Assembly (NCBI RefSeq): GCF_024972755.1
Contig: NZ_CP087724.1
Location: 2,108,001-2,172,000 of the forward strand
DNA: 64,000 bases
DNA from: Halanaeroarchaeum sp. HSR-CO
Lineage (GTDB): Archaea; Halobacteriota; Halobacteria; Halobacteriales; Halobacteriaceae
Direction: 5' to 3'
The notes beneath the pieces are model-generated. The model saw only the letters and a program-made list of their open reading frames with translations. It was not told the DNA's origin and made no database searches. Below, in pieces: positions 1 through 64,000 of this stretch. Each line of letters opens with the position of its first letter. Position 1 is the first letter of the stretch. The translations under genes were made by a program, and so were the position numbers.

Positions 1-1
1 T

Positions 2-1174
2 CTCGAGGCAGATACGGACAACGAGGCGATGGCTGAGATCGGTTCGTCGTTCAACGAGATGCTCGAGGACTGGGAGGAGACGCTGGGATCGCTCATCGCC
101 TTCGCGGAACAGGTCGCAGAGGAGAGCCGCGAGGTTCAGTCGAGTGCCGAGGAGGTGCGCAACGCGAGCGAGGACATCAGCGACTCCATCCAGGAGATAT
201 CCATGGGGGTCGACGAGGAGGCCGAACGGCTGGACGAGACCGCGGACGAGGCCGAGAACCTCTCGGCGACGATCCAGGAGATCACGGCGTCCTCCGACAA
301 CGTGGCCACGCTCACCGACGAGACGGCGGCAGTCGGCGAAGACGGTCGAGAGGCCGCCGAAAGCGCTATCGAGGAGATGCACGCCATCGAAGAGCGGACC
401 GACGCCACCGTCGCGGCCGTCAACGAGTTGAACCAGACCCTGAGCGAGATCGAGGACATCACGGACGTCATCCTCGACATCGCCGACCAGACGAACATCC
501 TCGCGCTCAACGCCGGAATCGAGGCCGCCCGCGCCTCCGAGGGCGGAGAAGGCTTCGCCGTCGTCGCCGAAGAGGTCAAGAACCTCGCGGAGGAGACCAA
601 GGAGTCCGCCGAGGACATCGGCTCGCTCATCGACGACGTCCAGGAGCAATCCGAGGAGACCGTCGCGGAGATAGAGGCGATGACCCACCGGGTCGACAGC
701 GGGGTCGAGACGGTCGAAGACGCGACGGAGGCCTTCGAGCGCATGGCCGAGAACGTCTCGAACATCAACACCAGCATCCGGGAGGTCAGCGAAGCGACTG
801 CCGACCAGGCCGAGTCCACCCAGGACGTCGTGGGCATGGTCGAAGACATCTCTTCGATCAGTTCACAGACCTCCGCGGAAGCCCAGACCGTGGCTGCCGC
901 CGCACAGGAGCAGGCCGCGACGCTGAACACCGTCGCGGAGCATACCGACCATCTCGCGGAGAACGCCGCGGGACTCGAAGAGAAACTCGACGCGTTCACT
1001 ATCGACGAGTCGATGGAGGCAGTCGCGGCGTTCGAGACGGCTGAGGAACCGGATGAACCGGGCGATGTCGAGCATCCGGCGGCAATCGAGGCGAGCGATA
1101 CGATGGAGTGGGAGACCGTCGCCACCGACGGCAGCGGCATGGAGTGGGAATCCATCTCGACCGGCGACGACTGA
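2..1174 (+). CDS. Methyl-accepting chemotaxis transducer, 5'-truncated
   Basis: This is the cytoplasmic part of a haloarchaeal transducer (Htr/MCP) that relays receptor state to CheA/CheW. The frame is open from base 2, so the gene starts before the window and the sensor, membrane segments and most of the HAMP domain are missing. What remains is a long alpha-helical coiled coil. The conserved signalling tip, with motifs DQTNILALNAGIEAARA and GFAVVAEEVKNLAEE, lies at about bases 480-610. Glu/Gln-rich heptads on both sides are likely methylation regions. The C-terminal tail carries two MEWE motifs separated by a short acidic, Gly/Ser-containing linker, unlike the coiled coil. The ligand cannot be inferred. 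Confidence 0.93.
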   Translation, partial: LEADTDNEAMAEIGSSFNEMLEDWEETLGSLIAFAEQVAEESREVQSSAEEVRNASEDISDSIQEISMGVDEEAERLDETADEAENLSATIQEITASSDNVATLTDETAAVGEDGREAAESAIEEMHAIEERTDATVAAVNELNQTLSEIEDITDVILDIADQTNILALNAGIEAARASEGGEGFAVVAEEVKNLAEETKESAEDIGSLIDDVQEQSEETVAEIEAMTHRVDSGVETVEDATEAFERMAENVSNINTSIREVSEATADQAESTQDVVGMVEDISSISSQTSAEAQTVAAAAQEQAATLNTVAEHTDHLAENAAGLEEKLDAFTIDESMEAVAAFETAEEPDEPGDVEHPAAIEASDTMEWETVATDGSGMEWESISTGDD

Positions 1175-1264
1175 GAGGACGAACGACGTAATCCGACCGA
1201 TTTTCCCCGGGAAACGGGTCGATAAGCGGGGTATTCAAATGGTGTGATTACCATACACGGGGAT

Positions 1265-1789
1265 ATGGCCAAGTACTCGACGGGCGGTTCCCGCGGCAGC
1301 GACGGTGGCGGGACCTGTGAGCTCTGCGGGACGGCGACAGAGGACCTCCGTACCGCCACGGTCGCCGGCGCGGAACTGCAGGTCTGCCCCGACTGTGCGA
1401 CACACGGGGACGGCGGCGGACCGAGCGGCGGTTCCAACCGCGGTGGCGGCGGTGGCGGTGGACAACAGCGCGACAGCCCCGGCAAACGGGCCGCCCAGAA
1501 GACAGCGCGGGCGATGGACGCCGCGAAAGGCGATTCGACGCACTGGGAGGAGGAGGGGACGAACTACGATCGCGACCAGTTGCCCTACCTGGTCCGCGAC
1601 TACGGCGAACGGGTCGTCCGTGCACGGCAGGACGCAGGACTCCAGCGGGAGGAACTGGCCGAGGAACTGGACATCAGCGAGAACGACCTCCTCGCCGTCG
1701 AACAGGGGCGTGCGACCCGGGCCGGCGTCGGGGGCTCGGTGATCGCCGCCCTGGAGGACTTCCTGGACGTCGAACTCGCCGAGGAGTAG
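1265..1789 (+). CDS. aMBF1-like multiprotein bridging factor (zinc ribbon + HTH)
   Basis: This protein resembles archaeal multiprotein bridging factor 1, a basal-transcription or translation-associated HTH protein. The N-terminus has a zinc ribbon with CELC and CPDC pairs. A Gly-rich linker with a run of glycines follows. The C-terminal half is an XRE/HTH_3 domain (QREELAEELDISENDLLAVEQG) followed by a short helix. The ATG at 1265 (MAKYSTGG) is chosen because the codons before it are unlike the family; an in-frame start exists at 1244. It stands alone between the transducer and alaX. The length of 174 residues fits the family. Confidence 0.85.
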   Translation: MAKYSTGGSRGSDGGGTCELCGTATEDLRTATVAGAELQVCPDCATHGDGGGPSGGSNRGGGGGGGQQRDSPGKRAAQKTARAMDAAKGDSTHWEEEGTNYDRDQLPYLVRDYGERVVRARQDAGLQREELAEELDISENDLLAVEQGRATRAGVGGSVIAALEDFLDVELAEE

Positions 1790-1849
1790 CACCGCACGCA
1801 CGCGGGGTAACCGTCTCGTTTTTATCGTGGCCCGTCGTGTCGTGGGACG

Positions 1850-3037
1850 ATGACGCATTCACTCGCCGCGGCCGATCCGACGGTCACCGAGTTCGATGCG
1901 ACGGTCGCCAGCGTGGACGGAACAGACGTCGTCCTCGAACAGACCTACTTCTACCCACAGGGCGGCGGCCAGCCGGCCGACCGGGGGACTATCGAGGGCG
2001 TGCCCGTCGAACACGTGGAGACCGTGGCGGGCGAGACCGTCCATCGACTCGCCAGGGAACCGTCGTTCGCGGCGGGCGCGGAGGTCGTCGCCACGATCGA
2101 CGAGGAGTTCCGTCGCTACACGATGCGAGCACACACGGCGAGTCACGTCCTCTACGGGGCTGGCCGTCGGCTGCTCGACGACCTCGGATACGGTGGGTTC
2201 GGCATCACGAACGAGAAGGTCCGCGTGGACTTCGAGACCAGCACGGAGGTCACCGACGACGTGCTCGTGGAACTCGAGCGATTGGCGAACCGAACGGTCT
2301 GGGACTCCCGGGACGTCTCCTGGGAGGCGGTACCGCGGGAGCAAGCCCTCGACCGAGAGGACGTCGCGTTCAACTCGGCCACCGAGGAGGGCGTCATGGC
2401 CGACGCCGACACCGTTCGGCTCGTGACCATCGACGGGTGGGACGTCGCGGCCTGCGGCGGCACCCACGTCGCCAACACGCGCGAGATCGGCCAGGTCACG
2501 ATCCTCGAACGGTCCAACCCGGGAGAGGGGTTGACGAGGGTCGAATTCGCCGTCGGCCCGACGGGCATCCAACGACGGGCCGACGAACACCGTGCGATAC
2601 TGGATGCCGCCAGCGCTATCGGCACCAATGTCGACGAACTCGCCACCGAGGTCGAACGGCTGCTCGAGGAACGCGATTCCCTCGAAAGCGAGGTCCGCGA
2701 CCTGACCGACGAGGTACTCGACAGTCGGCTCTCCGGGCTCGATACCGTCGAGAAGGACGGACTGACCTGGCGTGTCGGGGTCGTCGACGGGTTCGATGCG
2801 AACGACGTCGGGGACCGGCTCCAGGAGCTGGCAGGCGGCCAGGGCGACGTCCTCGCGGTCGCCGGTGGCGACGGACGGGCATTCGTAGTGGTCGCGACGA
2901 CCGGCGAGGTGGCGGCGAACGACGTCGTCGACGAGGTTACCGAGGAATTCGGCGGTGGTGGCGGTGGTGGACCGACCTTCGCCCAGGGAGGGGGTCTCGA
3001 CGCGGATCCCCCGGACGTCGTCTCGTTCCTCGAATAG
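1850..3037 (+). CDS. alaX: Alanyl-tRNA editing protein AlaX (long form with DHHA1)
   Basis: This is a freestanding trans-editing hydrolase that removes Ser or Gly mischarged onto tRNA-Ala. The N-terminal region matches the second-additional/beta-barrel domain of AlaRS (YFYPQGGGQPADRG). The zinc-binding editing motifs HTASH and CGGTH are both present. After a coiled-coil linker (about residues 255-295), the C-terminal part resembles a DHHA1 domain with a Gly-rich run ending in FAQGGG, as in AlaRS. At 395 residues it is the long AlaX type. It lacks an aminoacylation domain, so it is not AlaRS. It is a monocistronic-looking gene; the next gene starts 47 bases downstream. Confidence 0.9.
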   Translation: MTHSLAAADPTVTEFDATVASVDGTDVVLEQTYFYPQGGGQPADRGTIEGVPVEHVETVAGETVHRLAREPSFAAGAEVVATIDEEFRRYTMRAHTASHVLYGAGRRLLDDLGYGGFGITNEKVRVDFETSTEVTDDVLVELERLANRTVWDSRDVSWEAVPREQALDREDVAFNSATEEGVMADADTVRLVTIDGWDVAACGGTHVANTREIGQVTILERSNPGEGLTRVEFAVGPTGIQRRADEHRAILDAASAIGTNVDELATEVERLLEERDSLESEVRDLTDEVLDSRLSGLDTVEKDGLTWRVGVVDGFDANDVGDRLQELAGGQGDVLAVAGGDGRAFVVVATTGEVAANDVVDEVTEEFGGGGGGGPTFAQGGGLDADPPDVVSFLE

Positions 3038-3084
3038 CGCGGGAATCACTCATCATTTTTAGGGCGGTTCACATAGTGAGAGCC

Positions 3085-4212
3085 ATGGAGCTCTCAGCCG
3101 AGCAGACGGCCATCCGCGACACCGTCCGCGAGGTGGCCACCGAGGAGATCCGACCGATCGCCGCAGCGGCCGACCGCGACGCGGAATTTCCGGAGGAGGT
3201 CTGGGAGACGCTCGCTGACCTCGGCATGACTGCGATGACCGTCCCGGAGGAGTACGGCGGTCTGGACCTCGAGATGACGACCTACAGCATCGTCAACGAG
3301 GAGGTGGCGTACGGCGCACTCGCCGTCGCGACGGCGCTGGGCGTCCACGGCCTGGCGACCTCCTGTCTGGCGGAGTTCGGCGACGAGGATCTCAAGGAGG
3401 CCTGGCTGCCGGAGATGGCCGAGGGGCGACCCGTTGGCGCCTTCGCGCTCTCCGAACCGGAAGCCGGCTCGAACCCCGCGGAGATGTCGACGGTCGCGCG
3501 ACCCGAGGGCGACGAATACGTCATCGACGGCGAGAAGCAGTGGATCACGAACGGCCGACGGAGCGGCGTCGTCATCCTGTTCGCGAAGACCGATCCCGAC
3601 GACCCGCGGTCGGTGACCCAGTTCCTGGTCCCCAAAGACGCGGACGGCCTCACGGTCGGCAAAGAAGAGGACAAGATGGGGCTCCGGGCCAGCGATACGA
3701 CGTCACTCACCTTCGACGGCGTCCGTATTCCCGCGACGTACCGGTTGACGGAAGAGGGAGAGGGCCTCTCCGCTGCCCTGCACATCCTCAACAACGGCCG
3801 CGTCGGCATCGCTTCCCAGGCGGTCGGACTCGCACAGGCCGCCTTCGACGACGCCGTCGCGTACGCCCGCGAACGCGACCAGTTCGGACAGTCGATCGCC
3901 GAGTTCCAGGCGCTGCGTCACGACGCCGCCGAGATGCAGACGAACATCGCCGCCGCCCGCGAACTCGCCCGGGAGGCGGCCAGACTGGCGGACGACGGCG
4001 AGGACTATCGGCACGCTGCCGCCCGCGCGAAGCTCTTCGCGACGGAGACGGCGGTCGACGTGACCGAGACGGCGGTCCAGTTCCACGGTGGGTACGGCTA
4101 CACCAAGGACTTCGACGTCGAGCGATACTACCGCGACGCCAAAGTGACGACCATCTACGAGGGGACCTCCGAGATACAGAAGGACATCATCGCCCGGGGC
4201 ATCTTCGAGTGA
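3085..4212 (+). CDS. Acyl-CoA dehydrogenase
   Basis: This is an FAD-dependent acyl-CoA dehydrogenase of the short/medium-chain type, catalysing alpha,beta-dehydrogenation of acyl-CoA in fatty acid or branched-chain catabolism. The 375 residues cover the helical N-terminal domain, the middle beta domain (ALSEPEAGSNP, QWITNG) and the C-terminal helical domain (QFHGGYGYTKDFDVERYYRD). The conserved IYEGTSEIQ segment contains the likely catalytic glutamate. The start ATG at 3085 follows an AT-rich patch (cattttt) about 30 bases upstream. The chain-length preference cannot be told from sequence. It is followed after 9 bases by the HAD gene and may be co-transcribed with it. Confidence 0.92.
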   Translation: MELSAEQTAIRDTVREVATEEIRPIAAAADRDAEFPEEVWETLADLGMTAMTVPEEYGGLDLEMTTYSIVNEEVAYGALAVATALGVHGLATSCLAEFGDEDLKEAWLPEMAEGRPVGAFALSEPEAGSNPAEMSTVARPEGDEYVIDGEKQWITNGRRSGVVILFAKTDPDDPRSVTQFLVPKDADGLTVGKEEDKMGLRASDTTSLTFDGVRIPATYRLTEEGEGLSAALHILNNGRVGIASQAVGLAQAAFDDAVAYARERDQFGQSIAEFQALRHDAAEMQTNIAAARELAREAARLADDGEDYRHAAARAKLFATETAVDVTETAVQFHGGYGYTKDFDVERYYRDAKVTTIYEGTSEIQKDIIARGIFE

Positions 4213-4221
4213 GCGGATAGC

Positions 4222-4752
4222 ATGGACACCAGCACCGCAGAGTACGAGGCCATCCTCTACGACCTCGATGGAACCCTGGTCCGCCTGGCCGTCGACTGGA
4301 CCGCCGTCGAACGAGAGATAGCGACGGTCCTTCGAACGGCCGGCGCCGATCCGGACGGCCTGGTCACCTGGGACCTGCTCGACGCCGCCGACGCCGTGGG
4401 CGTCCGCGAGGAGGTCGAAGCGATCCTCGCTCGACACGAACGCGAGGGGGCCAGGCGAGCCGACCGCCTCCCCCTCGCCGACGCCCTCCTCGACGACGAG
4501 GTCCCGACGGGCGTCGTCTCGCTCAATGCGGAGGCCGCCGTCCGCATCGCCCTCGAGAAAGAATCCTTGCTCGAGGCGGTCGACGTGGTCGTCGGTCGCG
4601 ACACGGTCGACGCCCGCAAACCGGACCCCGAACCGGTACTCGCCGCACTGGACGTTCTCTCCGTCGCCCCGGAGGACGCGCTGTTCGTCGGGGACAGCGA
4701 GACGGACGAGCAGGCGGCCGAACGGGCCGGCGTCGCCTTCAGGCGCGTCTGA
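4222..4752 (+). CDS. HAD-superfamily hydrolase
   Basis: This is a small cytosolic haloacid-dehalogenase-type phosphatase of 176 residues. The aspartyl nucleophile motif YDLDGTL is at residues 11-17. Motif II is in GVVSLN, the conserved lysine is in ARKPDP, and motif IV is FVGDSETD. A helical cap of about 70 residues sits between motifs I and II, giving the phosphoglycolate-phosphatase-like topology. The substrate is unknown. It follows the acyl-CoA dehydrogenase by 9 bases, and its 3' end overlaps the convergent membrane-protein gene by 14 bases. Confidence 0.85.
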   Translation: MDTSTAEYEAILYDLDGTLVRLAVDWTAVEREIATVLRTAGADPDGLVTWDLLDAADAVGVREEVEAILARHEREGARRADRLPLADALLDDEVPTGVVSLNAEAAVRIALEKESLLEAVDVVVGRDTVDARKPDPEPVLAALDVLSVAPEDALFVGDSETDEQAAERAGVAFRRV

Positions 4753-4999
4753 ACCTGGCGTACGTGAGGACTGCGATACCGACGGCCAACCAGACGACGG
4801 CACCGACCCGCACCGCAAAGGAGAGCCGAGCGTTCCAGGTCGGCAGATCGGTCGTCAGGGCGAGCAGTCCCACGATTGGCGCGCCGATGGCAATCGAGAG
4901 GACGAAGGTCATCTGGACGACCCACCCGTAATCGATACCCTCCGGGTCGGTCGATGCGACGCGTTCTGGCACGCCTCGAGAGACGACTGGCCAGCGCAT
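4739..4999 (-). CDS. Small two-helix membrane protein (DUF5822-like)
   Basis: This 86-residue protein has two predicted membrane helices, about residues 31-50 (FVLSIAIGAPIVGLLAL) and 60-80 (FAVRVGAVVWLAVGIAVLTY). A short charged N-terminus carries a DYGWVVQMTFV motif, and the tail ends in basic residues (RFRRA). It resembles a small conserved haloarchaeal membrane family that I recall as DUF5822; no function is known. It runs convergently to the HAD gene, overlapping it by 14 bases, and divergently from panB. The start is the first ATG, and GC-rich acidic coding supports a real gene. Confidence 0.7.
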   Translation of the reverse strand: MRWPVVSRGVPERVASTDPEGIDYGWVVQMTFVLSIAIGAPIVGLLALTTDLPTWNARLSFAVRVGAVVWLAVGIAVLTYARFRRA

Positions 5000-5030
5000 A
5001 AACGATTGGCATCGGCTGGCCGTTCGCAAA

Positions 5031-5038
5031 CGTTTACC
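5031..5038 (+). promoter_or_regulatory. TATA-like box for panB
   Basis: The sequence cgtttacc lies 25-32 bases before the ATG at 5063. This is the spacing expected for a leaderless haloarchaeal transcript, and it supports that ATG over the in-frame ATG at 5042, which would lie only a few bases from the box. Confidence 0.5.
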
Positions 5039-5062
5039 ACGATGGCAGCGCGAGCACACCGT

Positions 5063-5875
5063 ATGCCGACCGTCCAGGACCTTCGCCAAAACGCCGGCGA
5101 TCAGCCGATTACGATGCTCACGGCCTACGACGCGCCCACTGCGGCTATCGTCGACCGGGCCGGAATCGACGTCATCCTCGTTGGGGACAGCATGGGCAAC
5201 GCCGTTCTGGGATATGATTCGACCCTGCCGGTGACCACCGAGGAGGTCGAGAGCCACACGGCCGCGGTCGCCCGGGCGACGAACGATGCCCTGGTCGTCG
5301 CGGACATGCCGTTTCTCTCTGTCGGCGTCGACAGGGCCGAGAGCGTCGAACACTGCGGACGCATGCTCAAAGAGGCCGACGCGGACGCCGTCAAACTGGA
5401 GAGCGGCCCCCACACGGTCGACCTCACCGACCACCTCACGAACATGGGCATCCCGGTCATGGCGCACCTCGGGTTGACGCCACAGCACGTCAACCAGCTT
5501 GGCGGCTACAGCCGACAGGGGACAACGACGGCCGCGGCCGAACGGATCCTCGAACTCGCCAGAGAGCACGAGGAAGCAGGGGCCTTCTCGCTGGTGCTGG
5601 AACACGTGCCGGCGAACGTTGCCGCCCAGGTCACCGAGGCCATCGACATCCCGACCATCGGTATCGGTGCCGGCCCGGACACCGACGGCCAGGTACTCGT
5701 GCTCACCGACGTGTTCGGTCTCTCGGAGCGGTCGCCGCCCTTCTCCGCGCAGTTCGGCGACGTCCGTGCCGAGATGGAAGCGGCAGTGGACGCCTACCGA
5801 AACGCCGTCGAGTCCGGCGAGTTCCCCGCCGACGAACACAGTCACGTCAAATCCGACATCGAAGACATCTACTGA
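5063..5875 (+). CDS. panB: 3-methyl-2-oxobutanoate hydroxymethyltransferase
   Basis: PanB makes ketopantoate from 2-oxoisovalerate and methylene-tetrahydrofolate, the first committed step to pantothenate and CoA. The 270-residue TIM barrel has family signatures: TAYDAPTA near the N-terminus, VGDSMGNAVLGYDSTLPVT (metal/substrate loop), ADAVKLE, MAHLGLTPQ and PTIGIGAG. Length matches the decameric bacterial/archaeal enzyme. The start MPTVQDLR is chosen because haloarchaeal PanB proteins usually begin this way and because a TATA-like box sits about 28 bases upstream; an ATG 21 bases earlier is in frame. No other coenzyme A genes are adjacent. Confidence 0.95.
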   Translation: MPTVQDLRQNAGDQPITMLTAYDAPTAAIVDRAGIDVILVGDSMGNAVLGYDSTLPVTTEEVESHTAAVARATNDALVVADMPFLSVGVDRAESVEHCGRMLKEADADAVKLESGPHTVDLTDHLTNMGIPVMAHLGLTPQHVNQLGGYSRQGTTTAAAERILELAREHEEAGAFSLVLEHVPANVAAQVTEAIDIPTIGIGAGPDTDGQVLVLTDVFGLSERSPPFSAQFGDVRAEMEAAVDAYRNAVESGEFPADEHSHVKSDIEDIY

Positions 5876-5943
5876 CGCTTCTCGACCTGACCTGTTATCC
5901 CCCTCACACTTTTTGGCGGTGGGCGTGTAGGTGCGACTGTACC

Positions 5944-7251
5944 ATGTCCCAGGAAGAAGTACACAACGAGCTAACCGTCGACGAGTATACGCGAGGGCTC
6001 GTCGGACCGGACGTCGAGTGGGCAGGGACGGTCGCCGACGGCGGGACGGTGCGGACCCACACACCGCCGGCGTGCTGGGGGCCGATGATCACCCCGTCGT
6101 TCAAGGGCGGACACGAGGTGACGAGGCCGGTGGCCGTCGAGGGGGCGAGCGTCGGCGATGCCATCGCCGTCCACATCCGCGACGTCGAGGTGACGAGCAT
6201 CGCGACGAGTACGGGCACGATGGCGCCCCGCGAGGAGGCCTTCGGCGAGGACCCCTTCGTGGACCACGTCTGTCCGGAGTGTGGCGCGGAGTGGCCCGAG
6301 ACCATCGTCGAGGGAACGGGCGAGAACGCCATCCGGTGCGCCGAGTGCGGGGCAGACGCCGCCCCGTTCGCGTTCGAGTACGGCATCACGACCGCCTTCG
6401 ACGTCGACGGGAACGTCGGTATCACCGTCGACGAAGATGCCGCCCACGAGTTCGCCCTCGACGCCGACGAGGCAGCGGCACTGCCGGAGAACGCCGAACA
6501 ACATCCGATCTTGCTGTTCGAACCGTCGGAGATGCCGGGAACGCTCGGCCACCTTCGCCCCTTCGTCGGGAACATCGGCTCGACGCCACCGATCGAGATG
6601 CCGGATTCGCACAACGCCGGCGACTTCGGACAGAGCCTCATCGGCGCCGACCACGACTGGGGACTCGCGGGCACGGACGAACTGGCACAGCGCACCGACG
6701 GTCACATGGACGTCAACGCGGTCCGACCGGGCGCGGTGTTGATCGTGCCGGTCAAGGTCGAGGGCGGCGGCATCTACGTCGGCGACATGCACGCCAACCA
6801 GGGCGATGGCGAACTGGCCCTCCACACGACGGACGTGAGCGGGTGGACGGAGTTCGAGGTCGAGGTCATCGAGGGGTTGGACATCGACGGCCCGCTGTTG
6901 CTCCCCAACGAGGAGGACCTCTCGCACATCGTCGCCCCGTTCACGGACGAGGACCGCGAGCGAGGCCGGGCGCTGGGTGAGCAGTACGACGTGGACGTCG
7001 AGACCGACGCCGGTCCGATACAGGTCATCGGTTCGGGGGCGACCATCAACGCCGCCACTGATAACGCATACGACCGGGCCGAGGCGCTGCTGGGGATGAG
7101 CGAGGGGGAGATACGGACCCGCGCGACCTTCACGGGAGGCGTCGAGGTCGGTCGCCTCCCCGGCGTGGTCCAGTTGAGCCTCATGGTCCCGATGGACCTG
7201 CTGGCCGACCGCGGTCTCGACCACCTCGTTCGCGAGCAGTACGACCTGTGA
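5944..7251 (+). CDS. Acetamidase/formamidase family protein with a zinc-ribbon insert
   Basis: This 435-residue protein resembles the acetamidase/formamidase (FmdA/AmdA) family, which hydrolyses short amides to ammonia and a carboxylate. Recognisable family parts are the N-terminal PPACWGPMITPSF region, the FVGNIGSTPPIEMPDSHNAG core, and GGGIYVGDMHANQGDGEL. An unusual feature is a CPEC...CAEC pair at residues 110-135, which looks like a zinc ribbon inserted into the barrel. The gene is monocistronic in appearance, with an AT-rich tract (cacttttt) about 35 bases upstream. The substrate is not proven. It faces the alpha/beta hydrolase gene convergently. Confidence 0.82.
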   Translation: MSQEEVHNELTVDEYTRGLVGPDVEWAGTVADGGTVRTHTPPACWGPMITPSFKGGHEVTRPVAVEGASVGDAIAVHIRDVEVTSIATSTGTMAPREEAFGEDPFVDHVCPECGAEWPETIVEGTGENAIRCAECGADAAPFAFEYGITTAFDVDGNVGITVDEDAAHEFALDADEAAALPENAEQHPILLFEPSEMPGTLGHLRPFVGNIGSTPPIEMPDSHNAGDFGQSLIGADHDWGLAGTDELAQRTDGHMDVNAVRPGAVLIVPVKVEGGGIYVGDMHANQGDGELALHTTDVSGWTEFEVEVIEGLDIDGPLLLPNEEDLSHIVAPFTDEDRERGRALGEQYDVDVETDAGPIQVIGSGATINAATDNAYDRAEALLGMSEGEIRTRATFTGGVEVGRLPGVVQLSLMVPMDLLADRGLDHLVREQYDL

Positions 7252-7272
7252 ACACCGGCCCACGGGCCCGTT

Positions 7273-8052
7273 CTAGCCGGACCGCTCCGCGACGAACTCG
7301 CGGAGCACCGCGTTGAATCGCTCGGGCGCTTCGAGCATGGAGAGATGCGCCGCGTCCGAGACGGTCGTCCAGTCCCCCGCCGGGACGTGTTCCGCGAGGT
7401 ACTCGTGGTACTCCGGCGGTGTGAGCCGGTCGTACTCCCCGGTCAGTGCCAGGACCGGGACCGCGACGGCGTCGAGGCGGTCGCGGACGTCGAACGTGTG
7501 GCTCGCGAGGAAATCCCGTTCGGTGACGCGCTGGTCGACAGCCCGCATGCATTCGCGAGAAAGGGCGTCCAGGCGAGGGTCCGGATCGTGGAAGAACATA
7601 TCCTCGCCGTGGAGGAACGCGATGGCCCGGTCGAAGTCGTCGGCGAGCCAGTCACGGAGGTCCTCGAGGACGGCCAACTTCGCCCCGGACCCGGCCAGAA
7701 TCGCGGCGTCCACGGAAGGGTCCCGATCGAGAAGAGCCGACAGGACGACCGCCCCGCCGAGCGAATTGCCGACCAGCACGTCCCCGTCGACAGCCTCGGT
7801 CACGGCGAGGAGGTCCTCCACGTAGCGCTCGCGAGCGGTAGGACCGTCCTGCGTGGCGACGTCCGCCGAACGGCCGTGCCCACTCAGATCGAGAGCGACG
7901 ATCCGATACTCCCCCGAGAGTCGCGCCAGTTGGGACTTCCAGACTTCGTGGCTGCCACCGCTTCCGTGAACGAATACCAGGGTCGGTCCCGACGCCTCCC
8001 GGTCGGCGACCCGATACTCGGTCTCCCGACCGTCGTGATGGACGGAGTGCAT
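7273..8052 (-). CDS. Alpha/beta hydrolase
   Basis: This is an alpha/beta-hydrolase fold enzyme of about 259 residues. It has the oxyanion region FVHGSGG, the nucleophile elbow GNSLGG with the catalytic serine, an acid residue in LTGEYDRLTP, and a late histidine in SDAAHLSMLE. It resembles haloperoxidase/esterase-type hydrolases, and the substrate cannot be told. The start at 8052 (MHSVHHDG) fits the fold; an in-frame ATG at 8079 would add nine residues. A long, partly AT-rich gap (8053-8238) separates it from the divergent DUF7127-cdc48 genes and probably holds both promoters. Confidence 0.85.
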   Translation of the reverse strand: MHSVHHDGRETEYRVADREASGPTLVFVHGSGGSHEVWKSQLARLSGEYRIVALDLSGHGRSADVATQDGPTARERYVEDLLAVTEAVDGDVLVGNSLGGAVVLSALLDRDPSVDAAILAGSGAKLAVLEDLRDWLADDFDRAIAFLHGEDMFFHDPDPRLDALSRECMRAVDQRVTERDFLASHTFDVRDRLDAVAVPVLALTGEYDRLTPPEYHEYLAEHVPAGDWTTVSDAAHLSMLEAPERFNAVLREFVAERSG

Positions 8053-8238
8053 ACGTCGGGACTCGGAGGCCGCGGCCATGAACGTTCTGGCGAGATGAAC
8101 GGTCTGCGGTCGCCCGGGCCGTCTTCGAACGCGGAGTCTCGGAACCGCATTTCCATTATTGTTAGTAATGCGGTCGCTTGCTTGCGATTCTTGGTCAAAA
8201 TCTTTATATAGGTAAACAGATAACGTGTTGTTAGCAAG

Positions 8239-8490
8239 ATGGTATCAGTACCACACCAGGCACGCGACGAGGTGTTGTATCGGCAGTACGACTACGAGGA
8301 CGAGACGGTGTTCGTCGCGGATCTCGGTGCGGTCGCCGACGACGCGACGGTCGAGGTCGTCGACGAGACGGCCATCGTGGTCCTGGAGACAGCGGAGGGG
8401 GAACGACAGTACGAATTCGACGTGCCAGACGGAGATGCGCACACGTTTATCTCCAATGGCGTGCTAACTATCGAGGTGAGCGGGGAATGA
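8239..8490 (+). CDS. Small Hsp20-like/DUF7127 protein upstream of cdc48
   Basis: This 83-residue acidic protein is mainly beta-strand ([27 protein letters not shown]...) and ends in VLTIEVSGE, which resembles the last strand and IxI-type tail of an alpha-crystallin domain. I recall this haloarchaeal family as DUF7127. Its stop overlaps the cdc48 start by 4 bases (ATGA), so the two are translationally coupled. That suggests a role alongside the unfoldase, for example as an adaptor or client-binding protein; this is inference. A TATA-like stretch (tttatatag) at about 8203 precedes the gene. Confidence 0.75.
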
Positions 8491-10772
8491 CCGACGAGAT
8501 GAAACTCACCGTCAAACCACTCAAACAGAAAGACGCAGGGCGTGGACTCGCCGCCGTCGACCGGGCCTCGATGCGCGAACTCGGGCTCGAGAACGGCGAT
8601 TACATCGTGATCGAGGGGAGCCAACAGGGGCGGGCCGTCGCCCGGGTCTGGCCCGGCTATCCCGAAGACGAGGGCAAGGGCGTCATCCGCATCGACGGCC
8701 GGCTCCGACAGGAGGCGGACGTCGGGATCGACGACCGGGTCACCGTCGAGAAGGCAGACATCAAACCGGCGACGTCGGTGACGGTCGCCCTCCCGCAGAA
8801 CCTCCGTATCCGCGGGAACGTCGAGCCGATGATCCGCGATAAGTTGAGCGGCCGGCCCGTGACGACCGGCCAGACCGTCCCGGTGTCCCTCGGCTTCGGT
8901 GGACTCGCGGCCGCCTCGGGCCAGCAGATTCCACTCCGGATCGCCGAGACCGAACCCACCGGCACCGTCGTCGTGACCGACTCGACGGAGGTCCACGTGA
9001 GCGAGCAACCCGCCGAGGACATCGTCGCACAGGAGACCGCAGAACGGGAGACGCCGAGCATTACGTACGAGGACATCGGCGGTCTCGACGAGGAACTCGA
9101 GCAGGTCCGCGAGATGATCGAGTTGCCGATGCGCCACCCCGAACTCTTCCAGCAACTCGGCATCGAACCGCCGAAAGGCGTCCTGTTGCACGGACCGCCG
9201 GGGACGGGGAAGACGCTCATCGCGAAGGCGGTGGCGAGCGAGATCGACGCCTCGTTCAAGAACATCTCCGGCCCGGAGATCATGTCGAAGTACTACGGCG
9301 AATCCGAAGAACAACTCCGGGAGATCTTCGAGGAAGCCGAAGAGGAAGCCCCAGCCGTCATCTTCATCGACGAGATCGACTCGATCGCCCCGAAACGCGG
9401 TGAGACCTCGGGTGACGTCGAGCGCCGGGTCGTCGCACAGTTACTCTCGTTGATGGACGGCCTCGAGGAGCGCGGCGACGTCGTGGTCATCGCGGCCACG
9501 AACCGCGTCGACGCCATCGATCCGGCCCTGCGCCGGGGTGGGCGCTTCGACCGCGAGATCGAGATCGGCGTGCCGGACAAGCGAGGCCGCAAAGAGATCT
9601 TCCAGGTCCACACGCGCGGGATGCCACTCACCGACGCGGTCGACCTCGACGAGTTCGCCGAGAACACCCACGGCTACGTCGGCGCGGACATCGAGCAGCT
9701 GGCGAAGGAGGCCGCGATGAATGCCCTCCGTCGCATCCGCCCGGAAATCGATCTCGAATCGGACGAGATCGACGCCGAGATCCTCGACGGCATCCGCGTC
9801 ACCCAGGACGACTTCACTGACGCGATGAAAGGCATCGAACCAGCCGGCCTTCGCGAGGTCTTCATCGAGGTCCCTGACGTCTCCTGGGAGTCGGTCGGCG
9901 GTCTCGAGGACACCAAAGAACGACTCCGAGAGACGGTCCAGTGGCCACTCGAATACGGGCCTGTCTTCGAAAAGATGGACCTGGAATCGGCCCGTGGCGT
10001 CCTCCTGTACGGCCCACCGGGAACGGGGAAGACCCTGCTCGCGAAGGCCATCGCCAACGAGGCCAAGAGCAATTTCATCTCCGTGAAGGGGCCGGAGCTC
10101 CTCAACAAGTACGTCGGAGAGTCCGAGAAGGGGGTCCGAGAGATATTCAAAAAGGCCCGCCAGAACGCGCCGACGGTGATCTTCTTCGACGAGATCGATT
10201 CCGTCGCTGGAGAACGGGGCCGCCACTCCGGCGACTCCGGTGTCGGCGAGCGCGTCGTCTCCCAGTTGCTGACGGAACTCGACGGGATCGAGGACCTGGA
10301 GGACGTCGTGGTCATCGCGACGACCAACCGCCCGGACCTCATCGATTCGGCGCTCCTTCGGCCTGGACGGCTAGACCGCCACATCCACGTCCCCGTCCCC
10401 GACACGGCGGCCCGCCGCGCCATCTTCGAGGTCCACACCGAGCACAAACCGCTCGCGGACGACGTCGACCTCGACGTACTGGCCCGACGCACCGATAACT
10501 ACGTCGGCGCCGACATCGAGGCGGTCTGCCGCGAGGCCACGATGGCCGCGACCCGCGAGTTCATCAACAGCGTCGATCCCGAGGAGGCGATGGACAGCGT
10601 CGGGAACGTCAGGGTCACGATGGACCACTTCGAGGAGGCACTCGAGTCCGTCTCGCCGAGTGTCGACGACGAGGTGACCGAGCGCTACGCGGAAATGGAA
10701 GAGCGCTTCAAGAAAGCCCGCACCGCCCCCGAAGAGCAAGAAGACGAGATGTTCGGCCGAACCTTCCAGTGA
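8487..10772 (+). CDS. cdc48: Cdc48/p97-type AAA+ ATPase
   Basis: This is a 761-residue hexameric unfoldase that extracts and unfolds proteins, probably feeding the archaeal proteasome. The N domain (about residues 1-180) has the double-psi barrel fold start ([18 protein letters not shown]). Two AAA modules follow. D1 has Walker A GPPGTGKT at about residue 234 and Walker [10 protein letters not shown] near 290. D2 has Walker A GPPGTGKT at about residue 507 and FFDEIDS near 564. Arg-finger regions are present ([25 protein letters not shown]). The C-terminal tail is acidic and ends FGRTFQ rather than the HbYX seen in proteasome activators. Haloarchaea usually carry several paralogs. Confidence 0.96.
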
Positions 10773-10776
10773 ACCT

Positions 10777-10941
10777 TTTGCCGCGGGCGAGCCTTCGGCT
10801 CGCCCTGGCAAAACGTTCATGAAAACCCGGCGTCCCTCCCGTCGCGCGCCTCCGGCGCGCGGTGGTCGGTCCGTGGGCCGGTCGCTTCGCGGCCGGTGAA
10901 TCGCGGCACTTCCGGGTCCTAACGGACCACTCGTGCCGCGA
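10777..10941. repeat. Hairpin array A (four different short-loop hairpins)
   Basis: The gap after cdc48 holds a row of strong inverted repeats. The first (10777-10813) has outer arms ttttgcc/ggcaaaa enclosing a 9-bp stem gggcgagcc with loop ttc. The second (10843-10861) is an 8-bp stem cgcgcgcc with loop tcc. The third (10879-10897) is ccggtcgc with loop ttc and one G-T pair. The fourth (10901-10941) has arms tcgcggcac/gtgccgcga and an inner ggtcc/ggacc stem. The geometry matches arrays near 34.0 and 35.3 kb. The first hairpin could also terminate cdc48, but there is no terminal T-run. Confidence 0.75.
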
Positions 10942-11027
10942 ATGCAAGGGCTAAGCAAAATACGATATTGCTACACCCTGCACTCGGAGTTCCTTACGGT
11001 AACACTCGTCTCCCGAACCCCCTATCG

Positions 11028-11807
11028 TCAGTCCAGTTTCTCGGCCGCGTCCCGCTGGAGCAGCGGTTCGGCGTTCTCCTCGGGCAACTGGACCACGTCG
11101 TCCTCGTACAGCGAGTACTCGCGCTCGTCGACGCCGAATATCTCACCCACATCGCTGGTCACGCGAACCGTCGTGCGGTCGACGTCGTCGGCGTCGGGTG
11201 CATCGGCCATCTCGTCGGTGTCGGGCGGCGTGGACTCGTCGTCCCCATCCTGTTCGGAGCCCGACTCTCCGCCCATCGCCTCTGCTGCGGGAGTGGGCTG
11301 CTCCTGCGGTGGGACGTCCGGTGGCGGCGTCGGGGAGTCGTCGGTATCGTCAGCGCCATCGGAAGACGGACCGCCACGTGCGGCTTCCTCGTCCGCGCCG
11401 TCGGCGTCGTCGATGGGCGCGTCGCCGGCGATGACGTCGAGGACGCCCTGTTTGTTTTCCCGGATGCGGTCGACGAGGTCGGTGTAGAGGTCCTGCTCTT
11501 CGTTCGTGAGGCCGGTCTGGTCGTCGGGCATGCCGGCGGCCGCCAGACTCGCCTGTTTGACCAGTTTGCCGATGCGGCGCTCGTAGATGGCCTCGGCGAC
11601 CTGTTCGGTCACCTCTATCTCGTCGGTCAGTTCGTTCACTCGCGGGTTCCGGAACGGGTCGTCGGCCTCGGCCGCCGCGCGGTCGCGCTCCTCGCGCAAC
11701 TCCTGGATGTATGTAGCGACGTCGGCGTAGAAGGATTCGCGTAGCTCCTGGAGTCCGTCGGTGGCTCGTTCGCGGGTCTGTACCGCCCGTAACTCCTCTA
11801 GATCCAT
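11028..11807 (-). CDS. GINS complex subunit (Gins15/Gins51)
   Basis: This is a 259-residue archaeal GINS subunit, part of the replicative CMG-like helicase with MCM and the Cdc45/GAN-type nuclease. The N-terminal helical A domain (ELRESFYADVATYIQELREE) is followed by the helical bundle ending near RIRENKQ. An acidic low-complexity linker rich in Asp, Pro and Gly follows (about residues 130-205), and the small beta B domain lies at the C-terminus. It lies 2 bases downstream of priS on the same strand, the classical archaeal priS-gins arrangement, so the two are surely co-transcribed. Confidence 0.9.
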   Translation of the reverse strand: MDLEELRAVQTRERATDGLQELRESFYADVATYIQELREERDRAAAEADDPFRNPRVNELTDEIEVTEQVAEAIYERRIGKLVKQASLAAAGMPDDQTGLTNEEQDLYTDLVDRIRENKQGVLDVIAGDAPIDDADGADEEAARGGPSSDGADDTDDSPTPPPDVPPQEQPTPAAEAMGGESGSEQDGDDESTPPDTDEMADAPDADDVDRTTVRVTSDVGEIFGVDEREYSLYEDDVVQLPEENAEPLLQRDAAEKLD

Positions 11808-11809
11808 CC

Positions 11810-12985
11810 TTACTCTCTGGCCTTCTCGGCCGCGCCGCGGGCCATGAGGAAGATACCGGCGTACTCTGGAAGTACCTTTCGTCCCGGGGAGACGACCCGC
11901 GTCTCGCCGTCGAACTCCAGTCGGGTCTCCTCGGCCACTTCGACGGCGATGTCGTGACCCCGAAAGGTGTCTGGGATAGCATCGGTTAACGGATCGAACG
12001 AGGACACCTCGCCGGGTTCCAGCGGTGTGACGACCAGTCCGCTGCCCCCGTGGAGGGTCCCCGGCAGGCGGATGAGTCGATGGGTGTCCGTCGTCACCGG
12101 TTCGTCGATGTACGCGGCCTCCCCCTCGACCGCCGCCTGGACCAGTTGGCGCGCGACCGGGAGGAACGCGGGGTGGACGTCCACGTTCCCGGAGCGAACC
12201 TGGTCGGTGTTCCCCTTCACGACGTTCAACACGGCGGTGGCGCTCTTCTCCCCGACCCGGTCGAACTCCTCCAGGTACTCGATGGCGTCGGCCTCGTCCA
12301 TCGCCAGGAGTTCGTCGACGAAGGTGTCGATCCGGTCGACGGCGCGACGGCCCCAGCCACCGTCGGTTGGAAGCGTTCGCCGCGAGGTCGGCGTCTTTCG
12401 CCCCATCCCGCCAACGGCCTCGGTCTCCAGCAGCGACTCGAGGTCGACGCCGTTCCCCCTGACGTACTCCACGATCTCGCGGCGCTGTTCGCGATCCAGC
12501 GTGTGGACTGACTCGTCCCGAACGTGGACGTGATACCCACGGCCACCCGAGAACGCGAGCGAGAGATCTTCGAAGCCGAAGTCGTCAGTGAGGATGGCGA
12601 CGAGGCGTTCCAGAGATTCCTTCCCCGCGGCAAGCATCTCGGCGTAGGTGGTCTCCCCGAGGTCGACGTTCGGCAGGTGGTCGGCGTCGATGTCGAAGAC
12701 GAGGTCGGAGCCGCGCCACCCCTTATCGGCCATGGTCCGGGCGCTCGGGTCGTCGTAGTAGCCAGCCGAGTAGTAAACATGCCGCGGGCGTTCGCGGGCG
12801 AGGAACGTCTCGAGGTCGCCGAGGTCCAGCTGGGACCGGTGTCGGACCATCGTAGTGTCCGGGCCCGACGTCCAGGGGATGTAGCCCCACTCGCGGGCGG
12901 CCGGATCCGGTGGCAGGGCCGGGGCCGATCGGCGGTAGTAATCGCGGAATCGCCCTCGAAGGTACGCCCGCGTTCGATCCTCCAT
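11810..12985 (-). CDS. priS: DNA primase small (catalytic) subunit
   Basis: PriS makes RNA primers for replication together with PriL. The 391 residues include the catalytic acidic motif LVFDIDADHL and the SGGRGYHVHV motif of archaeo-eukaryotic primases. A basic region (GMGRKTPTSRRTLP) and the later substrate-site segment TDTHRLIRLPGTLHGGSGL are also visible. The start at 12985 (MEDRTRAYLRGRF) is chosen by family resemblance; ten extra codons lie upstream in frame. The gins gene follows after 2 bases. The large subunit gene is not in this window. Confidence 0.95.
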   Translation of the reverse strand: MEDRTRAYLRGRFRDYYRRSAPALPPDPAAREWGYIPWTSGPDTTMVRHRSQLDLGDLETFLARERPRHVYYSAGYYDDPSARTMADKGWRGSDLVFDIDADHLPNVDLGETTYAEMLAAGKESLERLVAILTDDFGFEDLSLAFSGGRGYHVHVRDESVHTLDREQRREIVEYVRGNGVDLESLLETEAVGGMGRKTPTSRRTLPTDGGWGRRAVDRIDTFVDELLAMDEADAIEYLEEFDRVGEKSATAVLNVVKGNTDQVRSGNVDVHPAFLPVARQLVQAAVEGEAAYIDEPVTTDTHRLIRLPGTLHGGSGLVVTPLEPGEVSSFDPLTDAIPDTFRGHDIAVEVAEETRLEFDGETRVVSPGRKVLPEYAGIFLMARGAAEKARE

Positions 12986-13033
12986 GTCGCACCGGCGTAC
13001 GAAACCCGCTACCAAAGGCGTATCGCTCCGTCC

Positions 13034-13510
13034 CTACCGGCGGAAGAACTCGGAGATGCGATCGACGAGGTCCTCGCTGTCGCCCAGACGCAGGTAGAAG
13101 GCCGGAGCGCCGTCTTCGTAGTAGTTGTCGATCCGACGGACGACGGAGAAGCCGAGATGCTGGTAGAATTCGAGGGCGTTCTGGTTGGTGGTTCTGGCGT
13201 GACAGGTGACGTCGTCGTGTTCGTCGGCGACGAACGCGACGAGGCGTTCCCCGAATCCGTCACCGCGATACGCCGGGTCGACCGCGAGAAAGAGGAGATA
13301 GCCGTCACGTCTGGCGGCGGCGAACCCGATGAGGGAGTCCCCGTCGAGATAGGCGTACACGGTCGACCGGCGGTACGCGTCGGAGAAGAAGCCCCAGCGC
13401 TGTTTGAGGAGGTCCTCGTCCTCCCGAATCCGCTCTTTGAGTTCCCAGGCGGCCGAGAGATGCTCGTCGTCTCCCGGCGGAACGACCTGTTTGTCTACCG
13501 TGACGCTCAC
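13034..13510 (-). CDS. GNAT-family N-acetyltransferase
   Basis: This is a GCN5-related acetyltransferase of about 158 residues with the acetyl-CoA-binding motif LAVDPAYRGDGFGERLV and the later strand-helix ARTTNQNALEFYQHLGF. The C-terminal YYEDGAPAFYLRL strand is typical of RimI-like and small-molecule GNATs. The start is taken as GTG at 13510, because a TATA box (13532-13540) lies about 26 bases upstream; a GTG at 13546 would put the TATA box inside the coding region. The acetylated substrate is unknown. It sits upstream of, and divergent from, the archease gene. Confidence 0.85.
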   Translation of the reverse strand: MSVTVDKQVVPPGDDEHLSAAWELKERIREDEDLLKQRWGFFSDAYRRSTVYAYLDGDSLIGFAAARRDGYLLFLAVDPAYRGDGFGERLVAFVADEHDDVTCHARTTNQNALEFYQHLGFSVVRRIDNYYEDGAPAFYLRLGDSEDLVDRISEFFRR

Positions 13511-13531
13511 TGCCGACAGATTGCACTCGCG

Positions 13532-13540
13532 CGAATATAA
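13532..13540 (-). promoter_or_regulatory. TATA box for the GNAT gene
   Basis: Read on the minus strand the sequence is ttatattcg, centred about 26 bases before GTG 13510. This spacing fits a leaderless transcript and decides the start codon of the GNAT gene. Confidence 0.6.
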
Positions 13541-13698
13541 TTCCACCGCCCCTGGTGACTGGTAGCATCCCTATCGGCTACCGATACGGCCCACTCCCCT
13601 CGCTCTGGGCCGGAAAGGTCCAGTTTCAAGATTGTCGCCGCCCTCATTGCGGCTATGAACACAGATTGGGCACGCCGACCCTCCAGGGGGACGCCGTG

Positions 13699-14109
13699 AT
13701 GCCGTTCGAATTGCAAGACCACACTGCCGACATCGCGGTCGAGGCGACTGGCGATTCCATGGGCGACGTGTTCGCCGCGGTCGCCGAGGGGATGACCGCT
13801 GCGATGGCAGACGAGATTCCGGCCACGGGCGACCGATTCACCCTCTCGGTAACGGCGGAGAACCGGGAGGCGGTGCTGTTCGACTACCTCGACCGACTCA
13901 TCTACGAGCGAGACGTCCGCGAGGTGCTGCCGGTCGACCACGAAGCGGACGTCAGTGGCGAGGGCGAAGAGTGGACCGTCGAGGCGTCCGCACGCGGGGT
14001 CCCCCTGGCCGACGTAATCGCGCGGGACCTCAAGGCCGTCACCTACTCCGAGATGGATCTCTCCCAGCGCGATGGGGAGTGGCACGCCTACGTCGTCTTC
14101 GACGTCTGA
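13699..14109 (+). CDS. Archease (RtcB cofactor)
   Basis: Archease is a small protein that activates the RtcB RNA ligase for multiple turnover in tRNA splicing and RNA repair. The 136 residues start with the typical DHTADIAVEATG motif carrying an acidic metal-binding site, contain EAVLFDYLDRLIYERD, and end in the conserved DGEWHAYVVFDV strand with metal-binding Asp. The ATG at 13699 (MPFELQDHTAD) is chosen by family; the upstream in-frame codons look non-coding. The rtcB gene follows after 50 bases on the same strand, which strongly supports the functional assignment. Confidence 0.93.
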   Translation: MPFELQDHTADIAVEATGDSMGDVFAAVAEGMTAAMADEIPATGDRFTLSVTAENREAVLFDYLDRLIYERDVREVLPVDHEADVSGEGEEWTVEASARGVPLADVIARDLKAVTYSEMDLSQRDGEWHAYVVFDV

Positions 14110-14159
14110 GTCGTGGGCAGGCCGAAACCTACACGCCCCCGGCGACCGAACGGGACAGT

Positions 14160-15620
14160 ATGACTACATTTGACGCCGACGGCATCGAACTGACCCAGAT
14201 CGACGACTACATCTGGGAGATCGAGGCCGAGGGGGAGATGCGCGTGCCCGCCAGGGTGATGGCGAGCGAGGCACTGCTCGAGGAGATCATGGAAGACAAG
14301 ACCCTCCAGCAGATCACGAACGTCACCCACCTCCCCGGCATCCAGTCGCCCGCGGTCTGCATGCCAGACGGCCATCAGGGGTACGGCTTCCCCGTCGGCG
14401 GCGTCGCCGCGACGGATGCCGAAAGCGGCGTCATCAGCCCCGGAGGCGTCGGATATGACATAAATTGCGGCGTCCGAATGGTTAAAACGAACCTCACCTA
14501 CGAGGACGTCCAGGGACACGAACAGGAACTGGTCGACGCCCTGTTCGAGGCGATTCCCTCGGGCCTCGGTGGGGGTGGGGTCGTCCAGGGGACCACGAGC
14601 ACCGTGAACGAGATACTCGACCGGGGGATGCGGTGGGCGCTCGAAAACGGGTACGCCGTCGAGGACGACCTCGAACACTGCGAGGACAACGGCTTCCGCG
14701 AGGAAGCCGACCCCTCGACGGTCTCCGACGAGGCGAAAAATCGAGGTCGCAAACAGATCGGGAGCCTGGGGAGTGGGAACCACTTCCTCGAGGTCCAGCG
14801 GGTCACCGACGTCTACCGCGAAGACGTCGCGGACACCTTCGGCCTGGAGGAGGGGCAGATCGTCGTGTTGATTCACTGTGGGTCCCGCGGCCTCGGCCAC
14901 CAGGTCTGCACCGACTACCTGCGCCGCATCGAACAGGACCACGCCGACCTCCTGGAGTCGCTCCCGGACCGTGAACTGGCCGCCGCACCGGCCGGGAGCC
15001 AGCTGGCCGAGGAGTACTACGGTGCGATGAACGCGGCCATCAACTACGCGTGGGTCAACCGGCAACTCGTCATGCACCAGACTCGCCAGGTCTTCGCCGA
15101 CGTCTTCGACACCGACTGGCGGGACCTGGACATGCACCTGCTCTACGACGTGGCACACAACATCGCGAAGAAGGAGACCCACGAGGTCGCCGGCGAGCAG
15201 AAGGAACTCTACGTCCACCGCAAGGGCGCGACCCGGGCGTTCCCCGCCGGACACCCGGAGGTGCCCGAGGCCTACCGCGACGTCGGTCAACCGGTCATCA
15301 TCCCGGGCAGCATGGGTGCGGGAAGCTACGTCCTCCGCGGCGGGGAGAACTCGATGGACCTCACCTTCGGGTCGACCGCCCACGGCGCCGGTCGCCTGAT
15401 GAGTCGAACCCAGGCGAAAAAAGACTTCTGGGGCGGGGACGTCCAGGACGAACTCCGGGACGAACACCAGATATACGTGAAAGCCCAGAGCGGCGCGACC
15501 ATCGCGGAGGAGGCGCCGGGCGTCTACAAGGACGTCGACGAGGTCGTCCGCGTCTCCGACGAACTCGGCATCGGCGACACGGTCGCCCGCACCTACCCGG
15601 TAGTGAACATCAAGGGCTGA
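14160..15620 (+). CDS. rtcB: RNA-splicing ligase RtcB
   Basis: RtcB joins 2',3'-cyclic phosphate or 3'-phosphate RNA ends to 5'-OH ends using GTP and Mn2+, notably the exon halves of spliced tRNAs. The 486-residue protein carries the metal-site cysteine in GGVGYDINCGVRM, the metal histidine region GSLGSGNHFLEVQ, the HCGSRGLGHQV segment, and the guanylylated histidine in YVHRKGATRAFP. The C-terminal segment QTARTYPV-like region ends in VVNIKG, as in other family members. No intein is present. Archease lies directly upstream. Confidence 0.97.
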   Translation: MTTFDADGIELTQIDDYIWEIEAEGEMRVPARVMASEALLEEIMEDKTLQQITNVTHLPGIQSPAVCMPDGHQGYGFPVGGVAATDAESGVISPGGVGYDINCGVRMVKTNLTYEDVQGHEQELVDALFEAIPSGLGGGGVVQGTTSTVNEILDRGMRWALENGYAVEDDLEHCEDNGFREEADPSTVSDEAKNRGRKQIGSLGSGNHFLEVQRVTDVYREDVADTFGLEEGQIVVLIHCGSRGLGHQVCTDYLRRIEQDHADLLESLPDRELAAAPAGSQLAEEYYGAMNAAINYAWVNRQLVMHQTRQVFADVFDTDWRDLDMHLLYDVAHNIAKKETHEVAGEQKELYVHRKGATRAFPAGHPEVPEAYRDVGQPVIIPGSMGAGSYVLRGGENSMDLTFGSTAHGAGRLMSRTQAKKDFWGGDVQDELRDEHQIYVKAQSGATIAEEAPGVYKDVDEVVRVSDELGIGDTVARTYPVVNIKG

Positions 15621-15703
15621 TCTAGACCGGCGCGGTCCGTCACCGCCGGCCCCATCAGCGGTCCTCCGGAAGACATTTGCGCTCGCCAACAGCAGAGTGA
15701 GAC

Positions 15704-16555
15704 ATGATCGACGAGACCGCCGAGGAGATCCAGGAGATGCGAACGCACAGTTCCTCGGTCGTCGCCGTGAAGGCCGCGAGGGCACTCCTGGAGGTCACTG
15801 ACCAGGAGTTCCCCACGGTCGAGGAGTACGTCCGCGCCCTCGAACGCAACAGTAGCGCCCTCCGCCGCGCGAACCCTTCCCACGCCTCACTCGTGACGAC
15901 CCAGCGCGAGATCGTCGCCACCGTGGAGGAGGCCGATGTCGACGACGTCGGGGCGGCCCAGGAACGGACGCGAGAGGTCGTCCAGGCGGTCATCGACGAG
16001 GTCGAGACTGGCAAGCACGAGGCGGCAAAGCACCTCGCCGCCGAACTGACGGACGGATCGACGCTCCTCCTTCACGACTACTCGACGACCGTCATCGAGG
16101 GCATCAGGTACGCCATCGAGGAGGGCAAGTCCTTCGACGCGTTCGTGACCGAGGCGCGACCGCGTCACCTCGGTCGGAAGACCGCCCGCGAACTGGGGCA
16201 GGTCGACGGCATCGAACCGACGCTCATCGTGGACGGGGCGGCTGGCCACTACATGGCCGACACCGACGAGGTGCTCGTCGGGATGGACTGCGTGGTCGAC
16301 GACGTCCTCTACAACCGCATCGGCACCTACCCTATCGCCGCGGTCGCCGCGGACGCCGGCGTCACCGTGACCGTCGCGGGGTCGAGTGCAAAACTCGTCG
16401 ACGGGGCGTTCCAGTTCGAGAACGACTTCCGCTCGCCCTCCGAGGTCATCCGGGAACCACCCGAGGGATTCGACGTCGAGAACCCGGCCTACGACGCGAC
16501 CCCGACCGACCTCCTCGACCGGATCGTGACCGACGAGGGGATTCAGGAGTGCTGA
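15704..16555 (+). CDS. eIF-2B alpha-like / ribose-1,5-bisphosphate isomerase-family protein
   Basis: This 283-residue protein belongs to the eIF2B-alpha/MtnA/R15P isomerase superfamily. It has a helical N-terminal region (VVAVKAARALLEV) and a Rossmann-like C-terminal domain with LLHDYSTTVIEGI, VTEARPRHLGRKTAREL, LIVDGAAGHYMADTDEVLVGMD and NRIGTYPIAAVAAD. Members annotated as archaeal initiation factor 2B have in some archaea proved to be isomerases of the AMP-degrading pathway. I cannot decide between a translation and a sugar-phosphate role here. No RuBisCO or AMP phosphorylase gene is nearby. Confidence 0.82.
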   Translation: MIDETAEEIQEMRTHSSSVVAVKAARALLEVTDQEFPTVEEYVRALERNSSALRRANPSHASLVTTQREIVATVEEADVDDVGAAQERTREVVQAVIDEVETGKHEAAKHLAAELTDGSTLLLHDYSTTVIEGIRYAIEEGKSFDAFVTEARPRHLGRKTARELGQVDGIEPTLIVDGAAGHYMADTDEVLVGMDCVVDDVLYNRIGTYPIAAVAADAGVTVTVAGSSAKLVDGAFQFENDFRSPSEVIREPPEGFDVENPAYDATPTDLLDRIVTDEGIQEC

Positions 16556-16595
16556 CTGGCTACTGGGTCTCCCGAACCAGCGGCGAGGGCTGGAT

Positions 16596-16703
16596 ATGAT
16601 GGACCGGGCGTGCTACATGGCGTTCTGTCCAGCGTGCGAGCGGGCCGTCCCGACCATGGAGGACACCTGTCCGTACTGTGGCGGCTCCGTGGAGTGGCAG
16701 TAA
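16596..16703 (+). CDS. Tiny zinc-finger protein (35 aa)
   Basis: This very short ORF encodes a likely single zinc-binding unit. It has a CPAC pair at residues 11-14 and a CPYC pair at residues 25-28, with nine residues between, and ends SVEWQ. An extra cysteine is at position 6. Two consecutive ATG codons could start it (16596 or 16599). Haloarchaeal genomes encode many such one-domain zinc-finger proteins, so it is probably real, but no function is known. It lies between the eIF2B-like gene and the phaP 3' end. A diverged relative of its C-terminus occurs at 17979-18017. Confidence 0.6.
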   Translation: MMDRACYMAFCPACERAVPTMEDTCPYCGGSVEWQ

Positions 16704-16717
16704 CTGGGTCGCGCGGC

Positions 16718-17395
16718 TCAGTCGTCGCCGGCACCGCCACTCGCGGCATCGCCGCCCTGGATGGAGTCGAATCGCGTCTCGAGTTCCTCGAGGTGGGTCC
16801 GGAACTCGTCGAAGACGGATTCGAGTCGGTCATCGAAGGATTCGACCTGGGTCTCGATCTCGGCAGGGAGGTCCGCCGATTCCTGTCGTATCTCGTCCTC
16901 GAGCCGTTCGTACTGATCCACGATCGCCGCCAGTGCGTCGACAGTCTGTGCCTCGGCGAGTTCGCTCGTTTCGACGACGAGGTCGAGTTGCGCCTCGAGC
17001 GCGCGAATCGATTCCTCGACGAGCGTCTCGAACCCGTCGATTCCCTCCGTGGTGGCGGTCTCTACATTCTCGACGGCCTCATCGTGGGTCGAAAGAAGCT
17101 GGTCGAAACCGTCGTCGACGGCTTCGCGCAGTTCGGCGATCTCGTCTTCAGCGGCCGGTGAGGTCGTCTCGATCGCGTCGAGGACGGCGTCGATCGTCGT
17201 CCGGCCGCTGCGAATCGTCTGGCGGTGAACGCGTGCGTGATCGACAGCCGCGTCTCGCATCGACCGGCCCGCGTCCGCCGGAAGGGTTGCTGACGCTTCG
17301 ACGAACTGCTGTCCACGTTCGAGGGCTTCGCGCTGGAGGTCGAACATCGTCTCGAACGGCGATGTCGGGTCGGCCCCGGAATCCTCGTCAGTCAT
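16718..17395 (-). CDS. Phasin-like coiled-coil protein (PhaP-like)
   Basis: This 225-residue acidic, almost wholly helical protein resembles the haloarchaeal PHA-granule phasin PhaP. The N-terminal segment (SPFETMFDLQREALERGQQFVEA) matches phasin-type amphipathic helices, followed by long heptad-rich coiled coil and an acidic Gly-rich tail. Phasins coat polyhydroxyalkanoate granules. The start could be 17404 or 17395; both overlap the upstream AbrB-type gene, and 17395 gives an 8-base overlap. The AbrB-phasin pairing matches the phaR-phaP pair known upstream of phaEC in Haloferax mediterranei, but no synthase genes follow here. Confidence 0.72.
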   Translation of the reverse strand: MTDEDSGADPTSPFETMFDLQREALERGQQFVEASATLPADAGRSMRDAAVDHARVHRQTIRSGRTTIDAVLDAIETTSPAAEDEIAELREAVDDGFDQLLSTHDEAVENVETATTEGIDGFETLVEESIRALEAQLDLVVETSELAEAQTVDALAAIVDQYERLEDEIRQESADLPAEIETQVESFDDRLESVFDEFRTHLEELETRFDSIQGGDAASGGAGDD

Positions 17396-17690
17396 CGTTT
17401 CCACCCCGGTGCAGCGGGACGATGACTGCCTGGACGATGTCGCCCTCCTCGATACCGAGGATCTCGCGCTCGGCGTCGGGGATGCTGATCCGGCCGCTGC
17501 TCTGCACGCGCGTTTTGAACGTCGCCGTCTCCTGGACCGCGTCGAGAGGGAATTCGTCCCGCCCCGTCGCCACGCCAGCCATGGCCTCGGTCATATCTTT
17601 GGACGTCGATGCCGCATTCGTGCCCGCAGACTCCATCGCTTCGGCGAACAGGCCCGCAATGGAGGCGGGGTCGGTGTCGTCTGCTGTCAT
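17388..17690 (-). CDS. AbrB-family regulator (PhaR-like)
   Basis: This 100-residue protein ends in an AbrB/SpoVT swapped-hairpin domain (FKTRVQSSGRISIPDAEREILGIEEGDIVQAVIVPL), a DNA-binding fold. The N-terminal half (SIAGLFAEAMESAGTNAASTSKDMTEAMAG) is helical and phasin-like. In Haloferax mediterranei a PhaR of this kind binds PHA granules and represses the phaRP promoter. The gene overlaps the phasin gene. The ATG at 17690 is preceded by a TATA-like ttattatcg about 30 bases upstream. The assignment rests on the pairing and domain type. Confidence 0.75.
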   Translation of the reverse strand: MTADDTDPASIAGLFAEAMESAGTNAASTSKDMTEAMAGVATGRDEFPLDAVQETATFKTRVQSSGRISIPDAEREILGIEEGDIVQAVIVPLHRGGNDD

Positions 17691-17744
17691 CGCTACACTC
17701 CACCATTCGTCGGGTCGATAATAAGTGTTTCCACTCAATACCAA

Positions 17745-18031
17745 TCAATACCATTCAATGGTATAGTGAGGTAGTGGACGTACTGTAGAGGGTCGTCACG
17801 GTAATTAGGAAAAAGCAGTCGGCGACGGATGACGCCGAAATCGACCGCAACACCGACGCAATCGCCTGACGCTACACCCTGATTCGATCACGCAGTAGCT
17901 CACGCCGCCGACTGCCGCCCGAACGGTAACACGATCACCGCCGACTCACGCACCGAACGGCTCTTCGAGGCCTCCCCCACCTGCCCGGACTGTCGCGTCT
18001 CCGTGAACTGGAAGTAACGAGAAAAGAGGGG
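17745..18031. other. Intergenic region between phaR and the 5'-nucleotidase
   Basis: About 290 bases lie between the phaR promoter and the end of the 5'-nucleotidase gene. The part nearest phaR contains several copies of the aatacca/aatggta type (17735-17765), including a near-palindromic ccattcaatgg, which may be an operator for the AbrB-type regulator. The rest contains the zinc-finger-like remnant described separately and no other convincing gene. Confidence 0.4.
17883..18017 (+). pseudogene. Possible remnant of a tiny zinc-finger gene
   Basis: The frame is open from 17883 to TAA at 18017 but has no plausible start codon. Its last 13 codons encode TCPDCRVSVNWK, which aligns with TCPYCGGSVEWQ, the end of the tiny zinc-finger protein at 16596-16703. 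The first cysteine pair of that protein is not preserved; only a single cysteine remains upstream. It therefore looks like a decayed copy or a distant paralog. The evidence is a single short match. Confidence 0.35.
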
Positions 18032-19405
18032 TCAGTCGTCGCTCGTCGACCGGACGATCCGACCGGAACGAGACGGGGAGATACCACGCTCTCTGGCGTA
18101 CTCGGCGAGCACCTCGTACTGAACATCGAGGCGCCGAACGCGGTGGGATTCTCGGAGTGCTGGGAACTCGTCTGCCGAGTAGAACAGGTAATCGGTCGTC
18201 GCCAGGGTGTAGGTAGCCTCGGGGTCGATCGGTGCACCACCGACACTCGCCTCGCGGAGCGCGTGTGCCTCGACGTCCCAGACGAGTCGAGCGCCGCTCA
18301 CGTGGGCGTGCCACCAGTCGGGTTCGGCGAACCGAAGGTCGCTCTCGGCCGCACCCGCCAGAACGGCCCGCAGTTCCTCGCCGGTGAGTTCGGCGACGCT
18401 GACCGGTTCCTGGAACGGAACGACGCTCACGAGGTCGGCGACGGTCACCGCCCCTTCGAGCGGTGGGCCATCCCGGACACCACCGCTGTTCTGGAGACCG
18501 ACGTCCGCATCGGCGGCCCAGCGATAGGCGTCCGCGACGAAGTTCCCGATCCGGCTCTCGCCCCGGAAGACGGCCGTCTCGGTCCGGACGATCGGCTCGT
18601 CGACGTGGCCGACCACCTCGTCGAGGCCGGCCGACGAGAGGCGCTCGCGCAACCGGTCGCGGACCGACTCCACGACGGGTGCATCAGCCACCGCGTGTCG
18701 AGTGACGCTTCCGTCCTCGAGATCGATCTCGAGGAGGACCTCGCCACCGGATCCCGGTCGTGTGAGGATCGTTCCGTCGATCCGCTCGATACGCTCGCTG
18801 GGCACGTGCCCACCCAGGACCGCATCGACGTCCACGGTCGCGGCGAGTTCCTCGTCGCCGGTTCCGAGGTGAGAGAGCGCGACGATCGCGTCGACGTCCT
18901 GCTCGCGTAGGTCCCGGGTGGCCTCCCTGGCCGCCGCAATCGGATGGGTCACGTCGAGTGGTTCTGCGGCGGGGTTCAACGCGGGCGTCGCGTCGTCGAG
19001 GACCCCGAAGATCCCGACACGGGTACCAGCTCGTTCGACGACGGTCCACGGTTGCACTCCGACCGACGCCCCGAACTGGCGGCCGTCGAGGGTGACGTTG
19101 CTCGAGACCCAGGTCTGTGGCGATTCGGCGACGATGTCCCGGGCCGCCTCGAGGCCGTAATCGAAATCGTGGTTGCCGAACGTCTCGACGTCCGGGTCGA
19201 GCGTCCGGTAGAGGTCGAGGGCTTGCCGACCGTCGTGGACCAGGGAGACGACCCCGGGAGCGGTGTTGTCCCCGGACCCGAGGACGATCGGGGCCGAGCC
19301 GTCGTCGGTTCGCAACCGGCGGACGAGACCGGCGATCCGCGCCGCTCGTTCGGGGTCGTCGTAGGCGTTCTCCAGATCGGAGTAGTGGAGCAGTCGCAGC
19401 GACAC
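18032..19405 (-). CDS. 5'-nucleotidase/UshA-family metallophosphatase
   Basis: This is a two-domain calcineurin-like phosphoesterase. The N-terminal metal domain has GSGDN, GNHDFDYG, SHLG and GGHVPSE motifs. The first motif reads SDLEN where most family members have D-x-H, so a glutamate replaces the usual histidine ligand. The C-terminal 5'-nucleotidase domain has RIGNFVADAYRW, LQNSGGVRDG and VVPFQEPV. There is no signal peptide, so it should be cytosolic. The GTG at 19405 (VSLRLLHYSD) is chosen because a gataaat box lies about 28 bases upstream; ATG 19429 would fall on that box. Confidence 0.85.
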   Translation of the reverse strand: MSLRLLHYSDLENAYDDPERAARIAGLVRRLRTDDGSAPIVLGSGDNTAPGVVSLVHDGRQALDLYRTLDPDVETFGNHDFDYGLEAARDIVAESPQTWVSSNVTLDGRQFGASVGVQPWTVVERAGTRVGIFGVLDDATPALNPAAEPLDVTHPIAAAREATRDLREQDVDAIVALSHLGTGDEELAATVDVDAVLGGHVPSERIERIDGTILTRPGSGGEVLLEIDLEDGSVTRHAVADAPVVESVRDRLRERLSSAGLDEVVGHVDEPIVRTETAVFRGESRIGNFVADAYRWAADADVGLQNSGGVRDGPPLEGAVTVADLVSVVPFQEPVSVAELTGEELRAVLAGAAESDLRFAEPDWWHAHVSGARLVWDVEAHALREASVGGAPIDPEATYTLATTDYLFYSADEFPALRESHRVRRLDVQYEVLAEYARERGISPSRSGRIVRSTSDD

Positions 19406-19510
19406 GATGGTAGTCGCTAGCGAGCCCATTTATCGATGTCGACCGGGCGAACGGCGGCAATCGGCACACCATCGATCACCTATTTGCCTCCTGGCCCCAT
19501 AGGGGAGACC

Positions 19511-19750
19511 ATGCAGACGGTATCGATGGCCGACGGGTCGACACTCTACGTCGCAAACGACGAGCGCCTCTCCGGACAGGCCGGTCCCTTCCTCGCGGCC
19601 TACCGGTCGCCGAAGCGCACCGACCGGTACGGCTGGTACTGCGATCACTGTGGGTCACTCGACAACGCAATGGACACGATGGGACGGCTCAAGTGCAACG
19701 AGTGTGGTAACCTCCGGAAACCCGACCAGTGGGACGCGGCCCACGAGTGA
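19511..19750 (+). CDS. Small zinc-ribbon protein (DUF5816-like)
   Basis: This 79-residue protein has a CDHC pair and a CNEC pair separated by about 17 residues, a treble-clef or zinc-ribbon arrangement, in the context YGWYCDHCGSLDNAMDT. The N-terminal half is beta-rich. I recall it as a conserved haloarchaeal family (DUF5816) without known function. The ATG at 19511 is about 30 bases from a ctatttg box, supporting a leaderless start; an upstream in-frame ATG at 19436 would precede that box. It is followed after 55 bases by the DUF7116-like gene. Confidence 0.75.
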   Translation: MQTVSMADGSTLYVANDERLSGQAGPFLAAYRSPKRTDRYGWYCDHCGSLDNAMDTMGRLKCNECGNLRKPDQWDAAHE

Positions 19751-19805
19751 AAGGGATCTGTCAGGAGCGAACGCTTATTAGGTGTGCGGACGACTGACAC
19801 AGTGT

Positions 19806-20114
19806 ATGGGGACCATTCGCACCCCGCCTGACGAGCAGGCCCGGTCGATCTTCGATGGCCTCGGCTACGAGGTTGCCGGCACCGGCGCCGAATTCTCCGC
19901 GAGACGCGACTGGAAGGAAGTTCACGTCTCCGCAGTAACAGATACGAGCGTCCCCCTCGAAGGGGGACGCTATCGGTGTTTCGTCACCTGGTCCGAACAC
20001 TCCGAGGCACTCCAGGAGACGCTCCGACGCGAAGACCCGGGATTCGAGTGGGCCGTCATCGGGGTCTCCGAAGACGGCGACTACGAGGTCACCCGGGCGC
20101 CCCCGGTGTCCTGA
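19806..20114 (+). CDS. Conserved haloarchaeal protein (DUF7116-like)
   Basis: This 102-residue alpha/beta protein begins MGTIRTPPDEQARSIFDGLGY and has strand patterns with SARRDWKEVHVSAVT and FEWAVIGV. It resembles a small haloarchaeal family I recall as DUF7116; no function is known. No catalytic motif is evident. A TATA-like cttattagg lies about 30 bases before the ATG, supporting the start at 19806 over an in-frame ATG at 19782. It is convergent with the aminotransferase gene, 18 bases away. Confidence 0.7.
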   Translation: MGTIRTPPDEQARSIFDGLGYEVAGTGAEFSARRDWKEVHVSAVTDTSVPLEGGRYRCFVTWSEHSEALQETLRREDPGFEWAVIGVSEDGDYEVTRAPPVS

Positions 20115-20132
20115 GGGCGTTCGATAGCCCGC

Positions 20133-21311
20133 TCAGAGTTCGTTTCTCATCGCCGTGATTCCCGCTTCTGCGTCCACGTCGGCGCCAAGGGTTTCGAGGG
20201 CGTCGGCGAACGCGGTCATCAGGTAGGCGACGTTACCCGGTCGGCAGCTATGCCCCATGCAGCCGATACGGAAGATCTCCCCCGAGAGGTCGCCGAGACC
20301 GCCGGCGATCTCGATGTCGTACTCGGAGAGCAGGTACTCGATGACCTCGCCGTCGGTCACGCCGTCGGGGACGCGGACCGCGTTGAGGCTGGGCAACCAG
20401 TACTCGTCCTCTGGATTGAGTTCGAGGCCCATCGCCTCGACGCCCGCCTTGATCGCCCCGGCCATCTCCAGGTGACGCTCCCAGCGGTTCTCGATACCCT
20501 CCTCCGCGATGAGGCGGAGCCCTTCGCGGATGGCGTAGACGTTGGTGATCGGCGCCGTGTGATGGTACGAACGGTCGTCTCCCCAGTAGCCCTCGAGCAA
20601 CGAGAGGTCGAGATACCAGGAGCGTGTCGACTCCTCGCGGGAGAGGATCTTGTCCATCGCCCGGTCGTTGAGCGTGAGCGGACTGGCACCCGGCGGGGTG
20701 GACAGACACTTCTGGCCGCCGGAGTACGCCACGTCGATGTCCCAGTCGTCGACGCGGAGTTCGACCCCACCCAGCGAAGTGACCGTGTCGGCGACGACGT
20801 AGGCGTCGTGTTCGTGCGCGATGGCGGTCAGTTCGGGGACGTCGGGCTGGAGGGCGCCGGTGCTCGTCTCCGCGTGGACGAACCCGAAGACGTCCGGCTG
20901 CTGCTCGTCGAACGCGGCCGCCACGTCGTCGGGTCGTAGCGGCTCGCCCCAGGGTGCGTCGACGGTGACGGTCTCGCCGCCGGCGCGCTCTGCCATCTCC
21001 GCCATCCGACCCCCGAAGTAGCCGTTGGTCGGGACGAGAACGGTGTCTCCCGGCTCTACCAGGTTGCCGAAGGCCGCCTCCATCGCGGCGGATCCGGTAC
21101 CGCTGACAGGGATCGTCCACTGGTTGTCCGTCCGGAACGTATACCGGAGCAGGTCCTGGACCTCGTCCATGATCTCGATAAACGACGGATCGAGGTGGCC
21201 CACCAGTGGCGTACTCATGGCCTTGAGCACGCGCGGGTGGACGTCGCTCGGTCCCGGTCCCATGAGCGTCCGATTCGGCGGCGTCAACTCACCGACGTCT
21301 GGTAACTCCAT
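20133..21311 (-). CDS. Class V PLP aminotransferase (alanine-glyoxylate/serine-pyruvate type)
   Basis: This 392-residue PLP enzyme belongs to the alanine-glyoxylate/serine-pyruvate aminotransferase group. It starts with MGPGPSDVHPRVLKAM, has the phosphate-binding region SGTGSAAMEAAF, the cofactor Asp/Val region VVADTVTSLGG, and the Schiff-base lysine in YSGGQKCLSTPPG. The C-terminal RIGCMGHSCRPGN is also typical. It probably transaminates glyoxylate, alanine or serine; the true substrate is uncertain. The ATG at 21311 is chosen because a cttttt element lies 27-34 bases upstream. It is divergent from the membrane hydrolase gene. Confidence 0.92.
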   Translation of the reverse strand: MELPDVGELTPPNRTLMGPGPSDVHPRVLKAMSTPLVGHLDPSFIEIMDEVQDLLRYTFRTDNQWTIPVSGTGSAAMEAAFGNLVEPGDTVLVPTNGYFGGRMAEMAERAGGETVTVDAPWGEPLRPDDVAAAFDEQQPDVFGFVHAETSTGALQPDVPELTAIAHEHDAYVVADTVTSLGGVELRVDDWDIDVAYSGGQKCLSTPPGASPLTLNDRAMDKILSREESTRSWYLDLSLLEGYWGDDRSYHHTAPITNVYAIREGLRLIAEEGIENRWERHLEMAGAIKAGVEAMGLELNPEDEYWLPSLNAVRVPDGVTDGEVIEYLLSEYDIEIAGGLGDLSGEIFRIGCMGHSCRPGNVAYLMTAFADALETLGADVDAEAGITAMRNEL

Positions 21312-21407
21312 ACGAGCATCTTCCGTTGGTCGTGCCAAAAAGCTTCAGATACCGAGCGAGTAGCACACCCGTGTTACTTATCCGGTGGTAGAGCGTATCT
21401 CGACTCG

Positions 21408-22361
21408 ATGTTCGTCGGCCACGGAGCCCTCGCGTTCGCCATCGTCGGGCTCGTCTGCCTGGCTGCCGGGGTGGAACGGGAGCGAGCGACGGCACTGGCC
21501 GTCGTGGCCGGGCTGTTCGCGACCGTGCCCGACGTCGACATGGTCTACGCCCTCACGGGTCTCGCCGGCGTCCCGCTGGGGGGTCCCCTCACCCTGGCCG
21601 AGTCGTTCTGGTCGGCGTCCACCGTCGTCCACCGCTCGATGACGCACTCGCTGGTAATCGCCGTCCCGGCCGTCGTGGCGTTCACGCTGGCCGGCCGGTC
21701 CCGCGTCGGGAGCGTGCTGGCAGTCCTCGTCGGTGCTGGAATCGTCGTCCTCGCGGGCATCGTGTCCGGACCGGTCACGGCACTCGTCGGCGCCGCGTTC
21801 GTCGTCGCTGGCCTCCTCGTCGGCCGCGGGGCCGCGGCGTACGGACTCCCACCCGCCGCCGTGGCGACAACCGCACTAGTCGGTCTCGTGACCCACCCCT
21901 TCGGGGACCTCCTCACCGGCCAGCCGCCGGACCTCCTTTACCCGTTCGCGGTCACCGTCTTCGATGGCCGGGTCCTGTTATCGCCGGATCCGACGCTGCA
22001 TCTCCTGGGTGCGTTCGGCGTCGAACTGGCGGCCATCTGGTTGGCCGTGTTCACCCTCTTGGCCCTCCGTGAAACCCGACTGCGCACGTACGTCCGTCCG
22101 CGTGCTACCCTGGGCGCCGCCTACGCGACCGCCGTGCTCTTCCTGCCGGCCCCGACGGTGGATGGCTCGTACCTGTTCGTCTTCAGCGTCCTCGCCGTGG
22201 GTATCGTCGGCGTGGTGCCCATCCGACGACGCCTCCCCAGTGGCTTGACCGCCGTGACGACGGGACTCGCCGGCGTGACGGTCGCTGGGGTGGCGTACCT
22301 CGTCGCGTACGTGGCACTCGATGCGGCCCCACTCCTCGCACAGGCAAGCCAAGCTTTCTAA
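21408..22361 (+). CDS. Membrane-bound metal-dependent hydrolase (YdjM-like)
   Basis: This 317-residue integral membrane protein has about eight or nine hydrophobic helices. It carries the histidine and acid motifs of the YdjM/LexA-binding metal-dependent hydrolase family: GHGALAF near the N-terminus, VPDVDMVYAL, HRSMTHSL and THPFGDLLTG. These conserved H/D residues near membrane helices probably bind a metal. The substrate is unknown. A ttacttatcc element about 30 bases before the ATG could be its promoter. The next membrane-protein gene follows after 23 bases. Confidence 0.8.
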   Translation: MFVGHGALAFAIVGLVCLAAGVERERATALAVVAGLFATVPDVDMVYALTGLAGVPLGGPLTLAESFWSASTVVHRSMTHSLVIAVPAVVAFTLAGRSRVGSVLAVLVGAGIVVLAGIVSGPVTALVGAAFVVAGLLVGRGAAAYGLPPAAVATTALVGLVTHPFGDLLTGQPPDLLYPFAVTVFDGRVLLSPDPTLHLLGAFGVELAAIWLAVFTLLALRETRLRTYVRPRATLGAAYATAVLFLPAPTVDGSYLFVFSVLAVGIVGVVPIRRRLPSGLTAVTTGLAGVTVAGVAYLVAYVALDAAPLLAQASQAF

Positions 22362-22384
22362 ACGCATAGCGTCTACAGATCGTC

Positions 22385-23029
22385 ATGGCTCGGAGTGGGC
22401 AGTTGGACGCCCTCCTGGAGGACCGACGGGTCAACGCCGGTATCGGCTGGGCCCTGCTCGCGTTCGTCGCCGTCGCCACCCTCGAGAGCGTCCTCGACAC
22501 CGACTGGGTCTGGGTAGTCATCTCGGCGTTCGTCGTCGTCCTCGCCGCGCTGCCGGCGGTCATCTACCGGAGCGCACGCGTAATGGTCCCCTGGGAAGTA
22601 CTGTTGCTGGCGACGCTCCCGATGCTCGCCAGGAGTCTCGCCGGCCCGGGGACGCTGGGGCAGGTCGCAGCCTACCTCTCCGTCGCGGCCGTGGCACTCA
22701 TTATCGCCGTGGAACTCGACGTGTTCACGGCGGTTCGGATGACTACCTCCTTTGCGGTCGTCTTCGTGGTCATCGCGACCATGGCGACCGCCGGTAGCTG
22801 GGCCGTCGTCCAGTGGCTCTCCGATATCTATCTCGGAACCACGTTCATCTATCCGACCTCGCCACCAGTGGGCCCGGCCGTCGACGAGGCCGCACTGGAA
22901 TCACTGATGTGGGATTTCGTCGCCGCCACGGCGGCTGGCCTCCTGGGTGGCCTGGTCTTCGCACTCTACTTCAGGGAGCGCTCGGACACCCGGTTGACCC
23001 CGCTCGGCGCGAGCGGCGAGGGGAAGTAA
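22385..23029 (+). CDS. Multi-pass membrane protein
   Basis: This 214-residue protein has about six hydrophobic helices (for example NAGIGWALLAFVAVATLESVL and WVWVVISAFVVVLAAL) and a short charged C-terminal tail. I do not recognise a functional family; no catalytic motif is visible. The stop overlaps the start of the next membrane protein by one base (TAATG), so the two are probably translated together and may form a complex. The upstream YdjM-like gene may belong to the same transcript. Confidence 0.7.
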   Translation: MARSGQLDALLEDRRVNAGIGWALLAFVAVATLESVLDTDWVWVVISAFVVVLAALPAVIYRSARVMVPWEVLLLATLPMLARSLAGPGTLGQVAAYLSVAAVALIIAVELDVFTAVRMTTSFAVVFVVIATMATAGSWAVVQWLSDIYLGTTFIYPTSPPVGPAVDEAALESLMWDFVAATAAGLLGGLVFALYFRERSDTRLTPLGASGEGK

Positions 23030-23685
23030 TGAGGCTTCGCGACCGCATCGGCCTCACCGAACCCCACCAGCGACTCGCGAACCGTTCGATGCGGGCCTCG
23101 CTGTTCGGCTTCGTCCTCCTCGGTATCGTCGATCTACGGCTCGGCGTGATCGTCAACGCGGGCATCGCGTTGCTCGTCACCAGGTTGCCGTCGATCCTCG
23201 AACGCGAGTACGACATCCCGATGGACCCAGGGCTGACCCTCTGGATCACGGCGGCCGTCTTCCTCCACGCACTCGGAACGGTCGGACTCCCCTGGATGGA
23301 CCAGAATGTCTACGCCAGTATCTGGTGGTGGGACAACCTCACGCACGTCGTGTCCGCTTCGCTCGTCGCCGGCGCCGGGTACGCGACCGCCCGGGCCCTC
23401 GACGCGCACGTAGAGGACCTCGATTTTCCGTCCAGATTTCTCTTCGCGTTCATCCTGTTGTTGACCCTCGCCTTGGGGGTACTCTGGGAGATCGTCGAAT
23501 TCGGCTTGGCGGAACTCGCCGACGCGCTCGGGACCGAGGCCGTCCTCACCCAGTACGGCGTCGCCGACACGATGCAGGATCTGCTCTTCGACGCCGTCGG
23601 TGCGGTCGTCGTGGCTCTCTGGGGAGTCACCCGGTTCACTGACGTCTCCGAGGCGATCGGGCGTGTCCTCGAGAACCGTGGGTAA
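23029..23685 (+). CDS. Membrane protein (DUF2238/YjdF-like)
   Basis: This 218-residue membrane protein has about five helices. The motif [19 protein letters not shown] with a conserved His, the [18 protein letters not shown] segment with acidic residues, and the late [14 protein letters not shown] helix resemble the DUF2238/YjdF family of unknown function. The start overlaps the stop of the preceding gene (TAATG at 23027-23031), indicating coupling. It is followed after 31 bases by dodecin, which has its own AT-rich promoter-like stretch (taaatttatc). Confidence 0.72.
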
Positions 23686-23716
23686 ATTTATCACGGTAAC
23701 GGACGAAACCAGTCAC

Positions 23717-23920
23717 ATGGTCTTCAAGAAGATCGTCCTCCGTGGAACGTCAAGCGATAGTTTCGAAGCCGCAACCGACGAGGCCCTCGACCGCGCAGAA
23801 GAGACCCTGGATAAGGTGAAGTGGGCAGAGGTCCTCGACCAGGGCGTCGAACTCGCCGGCGGGAACCGAGAGTACCAGGTAGAGCTCGAGGTCGCCTTCG
23901 AACTCGAATCGCCAGAATAA
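23717..23920 (+). CDS. Dodecin (flavin-binding)
   Basis: Dodecin is a 12-subunit flavin storage protein; the Halobacterium homolog binds riboflavin and lumichrome. The 67 residues match the family along the full length: [18 protein letters not shown], the helix with [11 protein letters not shown], and [14 protein letters not shown], whose tryptophan sandwiches the isoalloxazine ring. The last strand is [12 protein letters not shown] taaatttat box is about 25 bases upstream of the ATG. It is convergent with hisD (7 bases apart). Confidence 0.95.
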
Positions 23921-23926
23921 CCCGCG

Positions 23927-25201
23927 TCACTCGAAGCGCGTCTCGACCGAATCCGCGTGGGCCTCCAGCCCCTCGGCCGTCGCGAGCGTAGTGATCGTCT
24001 CGCGGAGGTCGGCCAGTCCCGATTCGTCGAGTCGCTGGACCGTCGTCTCCCTGAGGAAGGTGTCCACCGAGAGACCGCCGGTCACCTTCGCCGTCCCGCT
24101 GGTCGGGAGGACGTGATTGGTCCCCGTCGCGTAGTCGCCCGCCGCCACCGGCGTGTAGGGCCCGAGAAAGACGCTTCCGGCACTGTCGATTCGGTCGAGA
24201 AGCGCTTCGTCATCGGTCGCCTGAATAGAGAGGTGTTCGGCCGCGTATTCCTCCGCGAAGAGGACGGCCTCGCTCATCGACCGGGCGACGAACACCCCGG
24301 ACGCGTCGTGGGCGAGTGCCTCGCCGATGACCGCGGAGCGGTCACGCGCTTCGACACGGTCGTCGACCGCATCGCTGACCGCTCGGGCCGTCTTCTCGTC
24401 GTCGGTGACGACGACGACGCTCGCGTTCGGGTCGTGTTCGGCCTGCGCCAGGACGTCGGCCGCGACGTACTGCGCGTCGGCGGTCTCGTCGGCGACGACA
24501 AGCACCTCGCTCGGGCCGGCGAGGAAGTCGATTTCCACGTCGCCCCGAACTTCGGCCTTCGCCGCCGTCACCCATCGGTTCCCCGGGCCGACGACCTGCT
24601 GGACGCGGGTCACCGTCTCGGTGCCGTACGCCAGCGCTGCGACGGCCTGGGCACCGCCGACGCTGTAGACCGCATCGGCCCCGGCCACGTGGATGGCCGC
24701 GAGCGTGGCTGGGTTGATCTGCTCCGCGGGCGGTGTGGCCACGGCGACGTGCTCCACGCCGGCCACCTTCGCCGGGATGACGCCCATCAACGCGCTCGAG
24801 GGGTACGCCGCGGTCCCACCCGGGGCGTACACGCCGACGCGTTCGAGTGGGCGGAAGCGGCGACCGAGTTCCCGGCCGCCGAAGTCGTCCCGCCAGTCGG
24901 TGGGCACCTGTTGTTCGTGGAATTCGCGGATGTTCGCCGCGGCCGTCTCGATGGCCGCCAGGACGTCCGGATCGACTGCCTCGGCCGCACGTTCGACTTG
25001 ATCGGTGATGTCAATGTTCCCCACCTCGACGTCGTCGAAATCGCTCGAGAAGGCCCGAATGGCGGCGTCGCCCTCCTCACGAACGCGGTCGACGATGTCG
25101 CGGACCTGTGAACGCACGGCGTCCACGCCGGCGTCACGCTCGAAGAGTGCTCGACGACGGTCCGGCCCCAGGTCCTCCAGGGATTCCGGTTCCATGGTCA
25201 T
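23927..25201 (-). CDS. hisD: Histidinol dehydrogenase
   Basis: HisD oxidises L-histidinol to L-histidine in two NAD-dependent steps at the end of histidine biosynthesis. The protein of about 424 residues has the family's GGTAAYPSSALMGVIPAKVAGV, GPGNRWVTAAKAEV and FLAGPSEVLVVAD segments. The catalytic Glu-His pair is in YAAEHLSIQ. The GTNHVLPTSGTAKVTGGLSV signature with zinc and substrate residues is present. Starts at 25201 (MTMEPES) and 25195 (MEPES) are both possible; longer in-frame starts lie at 25228 and 25255. The gene is isolated from other his genes. Confidence 0.95.
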   Translation of the reverse strand: MTMEPESLEDLGPDRRRALFERDAGVDAVRSQVRDIVDRVREEGDAAIRAFSSDFDDVEVGNIDITDQVERAAEAVDPDVLAAIETAAANIREFHEQQVPTDWRDDFGGRELGRRFRPLERVGVYAPGGTAAYPSSALMGVIPAKVAGVEHVAVATPPAEQINPATLAAIHVAGADAVYSVGGAQAVAALAYGTETVTRVQQVVGPGNRWVTAAKAEVRGDVEIDFLAGPSEVLVVADETADAQYVAADVLAQAEHDPNASVVVVTDDEKTARAVSDAVDDRVEARDRSAVIGEALAHDASGVFVARSMSEAVLFAEEYAAEHLSIQATDDEALLDRIDSAGSVFLGPYTPVAAGDYATGTNHVLPTSGTAKVTGGLSVDTFLRETTVQRLDESGLADLRETITTLATAEGLEAHADSVETRFE

Positions 25202-25275
25202 GGCTGGCGATTCGACCGGGAGGGCCATGTACGCACCGCTTCGAGAGGCGATCACCGTGGGTCAGAAACGACTGC

Positions 25276-25458
25276 TCAGTCCGATTCCGGCTTCGTGACT
25301 TCGGTGATGACGACGTCCCAGTCGGGGTGCTCGGCTCCGTTCCGACACGTCCAGCCGCCGGGAACGTCGACGCCGGCAGCGTGTGCCTCCCGAAGCAGGG
25401 CTTTCAGTTGCGCGTTGAACGACTCGGACGAGTCGACGTCCCCCGGTGGATCGGGCAT
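25276..25458 (-). CDS. Small conserved protein with a WxxRNG...PDW motif
   Basis: This 60-residue protein has a helical N-terminal part and ends GWTCRNGAEHPDWDVVITEVTK. The protein at 38938-39132 has the same architecture and a related end (WEYRNG...VPDWEVVVSELAK), so the two are paralogs of a small haloarchaeal family I cannot name. Its ATG overlaps the stop of the HalOD1 gene by one base (TGATG), implying co-translation, so it may modulate that protein. No zinc or catalytic site is evident; only one cysteine is present. Confidence 0.7.
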   Translation of the reverse strand: MPDPPGDVDSSESFNAQLKALLREAHAAGVDVPGGWTCRNGAEHPDWDVVITEVTKPESD

Positions 25459-25808
25459 CAGTCGGAGACCATCGCGTGATGGTTTTCGGTCGATTCAGGG
25501 GCCTGTTCGCCGATCCGCACCCACCCATGGCCGTCGACCGTGACGGTCCGTCCCTCGTAGTCGAACGAGATTCGGAGTCCTGTCGTCTCCCTATCCTGGC
25601 TGGTGGTGAGGGCATCGAGAGCGTCTGGATCGACGCTCTCGAAGAGCGGGTCGAGGTCCGTGGTCTCGACGTTCGAGACCGTGGCCGTAGCGGCCACCAC
25701 TGCCAGACTCGTCGGCGTCGTCTCCGGATCGTATCGGAGACGATGCTCACCGGACGCGGGATCTCGTTCCATCGACGTGAGTTCGATCCCGGAGTTGGCG
25801 TGTAGCAT
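25458..25808 (-). CDS. HalOD1 output-domain protein
   Basis: This 116-residue protein matches the HalOD1 output domain, a haloarchaeal module often found alone or fused to response-regulator receivers. Typical parts are the helix SLAVVAATATVSNVE, the TTDLDPLFESVDPDALDAL motif, and the strand pair LRISFDYEGRTVTVDGHGWVRI. It lacks a receiver domain and so probably acts through interaction. It is the first gene of a two-gene unit with the 60-residue protein, and lies downstream of the bat-type HTH gene on the same strand with 62 bases between. Confidence 0.8.
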   Translation of the reverse strand: MLHANSGIELTSMERDPASGEHRLRYDPETTPTSLAVVAATATVSNVETTDLDPLFESVDPDALDALTTSQDRETTGLRISFDYEGRTVTVDGHGWVRIGEQAPESTENHHAMVSD

Positions 25809-25870
25809 GATGGTTACCTCTAGGTATTGCGCTCCGACAGTTCAACTCGACCACTGATTATACAGGAAGT

Positions 25871-26542
25871 TCAAGTACGGTCCGGCATATCCGACGCTTT
25901 CGTGGAACCGATCAGCGTCGCCTCGACGAGTCGACGGTGGCCACGGCGGAGCCGAGAGGAGAGGGATTGCTGGGTGATGTCGAGTTCGTCGGCGATCTCC
26001 GAGAGCGAGGTCGTTCGTGGCGTATCGAAGTATCCCCGTTCGTACGCCAGTACGAGCGCTTCCCGTTGGGTGTCGGTCAGCCCGAACCGTTCGTCCCTGA
26101 CCGGCAAGAGTGCGTGGATGGAGACGATGTCGATAGGGATGTCGTGGTCTCTACAGTAGGTCTGCAGGTCGCCCATATCTGCGCGCTCCTCGCCGCGGAC
26201 CTCGAATCGCCAGCCGTCGCTCGAGCCCACGCCGGAGAGGACCACGACGTTCGACTCCGCAAGTGCACTCAGGATGCCGGTGTAAGCCCGCTCCCATTCG
26301 GCCTTCATGAGATACTCGTCCTCGATTCGATCGACCTCCACGACACTCACGAGGCCGGGGTGCCCCTCGAAGACGGTAGCCATGTCATCTGGACTGGCAC
26401 CGCGAACCCAGAAGTAGGGGATCACCAGCGATTGGTGTGGGATCAACCGTTCGAGTTCGATTACCACCTCGGAGAAGTGTTCGAAGATTCCCCCCAGCGG
26501 AAACTCCGTCGCCGGAAGCCCGAACTCCATAACGGATGCCAT
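25871..26542 (-). CDS. Bat-type HTH_10 transcription regulator
   Basis: This 223-residue protein is a member of the bacterio-opsin-activator (HTH_10) group. The N-terminal 150 residues form the usual beta-rich sensor (PYFWVRGASPDDMATVFEGHPGLVSVVEVDR). The C-terminal HTH_10 domain has LTDTQREALVLAYERGYFDTPR and SEIADELDITQQSLSSRLRRGHRRLV. The regulated genes are unknown. The ATG at 26542 lies about 28 bases from a gataatgg box, consistent with a leaderless start; a second ATG is at 26530. Confidence 0.88.
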   Translation of the reverse strand: MASVMEFGLPATEFPLGGIFEHFSEVVIELERLIPHQSLVIPYFWVRGASPDDMATVFEGHPGLVSVVEVDRIEDEYLMKAEWERAYTGILSALAESNVVVLSGVGSSDGWRFEVRGEERADMGDLQTYCRDHDIPIDIVSIHALLPVRDERFGLTDTQREALVLAYERGYFDTPRTTSLSEIADELDITQQSLSSRLRRGHRRLVEATLIGSTKASDMPDRT

Positions 26543-26677
26543 ACCATCACTTCGGGATACCGGCCCATTATCTTGCAGGGTTGGTGCACCATGGATAGTG
26601 TTGATACCGTTAGAATTCCTAGAAAGTAGCATGCACAGGGGGAGAACGGCAGGGGGAGCGACTCGTGGTGGTATCGG

Positions 26678-27007
26678 ATGACCGCACTCGACCCAGGATC
26701 CGGTCCGTCGTCCATCGACGACGAGGTGGTCTCGGCGGTCGCGAACGAGAAACGGCGACGGATACTCCAGACACTCGCACGATCGGGGGACCAGACGGTG
26801 TCGGTCGATGAGGTCGTGGAAGCACTCGACGAACACATCGGTGACCATCCGGACGACCGCCACCACCTCGCTGTCGCACTCCATCACGTCCACCTCCCGC
26901 AACTCGAGTCGGTCGGTCTCGTGCACCGACCCGAGAAGAAGCGCGTGCGACTCGCGGACGAGCAGGCGACCGAAGAGGTCCTCGACCTGATCGAATCGTT
27001 CGACTGA
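26678..27007 (+). CDS. Winged-helix regulator (DUF7344-like)
   Basis: This 109-residue protein looks like a haloarchaeal winged-helix domain of the ArsR-like/DUF7344 kind. The helix EVVSAVANEKRRRILQTLARSG is followed by VDEVVEALDEHI, a helix with HHLAVALHHVHLPQLESVGLVHR, and a wing ending in KRVRLAD. It has no sensor domain or metal-binding cysteines. It is divergent from the bat-type gene and convergent with the truncated alcohol dehydrogenase, so its target may be nearby, but this is inference. Confidence 0.75.
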   Translation: MTALDPGSGPSSIDDEVVSAVANEKRRRILQTLARSGDQTVSVDEVVEALDEHIGDHPDDRHHLAVALHHVHLPQLESVGLVHRPEKKRVRLADEQATEEVLDLIESFD

Positions 27008-27033
27008 CGGACCCTGCTGTGGCCTCGTGACCC

Positions 27034-27744
27034 CTACCACGCCGCTCTGAGCACGCCCTCGATGTCGTCGACTGTCGGGGCAAGCGCAGACGGGGCTCGT
27101 GGCATCATCCGGTCGTCGATGACCGCACCGGCGATGGCCGGAAGGTTCGCCTCCCGGACGGGGTCGAGGTCCCGGAGCCGAGTGGGGCGGTCCAGGGCGT
27201 CCCGAACGGCCTCGACCGCCTCGACGATCGCCTCGGCCACGGCCGCATCGTCCATCGACCAGGTGTCGATAGCGAACGCTTCCGCCAGAACCGACCGCCG
27301 CGCGTCGACCTGCTCGAAGAGGTATCGGAGGACGTGCGGGACCAGTACCCCGTGAACGACGCCCTGCTGAACGTCGTACCGCTCGGCGAAGCCGTGTCCG
27401 AACGCGTGGACGAACGACGGCTGTCGTTCGTACTGAACGAGGATCATCCCCACCACGGCGTGCTCCATCGCGGCGGGGTCGTCCGGTAGCCGAGGGAGGG
27501 CCTCACTCAATAGCCGAAGCCCGCGGACGGCCGTGGCGTCGGTGATGGGCGAGGCGGTGCTCGCATAGATGGTCTCGATGCCCTTGTCGAACCCGTTCAT
27601 CGCCGACCCCGCCAGGGCCGACAGCGTAACGTTGGTGCTTGAAACAGTCGATGCTGATTCGACCGAGGAAGAATCCCAGATCGAGCATTCTATTCGGCAC
27701 GGACCCTCAAGTCTATAAAAACCACCAGATGTGACAGTATTCAA
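27034..27744 (-). pseudogene. Iron-type alcohol dehydrogenase, N-terminally truncated
   Basis: From about base 27640 to the stop this encodes the C-terminal, mostly helical half of a group III (iron-containing) alcohol dehydrogenase: SAMNGFDKGIE, FVHAFGHGF and GVVHGVLVPHVL. The family is normally about 380-400 residues, and the whole nucleotide-binding half is missing. The first 30 or so codons before the homologous region look unrelated, and an upstream tttttatag box would start transcription in another frame. It is best read as a 5'-deleted gene. The residue pattern FDKGIE lacks the usual second metal histidine at that place. Confidence 0.7.
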
Positions 27745-27883
27745 TCCCTCGAATTCGGCCCCTCACGCCTGAACCCTCGAGACGTTCGGCAGTCGAAGGA
27801 GAGCCGTTAGCGTCCTGATATTTTCCGTGTGAAAATCGACAGATGGCGGAGTGTTTCCCTGTCGGTGTTCCCGACATGTGCCC

Positions 27884-28201
27884 TCAGGACTCGCGCCACT
27901 TCTGGCCGCACTCGACGCAGGTGAACAGCCGAACCTCGTAGGAGCCGCCCGGCTTCGGCATCATCTCGTAGTAGGCCCGGTCGCTGTCGCAGTCGTCCGC
28001 CGGACAGGGCTCCTGCGTCGTCTCGGTGGAGTCCCGTGTCGCGTCGGCCACGGCGGGTGCCCCGTCGTCCCGCTGTACATCCTGGGTCGCCATCGCCGCT
28101 TCTGCTTCCGAGTCGCGCCACTCCTCGTTCTCACAGGAACGACACACCCACGTGTCGCCCTCGGTGTGCATCATCGACCCACACTCCTCGCAGAATTGCA
28201 T
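27884..28201 (-). CDS. TFS-like transcription factor (divergent TFIIS homolog)
   Basis: This 105-residue protein has the two zinc ribbons of archaeal TFS, which promotes RNA cleavage by backtracked RNA polymerase. The N-terminal ribbon is CEECGSMM...CRSCENEEW. The C-terminal ribbon is CPADDC...CVECGQKWRES. Two features are unusual: the C-terminal ribbon opens with C-x4-C instead of C-x2-C, and the loop that normally carries RSADE, with the Asp-Glu pair needed for cleavage, reads KPGGSYEV. It may thus be a non-cleaving paralog. The start at 28201 is supported by a TATA box 27-33 bases upstream. Confidence 0.88.
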   Translation of the reverse strand: MQFCEECGSMMHTEGDTWVCRSCENEEWRDSEAEAAMATQDVQRDDGAPAVADATRDSTETTQEPCPADDCDSDRAYYEMMPKPGGSYEVRLFTCVECGQKWRES

Positions 28202-28227
28202 ACACCGTAGGAATGCACGGTTGTCGG

Positions 28228-28234
28228 ATATATG
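28228..28234 (-). promoter_or_regulatory. TATA box for the TFS-like gene
   Basis: An atatatg run (catatat on the minus strand) lies 27-33 bases upstream of the ATG at 28201. It fits a leaderless start and excludes an in-frame ATG at 28243. Confidence 0.55.
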
Positions 28235-28788
28235 TATTAACATCCGATCCGTCGTGGGTTACGCGCAGCTGCCACTGATGACTATACTGGGGTATCCAAG
28301 CGCCAACAGGCACTGTTCGATCGTGCCTGACATCGACCGGATGATTTTGGGTTGCATGTCCTACGAGCCGGCGATGTCGTTTCTCCGCGACACGCCGTCA
28401 GCAATCGCCTGCTGAATAGAGACCGTCTATCCAGAGTGATTAGTCGTTCTCATTCAAAAAGTACGGAAAACGATCGAATCTCTTCGCAGTTTAGCCCAGT
28501 TATGCGTCCATGCGTAAGTCTTCGATGTCACGGTGTCGGTCTCTCAGGTCACTATCGAAACCCGCTTCGAGTACACTCATATCGTCGCTAGAGGGTGCTG
28601 GCGCGTTGTTCCAAGCATAGAACTCCACTGCCCGGTCCATCTGGTCGGTAACTCCCACGTTTCGAGAACGCACCGCTCGAAGAACTCGACCTGCAATCCT
28701 CTTCGTCAAGAAGATGCGCTCCCGTTTTTCCGATGCCTTCGAACGACGGCCTGATGCCTCTACAATTGCGTTTACGAGTCACAGCGGT
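28235..28788. other. Gap with one weak ORF; left edge of the accessory island
   Basis: Base composition here looks less GC-rich than the flanking core genes. One minus-strand frame is open from about 28763 to the stop at 28500, encoding GRVLRAVRSRNVGVTDQMDRAVEFYAWNN-type sequence and ending RHRDIEDLRMDA. It has no ATG, only a TTG at 28709, and could be the 3' remnant of a truncated gene. I do not recognise it. No RNA gene or mobile-element end is evident. Confidence 0.4.
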
Positions 28789-29532
28789 TTATTCATCGAG
28801 GTTGGTCGCCCGATAGTTTCCTGTATCCTGAATATTTACTTCAAGTATCGGGCTTCCGGTACGCATTTCGGGGCGAACCCAGTCACCGGTATCAAGGGTT
28901 CCTTCGTGGATTTCATCCCCATCAGAATTACGCACTTCAATTCCCTGCTCACGAACGGTCGCAATCGGGATCGACCCTTTGAGCGAGCGAATCTCTTTGA
29001 AGTCGATGAATCGGCCGTGCATTCCAGTCGCTGTCCGTCCGACAGCTGCTAACGCACCAATCACACCTTCTCCAGTTCCACCGTACTCTTCTAAGAATAT
29101 CTCAGTGTCTGCTGCAAGACGGTAGGCACGTGACTCTTCGACCACTTCATCCCCAGCTTCGAGACCGAATTCACGGATAGGCTCGGACACGTCTTCGACT
29201 CGGCTCACGCAGAGTCCTGGATCGGAGCCATCGGCCGCGATATCCGATAGAAAAGTTGCTGCCGTCGAGATGACCTGGTCTGGCATTTGGGCTTCCGGCC
29301 ATTCGATAACGAGACAGGCAGCGCTGTTGTGGGTCGTATAGGGCACCCGGGGATCGATGAGGAGTTGCTGTCGGACGCTCCCGAGGTAGGATAGCGGTGC
29401 CAGCTCAGATTCGAGGTGAGCCCCAAGAAACCGGCTCACTTTCCCAGTCCCGTATTCGCTGTCCACTGTGTCGGTGTCATCAATTGCGACGAGGAGTGTT
29501 TCCTCCGACAAAAGATTCTCGCTATTCTGCAT
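28789..29532 (-). CDS. TiaS-like DDTD-domain protein
   Basis: This 247-residue protein begins with the nucleotide-binding signature LLVAIDDTDTVDSEYGTGK and continues with GTGEGVIGALAAVGRTATGMHGR. Both resemble the kinase-like (TCKD) and neighbouring parts of TiaS, which attaches agmatine to C34 of tRNA-Ile2. It is much shorter than TiaS (about 420 residues) and lacks its OB-fold and zinc-ribbon tail, having only a small beta-rich C-terminus (GDWVRPEMRTGSPILEV). It is divergent from a FecBCD-like ABC importer 137 bases away. The function is unknown and an involvement in transport or chelate metabolism is inference. Confidence 0.72.
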   Translation of the reverse strand: MQNSENLLSEETLLVAIDDTDTVDSEYGTGKVSRFLGAHLESELAPLSYLGSVRQQLLIDPRVPYTTHNSAACLVIEWPEAQMPDQVISTAATFLSDIAADGSDPGLCVSRVEDVSEPIREFGLEAGDEVVEESRAYRLAADTEIFLEEYGGTGEGVIGALAAVGRTATGMHGRFIDFKEIRSLKGSIPIATVREQGIEVRNSDGDEIHEGTLDTGDWVRPEMRTGSPILEVNIQDTGNYRATNLDE

Positions 29533-29669
29533 GGATTCACTCCTCCCGATCAGACTATGGAAGTTCTGGTATCAAAACCCGATCCCCCAGCTGGATCTCG
29601 CTACTCTGTCTCGTATTCAGTGACGACGGTTCAAAATCTTTAACTAAGGGCTAGAATGTCGTTATATCT

Positions 29670-30815
29670 GTGCAGACACAACGAGACCAGTCGGAGGACG
29701 GCCCGGGGTCGTTTTCGTTTCAATCACCTGGCCTATTTGCCTGGGTTGATACGAAACTTGTCAGTGTTGCGAGTGTTTGCACAGTCGTAGTGGTCGTGTT
29801 CGGGCTGATTCAGGTCTCGTTCGGTGCGTATTCGATGACCATTCTCGAATCCTGGGAGTCCTTATTCCATCCCATTCAAACGGCGGCCACCGGTGTAGTA
29901 ACGGGAAGGGTCCCGGTCGATACCGCGGTGTTGGAATTCCCGACGTTCATCGAATCAAACGCTGAACTCGTCGTATGGAATATTCGCTTACCGCGAATTA
30001 TCTTGGCAGTCCTTGTTGGGATGAATTTAGCCGTCTCCGGTGCGATTTTCCAGGCGGTAACCAGGAACGAAATGGCCAGTCCCTTCGTTTTGGGCGTCAA
30101 CAACGGGGCAGGCGTCGCTATACTGCTCACACTGGTCTTCTTCCCGACGCTCGCCGATTGGCTCCCAATCTCGGCATCGATTGGTGGTGGCCTCGCATTC
30201 CTCGTCGTGTACCTTATCGCCTGGAATGGGGGAACGAACCCGGTTAGACTCGTTCTGGCGGGGGTAATCGTCAGTGCGATACTCGGTTCAGTGTCTAATG
30301 CGATGTTCTTCTTCACCGACCAAGTTGGCGTCATCCAGAATGCGCTCGCGTGGCTGACTGGGTCAATAACAGGAACTGACTGGGGGCAGGTACAGATGGC
30401 CGCGCCCTGGACGCTTCTCTCGGTCATACTGGCGCTTGTCGGATCCCGACAACTCAACATCCTCCTACTGGGCGAAGAGACGGCCTCCTCCCTGGGAATG
30501 AACGTCGAAATCACTCGGTTCGCGCTCTCTGTTATTGCCATCATCGCAGCCAGTGCCAGTGTCGCCGTCGGTGGTATCATCGGATTTGTCGGTTTGATCG
30601 TCCCCCACATTGCCCGTACAATCGTCGGTAACGATCACAAGCGGCTCCTCGTCGCCGCGATCTTCGTCGGCCCGGCACTGATGATGGTCGCAGACGTGAT
30701 TGCTCGACTACTGTTGAACCCGGTTCAGCTCCCAGTCGGCATCATTACCGGAATTGTCGGCGGCATCTACTTCCTCTATCTCATGCGGAAGAAGCGAAAG
30801 CTCGGTGAAATCTAA
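29670..30815 (+). CDS. FecCD/BtuC-family ABC transporter permease
   Basis: This 381-residue permease has ten or so membrane helices and belongs to the FecCD/BtuC family that imports iron chelates, cobalamin or haem. Family motifs include LPRIILAVLVGMNLAVSGAIFQAVTRNEMASPFVLG, the GLIVPHIARTIVGNDHKRLL coupling helix, and the late PVGIITGIVGGIYFLYL. A soluble 30-residue N-terminus precedes the first helix. The start is GTG 29670; a ctttaacta element lies about 30 bases upstream. Its stop overlaps the ATPase start (TAATG). Codon use is less GC-biased than in flanking core genes. Confidence 0.9.
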   Translation: MQTQRDQSEDGPGSFSFQSPGLFAWVDTKLVSVASVCTVVVVVFGLIQVSFGAYSMTILESWESLFHPIQTAATGVVTGRVPVDTAVLEFPTFIESNAELVVWNIRLPRIILAVLVGMNLAVSGAIFQAVTRNEMASPFVLGVNNGAGVAILLTLVFFPTLADWLPISASIGGGLAFLVVYLIAWNGGTNPVRLVLAGVIVSAILGSVSNAMFFFTDQVGVIQNALAWLTGSITGTDWGQVQMAAPWTLLSVILALVGSRQLNILLLGEETASSLGMNVEITRFALSVIAIIAASASVAVGGIIGFVGLIVPHIARTIVGNDHKRLLVAAIFVGPALMMVADVIARLLLNPVQLPVGIITGIVGGIYFLYLMRKKRKLGEI

Positions 30816-31624
30816 TGATGAACGCTGATTCAGAGCACGGGCATAAACTTCACGGTGAGAACCTGGTGTTGGGCTATGCCGAAAACGAGGCCATCATCGA
30901 CGGTGAGACAGTGAGAATTCCTGCAGGAAATATAACGGCAATCGTGGGTCCGAATGGGAGCGGCAAGAGTACGCTTCTTAAAGGACTCGCTCGACAACTT
31001 CATCCCCGAGATGGAAGAGTCCTCCTAGATGGTCAGCTACTCGGTGACTTCTCCTCGAAAGAGCGGGCACGGAAGCTCGGGTTACTCTCTCAAGAGAACA
31101 CGTCACCTGGACAGCTTGAAGTACGTGACCTCGTATATTACGGTCGATACCCGCATCGGGGCTTCTTCGAGGGGGTTACAGAGACGGACGTCAAGAAGGT
31201 CGAGCGCGCGATCTCACTGACTGGCATTGAGGATCTGCGCGATCGAACACTCGACAGTCTGAGCGGCGGTCAAAAACAGCTGGCTTGGATCACGATGATC
31301 TTGGCCCAGGATACCGATATCCTGTTGCTCGACGAGCCGACGACCTTCCTTGATCTTCACCATCAGCTCAAAGTCATGGATGTCGTCGCACGATTGAACG
31401 AGACACGCGACGTAACCATCGTGATCGTTCTTCACGACATCAATCAGGCAGCTCGCCATGCCGACTACATGATTGCCCTCACCGATGGCGAGATATACGA
31501 CTCGGGGCGCCCCGCACAACTCCTGTCCGAAGAGCTGCTTGCAACCGTCTTCGAGATCGAGGCCACTATCACGACTGACCCGATATCCGACGGACCGCTC
31601 GTTCACGCGAAATCACCACGGTAA
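30815..31624 (+). CDS. ABC transporter ATP-binding protein (FecE/BtuD-like)
   Basis: This is the ATPase of the chelate importer, 269 residues long. The Walker A motif is GPNGSGKST, the Q-loop is LLSQENTSPG, the signature is LSGGQKQLAWI, Walker B is ILLLDEPTTFLD and the H-loop is VIVLHDINQAARHAD. The order and C-terminal region (LLATVFEIEATI) match FecE/FhuC. The start is ATG 30815 or 30818, coupled to the permease stop. The binding-protein gene starts 5 bases after the stop. Confidence 0.93.
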   Translation: MMNADSEHGHKLHGENLVLGYAENEAIIDGETVRIPAGNITAIVGPNGSGKSTLLKGLARQLHPRDGRVLLDGQLLGDFSSKERARKLGLLSQENTSPGQLEVRDLVYYGRYPHRGFFEGVTETDVKKVERAISLTGIEDLRDRTLDSLSGGQKQLAWITMILAQDTDILLLDEPTTFLDLHHQLKVMDVVARLNETRDVTIVIVLHDINQAARHADYMIALTDGEIYDSGRPAQLLSEELLATVFEIEATITTDPISDGPLVHAKSPR

Positions 31625-31629
31625 CACCA

Positions 31630-32799
31630 ATGACAGAAGACGATATCACCACGATAGATCGGCGGACAGCCCTCAAAGCAATCGGATCGACAGCAGCGAC
31701 AATAGGGGTTGCAGGCTGCCTTAGCTCCAAAAGCGAGGATCCACAGACTACGACGTCGACAGAGTCGCCCTCCACAACCACCCAGCCCACGACAGAGACA
31801 CAGACTTACGAAGTCTGTATGGAGCCGGCGGGATGCAAGCAATTCGACGCCGTTCCCGAAACCTGGGTCACGTGGCACGCCGGGTATGCCGACATCGGGG
31901 TCGCACTGGGTGAATTAGATGGATTGCTCGGCATGAATCGGCCAGGTCGTCACGCGACGTCTGCAAACGAACTGTTTTACAGTGAACTGCCGGACGTCTC
32001 CATTGATACCTCCGATATTCTCGATCTCAGAGGTGGCGGGGATTCAGTGGACAAGGAGGTTTTCTACGAGATGGACGCGGACATACATCTCATTGACCCC
32101 GTCTTCGCTCAGCACCACTTCGACTGGAATGAGAGTGATGTCACGGAGTTAGAACAGAACATCTCGGCGTTCTTCGGGAGCCACGCGCGGCGCGACCGGG
32201 GTTACAACTCGGAGTATCTCATGACCCTGTACGAAGTGTTCGAGAAGATCGCGAAGGTATTCCAGGCCGAGGAGAAATATGGGGAATTCGAGCGAATACA
32301 TTCGGATCTCGTCGAAACCATAGACTCAGCAACGCCGAAGGAGACCCCGAATGCGGCCCTCCTTTGGGACGGTAAGAGCAGTGCTTTCAGAGCCGGCGAT
32401 CCAACTGCGGTCGGATACGAGAACAAGCAGTACCGCGATCTCGAAGTCCCGAACGCCTTCGAGGGATTCGATGTCGGCTACCGTGGCGATATCGATTACG
32501 AACTCCTCCTCGAAGTCGATCCTGACACCATCTTCTACCACAACAACCTCCGAGATTTCACCCGCGAAGAGTTCGAAGAAGAACGGATCGCTCCGATGGA
32601 AAAGCACTCGGTCGGCCGTCAGCTCTCGGCCGTGCAAAACGATCGTGTCTATCGGGGAGGATTCGTCGATCAGGGTCCGATTATGAACCTCTTCCAGATC
32701 GAAATCCTGGCGAAACAGCTCTACCCGGATACCTTCACTGGCTCGGAGGAACTGTTCGACCGGAAAGCGGTCGCAGACGCCGTGAAGGGTAATTTCTAA
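31630..32799 (+). CDS. Lipoprotein substrate-binding protein of the chelate importer
   Basis: This 389-residue protein has a haloarchaeal Tat-type signal (DRRTALKAIG) and a lipobox ending at Cys30 (VAGC), so it should be exported folded and lipid-anchored. A Thr/Ser-rich linker follows (about residues 35-57). The mature part resembles type III (FecB/BtuF-like) binding proteins; it begins CMEPAGCKQFDAVPETWV, and the region WVTWHAGYADIGVALGELDGLLG recalls an archaeal subfamily with an unassigned ligand. The transported compound is probably an iron or other metal chelate, but a cobalamin-like ligand is possible. Confidence 0.85.
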   Translation: MTEDDITTIDRRTALKAIGSTAATIGVAGCLSSKSEDPQTTTSTESPSTTTQPTTETQTYEVCMEPAGCKQFDAVPETWVTWHAGYADIGVALGELDGLLGMNRPGRHATSANELFYSELPDVSIDTSDILDLRGGGDSVDKEVFYEMDADIHLIDPVFAQHHFDWNESDVTELEQNISAFFGSHARRDRGYNSEYLMTLYEVFEKIAKVFQAEEKYGEFERIHSDLVETIDSATPKETPNAALLWDGKSSAFRAGDPTAVGYENKQYRDLEVPNAFEGFDVGYRGDIDYELLLEVDPDTIFYHNNLRDFTREEFEEERIAPMEKHSVGRQLSAVQNDRVYRGGFVDQGPIMNLFQIEILAKQLYPDTFTGSEELFDRKAVADAVKGNF

Positions 32800-33198
32800 G
32801 CGTTATAATCGGGATTTGAACTGTATGGACTGAACCCATTGCAGGCTCATTTGACTCCATTAAGAAACTGCCCCTTCTGTCGTTGCTAAATCGAAATCAG
32901 CAACCAAGGGTGTCGAAACCGACATGGTGCAGTGTGCGAACGACTTAAGCCTCTTTTATCTCCAAAGTAAATGACTGTCAAGGAGGCCTCTACATTCATC
33001 GAAAGCCGGTGTCTCTCGACTCTGTTGGTATCTTCGTCAATTGAGGCAAACCATCATGCTGAATTCGCGCGATGTATTCAGCAGCACCCACATCAACTGC
33101 CCGACTTCTGACAAAATCGACGGGAATGATACAGCGGATCTACCTTGTGCCGTCACCGTGATTCGATTAGAAAAACTTCCAACTTCAGTCGTGGGTGA
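32800..33198. other. Intergenic debris downstream of the importer
   Basis: No complete gene is visible. On the minus strand, bases 33145 to 32996 encode IPVDFVRSRAVDVGAAEYIARIQ-like sequence and stop at TGA, which reads like a fragment of a coding region but has no start. The rest is AT-richer than the flanks. No insertion-sequence ends could be recognised, and the fragment could be the remnant of a gene disrupted during island rearrangement. Confidence 0.35.
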
Positions 33199-33461
33199 TC
33201 AGGGAGGGAGGTGGCGGTTGTAGATATTCCGCCGGTGACCGACCGCTTCGACAACGTGGACGTCGTCCGCACGATCCCACGTGATGATTGCGCGGTAGTC
33301 GCCGGCACGAAGCTTGTAGTACGGATACCCAGTGAGCTTTTCGAGACGATGTGAGGTCCAGTCTCTCGCCTCGTCGAGCTTTTCACCAGTCGCTTCTGTG
33401 CGGTTGATTCGAGTCCGTCCAGCAAATCGAGGGCTTTCGGCGTCCACTCGACCTCAGTCAT
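33199..33461 (-). pseudogene. RelE-family toxin, frameshifted
   Basis: The first 25 codons encode TEVEWTPKALDLLDGLES, a typical RelE/ParE start. The rest of a RelE toxin (KLDEARDWTSHRLEKLTGYP, YYKLRAGDYRAIITW, RNIYNRHLPP) is in another frame. One missing base near 33381-33387 (minus-strand ggtgaaa, expected ggtggaaa) explains the break. The toxin, an mRNA endonuclease in its family, is therefore probably inactive unless the base is a sequence error. It overlaps the 3' end of the antitoxin gene by 8 bases. Confidence 0.8.
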
Positions 33462-33732
33462 CGATGCCCAGCCGATCCTTCACATCGTCCTGCGACACCG
33501 TCTCGCCCTGCTCTCGCTGTTCGCGGCTCTCGGCCAGATGCTCCAGCGCTTCCTCGGAGAGTTGCGTGGGGGGGATTGACGGCGTCTCGAAGGGCGTCTC
33601 GAATGAACTCGGACTTGTTCGCGTAGCCCCGTTCCTCCCAGACCTCGTCAATTTGTGACAGCAGCGACGTCGGTACTCGGACGTTAATTTATCCATCTCT
33701 CCGTCACCGCCGGCGTCACTGTCAATGCTCAT
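33454..33732 (-). pseudogene. RHH antitoxin (RelB-like) with two compensating frameshifts
   Basis: The frame appears open for 92 codons, but the middle third makes no sense. In the neighbouring frame that stretch encodes VRVPTSLLSQIDEVWEERGY and KSEFIRDALRDAV, a ribbon-helix-helix DNA-binding domain. A missing base near 33680 shifts out of it and an extra base in a seven-G run (33568-33574 on the plus strand) shifts back. The N-terminal MDKLT and the C-terminal tail SEEALEHLAESREQREQGE are in the original frame. So the antitoxin would be made with a scrambled RHH domain. Confidence 0.75.
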
Positions 33733-33953
33733 ATTATGTGATACGCTTGTATCACGTGAGTGCCTTCGGTCGAACCGACGGACGATGGTCGCCGAGTTCT
33801 TCGGTTTTCAGTGGTATCCGCGAGCGAACGCACACACACGCGACGGCGAAGCAGAGTTAGTCAACCGCGACGAGGTTGTCGAGCGATGGGTTCCGATGCT
33901 AAAGAGTGAGTTTCTACTAGTAGGTTCTGTGAAGGTATCACGACCCAGTGTTC
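33733..33953. other. Gap before hairpin array B with the left copy of a short direct repeat
   Basis: No complete gene is visible. A plus-strand frame reads NRDEVVERWVPMLKSEFLLVGSVKV and runs into the array. The 13-base ttctactagtagg at 33912-33924 recurs at 34365-34377 just past the array. Both copies read E-[FI]-LLVGS-[VM]-[KE]-V in the same orientation, so a short coding-like stretch flanks the array on both sides. Confidence 0.4.
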
Positions 33954-34354
33954 GGCGACCGAGCGTTCACGAGAGCAGAGCTCTCGTGCAGCCTCTTGGA
34001 GAGCAACGCTCTCCAATGGTCGGCGAATCTTCGATTCGCCTCGACATCAGAACGGCGGCGCCGTTCTGAGGACGGCTCGAAGGACTCGGTATCGCGTGAG
34101 GGCGAAGCTCTCACTGAGTCGCGCTCACTTCGTTCGCGGGACGGTCGCCGGGAGACTTCCCTTTGGTCGTCTCCCGAGCCTTTGCTCGCTATCGCTCGCA
34201 AAGACGCCGATTCACTCGCGCGAACGTACGTGAGCGCGAGGCCGACGAGCGACTAACGGGAGCGAGGACGGCTTTTGGCCGGCCTTTTGGCCGAGCTTTT
34301 GCAAGCGAGCGGAGCGAGCGCTGCAAAAGGTCGTTGTGTACGCCCGGAACACTA
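33954..34354. repeat. Hairpin array B
   Basis: This 400-base block starts ggcgaccgagcgttcac and ends gtgtacgcccggaacacta, as does array C. It contains consecutive inverted repeats with 3-base loops: 33968-33988 (9-bp stem, loop aga), 33996-34016 (9 bp, aac), 34022-34040 (8 bp, ttc), 34048-34068 (9 bp, ggc) and 34096-34114 (8 bp with one G-T pair, gaa). Further weaker hairpins follow, and an outer pair cttttgca/tgcaaaag closes the array near 34296-34329. The first 190 bases are nearly identical to array C; the later hairpins differ. Confidence 0.85.
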
Positions 34355-34434
34355 CCGGGGGAGATTCTACTAGTAGGCTCGATGGAAGTGAAACGCTCGT
34401 CCTTACGAATCGAAAGCAGAGAACTCTGAGATCG

Positions 34435-34575
34435 TTATTCGTGTTCGAGCGCGTCGAATATTTCGCGGTGTTCGTCTCGATCTACTTTGGCGACACGTAA
34501 TACGAGCTCTCGACGAATGTCGTCCATCACGTCGTCGAGCGCCGTTCGTTCCCCAGTCTTCTCTTCCGTCGCCAT
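34435..34575 (-). CDS. Small acidic protein downstream of the Doc toxin
   Basis: This 46-residue ORF is helical and charged (RTALDDVMDDIRRELVLRVAKVDRDEHREIF). It lies 43 bases downstream of the Doc-type toxin gene on the same strand, with an attaacc promoter-like element in the gap. Size and position suggest a partner of the toxin, although Phd-type antitoxins usually precede doc. The family is not recognised. It ends about 80 bases from hairpin array B. Confidence 0.5.
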   Translation of the reverse strand: MATEEKTGERTALDDVMDDIRRELVLRVAKVDRDEHREIFDALEHE

Positions 34576-34618
34576 ATTTCTCTCTTGACCACGAGACCGG
34601 TTAATCGTTCGGGTCCGA

Positions 34619-35089
34619 TCACTCGTCGGACAGTTGATCGAATCCGAACTCGACGAGATCGCCGCGCCACTGTTCGACCACTTCGTCCAAATTAACCTCC
34701 GTCGTATGCGTTCGGAGATAGTCAAGCACGTGACCCTCATCGACTGTAGTCTCGTCCGTCCCAAGCCGTTTCAGTATCTTTCTAATCTCGTCGTCATATT
34801 CGAATCGATACCCATTGAGCAGATAGAACACCGACGTCGTGTTGAGTGCAGTACGCTTGTTGCCGTCCACGAATGGGTGGTTGGCGACGAGGAGCCGAAG
34901 CAGATGGAACGTCTTCTCGTGAATCGTCTCTGGAACCGACCCGAAACTTCCCTCACTGACGTACTCCAGTGCGAATTCGATATCTCCGCGATTCTGGACC
35001 CCTGAGCTGGTGTCTGGATACTCCGAGACGATGTCCTCGTGGATATCGAGGACGTCTTCGACCGACGGATACCAAAGCGGGTCGGTCAT
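34619..35089 (-). CDS. doc: Fic/Doc-family (death-on-curing) toxin
   Basis: This 156-residue protein has the Doc motif HPFVDGNKRTAL in the active-site loop, the Fic-fold helix EKTFHLLRLLVAN before it, and the N-terminal VLDIHEDIVSEYPDTSSGVQNRG that resembles the Doc start. Doc phosphorylates EF-Tu in bacteria using ATP; here the target would be an archaeal equivalent, which is inference. No Phd-like antitoxin is visible upstream; the 46-residue ORF downstream is the only candidate partner. The module lies between hairpin arrays B and C, 80-170 bases from each. Confidence 0.85.
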   Translation of the reverse strand: MTDPLWYPSVEDVLDIHEDIVSEYPDTSSGVQNRGDIEFALEYVSEGSFGSVPETIHEKTFHLLRLLVANHPFVDGNKRTALNTTSVFYLLNGYRFEYDDEIRKILKRLGTDETTVDEGHVLDYLRTHTTEVNLDEVVEQWRGDLVEFGFDQLSDE

Positions 35090-35260
35090 TATCGGGAGTT
35101 CACAACCAAGTACCCTATCGTTTTCTCTCTGTGAATGAACGAGGGTCTGGGGTTACCTCACCTCAGATCTATCGACAACAGAACACTGTCGAAGGAATGT
35201 TCTCTCGATAACACGTCCGATATAAAATCTGGGTGGGACAAAAATCAGGGACGAGCATCC
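35090..35260. other. Upstream region of doc
   Basis: About 170 bases hold no gene. It includes AT-rich promoter-like elements (gttttctctct near 35123, tataaaatct at 35221) and the left edge of array C. Confidence 0.4.
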
Positions 35261-35650
35261 GGCGACCGAGCGTTCACAAGAGCGGAGCTCTTGTGCAGCC
35301 TCTTGGAGAGCAACGCTCTCCAATGGTCGGCGAATCTTCGATTCGCCTCGACATCAGAACGGCGGCGCCGTTCTGAGGACGGCTCGGAGAGCCCGGAATC
35401 GCGCGAGAGCAGAGCCCTCGCTGAGTCCCGCTCACTTCGTTCGCGGGACGGTCGCCGGTTCACAGCGCGCTTTGCGCGCTGGCCCGAGCGACTCCCGAAG
35501 GGGGTCGTGACGGGCTTTTGTCGCCAGAAATCGTCGATTTCTGGCTGAACAGCCAGAACGCTGGGCGTTCTGGCGATGGCCGAGCTTTTACCGAGCGCTG
35601 GCTTCGCCAGCGCGCAGCGTAAAAGGTCGAAGTGTACGCCCGGAACACTA
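35261..35650. repeat. Hairpin array C (homolog of array B)
   Basis: The block begins and ends with the same sequences as array B and is in the same orientation. Hairpins with 3-base loops include 35275-35295 (9 bp, loop gga), 35403-35421 (8 bp, one A-C mismatch, aga), 35463-35481 (8 bp, ttt), 35523-35545 (10 bp, gtc), 35552-35574 (10 bp, tgg) and 35595-35613 (8 bp, ttc), the last enclosed by cttttac/gtaaaag. Relative to array B, the first hairpin has a G-C pair changed to A-T on both arms, and the fifth a T-A changed to C-G on both arms. These are compensatory changes. Confidence 0.88.
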
Positions 35651-35839
35651 ACGACCGGCCTCATCCCTGGCGGCGTGCCGTGTCGGCCGGGAAACCCTCG
35701 TGCCGGGCGGGGGCAAAGCCCCAGTCTGTCGCGTACCGGGGTTCTCCGCGAATCATCGCGTCCTCGTGGACGTGCTCTGGCGGGGACTGCGGTACGCAGG
35801 TCGGAATAGCAGTGCAGCGTGATTAAGGGTGACGGCCCG
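35651..35839. other. Gap between array C and the HTH gene
   Basis: This GC-rich 190-base stretch has further possible hairpins (for example gggg-caaa-cccc around 35707-35720) and short open frames, but no gene I can support. I considered a structured RNA and found no conserved SRP or RNase P motif. Confidence 0.35.
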
Positions 35840-36085
35840 TCACTCGGACTCGTCCTCGAAGGCCTCGCCGGTCTCGGTCAGCGTATAGACCTCCTCCTGG
35901 CTGGCACAGAGACCACAGACCGGTTTCGCGAATCCGGTCGTCTCGAGTTCCTCGACCGCCTTTCTCGCCTCCGGAACGCTGATGTTCGCCTCGGCGGCGA
36001 TCTCGCTCGGGGACAGCGGGCCACGGTTGTCGAGGACGACTCTCGCGAGTTTGCCCGTACAGGACAGCGTCCCCGATTCACACAT
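35840..36085 (-). CDS. Small winged-helix protein with a CxxC motif
   Basis: This 81-residue protein has a winged helix (GKLARVVLDNRGPLSPSEIAAEANISVPEARKAVEELETTG) followed by a CGLC pair and YTLTETGEAF, as in small haloarchaeal regulators. Cysteines near the N-terminus (CESGTLSC) could join the CGLC pair in metal binding or redox sensing. The ATG at 36085 lies about 27 bases from an AT-rich tttttgcc element. It is divergent from the dehydrogenase gene, 132 bases away. The target is unknown. Confidence 0.72.
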   Translation of the reverse strand: MCESGTLSCTGKLARVVLDNRGPLSPSEIAAEANISVPEARKAVEELETTGFAKPVCGLCASQEEVYTLTETGEAFEDESE

Positions 36086-36217
36086 ATCCCGCTCTATCCG
36101 TCCCCGGGCAAAAACCCTTGGCGAACCGGCGACAACGGTGATGACCCCGCAAACCGTGGCCTCGCAGTCCGTCTCGAGAGAGGTGCACTCAAGGGAGTGG
36201 TGCTGGTACTCCAGTCC

Positions 36218-37177
36218 ATGAGCCCAGATATCGCCGTCTTGCGGCAGAAGATTCACGGACAGGACGCCATGGACTACGCGGCCATCCTCCGAGAACGGCT
36301 GCCGACGTACGAGATCGCCGTTGCCACCACGCCCCGAGAGGAGCGCGAACTCCTGAAGGAGGTACCGGTCGCCGCCGGGTACCAGATCGATCCCGACGTG
36401 CTGGAGGAGGCCGAGAACCTGCAACTGTTCGCCTGCGCGTTCGCGGGCACCGACCACCTGCCGATGGACGCACTCGAAGACCACGGCGTGCGCGTGACGA
36501 ACGCCTCCGGCGTCCACGGCCCGAACATGGCCGAATGGGTACTCGGAGCCATCCTTTCGTTCACGCGGAAGTTCCACCTCGCGTGGCGACAGAAAGAACG
36601 CCGGGAATGGCGCTCGTACCCCGGTCGCGAGTTCCAGGGCAGTACAGTCTCCATCGTCGGCCTCGGGGCCATCGGACAGACGATCGCGGATCGCCTGGAG
36701 CCCTTCGACGTCGAGACCCTGGGCATCCGTCACTCGCCGCAAAAGGGCGGACCGACCGACGAGGTCTTGAGTTACGACGAGGACGACGTCCATGCCGCCT
36801 TCAGCCGAAGCGACTACGTGGTCCTGGCTGCCCCCCTCACCGATCTCACCGAGGGGCTGGTCGATGCGAACGCCTTCCGAACGATGCCCGCTGACTCGGT
36901 GCTGGTCAACGTCGGGCGTGGACCCATCGTCGACACGGATGCCCTCGTCGACGCCATCCAGTCGAACGGCATCCGTGGGGCGGCCCTGGACGTGACCGAC
37001 CCCGAGCCCCTGCCCGAAAACCACGAACTCTGGGGATTCGACAACGTGCTCATCACGCCTCACAACGCGGGCCACACCCCGAAGTACTTCGATCGGCTGG
37101 CCGACATCCTGACGCGCAATCTGGAACGGATCGAGGAGACGGGCTCGTACGACGAACTCGAGAACCAGGTCGTCTGA
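36218..37177 (+). CDS. D-2-hydroxyacid dehydrogenase
   Basis: This 319-residue NAD(P)-dependent dehydrogenase of the D-isomer-specific 2-hydroxyacid family reduces 2-oxoacids or the reverse. The Rossmann signature is VGLGAIGQTIA. The catalytic Arg is in LVNVGRGPIVDT, the Glu in DVTDPEPLPENH, and the His in ITPHNAGHTP. The N-terminal catalytic part has the family's NASGVHGPNMAEW. It resembles haloarchaeal DdhB-type enzymes, though the substrate is open. The start MSPDIAVLRQ is the first ATG with family-like sequence; more upstream codons are not. Confidence 0.9.
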   Translation: MSPDIAVLRQKIHGQDAMDYAAILRERLPTYEIAVATTPREERELLKEVPVAAGYQIDPDVLEEAENLQLFACAFAGTDHLPMDALEDHGVRVTNASGVHGPNMAEWVLGAILSFTRKFHLAWRQKERREWRSYPGREFQGSTVSIVGLGAIGQTIADRLEPFDVETLGIRHSPQKGGPTDEVLSYDEDDVHAAFSRSDYVVLAAPLTDLTEGLVDANAFRTMPADSVLVNVGRGPIVDTDALVDAIQSNGIRGAALDVTDPEPLPENHELWGFDNVLITPHNAGHTPKYFDRLADILTRNLERIEETGSYDELENQVV

Positions 37178-37185
37178 GTGGCGGG

Positions 37186-37533
37186 TTAGACCGTCATCAC
37201 GTAGCGGTCGTCGTCCTTGAAGTACGTCGTTAGCGTCTCACCGATGTAGTAGACCTCGATATCGAGGTCCTCGAGCGCCTCGACAGCGCCGTAGTTCTCC
37301 GCACATGACTTGCACGCCTCGACGTGGACGCCGGCGTCGTGAAGCTGGTCGATCCAGTACTGCAGGTCTCGATCGTCGCGCAACAGCCCGGTGGAAGCCC
37401 CCCAGACGAGGAGTCTGACGTCCTCCCACCAGTCGTTCACCGCCGAGTTGAGCGTGTACATGAACACCATGTTCTCGGCGACCTCCTTGTCGCCGCTCGT
37501 CCAGAGGACGACGAGTTCGGATTGTTCTGTCAT
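37186..37533 (-). CDS. DsrE-family protein
   Basis: This 115-residue protein matches the DsrE/DsrF-like fold associated with sulfur relay or oligomeric regulators. Strands ELVVLWTSGDKEVAENMVFMYTLN and VRLLVWGASTGLL are typical. A CKSC pair in the segment VEACKSCAENYGAVEAL could hold a reactive cysteine. No sulfur-metabolism partner is nearby. It lies convergently 8 bases from the dehydrogenase gene and is followed upstream by asd on the same strand, but with its own AT-rich promoter-like region (about 37550-37570). Confidence 0.82.
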   Translation of the reverse strand: MTEQSELVVLWTSGDKEVAENMVFMYTLNSAVNDWWEDVRLLVWGASTGLLRDDRDLQYWIDQLHDAGVHVEACKSCAENYGAVEALEDLDIEVYYIGETLTTYFKDDDRYVMTV

Positions 37534-37591
37534 AGCGTTCTGGACGTGATTACCAGTAAAAAAGTTGTGGATGATTACTGCGATCCGGGGT

Positions 37592-38623
37592 TCAGAGCCA
37601 GCCGCGGTCCGCCAGCAGTTCGCCGTTCAAGACACTCGCCCCGGCCGCACCGCGGATGGTGTTGTGTGAGAGGACGTTGAACTGGATGCCGGAATCGGTC
37701 GTCTGGATGCCGCCGACGGCGATGGCCATCCCGTCGCCGACCATCCGGTCCAGCCGGGGCTGGGGCCGGTCGGGATCCTCGAAGACGTGAATGAGCGGGT
37801 CAGGGGCGGACGGCAGGTCCTGGGACGGTGCCGCCCGAAACGCTTCGGCCACCTCGTCGATGGTCGGGTCGGCCTCGGTCTCGACGAAGACGTTCTCCAG
37901 GTGGCCGTCGATGGTCGCGATGCGATTACACGACGCCGAGACGCTCGCGTCGTGCCAGTCCACGCCGTCCTCGCCCACGCTGCCGAGGAGCTTCCGGGAC
38001 TCCGTCTCCATCTTCTCCTCCTCGCCACCGATGTGGGGGATGGCGTTGTCGATGATCTCCATCGAGGTCACGCCGGAGTAGCCCGCACCGGAGACCGCCT
38101 GCAGGGTGGAGACGTGGACACGTTCGAGGCCGAACTGGTCGAGGGCGGCCAGTGCCGGTACCATCGTGATAGTCGAACAGTTCGGGTTCTTGATGAGCGC
38201 GCCATCCCAGCCGCGGTTGTCGCGCTGGACCTCGATGAGGTCGAGATGGTCCGGATTGATCTCAGGGATGACGAGGGGAACGTCGTCGTCGAGGCGCGCG
38301 TTCGAGGAGTTCGAGGACACCACGTAGCCGGCTTCGAGGAACTCGGGTTCGACGACCTCGGCCGCGCCGGAGGGCAACGATGAGAAGAGGAGGTCGACGT
38401 CGTCGGGGACCTCGTCGGGGTCCGTGGACGTCACGGTCATCTCCGCGACGTCGTCCGGAATAGGGGTGCTGACCCGCCACTTCGCCGCGTCGCGGTACGA
38501 CGACCCGGCACTGTCTTCGCTGGCGGTAACCGCCGCCAGTTCGAACGCCGGATGTCCGTCGAGGAGCTGGACGAATCGCTGGCCGACTGCACCGGTAGCA
38601 CCGAGTATGCCTACGCGAATCAT
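37592..38623 (-). CDS. asd: Aspartate-semialdehyde dehydrogenase
   Basis: Asd reduces beta-aspartyl phosphate to aspartate semialdehyde using NADPH, the branch point to threonine, methionine and lysine. The 343-residue protein has the N-terminal Rossmann motif GILGATGAVGQRFV, the catalytic cysteine in KNPNCSTI, the SGAGYSGV substrate loop and the late His region HLENVFVE. Length and motifs match the archaeal/fungal type. The S17e gene lies upstream on the same strand, 53 bases away. Confidence 0.96.
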   Translation of the reverse strand: MIRVGILGATGAVGQRFVQLLDGHPAFELAAVTASEDSAGSSYRDAAKWRVSTPIPDDVAEMTVTSTDPDEVPDDVDLLFSSLPSGAAEVVEPEFLEAGYVVSSNSSNARLDDDVPLVIPEINPDHLDLIEVQRDNRGWDGALIKNPNCSTITMVPALAALDQFGLERVHVSTLQAVSGAGYSGVTSMEIIDNAIPHIGGEEEKMETESRKLLGSVGEDGVDWHDASVSASCNRIATIDGHLENVFVETEADPTIDEVAEAFRAAPSQDLPSAPDPLIHVFEDPDRPQPRLDRMVGDGMAIAVGGIQTTDSGIQFNVLSHNTIRGAAGASVLNGELLADRGWL

Positions 38624-38676
38624 ACTCGACCCTGGGCGGTAGAGGGAGTAAGGCCTTCGGTTGCGGGAAGGAATTG

Positions 38677-38856
38677 TCAGTTGAGCTTGCGGGTGACGTA
38701 GCCGGCGATGCGGTTACGGACCGACTTGGATTCGATGTTGGTGAGTTCGGTCACGCTCTCCTTGTTGTGCTCGAAGTCGTCCGCCTGGAACGCGTCGGGG
38801 TATCGGTCCATAAGGATGGTCCCCGTCTTCTTGACGTAGTCGGGCTTGATGGCCAT
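38677..38856 (-). CDS. rps17e: 30S ribosomal protein S17e
   Basis: This 59-residue protein is a complete archaeal S17e, a small-subunit protein shared with eukaryotes. It begins [21 protein letters not shown], contains [10 protein letters not shown] and [19 protein letters not shown], and ends in LN. The first helix pair and basic tail are typical, and the length fits archaeal S17e. The ATG at 38856 has no in-frame upstream alternative I would prefer. It precedes asd on the same strand by 53 bases, a pairing that also occurs in other haloarchaea as I recall. Confidence 0.95.
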
Positions 38857-38937
38857 GCGGGCGAGTTTGCCCTGCTCGGGTTAAAACCATTCGTTCCGTC
38901 TATGCAACTCCCAGGAGAGTGAAGCCCACAGTCACCG

Positions 38938-39132
38938 CTAGTCGTCCTGCTTCGCCAGTTCCGACACCACGACCTCCCAGTCCGGCACCGACTGGCCGTT
39001 GCGATACTCCCACGCGCCGACTGGGTCGACGTCGTTCTGGTCTGCGAGTATCAGTAACTGGTGGAGCGCCGCCTCGAATTCCGCGACGCTCTCTATCGTG
39101 TCGTCGAGTGGGTCGGATGTATCGTGGCTCAT
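38938..39132 (-). CDS. Small conserved protein, paralog of the 25.3 kb gene
   Basis: This 64-residue protein has a helical N-terminal half (SVAEFEAALHQLLILADQNDVD) and ends VGAWEYRNGQSVPDWEVVV. The tail matches the protein at 25276-25458 (GWTCRNGAEHPDWDVV). I do not recognise the family and see no catalytic or metal site. It stands alone between rps17e and a bat-type regulator gene. The strong conservation between paralogs in the WxxRNG...PDW tail suggests an interaction surface. Confidence 0.7.
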   Translation of the reverse strand: MSHDTSDPLDDTIESVAEFEAALHQLLILADQNDVDPVGAWEYRNGQSVPDWEVVVSELAKQDD

Positions 39133-39366
39133 GGGGATCGATGTGGCGTGTCTACCCGATCACCCTCCAGCGGCAGGCCGTGTCGTCCGCTCGGAAGTGG
39201 CACGTCGGGTCGTCCGCTCGGAGGGGATTTTTCCCGCGCGGACGCGTCGTTCTATCAACACCGTCGACCCCACTACAGAAAGTTGTGCCGATTAGCATGA
39301 TACACCATGCAACGGCGAGCGGCCGACCCGGGAGGGTTTAACCGTCTTTGTCTTCTCAACAGGGAT

Positions 39367-40014
39367 ATGAATGTCATCGTCGAACTCTCCATCCCGTCCC
39401 ACGAGTTCGAACTGGGACGGATCCTCACGATGGAGGGGGACACGAACATCGTGCTGGAGACCCTGGTCCCACTCGGCGGGCGATCGGTCCCGTTCTTCCG
39501 CGTCCAGGGCGCACGCGAGTCCTTCGAGAGCGCTGTTAGCGAGCATCGGACAGTGTCGGACATCCAGGTTGTGAGTGCGAACGGTGAAGAGACGATCTAC
39601 GCGCTGGACTGGGACGCCTCGGACGACGCCTTCTTCGGGGGGATCATGGCGACCAAGGCCACGATCCTGGAGGCGAGGGGAATCGAACGAAACTGGCGAT
39701 TCGAACTCAGGTTCCCCTCCCACGACGCGCTCTCGACGTTCCAAGATTACTGCATCGATCATGGAATTGCCATCGAGGTCTTGGGATTGTACAATCCGAC
39801 CGACCCGGACGCTGGCCCGTGGTATGGACTCACCACCATGCAGCGCACGGCGCTCTCGCGGGCCGTCGAGGCCGGATACTATTCTATTCCGAGAGAGATA
39901 TCGACGCAGGAACTGGCGGCAGAATTCGACATCTCCGATCAGGCGATGACCGAACGCCTCCGTCGCGCCATCATCAACCTGGTCGAGAACACGCTCCTTC
40001 TCTCGGAGCGGTGA
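39367..40014 (+). CDS. Bat-type HTH_10 transcription regulator
   Basis: This 215-residue regulator has the beta-rich N-terminal sensor of the bat/HTH_10 group (VIVELSIPSHEFELGRIL, PFFRVQGARESFESAV) and the C-terminal HTH_10 domain LTTMQRTALSRAVEAGYYSIPR plus TQELAAEFDISDQAMTERLRRAI. It resembles the regulator at 25.9 kb. The ATG at 39367 is preceded by a gggtttaacc box about 28 bases upstream, so a leaderless transcript is likely. Target genes are unknown. Confidence 0.88.
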   Translation: MNVIVELSIPSHEFELGRILTMEGDTNIVLETLVPLGGRSVPFFRVQGARESFESAVSEHRTVSDIQVVSANGEETIYALDWDASDDAFFGGIMATKATILEARGIERNWRFELRFPSHDALSTFQDYCIDHGIAIEVLGLYNPTDPDAGPWYGLTTMQRTALSRAVEAGYYSIPREISTQELAAEFDISDQAMTERLRRAIINLVENTLLLSER

Positions 40015-40054
40015 GGGGCCGGTATCCGGCGACGACTGCCGGCATGTACAACCA

Positions 40055-40116
40055 TTATATAATAGTGTGAGTATATACCGATGGAGCAGTTCCTGCTCCA
40101 CGACCTGAGCCCCTGA
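40055..40116 (+). promoter_or_regulatory. Strong TATA-like box with a micro-ORF and hairpin
   Basis: The box ttatataat (40055-40063) and a second gtatatacc (40071-40079) are the most AT-rich elements of this intergenic gap. An ATG at 40081 starts an 11-codon frame ending at 40116. Its first bases form a hairpin with an 8-bp stem (tggagcag/ctgctcca, 40082-40100) and a ttc loop. It could drive a small RNA, or a leaderless micro-ORF. The rest of the gap (40117-40225) shows nothing else. Confidence 0.4.
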
Positions 40117-40225
40117 CACGACCGAGAAGCAAAGAGACGGGGAGGGTGGGGGGAGAGGCGAGTGGTGACCCACTTACCTCGAAGCGCGTTCTCTCGCCGA
40201 AAACGGCTCGGTTCACTCGATCGAC

Positions 40226-40789
40226 CTACCAGTCGGCGACGTCGCGAAGTTTCTCGAGTGCCTGCTCTTCGCGTTCGCCTCCGCAGGTCGCCACGACCTC
40301 CTCGAAGTACGCGAGTCGCGTTCTGAGAGTTTCCGCATCGTAGACCGGCACGCCGAGTCGCGAGGCGGCCACGGTCATCTCGACGACGGCATTGAACCCG
40401 CGATTCGTCACCGGCACTGAGCGACGGACGACTTCCCCATCGATTGGGGCCAGCGCCCAGTCGACCCAGGTCGTCCCGCCAGAGGTACCCCGTTCACGCT
40501 CGTCGACGGAAACCTCGACCCACGCCGCCACACCGTCGATATCGCGTCCCTCGGCCTTCCGCTCGGTCAACGCCGCTTCCACGAAGAGGACGGGGTCCTC
40601 GACGAACGTGACGACGCCAGTCCCCGTTCGCTCGAAGTTCTGTCGGGTGATCGTCTCCCCCCAGGTGCGAGCGGTCGCCGGGTCCCCGGCGCGTACACCG
40701 AGTGCCGCGACGTTCCACCGGTCGTCGGGGTCGGGAGTGAGCGTCACCGTCTCCGCGATGCCGTCGAAGTCGACGGGCCAGTCCGTCAT
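40226..40789 (-). CDS. DUF447 family protein
   Basis: This 187-residue protein resembles DUF447, a flavin-reductase-like split barrel family found mainly in methanogens, haloarchaea and methylotrophs. Typical parts are VAALGVRAGDPATARTWGETITRQNFERTGTGVVTFVEDPVLFVEAAL and the C-terminal helices. It overlaps the CitG-like gene by 4 bases (ATGA) and closes a four-gene operon with CofD and a Dus-like protein. The function of DUF447 is unknown. Its neighbours suggest coenzyme metabolism. Confidence 0.82.
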   Translation of the reverse strand: MTDWPVDFDGIAETVTLTPDPDDRWNVAALGVRAGDPATARTWGETITRQNFERTGTGVVTFVEDPVLFVEAALTERKAEGRDIDGVAAWVEVSVDERERGTSGGTTWVDWALAPIDGEVVRRSVPVTNRGFNAVVEMTVAASRLGVPVYDAETLRTRLAYFEEVVATCGGEREEQALEKLRDVADW

Positions 40790-41631
40790 ACGGACAGACC
40801 CCCCTGGAGAGCCACGTACAGACCGGCCGCGGTGACGTCGGCGGTCGTTCCCGGGTTCACGCCACGCTCGACAAGGTCGTCGGCGAAGGCTTCCACGTCT
40901 GCGCGCGACGCGTCGAGCAGGTCCGCCGCCTGCTCCGAGACGTCACGGGCGACAGCGTCTCCGTGTTGCGTCGCGACGAGCGTGTCCGGTTCCTCCGAGA
41001 GCAGTTCGAGAAACGCATCCGCAGTCCGATCCAGGATATGTCCATCGGCCGCCAGCAGACGGTCGGCGGTCTCGAACGTCCTGTCGAATCCACGCACCCA
41101 CTCTCGTGCCACCCCGTCTCCAGGAGCGGAACGCTCCATGATCGCTTCGAGCGTTTCCTCGCGAGCTTCGACGTCCGGGACCGCGTCACTCCCCCGTCGG
41201 ACATCGAGCTCCGGCGCGTCGGGTGGCGGATCACCGACGAACACGTCCACGTGGTCGAAGGCCCGGTAGAAGGCTGCGGCGTCCGCGACGGTCGTTTCCG
41301 AGCACACCCGGGAGACGGCCGCGCGGGTCGGCGGCCCGGCCCCATCGGTCGCCGCGACGAGCGGCACGAGCAAGAGGAGGGCGCCGAACTGGGTGTTGCC
41401 GCCCTCCTGTTCGGCCATCCCCGCCACCGCGCGTTCGAATGCGTCCCCCACCGGGTCGCCCGCCGCAGCGGCCGCCAGCCCCGGCCTGGCACCGACCGCC
41501 CCCGCCAGGAAGTGCTCGAACCGGAGGTCCTCGAAGTCGCGATGTCGGTCGACGTTCCCCGGCTTCGGCGTGCCGGCGACCTCGAGCAGAAGCGCCAGTT
41601 CGGCATTCTGTGCCGGCGTCCGCGGGCTCAC
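40786..41631 (-). CDS. CitG-like (triphosphoribosyl-dephospho-CoA synthase family) protein
   Basis: This protein of about 281 residues resembles the CitG/MdcB family, which makes 2'-(5''-triphosphoribosyl)-3'-dephospho-CoA. Recognisable parts are LEVAGTPKPGNVDRHRDFEDL, EGGNTQFGALLLLVPL, and the late LVERGVNPGTTADVTAAGL. No citrate or malonate lyase is nearby, so the bacterial role is unlikely; archaeal homologs are of unknown function. The GTG at 41631 overlaps the Dus-like stop by 4 bases (GTGA) and is preferred to an in-frame GTG at 41640. Confidence 0.82.
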   Translation of the reverse strand: MSPRTPAQNAELALLLEVAGTPKPGNVDRHRDFEDLRFEHFLAGAVGARPGLAAAAAGDPVGDAFERAVAGMAEQEGGNTQFGALLLLVPLVAATDGAGPPTRAAVSRVCSETTVADAAAFYRAFDHVDVFVGDPPPDAPELDVRRGSDAVPDVEAREETLEAIMERSAPGDGVAREWVRGFDRTFETADRLLAADGHILDRTADAFLELLSEEPDTLVATQHGDAVARDVSEQAADLLDASRADVEAFADDLVERGVNPGTTADVTAAGLYVALQGGLSV

Positions 41632-42362
41632 GCGAACCACTCCCGCACCGTCCCGCTGACGCGTTCGAGCACGGCGGGGTCGTCGCTCGGCCGACCGACG
41701 CTGACCGCATCCGCGCCGTAGGCGAGATACTCGCGCGTCGTCCGCTCGTCACGAACCCCGTTGTTCGCGATGACGAACGCGTCTGTGGCGTCGACGACCT
41801 CCGCGATGACGGCCTCGGAGTCCATGGCATCGACGTGGATAGCGTCGAGACCGGCCGCCTCGAGCCGAGCGGCGAGAGCGGGGAGGTCGACGTCGGGAAC
41901 CTCCGCACGGACCTTGGCGCTCACCGTCGCCCCTTCGTCGGCGGCCGCGTCGACCTGCGCCGCCAGTCGTTCCGGGTGCCCGAGGAGCGTCTCACCGGCA
42001 CCAGCCGCACACATCTCCTCCTGGCGACAGTGCGCATTGATCTCCAGGATGGCACCCCGCTCGGCGCAGATCCGGGCGGCAGGCCGAATCGCACCCGGCC
42101 CGACGGCCCGGACGTTGAATCCCGGTCGAATCGGTACGTCGACGAGCGCGTCGAGTTGCTCGCGCATGAACTCGAGGGGGGCCGCCGGCAGGAACTCATC
42201 GCGGTCCCGGTCGGCGACCATCGTCTCTGCGGCCTCGCGCGTCGGTTCGTCGAGCGACAGCCCGCCGAGGAACGCCCCACCGGCGTACGGGACGCCGGCC
42301 CTGGCCCACTGGGCGTCCGATTCGCCGCTCAGGCTCGCCAGCGCGAGACGGGGCTCGAACAT
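41628..42362 (-). CDS. Dus-like TIM-barrel flavoprotein
   Basis: This 244-residue protein resembles archaeal proteins annotated as tRNA-dihydrouridine synthase or dihydropyrimidine dehydrogenase-related. It has a TIM-barrel order with a short N-terminal strand, GFNVRAVGP, EINAHCRQEEMCAAGAGE, and VIANNGVRDERTTREYLAYGADAVSVGR, which is the phosphate-binding end for FMN. The central AHCRQEEMC cysteines may be functional. It is shorter than true Dus enzymes, so the substrate is uncertain. The ATG overlaps the cofD stop (TGATG). Confidence 0.75.
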   Translation of the reverse strand: MFEPRLALASLSGESDAQWARAGVPYAGGAFLGGLSLDEPTREAAETMVADRDRDEFLPAAPLEFMREQLDALVDVPIRPGFNVRAVGPGAIRPAARICAERGAILEINAHCRQEEMCAAGAGETLLGHPERLAAQVDAAADEGATVSAKVRAEVPDVDLPALAARLEAAGLDAIHVDAMDSEAVIAEVVDATDAFVIANNGVRDERTTREYLAYGADAVSVGRPSDDPAVLERVSGTVREWFA

Positions 42363-43354
42363 CAAATCCCCTCCAGTGCGGTCCCGACCGCGCGAGCGAC
42401 CCGCTCGGCAGCAGCCCGGTCGTCCATCGTCGTGTCCGTCCTGACGACCGGCCGGTCGAGGTCCGTTCCGTCCGCATCGTCGAGGACGAAGGCGTCGGCG
42501 AAGGGATACGCGTCGGCGACGCCGGCAGTGCTCGGTTCGTACCCGACAGCTTCCATCAGGTCCCTAGCGGGGCCCGAGAAGACCTTGTCCTCGACGAAGG
42601 GCGAGACCGCGACGACGCTGGTCTCGTGGAGCGCGGCCTCGATCCCGTCGAGGGCGAGCATCGGGCCGATACTCGTCACCGGGTTCGAGGGGCCGACGAC
42701 GACCGGTCCCTCCCGGATCGCCTCGAGAACGGTCGCCGTGGCCTGGGCGGCCTCGCTGCCCCGGAACTCGACCGATTCGATGGCCGGCTCGCCGCCGCGG
42801 GCCACCCAGAACTCCTGGAAGTGCATCGGACCCGCTGCGGTGTGGACGATGGTCGCCACCGGATCGTCGCTCATCGGCACCACCTCGACCAGGAGGCCGA
42901 AGGCGTCGGCGAGGGTGCGGGTCACCTCGGTGAGCGTCCGGCCCTCGTCGAGGAGACTGGTGCGCAACAGGTGGACGGCACGGTCGCGGTCGCCGATGTG
43001 CATGAACTCCCCGGCCGCGGAGAAGCGCCGCCAGCGGGCGATGTCGCGACCGTCGGTCTGGCGGTCGTCGGGGAGGTAGCGCGGCGTGGCGGGGATATCG
43101 ACCGCAGCCGAGAGGCGGACGATCTCGTCGTGGGTGGTCGTCGGATCGTCGGCGATACCCCACCAGCGGTCGCGATCGAGTTCCTCGGCCCGTTCGTAGA
43201 GGACGGTGTCGATGTCCGGGCAGACGAACAGGCCGCCGAGTTCGACGTCGTCGCCGGTGTTCCCGACGACCGTCGTGTCCGCGGGGGCGATGACGTCCTC
43301 GGCACCGGAGAGGAGTTTCGGCGTCCCGGTGCCGCCGGCGAGAAAGACGGTCAT
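42362..43354 (-). CDS. cofD: 2-phospho-L-lactate transferase (F420 biosynthesis)
   Basis: CofD joins a phospholactyl-type guanylyl donor to FO, making F420-0, the precursor of coenzyme F420. The 330-residue protein starts with the GTP/FO-binding [13 protein letters not shown] motif, has [13 protein letters not shown], and [16 protein letters not shown] in the substrate region. The [12 protein letters not shown] segment is also typical. It opens a tightly coupled four-gene operon with the Dus-like, CitG-like and DUF447 genes. Other cof genes are not in this window. Confidence 0.95.
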
Positions 43355-43386
43355 GCTGGCCAGTGTGTGCCGGAGTGGGTAAACGC

Positions 43387-44133
43387 TTATGCGTCGGCAC
43401 TGCCCGCCTCGCGGGCGTCGTCGACCCAGTCCGGCGCGGCGACGTCGGTGTCGCCGACGTCCGTGTACGTGACCGTCCTGGTGTACGTTCCATCGGTCTC
43501 GCCGCCGTCGAGCGCTAACTCGGCCTGCGTCCGCTGCTCGACGATCACTCCGTCCTCACGAACCGAGAGGACCACCGTCACTGATTCGACGGTAATCCCC
43601 GCACCGAGGTCGGTCGGAAGCGTGGCGTTCGAACCAGTCGCCCGGGCTTCGAACGTGCGCACCTGCTGGCCGTTCACCGTTCCGGTCCCGTTGGCCTCGA
43701 ACGTGTGGTTGGCGATGACGGGGGCGACGTCGGTCGAGACGACCTCGCCCGCGCTCGCGTTGACGTCGAGCGTTCGGTACTGGGGCTCCTCGGCGCCGAC
43801 CCGTTGGTATGCGGTGCCGGATTCGACGTACGTCGTCGCCGGCCCGAGGGCGGTGTCCGTCTCGACCAGGGTGCGATCGGCGTTCAGATCGACGGCCGCC
43901 GAGAGGGTGGAGCTACCGGCGCTCCGACCATCGACCGTGGCGCCCGCTTCGGCCGTGTAGGTGTACGAACCGGCTGCTGCCAGTCCGTCCTGGTGAGCCG
44001 TCGCCATGGTGTCACCGTCGGGAGCGGCGTCGATACCCGTGCCAGGCGAATCGCCGACACCGGGTGCCCCCAGACACCCCGCGGTCACCACGAGCAGGGC
44101 GAGGATCGCGATCGAACGTGTCCGTGCGTGCAT
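43387..44133 (-). CDS. Haloarchaeal lipoprotein (DUF7537-like)
   Basis: This 248-residue protein has a short signal with lipobox (TAGC) at about residue 19 after a hydrophobic stretch (IAILALLVV), so it is likely exported and lipid-anchored. The mature part is beta-rich with repeated TY- and TV-strands ([37 protein letters not shown]), resembling the haloarchaeal lipoprotein family I recall as DUF7537. The function is unknown. It lies between cofD on the same strand and the divergent HD-domain gene. Confidence 0.75.
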
Positions 44134-44177
44134 ACACAACCGGTTCGGACCCGGAGGGATACTCCTTACGAACGACG

Positions 44178-44187
44178 GTTTTTATGG
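44178..44187 (+). promoter_or_regulatory. TATA-like box for the HD-domain gene
   Basis: The sequence gtttttatgg lies 23-32 bases before the ATG at 44210, the spacing expected for a leaderless transcript. Confidence 0.5.
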
Positions 44188-44209
44188 GAAGCCGGGCAAT
44201 GTCCTGTCG

Positions 44210-45454
44210 ATGACCACCGTCAAGGACAGCGTCCACGACCACATCGAGGTCACGGGCGTGGCGGCCGCGTTGATGGACACGCCGCCGGTCCAGCGACTGC
44301 GACGCGTGAAACAGCTGGGCACGGCGTCGCTGGTCTACCCGTCGGCGAACCACACCCGGTTCGAACACAGCCTCGGCGTCTACCACCTGGCGGCGCTGGC
44401 TCTCGAGCACCTGGATATCCACGGCAGGCGCGCCGAGACTGTCCGTGCCGCGGCCATCCTCCACGACGTGGGCCACGGGCCGTTCAGTCACAACGTCGAG
44501 GACCTCATCCACCGCCGGACCGGTCGCTACCACGACGACGTCGACGACATCGTTACGACCGGGGCGGTCGCACGAGCGCTCGACGCCCACGAGATCGCCC
44601 CCGACCGGGTCGTCGAGTTGATCGACGGGGAGGGACTTCTCGGCCAGCTCGTCGCCGGCGAACTCGACGTCGACCGGATGGACTACCTGGTGCGCGATGC
44701 CCACCACACGGGGGTTCCGTACGGGACTATCGATCACCAGCGGCTGGTTCGCGCGCTCCGGTTCGTCGACGGGCACCTGGTCCTCGAGGAAGGCAACGTC
44801 CAGAGCGCCGAAAGCCTCCTGGTCGCTCGCGCGTTGATGAACCCCACCGTCTACAACCATCACGTCGCCCGCATCTCGAAGGCGATGCTCCGGCGCGCGA
44901 CGGAGTCGCTCATCGAGACGGGCGAGTACGATGCCGAGACGATCCGGCGGATGGACGACCCGGAACTGCAGGTCGCCCTCCGGACACACGACGGGTCGGC
45001 CGATCTCGGACGACGGCTCGCCGACCGGCGCCTGTACAAGCGGGCCGTCTGGGCCGAGATGGGCGACGTCGGCGACCCGTTCGACGACGACCTCTTCGAC
45101 GCCGACCCAGAGACCATCGCGGGCTACGAGAGGGACATCGCCGAGCGTGCGGGTGTGGAACCGGGGCACGTAATCGTGGACGTCCAGGGCCGTCCATCGA
45201 TGAGGGAATCGACGAGCAGGGTCCTCGTCAACGGGGACGTTCGCCGTCTCGACGAGCAGTCCACGCTCGTCCGGGCGATCCAGATGACCCAGCGCGAGCA
45301 GTGGCGACTCGGCGTCTACGCCCCCGAACGGGAGACCAGTCGCGTCGGGCGCGCGGCCGAGGCCGTCCTCGGACTCGAGACCGACGGCGCGCTCATCGCC
45401 GAGAACGACTCGCCCGGACGGTACGCGACCCTGGGGGACTTCGGGCAGGATTAA
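44210..45454 (+). CDS. HD-domain phosphohydrolase
   Basis: This 414-residue HD-superfamily hydrolase has the metal-binding motifs of the dGTPase/SAMHD1-like group: THTRFEHSLGVYHLA-like segment with His, ILHDVGHGPFSHNVE, and DVDRMDYLVRDAHHTG. It probably hydrolyses a nucleotide or related phosphoester. The C-terminal third (VEPGHVIVDVQGRPSMRE) resembles the regulatory part of archaeal HD proteins of this type. A cell role in nucleotide pool control is plausible but unproved. The amidohydrolase gene follows after 25 bases on the same strand. Confidence 0.88.
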   Translation: MTTVKDSVHDHIEVTGVAAALMDTPPVQRLRRVKQLGTASLVYPSANHTRFEHSLGVYHLAALALEHLDIHGRRAETVRAAAILHDVGHGPFSHNVEDLIHRRTGRYHDDVDDIVTTGAVARALDAHEIAPDRVVELIDGEGLLGQLVAGELDVDRMDYLVRDAHHTGVPYGTIDHQRLVRALRFVDGHLVLEEGNVQSAESLLVARALMNPTVYNHHVARISKAMLRRATESLIETGEYDAETIRRMDDPELQVALRTHDGSADLGRRLADRRLYKRAVWAEMGDVGDPFDDDLFDADPETIAGYERDIAERAGVEPGHVIVDVQGRPSMRESTSRVLVNGDVRRLDEQSTLVRAIQMTQREQWRLGVYAPERETSRVGRAAEAVLGLETDGALIAENDSPGRYATLGDFGQD

Positions 45455-45479
45455 GAGGTACCGGTTGCTGGTGTTGGGT

Positions 45480-46508
45480 ATGGAACTCAGTGGGACCGTC
45501 CTCCGTGGCCCGGACCTCGACCCCATCCAGGGTCGCGTGGTGGTCGAGGACGGGATCATCGTCGCCGTCGAGGAGACGTCGACCGACCCGGGTGAGGACA
45601 TCGTCCTCCCCGCCTTCGTCAACGCACACACCCACGTCGGCGACTCCGTCGCGAAGGGGGCGGGCCGTGACCTCTCACTGGATGAACTCGTCGCTCCGCC
45701 CGACGGACTCAAGCACCAGCTCCTCCGGGCGGCGGACGAAGCGGAGAAGATAGCGGCCATGCACCACTCGCTCGAGTACATGGAGCGGGCCGGAACGGGC
45801 GCCTTCCTCGACTTCCGCGAGGGCGGGGTCGCCGGCGTCGAGGCCCTCCGCGAGGCGGCCGCCGGCCTGGACATCGAAGCCGTGGCCTTCGGGCGGGACG
45901 ACGAAGCAGTCCTCGAGGTCGCGGACGGATTCGGGGCGAGCGGCGCCCGTGACGCCGAATTCAGTGCCATCAGGAACGCCACACGGAGGGCGGGCAAGCC
46001 GTTCGGCATTCACGCCGGTGAACGCGATGCCACCGACGTCAATCCGGCTCTCGACCTGAACCCGGACCATCTGGTCCACATGGTCCACGCTACCGACTTG
46101 CATCTCGACCGCGTGGCGGACGCCGGCGTTCCCATCGTGGCCTGCCCGCGATCGAACCTGGTCACGGGGGTCGGGTTGCCGCCACTGGCGGACCTGGTCG
46201 ACAGCACGACCGTCGCACTGGGAACGGACAACGTCATGCTCAACGGCCCCTCGATGTTCCGCGAGATGGAGTTCGCAACGAAGTGCTGTGACGTCTCGGA
46301 CGAGACGGTCCTCCGGATGGCGACCGTCAACGGTGCGGCGGTGGCCGGTCTCGATGGCGGCGCCATCGAACCGGGCGCCCCGGCGAGACTCCTGGTCCTC
46401 GATGGAGATTCTCACAACCTCGTCGGCTACCGCGACCCGGTGCGAGCGGTCGTCCGCCGAGCCGGTGTCGCCGATGTGGACCGGGTCGTGCTTCCTGCCA
46501 ACAGTTAA
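45480..46508 (+). CDS. Amidohydrolase
   Basis: This 342-residue protein belongs to the TRZ/ATZ-like amidohydrolases. Metal-site motifs are NAHTHVGDS (HxH), GIHAGE, HMVHATDLH and GTDNVML with the catalytic Asp. The final beta-sandwich strands (GAPARLLVLDGDS and YRDPVRAVVRR) belong to the composite N/C domain. Substrates of related enzymes include guanine, adenosine and cytosine derivatives; I cannot assign it. The start ATG 45480 is chosen over an in-frame ATG at 45465, which lies next to a possible promoter. Confidence 0.87.
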   Translation: MELSGTVLRGPDLDPIQGRVVVEDGIIVAVEETSTDPGEDIVLPAFVNAHTHVGDSVAKGAGRDLSLDELVAPPDGLKHQLLRAADEAEKIAAMHHSLEYMERAGTGAFLDFREGGVAGVEALREAAAGLDIEAVAFGRDDEAVLEVADGFGASGARDAEFSAIRNATRRAGKPFGIHAGERDATDVNPALDLNPDHLVHMVHATDLHLDRVADAGVPIVACPRSNLVTGVGLPPLADLVDSTTVALGTDNVMLNGPSMFREMEFATKCCDVSDETVLRMATVNGAAVAGLDGGAIEPGAPARLLVLDGDSHNLVGYRDPVRAVVRRAGVADVDRVVLPANS

Positions 46509-46538
46509 GGATGGGGGCCCAGTAGGAGAGCACAGTCG

Positions 46539-46982
46539 ATGGGCCTCTACGACCGCATCCTCGTCCCGACCGACGGCTCCGACGCGACCGAGCGGGCGGT
46601 GGTCGAGGCGGTGGACCTGGCAGCGGCACACGACGCGACGATACACGCCCTCTACGTGGTCAACACCGCGAGTTTCGCCAGCATCCCGACGGAGTCGTCG
46701 GTCGAGGGGGTCTCCGAGATGCTCGAACGCGAAGGCGACGCGGCGCTCGACGCGGTCGAAGGGGCCGCGAACGAGCGTGGCGTTCCCGTCGAGCGTGTCC
46801 AGCTAGATGGATCGCCGGCCCGTGAGATCGTTCGCTACGCCGAGCAGTCCAACTGCGACCTCGTGGTGATGGGCACCCACGGTCGGGGCGGAATCGACCG
46901 TCTCCTCCTCGGCAGCGTCGCCGAACGCGTGGTCCGGTCGTCGACGGTGCCCGTACTGACGGTGCGTGTCGACGAGGAGTAG
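46539..46982 (+). CDS. Universal stress protein (UspA family)
   Basis: This 147-residue UspA-fold protein begins YDRILVPTDGSDATERAV and ends with the ATP-binding loop VMGTHGRGGIDRLLLGSVAERVVRSSTVPVLTVR. The G-2xG-9xG-S/T signature suggests ATP binding. Haloarchaeal genomes have many paralogs and their individual roles are mostly unknown. It follows the amidohydrolase by 30 bases and is convergent with birA. Confidence 0.92.
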   Translation: MGLYDRILVPTDGSDATERAVVEAVDLAAAHDATIHALYVVNTASFASIPTESSVEGVSEMLEREGDAALDAVEGAANERGVPVERVQLDGSPAREIVRYAEQSNCDLVVMGTHGRGGIDRLLLGSVAERVVRSSTVPVLTVRVDEE

Positions 46983-47002
46983 GGGCCGACTCGGACAGGT
47001 TC

Positions 47003-47941
47003 TCAGGCCGGCCGCAGGTGTTCACAGTCGCCAGCGTGAACGACTCGTTTTTCGCCATCGGTTCGCACGACGAGCGCGCCGGTCTCGGTGACGTCGATGG
47101 CCTCCCCCTCGAACGACGCCGTTGCGGTCTCGATCCGGACGTGCTGTCCGAGGGTGTCGGTGGACGCCACCCAGGCGTCGAGCGTCTCTGACGGCCGCTC
47201 GGAGAGGACAGAGAACCGCTCGAGGATATCCTGGACGAGCGATCGACGGTCGACCGGACCGACTTCCGCCGCGATGCTGGTCGCGTCGGGGGGCACCGAT
47301 GCCTGATCGATATTCGCGTTGAGGCCGATGCCGACAGCGACCCACGAGACCTGCCCCGACTCACCGGCCATCTCCGTCAGGATGCCACAGAGTTTCCGCC
47401 CGCCGCGCTCGCCGTCGCCCGGCACGACCACGTCGTTCGGCCACTTGATCGCCGCGTCGACCCCGCGGTCCCGGACGGCCTCGGTCACCGCGACGGCACC
47501 GGCGAGGGTGAGTAGTGGGACCCTCGCGGGCGGGATATCGGGGGTGACGACGATGCTCATCCAGACGCCACCACTCGGCGAGTCCCAGGCCCGAGCGCGG
47601 CGCCCACGGCCACCGGTTTGTTCGTCGGCGAGGACGACGAGGTCGGTGGCCCCGTCTGCGGCCCGTTCGCGAGCGATGGCGTTCGTGCTGTCCACCTGCT
47701 CGTGGTACTCCACGTCGAAGGGGGCATCGAGACCGAATTCGACCGCAGCATCGCCGTACTCCGGGATCGACGCCAGTTCGTACCCCGTCTCAGTACCGCG
47801 GATCGTGAAGCCGTCCTCGCGGAGGGCTTCGACGTGCTTCCAGACGGCAGCGCGGGACACGTCCAGTCGGTCAGCGAGAGCGGGACCCGTGACGGGACCG
47901 TCCGCGAGTTCCGAGAGAATCGCCCGCCTGGTCGCCTGCAT
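47003..47941 (-). CDS. birA: Biotin-protein ligase with HTH domain
   Basis: BirA activates biotin with ATP and transfers it to the carboxyl carrier lysine. The N-terminal winged helix (RRAILSELADGPVTGPALADRLDVSRAAVWKHVEAL) can also repress transcription in bacteria. The catalytic domain has the GRGRRARAWDSPSGGVW loop, KWPNDVVV, and the C-terminal SH3-like region. The 312 residues are a complete bifunctional ligase. It lies 51 bases downstream of pccA on the same strand, which carries the biotin acceptor lysine, so the pair is functionally linked. Confidence 0.94.
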   Translation of the reverse strand: MQATRRAILSELADGPVTGPALADRLDVSRAAVWKHVEALREDGFTIRGTETGYELASIPEYGDAAVEFGLDAPFDVEYHEQVDSTNAIARERAADGATDLVVLADEQTGGRGRRARAWDSPSGGVWMSIVVTPDIPPARVPLLTLAGAVAVTEAVRDRGVDAAIKWPNDVVVPGDGERGGRKLCGILTEMAGESGQVSWVAVGIGLNANIDQASVPPDATSIAAEVGPVDRRSLVQDILERFSVLSERPSETLDAWVASTDTLGQHVRIETATASFEGEAIDVTETGALVVRTDGEKRVVHAGDCEHLRPA

Positions 47942-47992
47942 GTGAGCGGGTAGCCTCCCGTCGGCAAAGAACCATTCGCCACGACGGCCCGG

Positions 47993-49777
47993 TCAGTCGA
48001 TGACCAGGAGGGTGTCGCCCATGTCGACGGACTGGTCCGGTTCCACGAGGACCTGCGAGACCGTCCCGCCCCGGGAGGCGACGACGTCGTTTTCCATCTT
48101 CATCGCCTCGAGCACGCAGAGCACGTCGCCTGCCTGGACCTCCGCACCCTCCTCGACGTCGACCGAGAGGATGGTCCCCTGCATGTCCGCCGTGATGACC
48201 TCGCCGTCGGCGGCCGCGACGCCGGTATCCTCGTTTTCGCCACCCGCGGGCTTCGGTGGACTCGCCTGCCCGCCCGACTGGACGGCGAACTCCGCCGCGC
48301 CACGCTCCTCGAGGTCGACCTCGAACCGTTTGCCGTCGACCTCGACCGTGAACTCCCGTTCGATCGTCTCGGCCGTCTCACCGGCCTCGGCTGGCTCGTG
48401 GCCCCAGCGCTCCTGAGCAGCCTGGATGCGCTCGGTGTCGAACTCCTCGTCGAGGTAGTTCGTCGTGTGCGTCCCCGCGACGAAGCGTTCGTCGGTGAGC
48501 ATCAGTCGATGGAAGGGGATGACCGTCGTGATGCCCTCGACGTCGAACTCGGCGAGCGCACGCTTGCTGCGGGCGATGGCCTCCTCGCGGTCCTCCCCGC
48601 TGACGACGAGTTTCGCGATCATCGAGTCGTAATCGGTCACGAGTTCGTCGCCCTGCCGCAGGGCGTCGTCGATCCGGACGCCGATCCCACCCGGGGGGTC
48701 GTACGTCGCGAGGGTGCCCCCGCTGGCGGGGGCGAACTCCTTCGCGGCGTTCTCCGCGTTGATGCGGAACTCGAAGGCGTGGCCGTCGACCTCGACGTCG
48801 TCCTGCTCGAAGGCCAGTTCCTCGCCGGCCGCGACCCGTAGTTGCCACTTGACGATGTCGATGCCGGTTATTTCCTCCGTGACGGTGTGTTCGACCTGGA
48901 TGCGGGTGTTCACCTCGAGGAAGTAGAACTCGCCGTCCTCGACGAGGAACTCGACCGTCCCGGCGTTCTCGTAGGACGCCTCGCGGACGCCGCGGCGGGC
49001 CGCCGCTCCGATACGCTCGCGGAGGTCGTCGTCCAGCACCGGACTCGGCCCCTCCTCGATGATCTTCTGCTGGCGGCGCTGCAGCGAGCAGTCCCGTTCC
49101 CCGAGGTGGCGGACGTTGCCAGCCTGGTCGGCGATGATCTGCACCTCGATGTGCTTCGGTGCTTCGAGAAACCGCTCGACGTACACCGAGGGGTTGTCGA
49201 AGTACGCCTCGCCCTCGCGGATGGCCGAATCGAGTTTGTCCGCAATCCCGTCGGCGGACTCGACGATCTTCATCCCGCGGCCGCCGCCACCCCCCTCTGC
49301 CTTGATCGCGATGGGGTAGCCGTGTTCTGCGGCAAAGGCCTCGACCTCCTCGGCCTCGCTGACCGGTTCCGTCGTCCCTGGCACGATCGGAACGTCGGCC
49401 GCGGACATGATCTGGCGGGCCTTCGTCTTCTCGCCGAGATCCCGCATCGACGCCGACGACGGGCCGACCCAGGTGATCCCCTCGGTCTCCTCGACGCGCT
49501 CGGCGAACGAGGCGTTCTCCGCGAGGAATCCGTATCCAGGGTGAATGGCGTCAGCGCCCGCGCGCCTGGCGGCCTCGATGATGGCCTCCTGATCGAGGTA
49601 CGAGTCCGCGGCCCGCGCGGGACCGACGTTGTACGCCTCGTCCGCGTACTGGACGTGGCCGCCGTGTTTGTCCGCCTCGCTGTACACCGCGACCGTGTCC
49701 GCCCCGAGTTCCGTCGCGGCCCGCATGACACGCACCGCGATCTCCCCTCGGTTGGCGACGAGAACGGTATCGAACAT
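47993..49777 (-). CDS. pccA: Biotin carboxylase/BCCP subunit of propionyl-CoA carboxylase
   Basis: PccA carboxylates its own biotin with ATP and bicarbonate. The ATP-grasp biotin carboxylase fills the first 450 residues ([30 protein letters not shown]-like motifs at the end). The C-terminal biotinyl domain has the EAMKMEND motif with the acceptor lysine. The 594-residue length fits the archaeal acyl-CoA carboxylase alpha subunit. The start [12 protein letters not shown] at 49777 is chosen by family; a tttgcaaaatattt box lies upstream. PccX and PccB are encoded just before it on the same strand. Confidence 0.94.
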
Positions 49778-49852
49778 TTTGCAAATATTTTGGGGAACCC
49801 CCCTACTCACTTTGTCGGTTCGGTACGAGGTCTCACGGGCGGAGACGGCCCC

Positions 49853-50090
49853 TCAGAATCGATCCGACCGCCCGGCCGCACTCCAGGGGTCCGTCGGGGC
49901 CGTCTTCGGAACGCGTCGAGAACAGGCGGTCGTCCGCTCGAGTTTGCCGGCGAACGCCCACTCTCGGCCGTGCCAGGAGGGCGTCTCGTCGGTCGCGGCC
50001 GCCGCCCGGGCCCGGTCGTTCAGGTGGGCGCCGATCGCCGCAGCGATGGCTGCCGCTTCCTCGGTGTCTGCCGCGTCCGGGATCGCGATA

Positions 50091-50110
<20 letters not shown>
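49853..50110 (-). CDS. pccX: PccX-like third subunit of propionyl-CoA carboxylase
   Basis: This 85-residue protein resembles the small PccX subunit described for Haloferax mediterranei propionyl-CoA carboxylase, which is needed for activity. It begins [30 protein letters not shown], contains [16 protein letters not shown], and ends in a basic, low-complexity tail. It overlaps the 3' end of pccB by 20 bases and precedes pccA by 75 bases, matching the pccB-pccX-pccA order. The assignment rests mainly on position and the characteristic N-terminus. Confidence 0.85.
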
Positions 50111-51641
<1,531 letters not shown>

Positions 51642-51696
51642 GGCAATTACTGACACCTTTCAGCGAGCATCCGCAAAAGGATTCCGAGTTGGGGAC

Positions 51697-53094
51697 TCAG
51701 GCCGAATCCGGTCGTTTGAGCCCGATGAAGGTGGCCCCACCGAGGAGGGCGGTGACCGCCAGCACCAGGATCGCCTCCACGGTGATGCCGACCGCACCGA
51801 GGATCCCCGAGATGAGCGTGAATCCGAGGAACAGTGGCAACACGACGGCGATGGCCGACAGCCAGGGGCGACTCACCGCCCGCCCGATGGTGCCCGCCCC
51901 CATCTCGAACTCCGCGATGGCGTCCCGGCCGAGCACCCACCCGGCAAACAACAGGAACCCGAGGAGGCCCGCGGTCAGCATCAGGTCGACGAGGGTGTCG
52001 GCGATGAATCCGAAGATGGCGGGACGCATCGCACTCACCGACCCCGTCACCAGAAAGATCGCGAACAACGAACCGGTCGCCTGTCGACGGGTTATCTCGT
52101 GTTCGTCGACGAGATAGGAGACCGGTACCTCGAGCATCGAGATGGAACTGGAGAGCGCGGCGAGGGCCAGCACGCCGAAGAAGACGAGGGCGATTCCCTC
52201 GCCGAAGGGCAGACGAGCGAACCCACCGGCGAGACTGATGAAGACGGCACCCGCGCCACCGGAGCCAGGATCGACCCCCAGGGTGAACAAGAGCGGGAAG
52301 ACGACGAGACCGGCGATGAAGCCGACGGTGGTGTTGAGGACGGCGATGCTCATTCCGTCGAAGGGGAGCGAGCGGTCCTCCGAGATGTAGGAGGCGTACG
52401 TGATCATCGTCCCGGCACCGACCGAGAGCGTGAACAACGCCTGCCCCGCCGCGGCGCCGAGGACGTCGATGAAGTTGGCCCGCAGGTACGCGAGGTCGAA
52501 GGAGAGGTAGAAGTCGAGTCCGGCAGCCGCCCCGTCCAGGGACATCGCCCAGGCGGCGAGCCCACCGAGGAGCACCACGATGGCGGGGATCATCAGCTTC
52601 GTGGCGAGTTCGATGCCGTCGCGGACCCCGGCGAAGACGATCGCCGCAGTCAGTCCCAGAAACACCACGTGGTAGGCGACGGCTGGTGGGCCGAAACTCA
52701 CCGCAGTGAAGTACGCCGCCGGGTCGGCGAAGTACGCGCCACTCAGACTCTCGACCGTGTACCTGAGTGTCCAGCCCCCGACGACGCTATAGAAGGTCAA
52801 CAGGAACATCGAGGTCAGCACCGCGAACAGGCCGACGTACCCCCACCGCCGTGACCCCGAGAGCGATTCGAGTGCGCCGACCGGGTTTCGTTTCGAGCGA
52901 CGACCGATGACCAGTACGCCGAGCAGGCCCGGGACCCCGACGAACACCACGATGAGCAGGTACACGACGAGGAACGCACTCCCACCGTTGTCGGCGGTCA
53001 TCCAGGGAAATCGCCAGATGTTGCCGAGTCCCACCGCGCTCCCGACCGCGGCGAGGATAAACCCGACACGGGTGTTCCAGGACTCGCGTGTCAT
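51697..53094 (-). CDS. Sodium-dependent transporter (NSS/SNF family)
   Basis: This 465-residue integral membrane protein has about eleven or twelve helices and belongs to the neurotransmitter:sodium symporter family, which imports amino acids or similar compounds with Na+. Its N-terminus WNTRVGFILAAVGSAVGLGNIWRFPW is the conserved helix 1 with the sodium site, and NGGSAFLVVYLL follows. Helix 6 and 8 Gly/Ser-rich segments (LFTLSVGAGTMITYASYI) are present. The substrate is unknown. The start at 53094 has a TATA-like ttattaatt stretch near it. It lies between pccB and sucC, divergent from the latter. Confidence 0.9.
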   Translation of the reverse strand: MTRESWNTRVGFILAAVGSAVGLGNIWRFPWMTADNGGSAFLVVYLLIVVFVGVPGLLGVLVIGRRSKRNPVGALESLSGSRRWGYVGLFAVLTSMFLLTFYSVVGGWTLRYTVESLSGAYFADPAAYFTAVSFGPPAVAYHVVFLGLTAAIVFAGVRDGIELATKLMIPAIVVLLGGLAAWAMSLDGAAAGLDFYLSFDLAYLRANFIDVLGAAAGQALFTLSVGAGTMITYASYISEDRSLPFDGMSIAVLNTTVGFIAGLVVFPLLFTLGVDPGSGGAGAVFISLAGGFARLPFGEGIALVFFGVLALAALSSSISMLEVPVSYLVDEHEITRRQATGSLFAIFLVTGSVSAMRPAIFGFIADTLVDLMLTAGLLGFLLFAGWVLGRDAIAEFEMGAGTIGRAVSRPWLSAIAVVLPLFLGFTLISGILGAVGITVEAILVLAVTALLGGATFIGLKRPDSA

Positions 53095-53307
53095 TAATTC
53101 GCACTGGGTCTGACTGGGCTAAAACCCTGTCGAAGACCGGCGTTCGATGCGACGAAATATTACTACAGGGATCCTGACACGTCGTAATCCACGTACACAA
53201 TCGGGAGCAATCTGCGAGGCCCGTTCCATCGGGTCCCACGAGCGAACGGCAATTGTGCACACTAAATGAGCGGGGTTTAAGCGCCGCCAGTACCGTGCTT
53301 TGACTGC

Positions 53308-54449
53308 ATGAAGTTACACGAGTACCAGGCCAAGGATGTCTTCGCCGACGCGGGCATCCCCACGCCCGGATCGGCGCTCGCCACCTCCGTCGACGAGGTC
53401 GTCGAGATGGCATCGGACCTCGGCTATCCGGTCGCGGTAAAGGCACAGGTACACGTCGGTGGACGTGGCAAGGCAGGCGGTATCAAACTCGCAGACGACG
53501 CAGAGGAGGCACGCGCCGCTGCCGAGGACATCCTCGGGATGGACCTCAAGGGCTACACGGTCGATAAGGTGCTCGTCGAGGAAGCGGTCGACTTCACCGA
53601 CGAACTCTACGTGGGTGTCACCATGGACCGTGGCGAGGGCAAACCCGTCGCCATGGTCTCCTCGAAGGGCGGCGTCAACATCGAGGAAGTGGCCGAGGAA
53701 AGCCCCGAAGCGATCGCCCGGGTCCACGTGGACCCGTCGTTCGGGATGCATCCCTACCAGGCTCGGAAGGCCGTCTACGACGCGGGCGTTCCCGACGAGG
53801 TCGCCCTCGACGTCGCCGGCGTCCTCCAGACGCTCTACCAGCTCTGGGAGGACCGCGACGCGAGCGACATCGAGGTCAACCCGCTGATGGTCACGGCAGA
53901 CGGCGACGTCGTCGCCGCCGACGCGGTCATGAACATCGACGACGACGCGCTGTTCCGCCAGCCGGAACTCGCGGAACTCGAAGAGGAGTCCTACGAGGAC
54001 GACCTCGAGCGAAAGGCCAGCGAGTACGGCTTCGACTACGTCAGACTCGACGGTAACGTCGGCATCATCGGGAACGGCGCCGGTCTCGTGATGACGACGC
54101 TCGACCTGGTCGACTACTACGGCGGCGAACCCGCCAACTTCCTCGACATCGGCGGTGGTGCGAAGGCCGAACGCGTCGCGAACGCGCTCGACATGGTCTT
54201 CGCCGACCCGAACGTCGACGCCATCGTGTTCAACATCTTCGGTGGCATCACCCGGGGCGACGAGGTCGCCAAGGGCATCAACGAGGCCCTCGATCAGTTC
54301 GACGAGATCCCGAAACCGGTCGTCGTCCGCCTCGCGGGCACGAACGCCGAGGAGGGTCGCGAGATCCTCAACGACGAACTGGTCACGGTCGAAGAGACAC
54401 TGGAGGACGCGGTCAAACGGTCGGTCGAGAACGCAGCGGAGGTGGAAGC

Positions 54450-54453
<4 letters not shown>
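53308..54453 (+). CDS. sucC: Succinyl-CoA synthetase (ADP-forming) beta subunit
   Basis: SucC is the ATP-grasp subunit of the tricarboxylic-acid-cycle enzyme that converts succinyl-CoA to succinate while making ATP. The 381-residue protein starts [20 protein letters not shown], and has [45 protein letters not shown] and [13 protein letters not shown]-like segments ([13 protein letters not shown]). It overlaps sucD by 4 bases (ATGA), showing translational coupling. A promoter-like tttaagcg element precedes the gene; the 213-base upstream gap also serves the divergent transporter. Confidence 0.96.
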
Positions 54454-55319
<866 letters not shown>

Positions 55320-55721
55320 GCACCGGAACTGTCCACCCCCACGAGTAGCGGGTTCGAACCACTCCATTCTCCGTGCGTTCGTCGGTCCACCAGCGAGCGC
55401 CCGGCTGCGCGAACATATTCGGGACAAGGGGGACGGAGAGCCGTCTCGTAGCCGACAGTGTGGCCGAGCGCACAGTCGACCCCGGCACGGTGGCGGAATC
55501 GATCCGCGTCGAGGGGACTGAGACGGCCATCGGACGGGGTCCGATGCGGACGTCGATGGTCGAATCGACGGAATCTGACGGTTGTGGGAAAAGAACCGTC
55601 CCACAACACCGATCGGTCGAGGACGGGAGACCGCAGAAAGCGCCCGGGTCGATTCGACCGATTCCCAGAATCGTGAAACCTAGACAACACTTTTGACACG
55701 ATCACACGTACTACCATCTCC
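55320..55721. other. Intergenic region before the nar regulator, with one hairpin
   Basis: About 400 bases hold no gene I can support. A perfect inverted repeat (gttgtggga/tcccacaac, 9 bp, 9-base loop) lies at 55581-55607, about 260 bases after sucD and 115 bases before the regulator gene. A gttcgaacc at 55355-55363 resembles a tRNA T-loop, but no tRNA cloverleaf fits. A cacttttg stretch at about 55688 could be the promoter of the regulator. Confidence 0.4.
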
Positions 55722-56369
55722 ATGTCCACGGACCGTCCGGTCCCCGTCTCGGCCGCTATCGAGGGCGGCGAAGGGCCGACGCTGTGGATCGAAATAGGGG
55801 TCGAAGTTGACGGGGACGCCGAGTGTCCCCTCGCCGGACCTGAAAAGACGGGCGTCTCCGGGTCGGTCCAGCTGGTCAACGACAGCTGTCACGTGTCGCT
55901 GTCGACGGCGGGTGGCGACGTCACCGAGGAGGTCAAGACGTACACGACCGACGTCGACGCGGAGTGTATCTGTCCGTCGTTCTGTCGACCCGGGTGCGTC
56001 CCCGAAGTGATCGCGGTCGACGACGGCTCACTCGCTATCGGGGCGTACGCCGATTCGCGAGAGACACTCGCCGAAGTGATGACACAGGTTCGCGAGAAGG
56101 CGGCCCACGTCCGCCTCCGACGGCTCACGACCGCGAACCGACCGATGGGCGCCGAGGAGTGGCGCCACGAAGCGATGGAGCCCGTCACCCTCACCGAGAA
56201 GCAACGCGAGGCGGTGCAGACGGCTGTCGAGATGGGCTACTACGCGACACCGCGTTCCGTCTCGCTCGCCGACCTCGCCGACAGGCTGGGCGTGACTCGC
56301 TCGGCCATCTCCCAGCGACTCACCGCGGTAGAGACGAAGCTCGTCACGGCGCTGGTCACGGACCGCTGA
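55722..56369 (+). CDS. NarO/DmsR-like HTH_10 regulator with cysteine-rich sensor
   Basis: This 215-residue regulator has an N-terminal domain with a cysteine cluster, ECICPSFCRPGC, plus cysteines at DAECPLAG and NDSCHVSL, and a C-terminal bat-type HTH_10 domain (LTEKQREAVQTAVEMGYYATPR and LADLADRLGVTRSAISQRL). The arrangement matches the CXnCXCX7C-type oxygen or redox sensor of NarO and DmsR, which activate nitrate and DMSO respiration genes in Haloferax. Here the nar genes follow directly after 257 bases, so NarO is the likely role. The cysteines probably hold an oxygen-sensitive cluster. Confidence 0.82.
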   Translation: MSTDRPVPVSAAIEGGEGPTLWIEIGVEVDGDAECPLAGPEKTGVSGSVQLVNDSCHVSLSTAGGDVTEEVKTYTTDVDAECICPSFCRPGCVPEVIAVDDGSLAIGAYADSRETLAEVMTQVREKAAHVRLRRLTTANRPMGAEEWRHEAMEPVTLTEKQREAVQTAVEMGYYATPRSVSLADLADRLGVTRSAISQRLTAVETKLVTALVTDR

Positions 56370-56626
56370 GCGCCGGTGGTCCCTCATTCCCAGAATGGCG
56401 ATTTCCACCAGTCAGAGCGGCGCTTTTCGGACCAGGCATAAAAGTCTGTAATATGCAGAATCAGCCATACCCGGCTGTTCGACACTTCTTCGAACGTGAG
56501 TGAAGAGATCGATTCGGTTCACGGTCGCTGGCGGGTCGACCGTCGCGAGAACGGTGCAGTCGAGCACCGGCAGGCGCATCGCAGCCGCGGATACCACCCG
56601 TACTCCCGAACTATGCAACGAGAACC
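56370..56626 (+). promoter_or_regulatory. Regulatory region of the nar operon
   Basis: This 257-base gap contains a TATA-like cataaaag at 56438-56445, and an inverted repeat gttcga/tcgaac with a 7-base spacer at 56477-56495. NarO-type regulators recognise semi-palindromes of CGAA/TTCG halves, so the inverted repeat is a candidate operator, but it lies downstream of the TATA-like element and may serve another promoter. A second potential hairpin pairs gcgccggtgg near 56370 with ccacc and cggcgc further on. Confidence 0.45.
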
Positions 56627-57196
56627 ATGCGAACACGGACGATAGGCATCCTCCTGATCGTGCTCGTCGTCTTGCTCCCCACCTGGTTCACCGCGATCCA
56701 GACGGTCGAGCACGCCGAGGAGGTAGGTATCGACACCGAGCAGACCGACATGCGACCACTCCAGTCCATCGTCGATACGCCGGAGGCGATGACGCCGGCA
56801 CAGGTCGGCGTCGTGATCTGGCTGGCGCTGGGGGCGTTGATGGCCGTCCTGGCGGGGTTCCACCGGTTCATGGATCGGCTGGTGCGACCCAGCGGCGGCC
56901 CCAGAGCGGTTGCCGACGGGGGCGCACTCGACTGGTTCCAGACCGAGCATCGCTGGGTGGCGGAGTACGTCGGTTCGGCGGAGAGCGACGAGGGGGTGTT
57001 CGCCATCCTGGCGCTGTCGGCGCTCACCGTGGTCCTGTCAGTGCTCGTGGTCGTGGAGTTCTTCACGCTCGCGCGCACCCAGTACGTGGGCCTCTACGTC
57101 GGGGGCATCTTCCTCGCACTCGCGGGAATGACGGCCGCGTACTACGCCTGGTTCCTGCCACACGTCCACGTCGCGGAGGACCGATACCATGACTGA
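56627..57196 (+). CDS. Membrane protein, first gene of the nar operon (orf1)
   Basis: This 189-residue protein has about four hydrophobic segments (LLIVLVVLLPTWFTAI, VGVVIWLALGALMAVLAGF, FAILALSALTVVLSVLVVVEFF, VGGIFLALAGMTAAYYAWF). The C-terminal [11 protein letters not shown] is rich in histidine and might bind metal or haem. Its position before narB and narC matches ORF1 of the Haloferax mediterranei nar operon. Its role is unknown; a membrane part of the electron-transfer chain is likely. It overlaps narB by 8 bases. Confidence 0.8.
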   Translation: MRTRTIGILLIVLVVLLPTWFTAIQTVEHAEEVGIDTEQTDMRPLQSIVDTPEAMTPAQVGVVIWLALGALMAVLAGFHRFMDRLVRPSGGPRAVADGGALDWFQTEHRWVAEYVGSAESDEGVFAILALSALTVVLSVLVVVEFFTLARTQYVGLYVGGIFLALAGMTAAYYAWFLPHVHVAEDRYHD

Positions 57197-57782
57197 GAAC
57201 GACGACGAGCGACGGGAGGACCTGTTCCTCGGCCGCTGGGAGCGACGGGACGTCGCCAGGGCGGCCATCGGGCTCGGCGGGGTGTCGGCCATCGGCGGGC
57301 TGGCGGTCCCGCTCAGCGGGCTCACCCAGGTCGCCGAGCGCGGGTTCACGGGAGAGATCTACACCGACGGAACCTACCTGGTCGACGAGAACGGCGACCG
57401 CGTCACCGAGGACGCCCTGGAGTTCGGTACCCGGACCACCGTCTTCCCGGAGACGAATCCCGGCGCTAGCGACGCACCCACGTTGCTCGTGCGATACGAG
57501 GAGAACGCATACGCCCCGCCAACCGAACTGGCGTTCACCGTCAGCGGCTACGCGGCCTATTCGAAGGTCTGTACGCACGCGGGCTGTATGGTTTCCGAAG
57601 CGGAGAACGGGACGCTCGTCTGTCCCTGTCACTTCGCGGAGTTCGATCCGCGAAGCGGGGCGGCGGTCACGGGTGGGCCGGCACCACGACCGCTCCCCCA
57701 GTTACCGATCACGCTCTCGAGCGACGGCTATCTCATGGCTACGGACAACTTCGAGGGACCGATCGGCCCTGGGGGTGAGTGA
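57189..57782 (+). CDS. narB: Rieske iron-sulfur protein of the nar operon
   Basis: NarB carries a Rieske [2Fe-2S] cluster and, with the cytochrome b NarC, feeds electrons to NarGH. The 197-residue protein has an uncleaved membrane anchor near the N-terminus ([29 protein letters not shown]), which also looks like a Tat-type signal. The cluster ligands are in CTHAGC (Cys128, His130) and CPCH (Cys145, His148). A Gly/Pro loop ([14 protein letters not shown]) covers the cluster, as is typical. Start is ATG 57189, inside the end of orf1. Confidence 0.92.
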
Positions 57783-57784
57783 CG

Positions 57785-59104
57785 ATGGGCGCAACAGACT
57801 GGCTCACCGACCGACTCAAGATCGATGGCGAACGGCGGATGCTCGGGAAGGCCTTCCCGGCGGACGACTCGTTCCTGCTGGGCGAGGTGGCCCTGTTCTC
57901 GTTCGTCATCATCGTCCTGACGGGCATCTTTCTCGGGGCGTTCTACGAACCGAGTTCTGCCGAGGTCACCTACCAGGGTGCGGTCTCCCAGTTCCAGGGC
58001 GACGAGATGCCGGCGGCGTTCGTCAGCGTGCTCCACATCACCTACGGCGTCCCATTTGGCATGTTCGTCCGACGGCTTCACCACTGGGGCGCGCAGTTGT
58101 TCATCGCCTCGCTGGGCTTGCACATGCTCCGGGTCTTCTTCACCGGCGCGTACCGCAACCCTCGGGAGATCAACTGGGTGATCGGGAGTTTGCTGGCGAT
58201 CCTCGCGATGCTCGCGAGTTACACGGGGTACTCGCTCCCCTACGACGAGTTCGCGACCACCGCCACGGGCATCGGCTACAACATCGCCCTCGCGGTCCCG
58301 CTCGTCGGCGACTTCCTGGCCCAGCTCGTCTTCGCCGGGGAGTTCCCCGCTAGCGGCACCATCCCCCGGCTGTTCTTCTTGCACGTCGTGGTCATCCCGC
58401 TTGCCATCGCGGGCCTGCTCGCGGCCCACATGCTCGTCCTGGTGAAACAGAAACATACAGAGGGGCGACGCTCGACCGAGGACGCGGAACTGGCGGGCGT
58501 CGACGAGGACGACGATTCCGTGGTCATCGGCCTGCCGCTGGTCCCGAACCAGGCGGCGGTCTCGATGGTGGTCTTCTTCCTCACCGCGGCCACGCTCGCG
58601 TTGCTCGCCGGATTCCTGCCGGTCCACAACGTCGCGGCCTACGGCCCGAACGACCCCGCTGGGACCCCTGCCATCGTCATGCCGGACTGGTTCCTGATGT
58701 GGCTGTACGGCTTTTTGAAGATCATCCCCTCGTGGTTCACGTTCCACGTCGCCGGCGTGGAGTTCAACACCGAGTTCTGGGGCGGCGTGTTCCTCTCCGG
58801 TCTCGTCTTCGGCCTGCTGATACTCTGGCCGTTCCTCGACCGGACCGACGGGGAACGACACTTCAGCGCCGATCCGCTGTCGCGACCGTTCCCGACGGCC
58901 GTCGGCGTCGCCGGCGTCGTCATGATCCTCGTCGCCTCGCTGGCGGGTATGAACAACCTGCTGGCGAGCGCACTCGGGGTGAGCACCGGCGCAGTCACGC
59001 CGATTCTCACGGTCCTCGTGGTCGTGGTCCCGATTCTGGCCGGCGTGGGAACCTACATCCTGGCGTCCGGCGCCCCGGCCCGAGGAGGTGGGCGGGGTGA
59101 CTGA
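57785..59104 (+). CDS. narC: Cytochrome b of the nar operon
   Basis: NarC is a diheme b-type membrane cytochrome related to the bc1 complex, which together with NarB links the quinone pool to nitrate reductase. The 439-residue protein has about eleven hydrophobic helices. Two histidine pairs sit on helices B and D ([38 protein letters not shown]). A Qo-like region ([18 protein letters not shown]) lies in the second half. The start is ATG 57785; a GTG at 57779 overlaps the narB stop (GTGA) and is an equal alternative. It overlaps orf4. Confidence 0.93.
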
Positions 59105-59282
59105 CGTCGCCCTCGCCGGTCGAACGTATCGGTTCCTGGACGTAGCGACGAAACTCGCTGGCGTCGCCCTGCTCGTCGGGGCACTCGAACTGGGCATCGC
59201 ATCGGCTCCGGGCGCCACGCTCGCACTCGCGGGCGCGGTTCTCGGCGTCAGCACCGTCTTCGTCACGGAGGAAACTCGATGA
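59097..59282 (+). CDS. Small membrane protein of the nar operon (orf4)
   Basis: This 61-residue protein has two hydrophobic segments ([18 protein letters not shown] and [18 protein letters not shown]) and matches ORF4 of the haloarchaeal nar operon in place and size. The GTG at 59097 overlaps the narC stop (GTGA), and its TGA overlaps the narG ATG (ATGA), so it is embedded in a coupled translation chain. The function is unknown; it may be a structural subunit. An alternative GTG lies at 59088. Confidence 0.75.
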
Positions 59283-62137
59283 GCGAACAACAGCAATCCA
59301 CAGACATCGACTCGAGACGTCGCGACTTCTTGAAGGGGCTCGGCGCGACCGCAGCGGTCGGCGCGAGCGGCCTGGGTGCGGCGAGCCAGGCCGCACAGAT
59401 GAACCGCCTCCAGGTGGTCGACGACCCCATCGGAGACTACCCCTACCGCGAGTGGGAGGATCTCTACCGCGATCAGTGGGACTGGGACTCGATCGCCAGA
59501 AGCACGCACAGCGTGAACTGTACCGGCAGCTGCTCTTGGAACGTGTACGTCAAAAACGGCCAGGTGTGGCGCGAAGAGCAGGCCGCCGACTATCCACGGA
59601 TCAACCAGGATCTCCCGGACCCCAACCCGCGCGGCTGCAACAAGGGCGCGTGTTACAAGGACTACGTCCACGGTGCCCAGCGGGTGAAATATCCGCTTAA
59701 ACGGACGGGCGAACGCGGCGAGGGGAAATGGAAGCGCATCTCCTGGGACCAGGCCCTCGACGAGATCGCCGAAGAAGTGCTCGATACGGTCGAAGCCGGT
59801 GATTACGACGGCATCAGTGGGTTCACGCCGATCCCCGCGATGAGCCCCGTATCGTTCGCGTCCGGGACCCGGATGATCAATCTGCTCGGTGGCGTCAGCC
59901 ACTCGTTCTACGACTGGTACTCGGATCTGCCACCGGGGCAGCCCCAGACGTACGGGTTCCAGACCGACAACTCCGAGAGTGCGGACTGGTACAACGCCGA
60001 TTACATCATCGCGTGGGGGTCGAACATCAACGTCACCCGGATTCCGGACGCGAAGATGTTTCTGGAGTCCCGGTACGACGGAGCGAAGACGGTCGGGGTC
60101 TTCAGCGACTACTCACAGACCGCCATCCACACGGACGAGTTCATCAGCCCGGACCCCGGGACGGACGCGGCACTGGCGCTGGGGATGGCGCGGACGATTA
60201 TCGAAGAGGGGCTCTACGACGAAGCCCACGTCAAAGAGCAATCAGACATGCCGCTTCTCGTCCGCGAGGATACGGGCAAATTCCTCCGGGCGTCGGAGGT
60301 CACCGGCCTCTCCGGCAACGAGAAGACGATGGTCATGCTCGACGAGGCGGGGGCCATCCGTACGGCGCCCGGCTCGCTGGGGGTTCGAGCGGGCGAGTTC
60401 GACCCCGACTCCTCGATCGAACTGGATTTCGATCCCCAGCTATCCGTCGACCAGACGGTCGATACGACCGACGGCAGCGTCCGCGTCCGGACCGTCTGGG
60501 AGCGCCTTCGAGAGCAGCTCTCGGACTACGAGCCAGACGACGTCTACGAGATTACGGGCGTGGGCGTCGAGACGATGCAGCGGATCGCCCGTGAATTTGC
60601 TGACGTCGAGAAGGGCAAGATCATCCACGGGAAAGGCGTCAACGACTGGTTCCACAACGACCTCGGTAATCGGTCGATCCAGCTCGTCGCGACGTTGACC
60701 GGAAACATGGGTCGGAACGGGACCAACGTCGACCACTACGTCGGCCAGGAGAAAATCTGGACGGTCAACGGCTGGAAACACCTCTGTTTCCCGCACCTCG
60801 ACAAGACCGGTACTGGCCCCCGTGGAATGCCGACGACGCTCTGGACGTACTACCACTCCGGCATCACCGAGAGCGATCCGAAACTGGAGTCGCGAATCGA
60901 GGAGTCACTCGAGAAAGAGTGGATGCCAATGTATCCCGAGGAGCGCTCGGACGGTAGCCGACCCTCCCCGAGTATCTTCTTCGTCTGGCGTGGAAACTTC
61001 TACAACCAGGCGAAGGGCAACAAGCCGGTTCGCGACGTTCTCTGGGAGAAACTCGATCTCGTCGTCGACATCAACTTCCGGATGGATACCACGGCGAAAA
61101 ACGCCGATTACGTCCTTCCAGCGGCCTCCCATTACGAGAAACACGACCTCTCGATGACGGACATGCACACGTGGATCCATCCGTTCACCCCCGCGATCGA
61201 ACCGCTCGGGGAGTCCAAACCGGACTGGGAGGTCTTCCGCGATCTCGCAGCGCGCATTCAGGAACTGGCTCGCGAACGCGGCGTCGGCCCGATCGAGGAC
61301 CGGTCGTTCGACCGCACGATCCAACCGGCGTCGGTGTACGACGATTACGTCAAGGATTGGCTCGACGACGAAGCGGGCGCCCTGGAGAACGGGAAAGCCG
61401 CCGCGGAGTTTATCCTCCGCAACTCGGGCGAGACGAACCCGCCGGATAGTGACGAGCAGATCACCTTCGACGACACGGTCGAGCAGCCCCAGCGGTTCCT
61501 CGCCAACGGCGGGCACTGGACGTCGGACCTCAACGAGGGCGAGGCCTTCGCGCCGTGGAAGGATTTCGTGCAGGACAAGGAGCCGTGGCCGACGTTCTCG
61601 GGACGCCAGCAGTACTACATCGATCACGACTGGTATCTCGAGGACGGCGAAGAGCTACCCACCTACAAGGAACCGCTCGGAGAAGAGAAAGCGGACGAGT
61701 ACCCACTCCGGTATCTCACACCGCATGGCCGGTGGTCGATGCACTCGACCTGGCGGGACGACAAGTACATGCTCCGTCTGAACCGCGGCGAACCGGTGTT
61801 GTATATTCACCCCGACGACGCCGAGTCACGGGACATCGAGGACGGCGACACGGTCCGCATCTACAACGACCTCGCGGAGATCCACGCAATGGCGAAATAC
61901 TACCCCAGCAGTCAGCGCGGCAGCGTCAGGATGAACTTCTCCTGGGAGGACTACCAGTTCCCGGATCAGGGGAACTTCAACAGCGTCACGTCCATGGATC
62001 TGAAGACGACCCAGATCGTCCAGTATCCAGAAGACACGGGCGAGCACCTCCACTTCTTCCCCAACTTCTGGGGTCCCACCGGCGTCAACAGCGACGCACG
62101 CGTGCAGATCGAGCTGGCCGAAGGGGGTGAGCGGTGA
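59279..62137 (+). CDS. narG: Nitrate reductase catalytic subunit (pNarG type)
   Basis: NarG reduces nitrate to nitrite at a Mo-bisMGD cofactor. The 952-residue protein starts with a Tat signal (DSRRRDFLKGLG), so the active site faces the outside, as in other archaeal NarG. The FS0 cluster ligands are His77, Cys81, Cys85 and Cys120, the HX3CX3CX34C pattern of NarG. Asp236 in SADWYNADYIIAWGSN is the likely Mo ligand. The C-terminal MGD-binding domain has RYLTPHGRWSMHST. Translation is coupled on both sides: ATGA with orf4, and GTGATGA near narH. Confidence 0.95.
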   Translation: MSEQQQSTDIDSRRRDFLKGLGATAAVGASGLGAASQAAQMNRLQVVDDPIGDYPYREWEDLYRDQWDWDSIARSTHSVNCTGSCSWNVYVKNGQVWREEQAADYPRINQDLPDPNPRGCNKGACYKDYVHGAQRVKYPLKRTGERGEGKWKRISWDQALDEIAEEVLDTVEAGDYDGISGFTPIPAMSPVSFASGTRMINLLGGVSHSFYDWYSDLPPGQPQTYGFQTDNSESADWYNADYIIAWGSNINVTRIPDAKMFLESRYDGAKTVGVFSDYSQTAIHTDEFISPDPGTDAALALGMARTIIEEGLYDEAHVKEQSDMPLLVREDTGKFLRASEVTGLSGNEKTMVMLDEAGAIRTAPGSLGVRAGEFDPDSSIELDFDPQLSVDQTVDTTDGSVRVRTVWERLREQLSDYEPDDVYEITGVGVETMQRIAREFADVEKGKIIHGKGVNDWFHNDLGNRSIQLVATLTGNMGRNGTNVDHYVGQEKIWTVNGWKHLCFPHLDKTGTGPRGMPTTLWTYYHSGITESDPKLESRIEESLEKEWMPMYPEERSDGSRPSPSIFFVWRGNFYNQAKGNKPVRDVLWEKLDLVVDINFRMDTTAKNADYVLPAASHYEKHDLSMTDMHTWIHPFTPAIEPLGESKPDWEVFRDLAARIQELARERGVGPIEDRSFDRTIQPASVYDDYVKDWLDDEAGALENGKAAAEFILRNSGETNPPDSDEQITFDDTVEQPQRFLANGGHWTSDLNEGEAFAPWKDFVQDKEPWPTFSGRQQYYIDHDWYLEDGEELPTYKEPLGEEKADEYPLRYLTPHGRWSMHSTWRDDKYMLRLNRGEPVLYIHPDDAESRDIEDGDTVRIYNDLAEIHAMAKYYPSSQRGSVRMNFSWEDYQFPDQGNFNSVTSMDLKTTQIVQYPEDTGEHLHFFPNFWGPTGVNSDARVQIELAEGGER

Positions 62138-63180
62138 TGAGCCAGAGTACTAGCCTCGCAGAAGGGATCGACCATCAGGTCGCGATGGTCATGGACCTGA
62201 ACAAGTGTATCGGCTGCCAGACGTGTACGGTGGGCTGTAAGACGACGTGGACGGAACGAGAGGGGACCGAGTACATGTACTGGAACAACGTCGAGACCAA
62301 GCCCGGCAAGGGGTATCCCAGAGATTGGGAACAGAAAGGCGGGGGGTGGCAATCCGAATCCCGGTCCGAACTGAACAATGGCGAATTACCGCCCAAAGAG
62401 GACTACGGTCGGCCCTGGGAGTTCAACTACGACGAGGCCCTCTTCTCGCCGAGTACCGAGGCCTTGCGTCCGCAAGGAGAGGATCCCGAGTGGGGACCGA
62501 ATTGGGACGAGGATCAGGGTGCTGGGAAACATCCGAACTCCCAGTACTTCTACATACCCCGCATCTGCAACCACTGCACGCACCCGACCTGCGTGGAGGC
62601 GTGCCCGCGGAAGGCGCTGTACAAGCGTTCCGAAGACGGCGTGGTCCTCGTCGACCAGGACCGCTGTCGTGGCTATCGCTACTGCGTGGAGGGCTGTCCC
62701 TACAAGAAGGTCTACTACAACGCGGTGAAGAAGACCTCCGAGAAGTGCATCTTCTGTTACCCCCGCATCGAAGGCGAAGGACCGGATGGCGAGACGAAAG
62801 CGCCCGTCTGTGCGGAGGAGTGTACCACCCAACTCCGGATGGTCGGGTACCTGGACGACCGCGAGGGGCCCATCTACAAACTCGTCGAACAGTACGAGGT
62901 GGCACTGCCGCTCCATCCGGAGTACCAGACCGACCCGAACATCTACTACATCCCGCCGTTCGCGCCGCCGCAGATCGACGCGGAGGGCGAGACGACGGAG
63001 TTCGATCGGATCCCCATGTCGTACCTCGAAGACCTCTTCGGCGACGGAATTCACGACGCCATGGATACCATCGAGCGAGAGCGCGCCAAGGTTAACCGTG
63101 GCGGCGACAGCGAATTGATGGAAATGTTGACGAGCGAGAATCCGGCCCAGCAGTATCGGTTGGAGGTGTTCGACGAATGA
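62137..63180 (+). CDS. narH: Nitrate reductase iron-sulfur subunit
   Basis: NarH passes electrons through four Fe-S clusters to NarG. The 347-residue protein has ferredoxin-type cysteine groups: CIGCQTCTVGC, CNHCTHPTCVEAC, CRGYRYCVEGC and CIFC. In the third group a tyrosine replaces a cysteine, the pattern for a [3Fe-4S] cluster. There is no signal peptide; it is probably exported attached to NarG. The start is ATG 62137, with a GTG at 62134. The last codons (EVFDE) and stop are duplicated in the array that follows. Confidence 0.95.
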   Translation: MSQSTSLAEGIDHQVAMVMDLNKCIGCQTCTVGCKTTWTEREGTEYMYWNNVETKPGKGYPRDWEQKGGGWQSESRSELNNGELPPKEDYGRPWEFNYDEALFSPSTEALRPQGEDPEWGPNWDEDQGAGKHPNSQYFYIPRICNHCTHPTCVEACPRKALYKRSEDGVVLVDQDRCRGYRYCVEGCPYKKVYYNAVKKTSEKCIFCYPRIEGEGPDGETKAPVCAEECTTQLRMVGYLDDREGPIYKLVEQYEVALPLHPEYQTDPNIYYIPPFAPPQIDAEGETTEFDRIPMSYLEDLFGDGIHDAMDTIERERAKVNRGGDSELMEMLTSENPAQQYRLEVFDE

Positions 63181-63239
63181 GCCGTGCGTGGAATTCGTCG
63201 AGCTCTCCAGAACGCGTTCTGGAGGTGTTCGACGAATGA
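63177..63239 (+). CDS. Mini-ORF 1 in the narH junction array
   Basis: This 20-codon frame starts at an ATG overlapping the narH stop (ATGA) and ends EVFDE-stop, the same five residues that end NarH. It is created by the repeat unit; the middle residues (WNSSSSPERV) come from the hairpins. Its stop overlaps the next ATG. It is probably translated by re-initiation if the mRNA is polycistronic, and is probably not a functional protein. It may serve only to carry ribosomes across the array. Confidence 0.4.
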   Translation: MSRAWNSSSSPERVLEVFDE

Positions 63240-63355
63240 GCGAATCGATTTCGTCGAGCCGGCCGGACCGTAGGTCCGGACTCGTTCGACGAATGAGCGT
63301 GAGCGAATTCGTCGAGCTTACCAGCGCTCCGCTCTGGGAGGTGTTCGACGAATGA
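63236..63355 (+). CDS. Mini-ORF 2 in the narH junction array
   Basis: This 39-codon frame starts ATGAGC in an ATGA overlap with mini-ORF 1, and again ends EVFDE-stop. It covers two repeat units: the third junction copy is read in another frame (VRRMS), so no stop occurs there. Its stop overlaps the ATG of the next gene (ATGA at 63352-63355). The chain narH, mini-ORF 1, mini-ORF 2, orf7 is thus unbroken in stop/start overlaps. A real peptide function is not indicated by the sequence. Confidence 0.4.
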   Translation: MSESISSSRPDRRSGLVRRMSVSEFVELTSAPLWEVFDE

Positions 63356-64000
63356 GCCATCGGAAGACGGTCGCGGCCGTGGGCGTTCTGGCGATCACTC
63401 TCGTGGTGGCCGCCGTCGCCCTCCCCTCGATAGCGGGCGGCGTCCCGGCCAACCAGGTCCCGGTCACCGACATGCCCGGCGAGGGCGACACGCTTGCCTC
63501 GCCCACGGCGGACACGTGGGAGGATGCCGAAGGCACCGAGGTCCCGATGGCGAGTGCGCCTTCTGGCCTCCCGAATGCCGGTAGCGTGGCCACCGACGCC
63601 GTGGACGTCCAGGCGGCACGAACCGACTCGGAGCTGTACGTCCGGATGGAGTGGGACGACGCGACGGAGAACACCAGCGCCGACGAAATCCAGGCCTTCG
63701 CCGACGGTGTCGCGATGCAGATCCCGGTCGACGCCGAATCGGAACCCGACATCGCACTCGGTAGCCAGGAAACGCCCGTCAACGTCTGGTTTTGGAGCGC
63801 CGACGGGGGGACCGAAGAGCTACTCGCCGGTGGACAGGGGTCCATCACGGAGATGAGCGAGAGCACCGTCGAGACGGAGGCCGTCCACGAGGACGGCACC
63901 TGGACCGTGGTGATGCACCGCTCGCTGGCCGTCGACGATGAGAACAGGGCCGCCCTCGACACCGGCTCCGACGTCGACGTCGCCTTCGCCGTCTGGGACG
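63352..64000 (+). CDS. Exported haem-binding-type subunit (orf7 of nar), 3'-truncated
   Basis: The gene starts at ATG 63352 and runs off the window end, so about 216 codons are visible. An N-terminal hydrophobic signal (TVAAVGVLAITLVVAAVALPSI) is followed by an acidic, beta-rich domain with VDVQAARTDSELYVRMEWDDAT and VNVWFWSADGGTEELLAGG, resembling the haem-b-binding gamma subunit of the ethylbenzene dehydrogenase/chlorate reductase type. Such a subunit occupies the ORF7 place after narH in haloarchaeal nar operons and would link NarGH electrons to haem. The start is fixed by the ATGA overlap with mini-ORF 2. Confidence 0.8.
   Translation, partial: MSHRKTVAAVGVLAITLVVAAVALPSIAGGVPANQVPVTDMPGEGDTLASPTADTWEDAEGTEVPMASAPSGLPNAGSVATDAVDVQAARTDSELYVRMEWDDATENTSADEIQAFADGVAMQIPVDAESEPDIALGSQETPVNVWFWSADGGTEELLAGGQGSITEMSESTVETEAVHEDGTWTVVMHRSLAVDDENRAALDTGSDVDVAFAVWD

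Follow-up and report, generated by a model that had tools for sequence, protein, structure and literature searches.

The MIRUs of mycobacteria, which occur as tandem arrays and, to our knowledge, lack dyad symmetry, are the nearest known kind of element to the repeat array found between narH and orf7 in the haloarchaeal nar operon analyzed here. MIRUs insert at start codons and carry an internal ORF coupled at -4 nt (Supply et al. 1997, according to the review PMC12548453), and by function the haloarchaeal arrays would work like MIRUs. As in MIRUs, the array is located at a stop/start site of translational coupling, seen in the ATGA ends of both of its mini-ORFs, it is a tandem repeat of tens of nt (here units of 57-59 nt, TRF score 190), and in the 29 expanded junctions described below an internal small ORF overlaps both neighbours (29/29 within 5 nt, 28/29 strictly). 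On the other hand, the host is archaeal and not mycobacterial, the nar units are strongly palindromic, and MIRUs form a dispersed related family, whereas the nar units come from the end of the neighbouring gene and occupy one site in this genome. The sequence-only reading of this DNA knew of no description of such an arrangement; in view of the mycobacterial elements, novelty of the kind itself is not supported. For haloarchaeal repeats of this kind, no relevant description was found in the literature searched.

Other systems share some of these traits, and among them we know of no stop/start relay in REP/BIME elements. These elements (PMC3733652) are also clustered palindromic intergenic repeats, but REPs have conserved tags, dispersed copies and a RAYT transposase, whereas the nar units are not dispersed in their own genome. 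TeRe coupling in Haloferax volcanii, which belongs to the same archaeal class, involves -4, -8 or -1 overlaps with a Shine-Dalgarno (SD) motif inside the upstream ORF (PMC6728339; PMC10666635); there the genes overlap directly, whereas relay mini-ORFs intervene here. Rickettsia palindromic elements (RPEs) are palindromic inserts that stay in frame, so that translation continues, but they lie inside genes and are fused to the protein, whereas the nar inserts are separate intergenic ORFs (PMC10969869). In bicistronic design (BCD) cassettes a short leader ORF passes a ribosome on to the gene behind it and opens up structure in the RNA (PMC12548453); these cassettes are engineered and contain one leader, whereas the nar array is natural, repeated and located within an operon.

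The array between narH and orf7

The end of the window (the whole stretch of DNA analyzed, 64,000 nucleotides of Halanaeroarchaeum sp. HSR-CO) contains a haloarchaeal nar operon with genes for a Rieske protein, narG, narH and orf7, the last name being taken from PMC7754194. The narH stop codon (63178-63180) and the orf7 start (63352) are separated by 171 nt, in which three units of 57-59 nt were found. The features of the junction are as follows:

62134-63180, + strand: narH (nitrate reductase beta subunit, Fer4), ending in YRLEVFDE and stop; Pfam Fer4_11, 4.6e-28
63162-63180, + strand: junction copy 1, with SD GGAGGTG, ATG at 63177 and TGA at 63178; narH end and mini-ORF1 start
63177-63239, + strand: mini-ORF1, 20 codons, MSRAWNSSSSPERVLEVFDE, ending in LEVFDE and stop
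63193-63237, + strand: hairpin of unit 1, -28.4 kcal/mol, from fold and covariation
63221-63239, + strand: junction copy 2, SD intact; its ATG at 63236 starts mini-ORF2
63236-63355, + strand: mini-ORF2, 39 codons, ending in WEVFDE and stop
63249-63294, + strand: hairpin of unit 2, -30.0 kcal/mol
63277-63298, + strand: junction copy 3, SD lost (GGACTCG); its ATG at 63293 is read through inside mini-ORF2
63307-63353, + strand: hairpin of unit 3, -22.4 kcal/mol
63337-63355, + strand: junction copy 4, SD intact; ATGA handover to orf7
63352-64000, + strand, continuing past the window end to 64176 in genome stretch L028: orf7 (ethylbenzene-dehydrogenase-related haem b protein); Pfam EB_dh, 1.3e-37

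Four exact copies of TTCGACGAATGAGC are present (63169, 63228, 63285 and 63344; spacing 59, 57 and 59), and each interval between them holds the inverted arm TTCGTCGA (63194, 63250 and 63308) and a palindromic core of its own, the cores differing from one another. This is the repeated junction with its inverted copy around differing palindromes that the sequence-only reading had described. No exact TTCGACGAATGAGC was found beyond these four in the whole genome (2.79 Mb), and a search with one mismatch revealed one extra site. In the 64 kb window TRF reported two rows, of which the array (63161-63357, period 59, score 190) scored higher; the other, at 18556-18601, is a short tandem repeat with a period of 21 and 2.1 copies.

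ATGA overlaps at both ends of both mini-ORFs form a chain from narH through mini-ORF1 and mini-ORF2 to orf7. The coordinates agree with the earlier description of two mini-ORFs (20 and 39 codons) joined by ATGA overlaps up to the handover to orf7, and with its claim that the array expands a coupled junction in which the stop/start chain is retained. Copy 3 (CGGACTCGTTCGACGAATGAGC) has no SD motif and its ATG is internal to mini-ORF2, indicating three stop/start handovers and not four.

The RNA fold of the array was -100.1 kcal/mol, compared to -80.2 +/- 4.0 for shuffled sequences (z = -4.95), and SD and start are placed within stems. Rfam covariance models gave zero matches to the array up to E = 1, which ruled out a known RNA family as its identity.

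Upstream in the same operon, a 64-aa ORF (59088-59282) lies directly before narG and has an ATGA overlap with the narG start. It looks like a genuine small gene, and an ORF of 59 aa resembling it is present in the relative G003 (L180).

Expanded junctions in relatives and their bridging

A search for narH covered 117 related genomes as well as the species collection of GTDB, and 61 distinct narH proteins remained after removal of duplicates. The narH/orf7 junction at these haloarchaeal loci was a plain short overlap in 32 and contained a spacer of 26-404 nt in 29; the plain overlap that the sequence-only reading had suggested looking for is present in relatives. On the narH tree the spacer state requires 13 changes, 12 of them forced by supported branches, and plain and expanded junctions were both found inside Haloarcula, Haloferax, Halosimplex and Halorhabdus. 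By these comparisons, insert growth between narH and orf7 is a real feature that has recurred in haloarchaea. The closest nar-bearing relative (G003, narH 81% identical) has three near-identical 57-nt units at the same site, read as a single ORF of 57 codons, and in Halomicrobium katesii five near-identical units and one further unit make up an ORF of 139 codons. Two Haloferax larsenii strains showed the same spacer length and bridge with differing sequences.

Under a strict rule, a chain of ORFs had to begin with a start codon that overlaps the narH stop and to close with a stop codon that overlaps the start of orf7. Such a chain was found in 28 of the 29 spacers (at loci L074 and L117 the spacer could alternatively be an N-terminal extension of orf7); the 29th, of Halosimplex aquaticum, fails by a few nt, and all 29 were bridged at an offset of up to 5 nt. 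The bridge is one ORF in every bridged spacer except that of the window, which has the two-ORF chain, and the frame that closes at orf7 switches among relatives, the overlap being -4 in Haloarcula vallismortis and -8 in its sister species. A thirtieth, out-of-sample case, the plasmid record of Halomicrobium urmianum (spacer of 244 nt), was also bridged, by 83 codons.

The same rule was applied to ordinary same-strand spacers of 26-420 nt from sampled sequence of five genomes, about 400 kb from each, with crude control gene calls. There 28/411 were bridged, and 12/41 when an ATG overlaps the upstream stop; at least two of the 28 bridged controls are not true background, one being narH of G003 itself and another an apparent genuine small gene. 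The difference from the nar spacers gave Fisher values of 7e-30 (all 411) and 2.6e-10 (the 41 with ATG overlap), kinship being uncorrected. Dinucleotide shuffles that held length and ends constant give the correct frame from the outset, and some short spacers bridge whatever the shuffle; by these shuffles, 17.8/29 bridged spacers were expected (P = 2e-8). When the set was reduced to 22 loci, 20 were bridged compared to 14.7 expected by shuffle (P = 1.7e-4), a moderate support. Since many loci are related, these P values are too strong, and the count of at least 12 separate tree changes is a safer guide.

Bridging was also seen, again out of sample, at an unrelated junction, between an rdgB-like and an SDR gene, which is plain in two relatives and bridged by 27-79 codons in 5/5 spacer-bearing relatives. 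The first of these five is not independent evidence because its bridging in a sample led to the junction; the other four are independent. One of the bridges ends in AEWYGER, the same ending as its upstream gene.

Putative reinitiation sites and the nature of the mini-ORFs

The conserved C-terminus of narH, YRLEVFD, is encoded by codons that include CTGGAGGTGTTCGA, so that the end of narH holds GGAGGTG 7-8 nt ahead of the orf7 start. An SD motif was present ahead of orf7 in most plain junctions and ahead of the first bridging start in every spacer locus. Junction copies used as starts carried GGAGG/GAGGT in 15/17 cases, the remaining two having GGGGGTG, compared to 0/21 read-through copies (0/15 distinct; P = 9e-9); the used class is inflated here, as the choice of orf7 starts relied on homology and in part on the SD, which does not apply to the start used inside the array of the window. 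Both states are found in the window, where the SD is intact in copy 2, which is used, and lost in copy 3, which is read through.

Overlapping gene pairs of Haloferax volcanii showed strict coupling in 9/9 cases, with an SD that is non-functional for de novo initiation (PMC6728339), and in Haloferax a gap of 22-23 nt abolishes reinitiation (PMC10666635). The nar junctions fit the spacing of TeRe coupling, about -8 to +6 nt (range from PMC10666635), with the SD in the upstream ORF. Since a gap of 22-23 nt abolishes reinitiation, survival is expected of bridged inserts only, and strict coupling together with the gap limit suggests that an unbridged insert between narH and orf7 should silence orf7 in this operon. 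An internal promoter was rejected, as a simple pattern set found zero TATA-like matches in all spacers. SD sequestration was also rejected as a distinguishing trait, since spacer and plain loci were alike (P = 0.12), and a gating role of the hairpin is thus not supported.

The bridging peptides are basic (pI 11, compared to 4.5 for narH), contain 18% Arg and 14% Ser, a composition near that of other frames, and vary by species. Substitutions by codon position were flat (53/50/59, summed over seven related pairs, some of which share loci). The variable peptides and flat codon positions indicate that an open frame is kept and not a protein. A Pfam scan of the two mini-ORF peptides of the window gave sub-threshold matches only, and conserved proteins were rejected on these grounds. 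The long independent peptide conservation that, according to the sequence-only reading, would mark ordinary small genes was therefore not seen: peptides vary by species and codon positions are unconstrained. In the plasmid records NZ_CP078065.1 and NZ_CP084092.1 (L262 and L263), whose tables are known to be incomplete, no gene is tabled in the narH-orf7 spacer; the spacers contain ORFs of 60 and 83 codons, respectively.

We propose, with a probability of about three in four, that the array is an expansion of the junction, templated locally and forming hairpins, which was tolerated because it can be translated from one end to the other. The 3' end of narH (GGAGGTG...ATGA) would double as narH C-terminus and orf7 reinitiation site. 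An insertion or duplication, whose products are seen in the anatomy of the array, would have placed a copy of the junction between the two genes, together with its inverted copy and a palindromic core. The units were then multiplied by tandem duplication, as the near-identical units of two relatives show. If haloarchaeal ribosomes reinitiate here, as published for other gene pairs, only over overlaps or very short gaps, selection would keep only those lengths and sequences whose ORFs end in or beside the next start, and would retain the SD only at junction copies acting as starts. The mini-ORFs would be ribosome relays and not protein genes, and in the window three handovers are predicted: narH to mini-ORF1, mini-ORF1 to mini-ORF2, and mini-ORF2 to orf7. 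More tentatively, and with rather less confidence than for this locus, such self-templated junction expansions, copying the end of the gene in front of them, may form a haloarchaea-wide class, in which strict termination-reinitiation would filter inserts genome-wide and let those at coupled junctions survive only where relay ORFs arise.

If this is correct, the arrays would be the archaeal equivalent of MIRUs, derived from local sequence, and would document the reinitiation rule in nature; they also suggest that MIRU-like inserts occur beyond mycobacteria. The inserts look like an evolutionary version of the laboratory gap experiment, with 29 spacers, many separate gains and losses, and all passable. 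They would provide ready-made test constructs with one, two or more handovers, would explain unannotated ORFs in operons, and raise the mechanistic question of how both a direct and an inverted copy of a gene end come about at one place.

Hairpins and the origin of the units

In an alignment of 21 units, 87.7% of cells were paired and 37 cells showed double changes, compared to 13.9 in shuffles. The outer arms match each species' own narH end, as for ATCCTCGA with TCGAGGAT in Halomicrobium, so that the constant flanks and variable cores described in the sequence-only reading apply inside a single genome only; from one species to another, the flanks change along with the narH end. The covariation is compatible with either a conserved structure or copying of the local gene end. 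Three bridged spacers (L021, L023 and L114) show neither gene-end repeat nor array in the sequence inspected, and L117 is a short plain duplication. Several bridged spacers without an array, together with the equal SD accessibility, indicate that the hairpin is less universal than the bridge.

These data bear on the view that the array is an adaptive RNA regulator, a processing or stability hairpin or an attenuator tuning orf7 relative to narGH, with the open frames secondary. The covarying and extensively paired stems, the fold z of -4.95 and the placement of SD and start in stems of the window would agree with it, but the bridged loci lacking an array, an SD accessibility equal to that of plain junctions and the possibility that covariation stems from arms copied off each narH end make it rather unlikely. 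Real small-protein genes, which the SD and ATG starts of frames as long as 139 codons might suggest, are very improbable, as the peptides are species-variable, basic and Arg/Ser-rich like other frames, substitutions are flat, the frame switches, the two peptides scanned had sub-threshold Pfam matches, and the two annotated plasmid records, with their incomplete tables, list no gene in the spacer. Assemblies can collapse or expand short tandem repeats, and the sequence-only reading had raised an assembly artefact. This can be practically dismissed, since the closest relative has a homologous three-unit array and many genera have related ones in independently assembled genomes, the units differ from one another, and the two Haloferax larsenii strains, whose sequences differ, agree in the length of the spacer and in its bridge.

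The origin of the units is a separate matter, as a dispersed mobile hairpin repeat (REP/MITE-like) inserted at this site would be compatible with the relay. In Halosimplex and Halomicrobium katesii, a core resembling that of the array (GCTCGnnAGAGC..GCTCT) was matched 8-11 times per genome, mostly outside nar and in intergenic multi-hairpin stretches (dispersed repeats), and inverted gene-end copies occur at other genes, both in favour of such an element. In this genome, however, the units are confined to one site: exact and near-exact patterns found none elsewhere, by which a dispersed mobile element in this genome was rejected, and no second array of this kind was found in a 464 kb sample. 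The arms also match the local gene end and not a fixed terminus. A mobile origin is therefore unlikely, if less so than the RNA regulator. Local templating of the junction expansion is our preferred reading, and the route that we infer is fold-back template switching with subsequent tandem duplication. The overall layout of such inserts resembles X, loop, inverted X, hairpin, X, where X would be the gene end.

Across 17 genomes, the GAGCTC..GGTGTTCGA form had hairpin-like matches in G000, G003 and G079, each at the nar junction, and its other matches look like chance. The 464 kb sample contained one other clear gene-end duplication: at L037:3267-3332 of the same genome (G000:C1 about 968,270-968,330), about 31 nt of a gene 3' end are duplicated just after the stop without a hairpin; from its C-terminus we take this gene to be GatB/GatE-like.

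In two Halomicrobium genomes (G079 and G120), gene ends of at least 27-32 nt recur at a distance of 95-190 nt downstream, and the insert that they enclose has a TTTTTCGCCCACGTTTTTGC-like motif (L166:9927-10100; L171:4920-5190; L225 about 15,500, - strand), which looks like another gene-end-duplicating element. Hairpin clusters behind dnaK-like and thermosome-like genes, named from sequence, hold inverted gene-end copies in L237 (- strand) and L193. The loop is often GAGCGAAGCGA in L078, L083, L092, L237 and many related spacers; it contains GCGAAGC, a sequence known to form an unusually stable DNA mini-hairpin, and may hint at a single-stranded DNA step.
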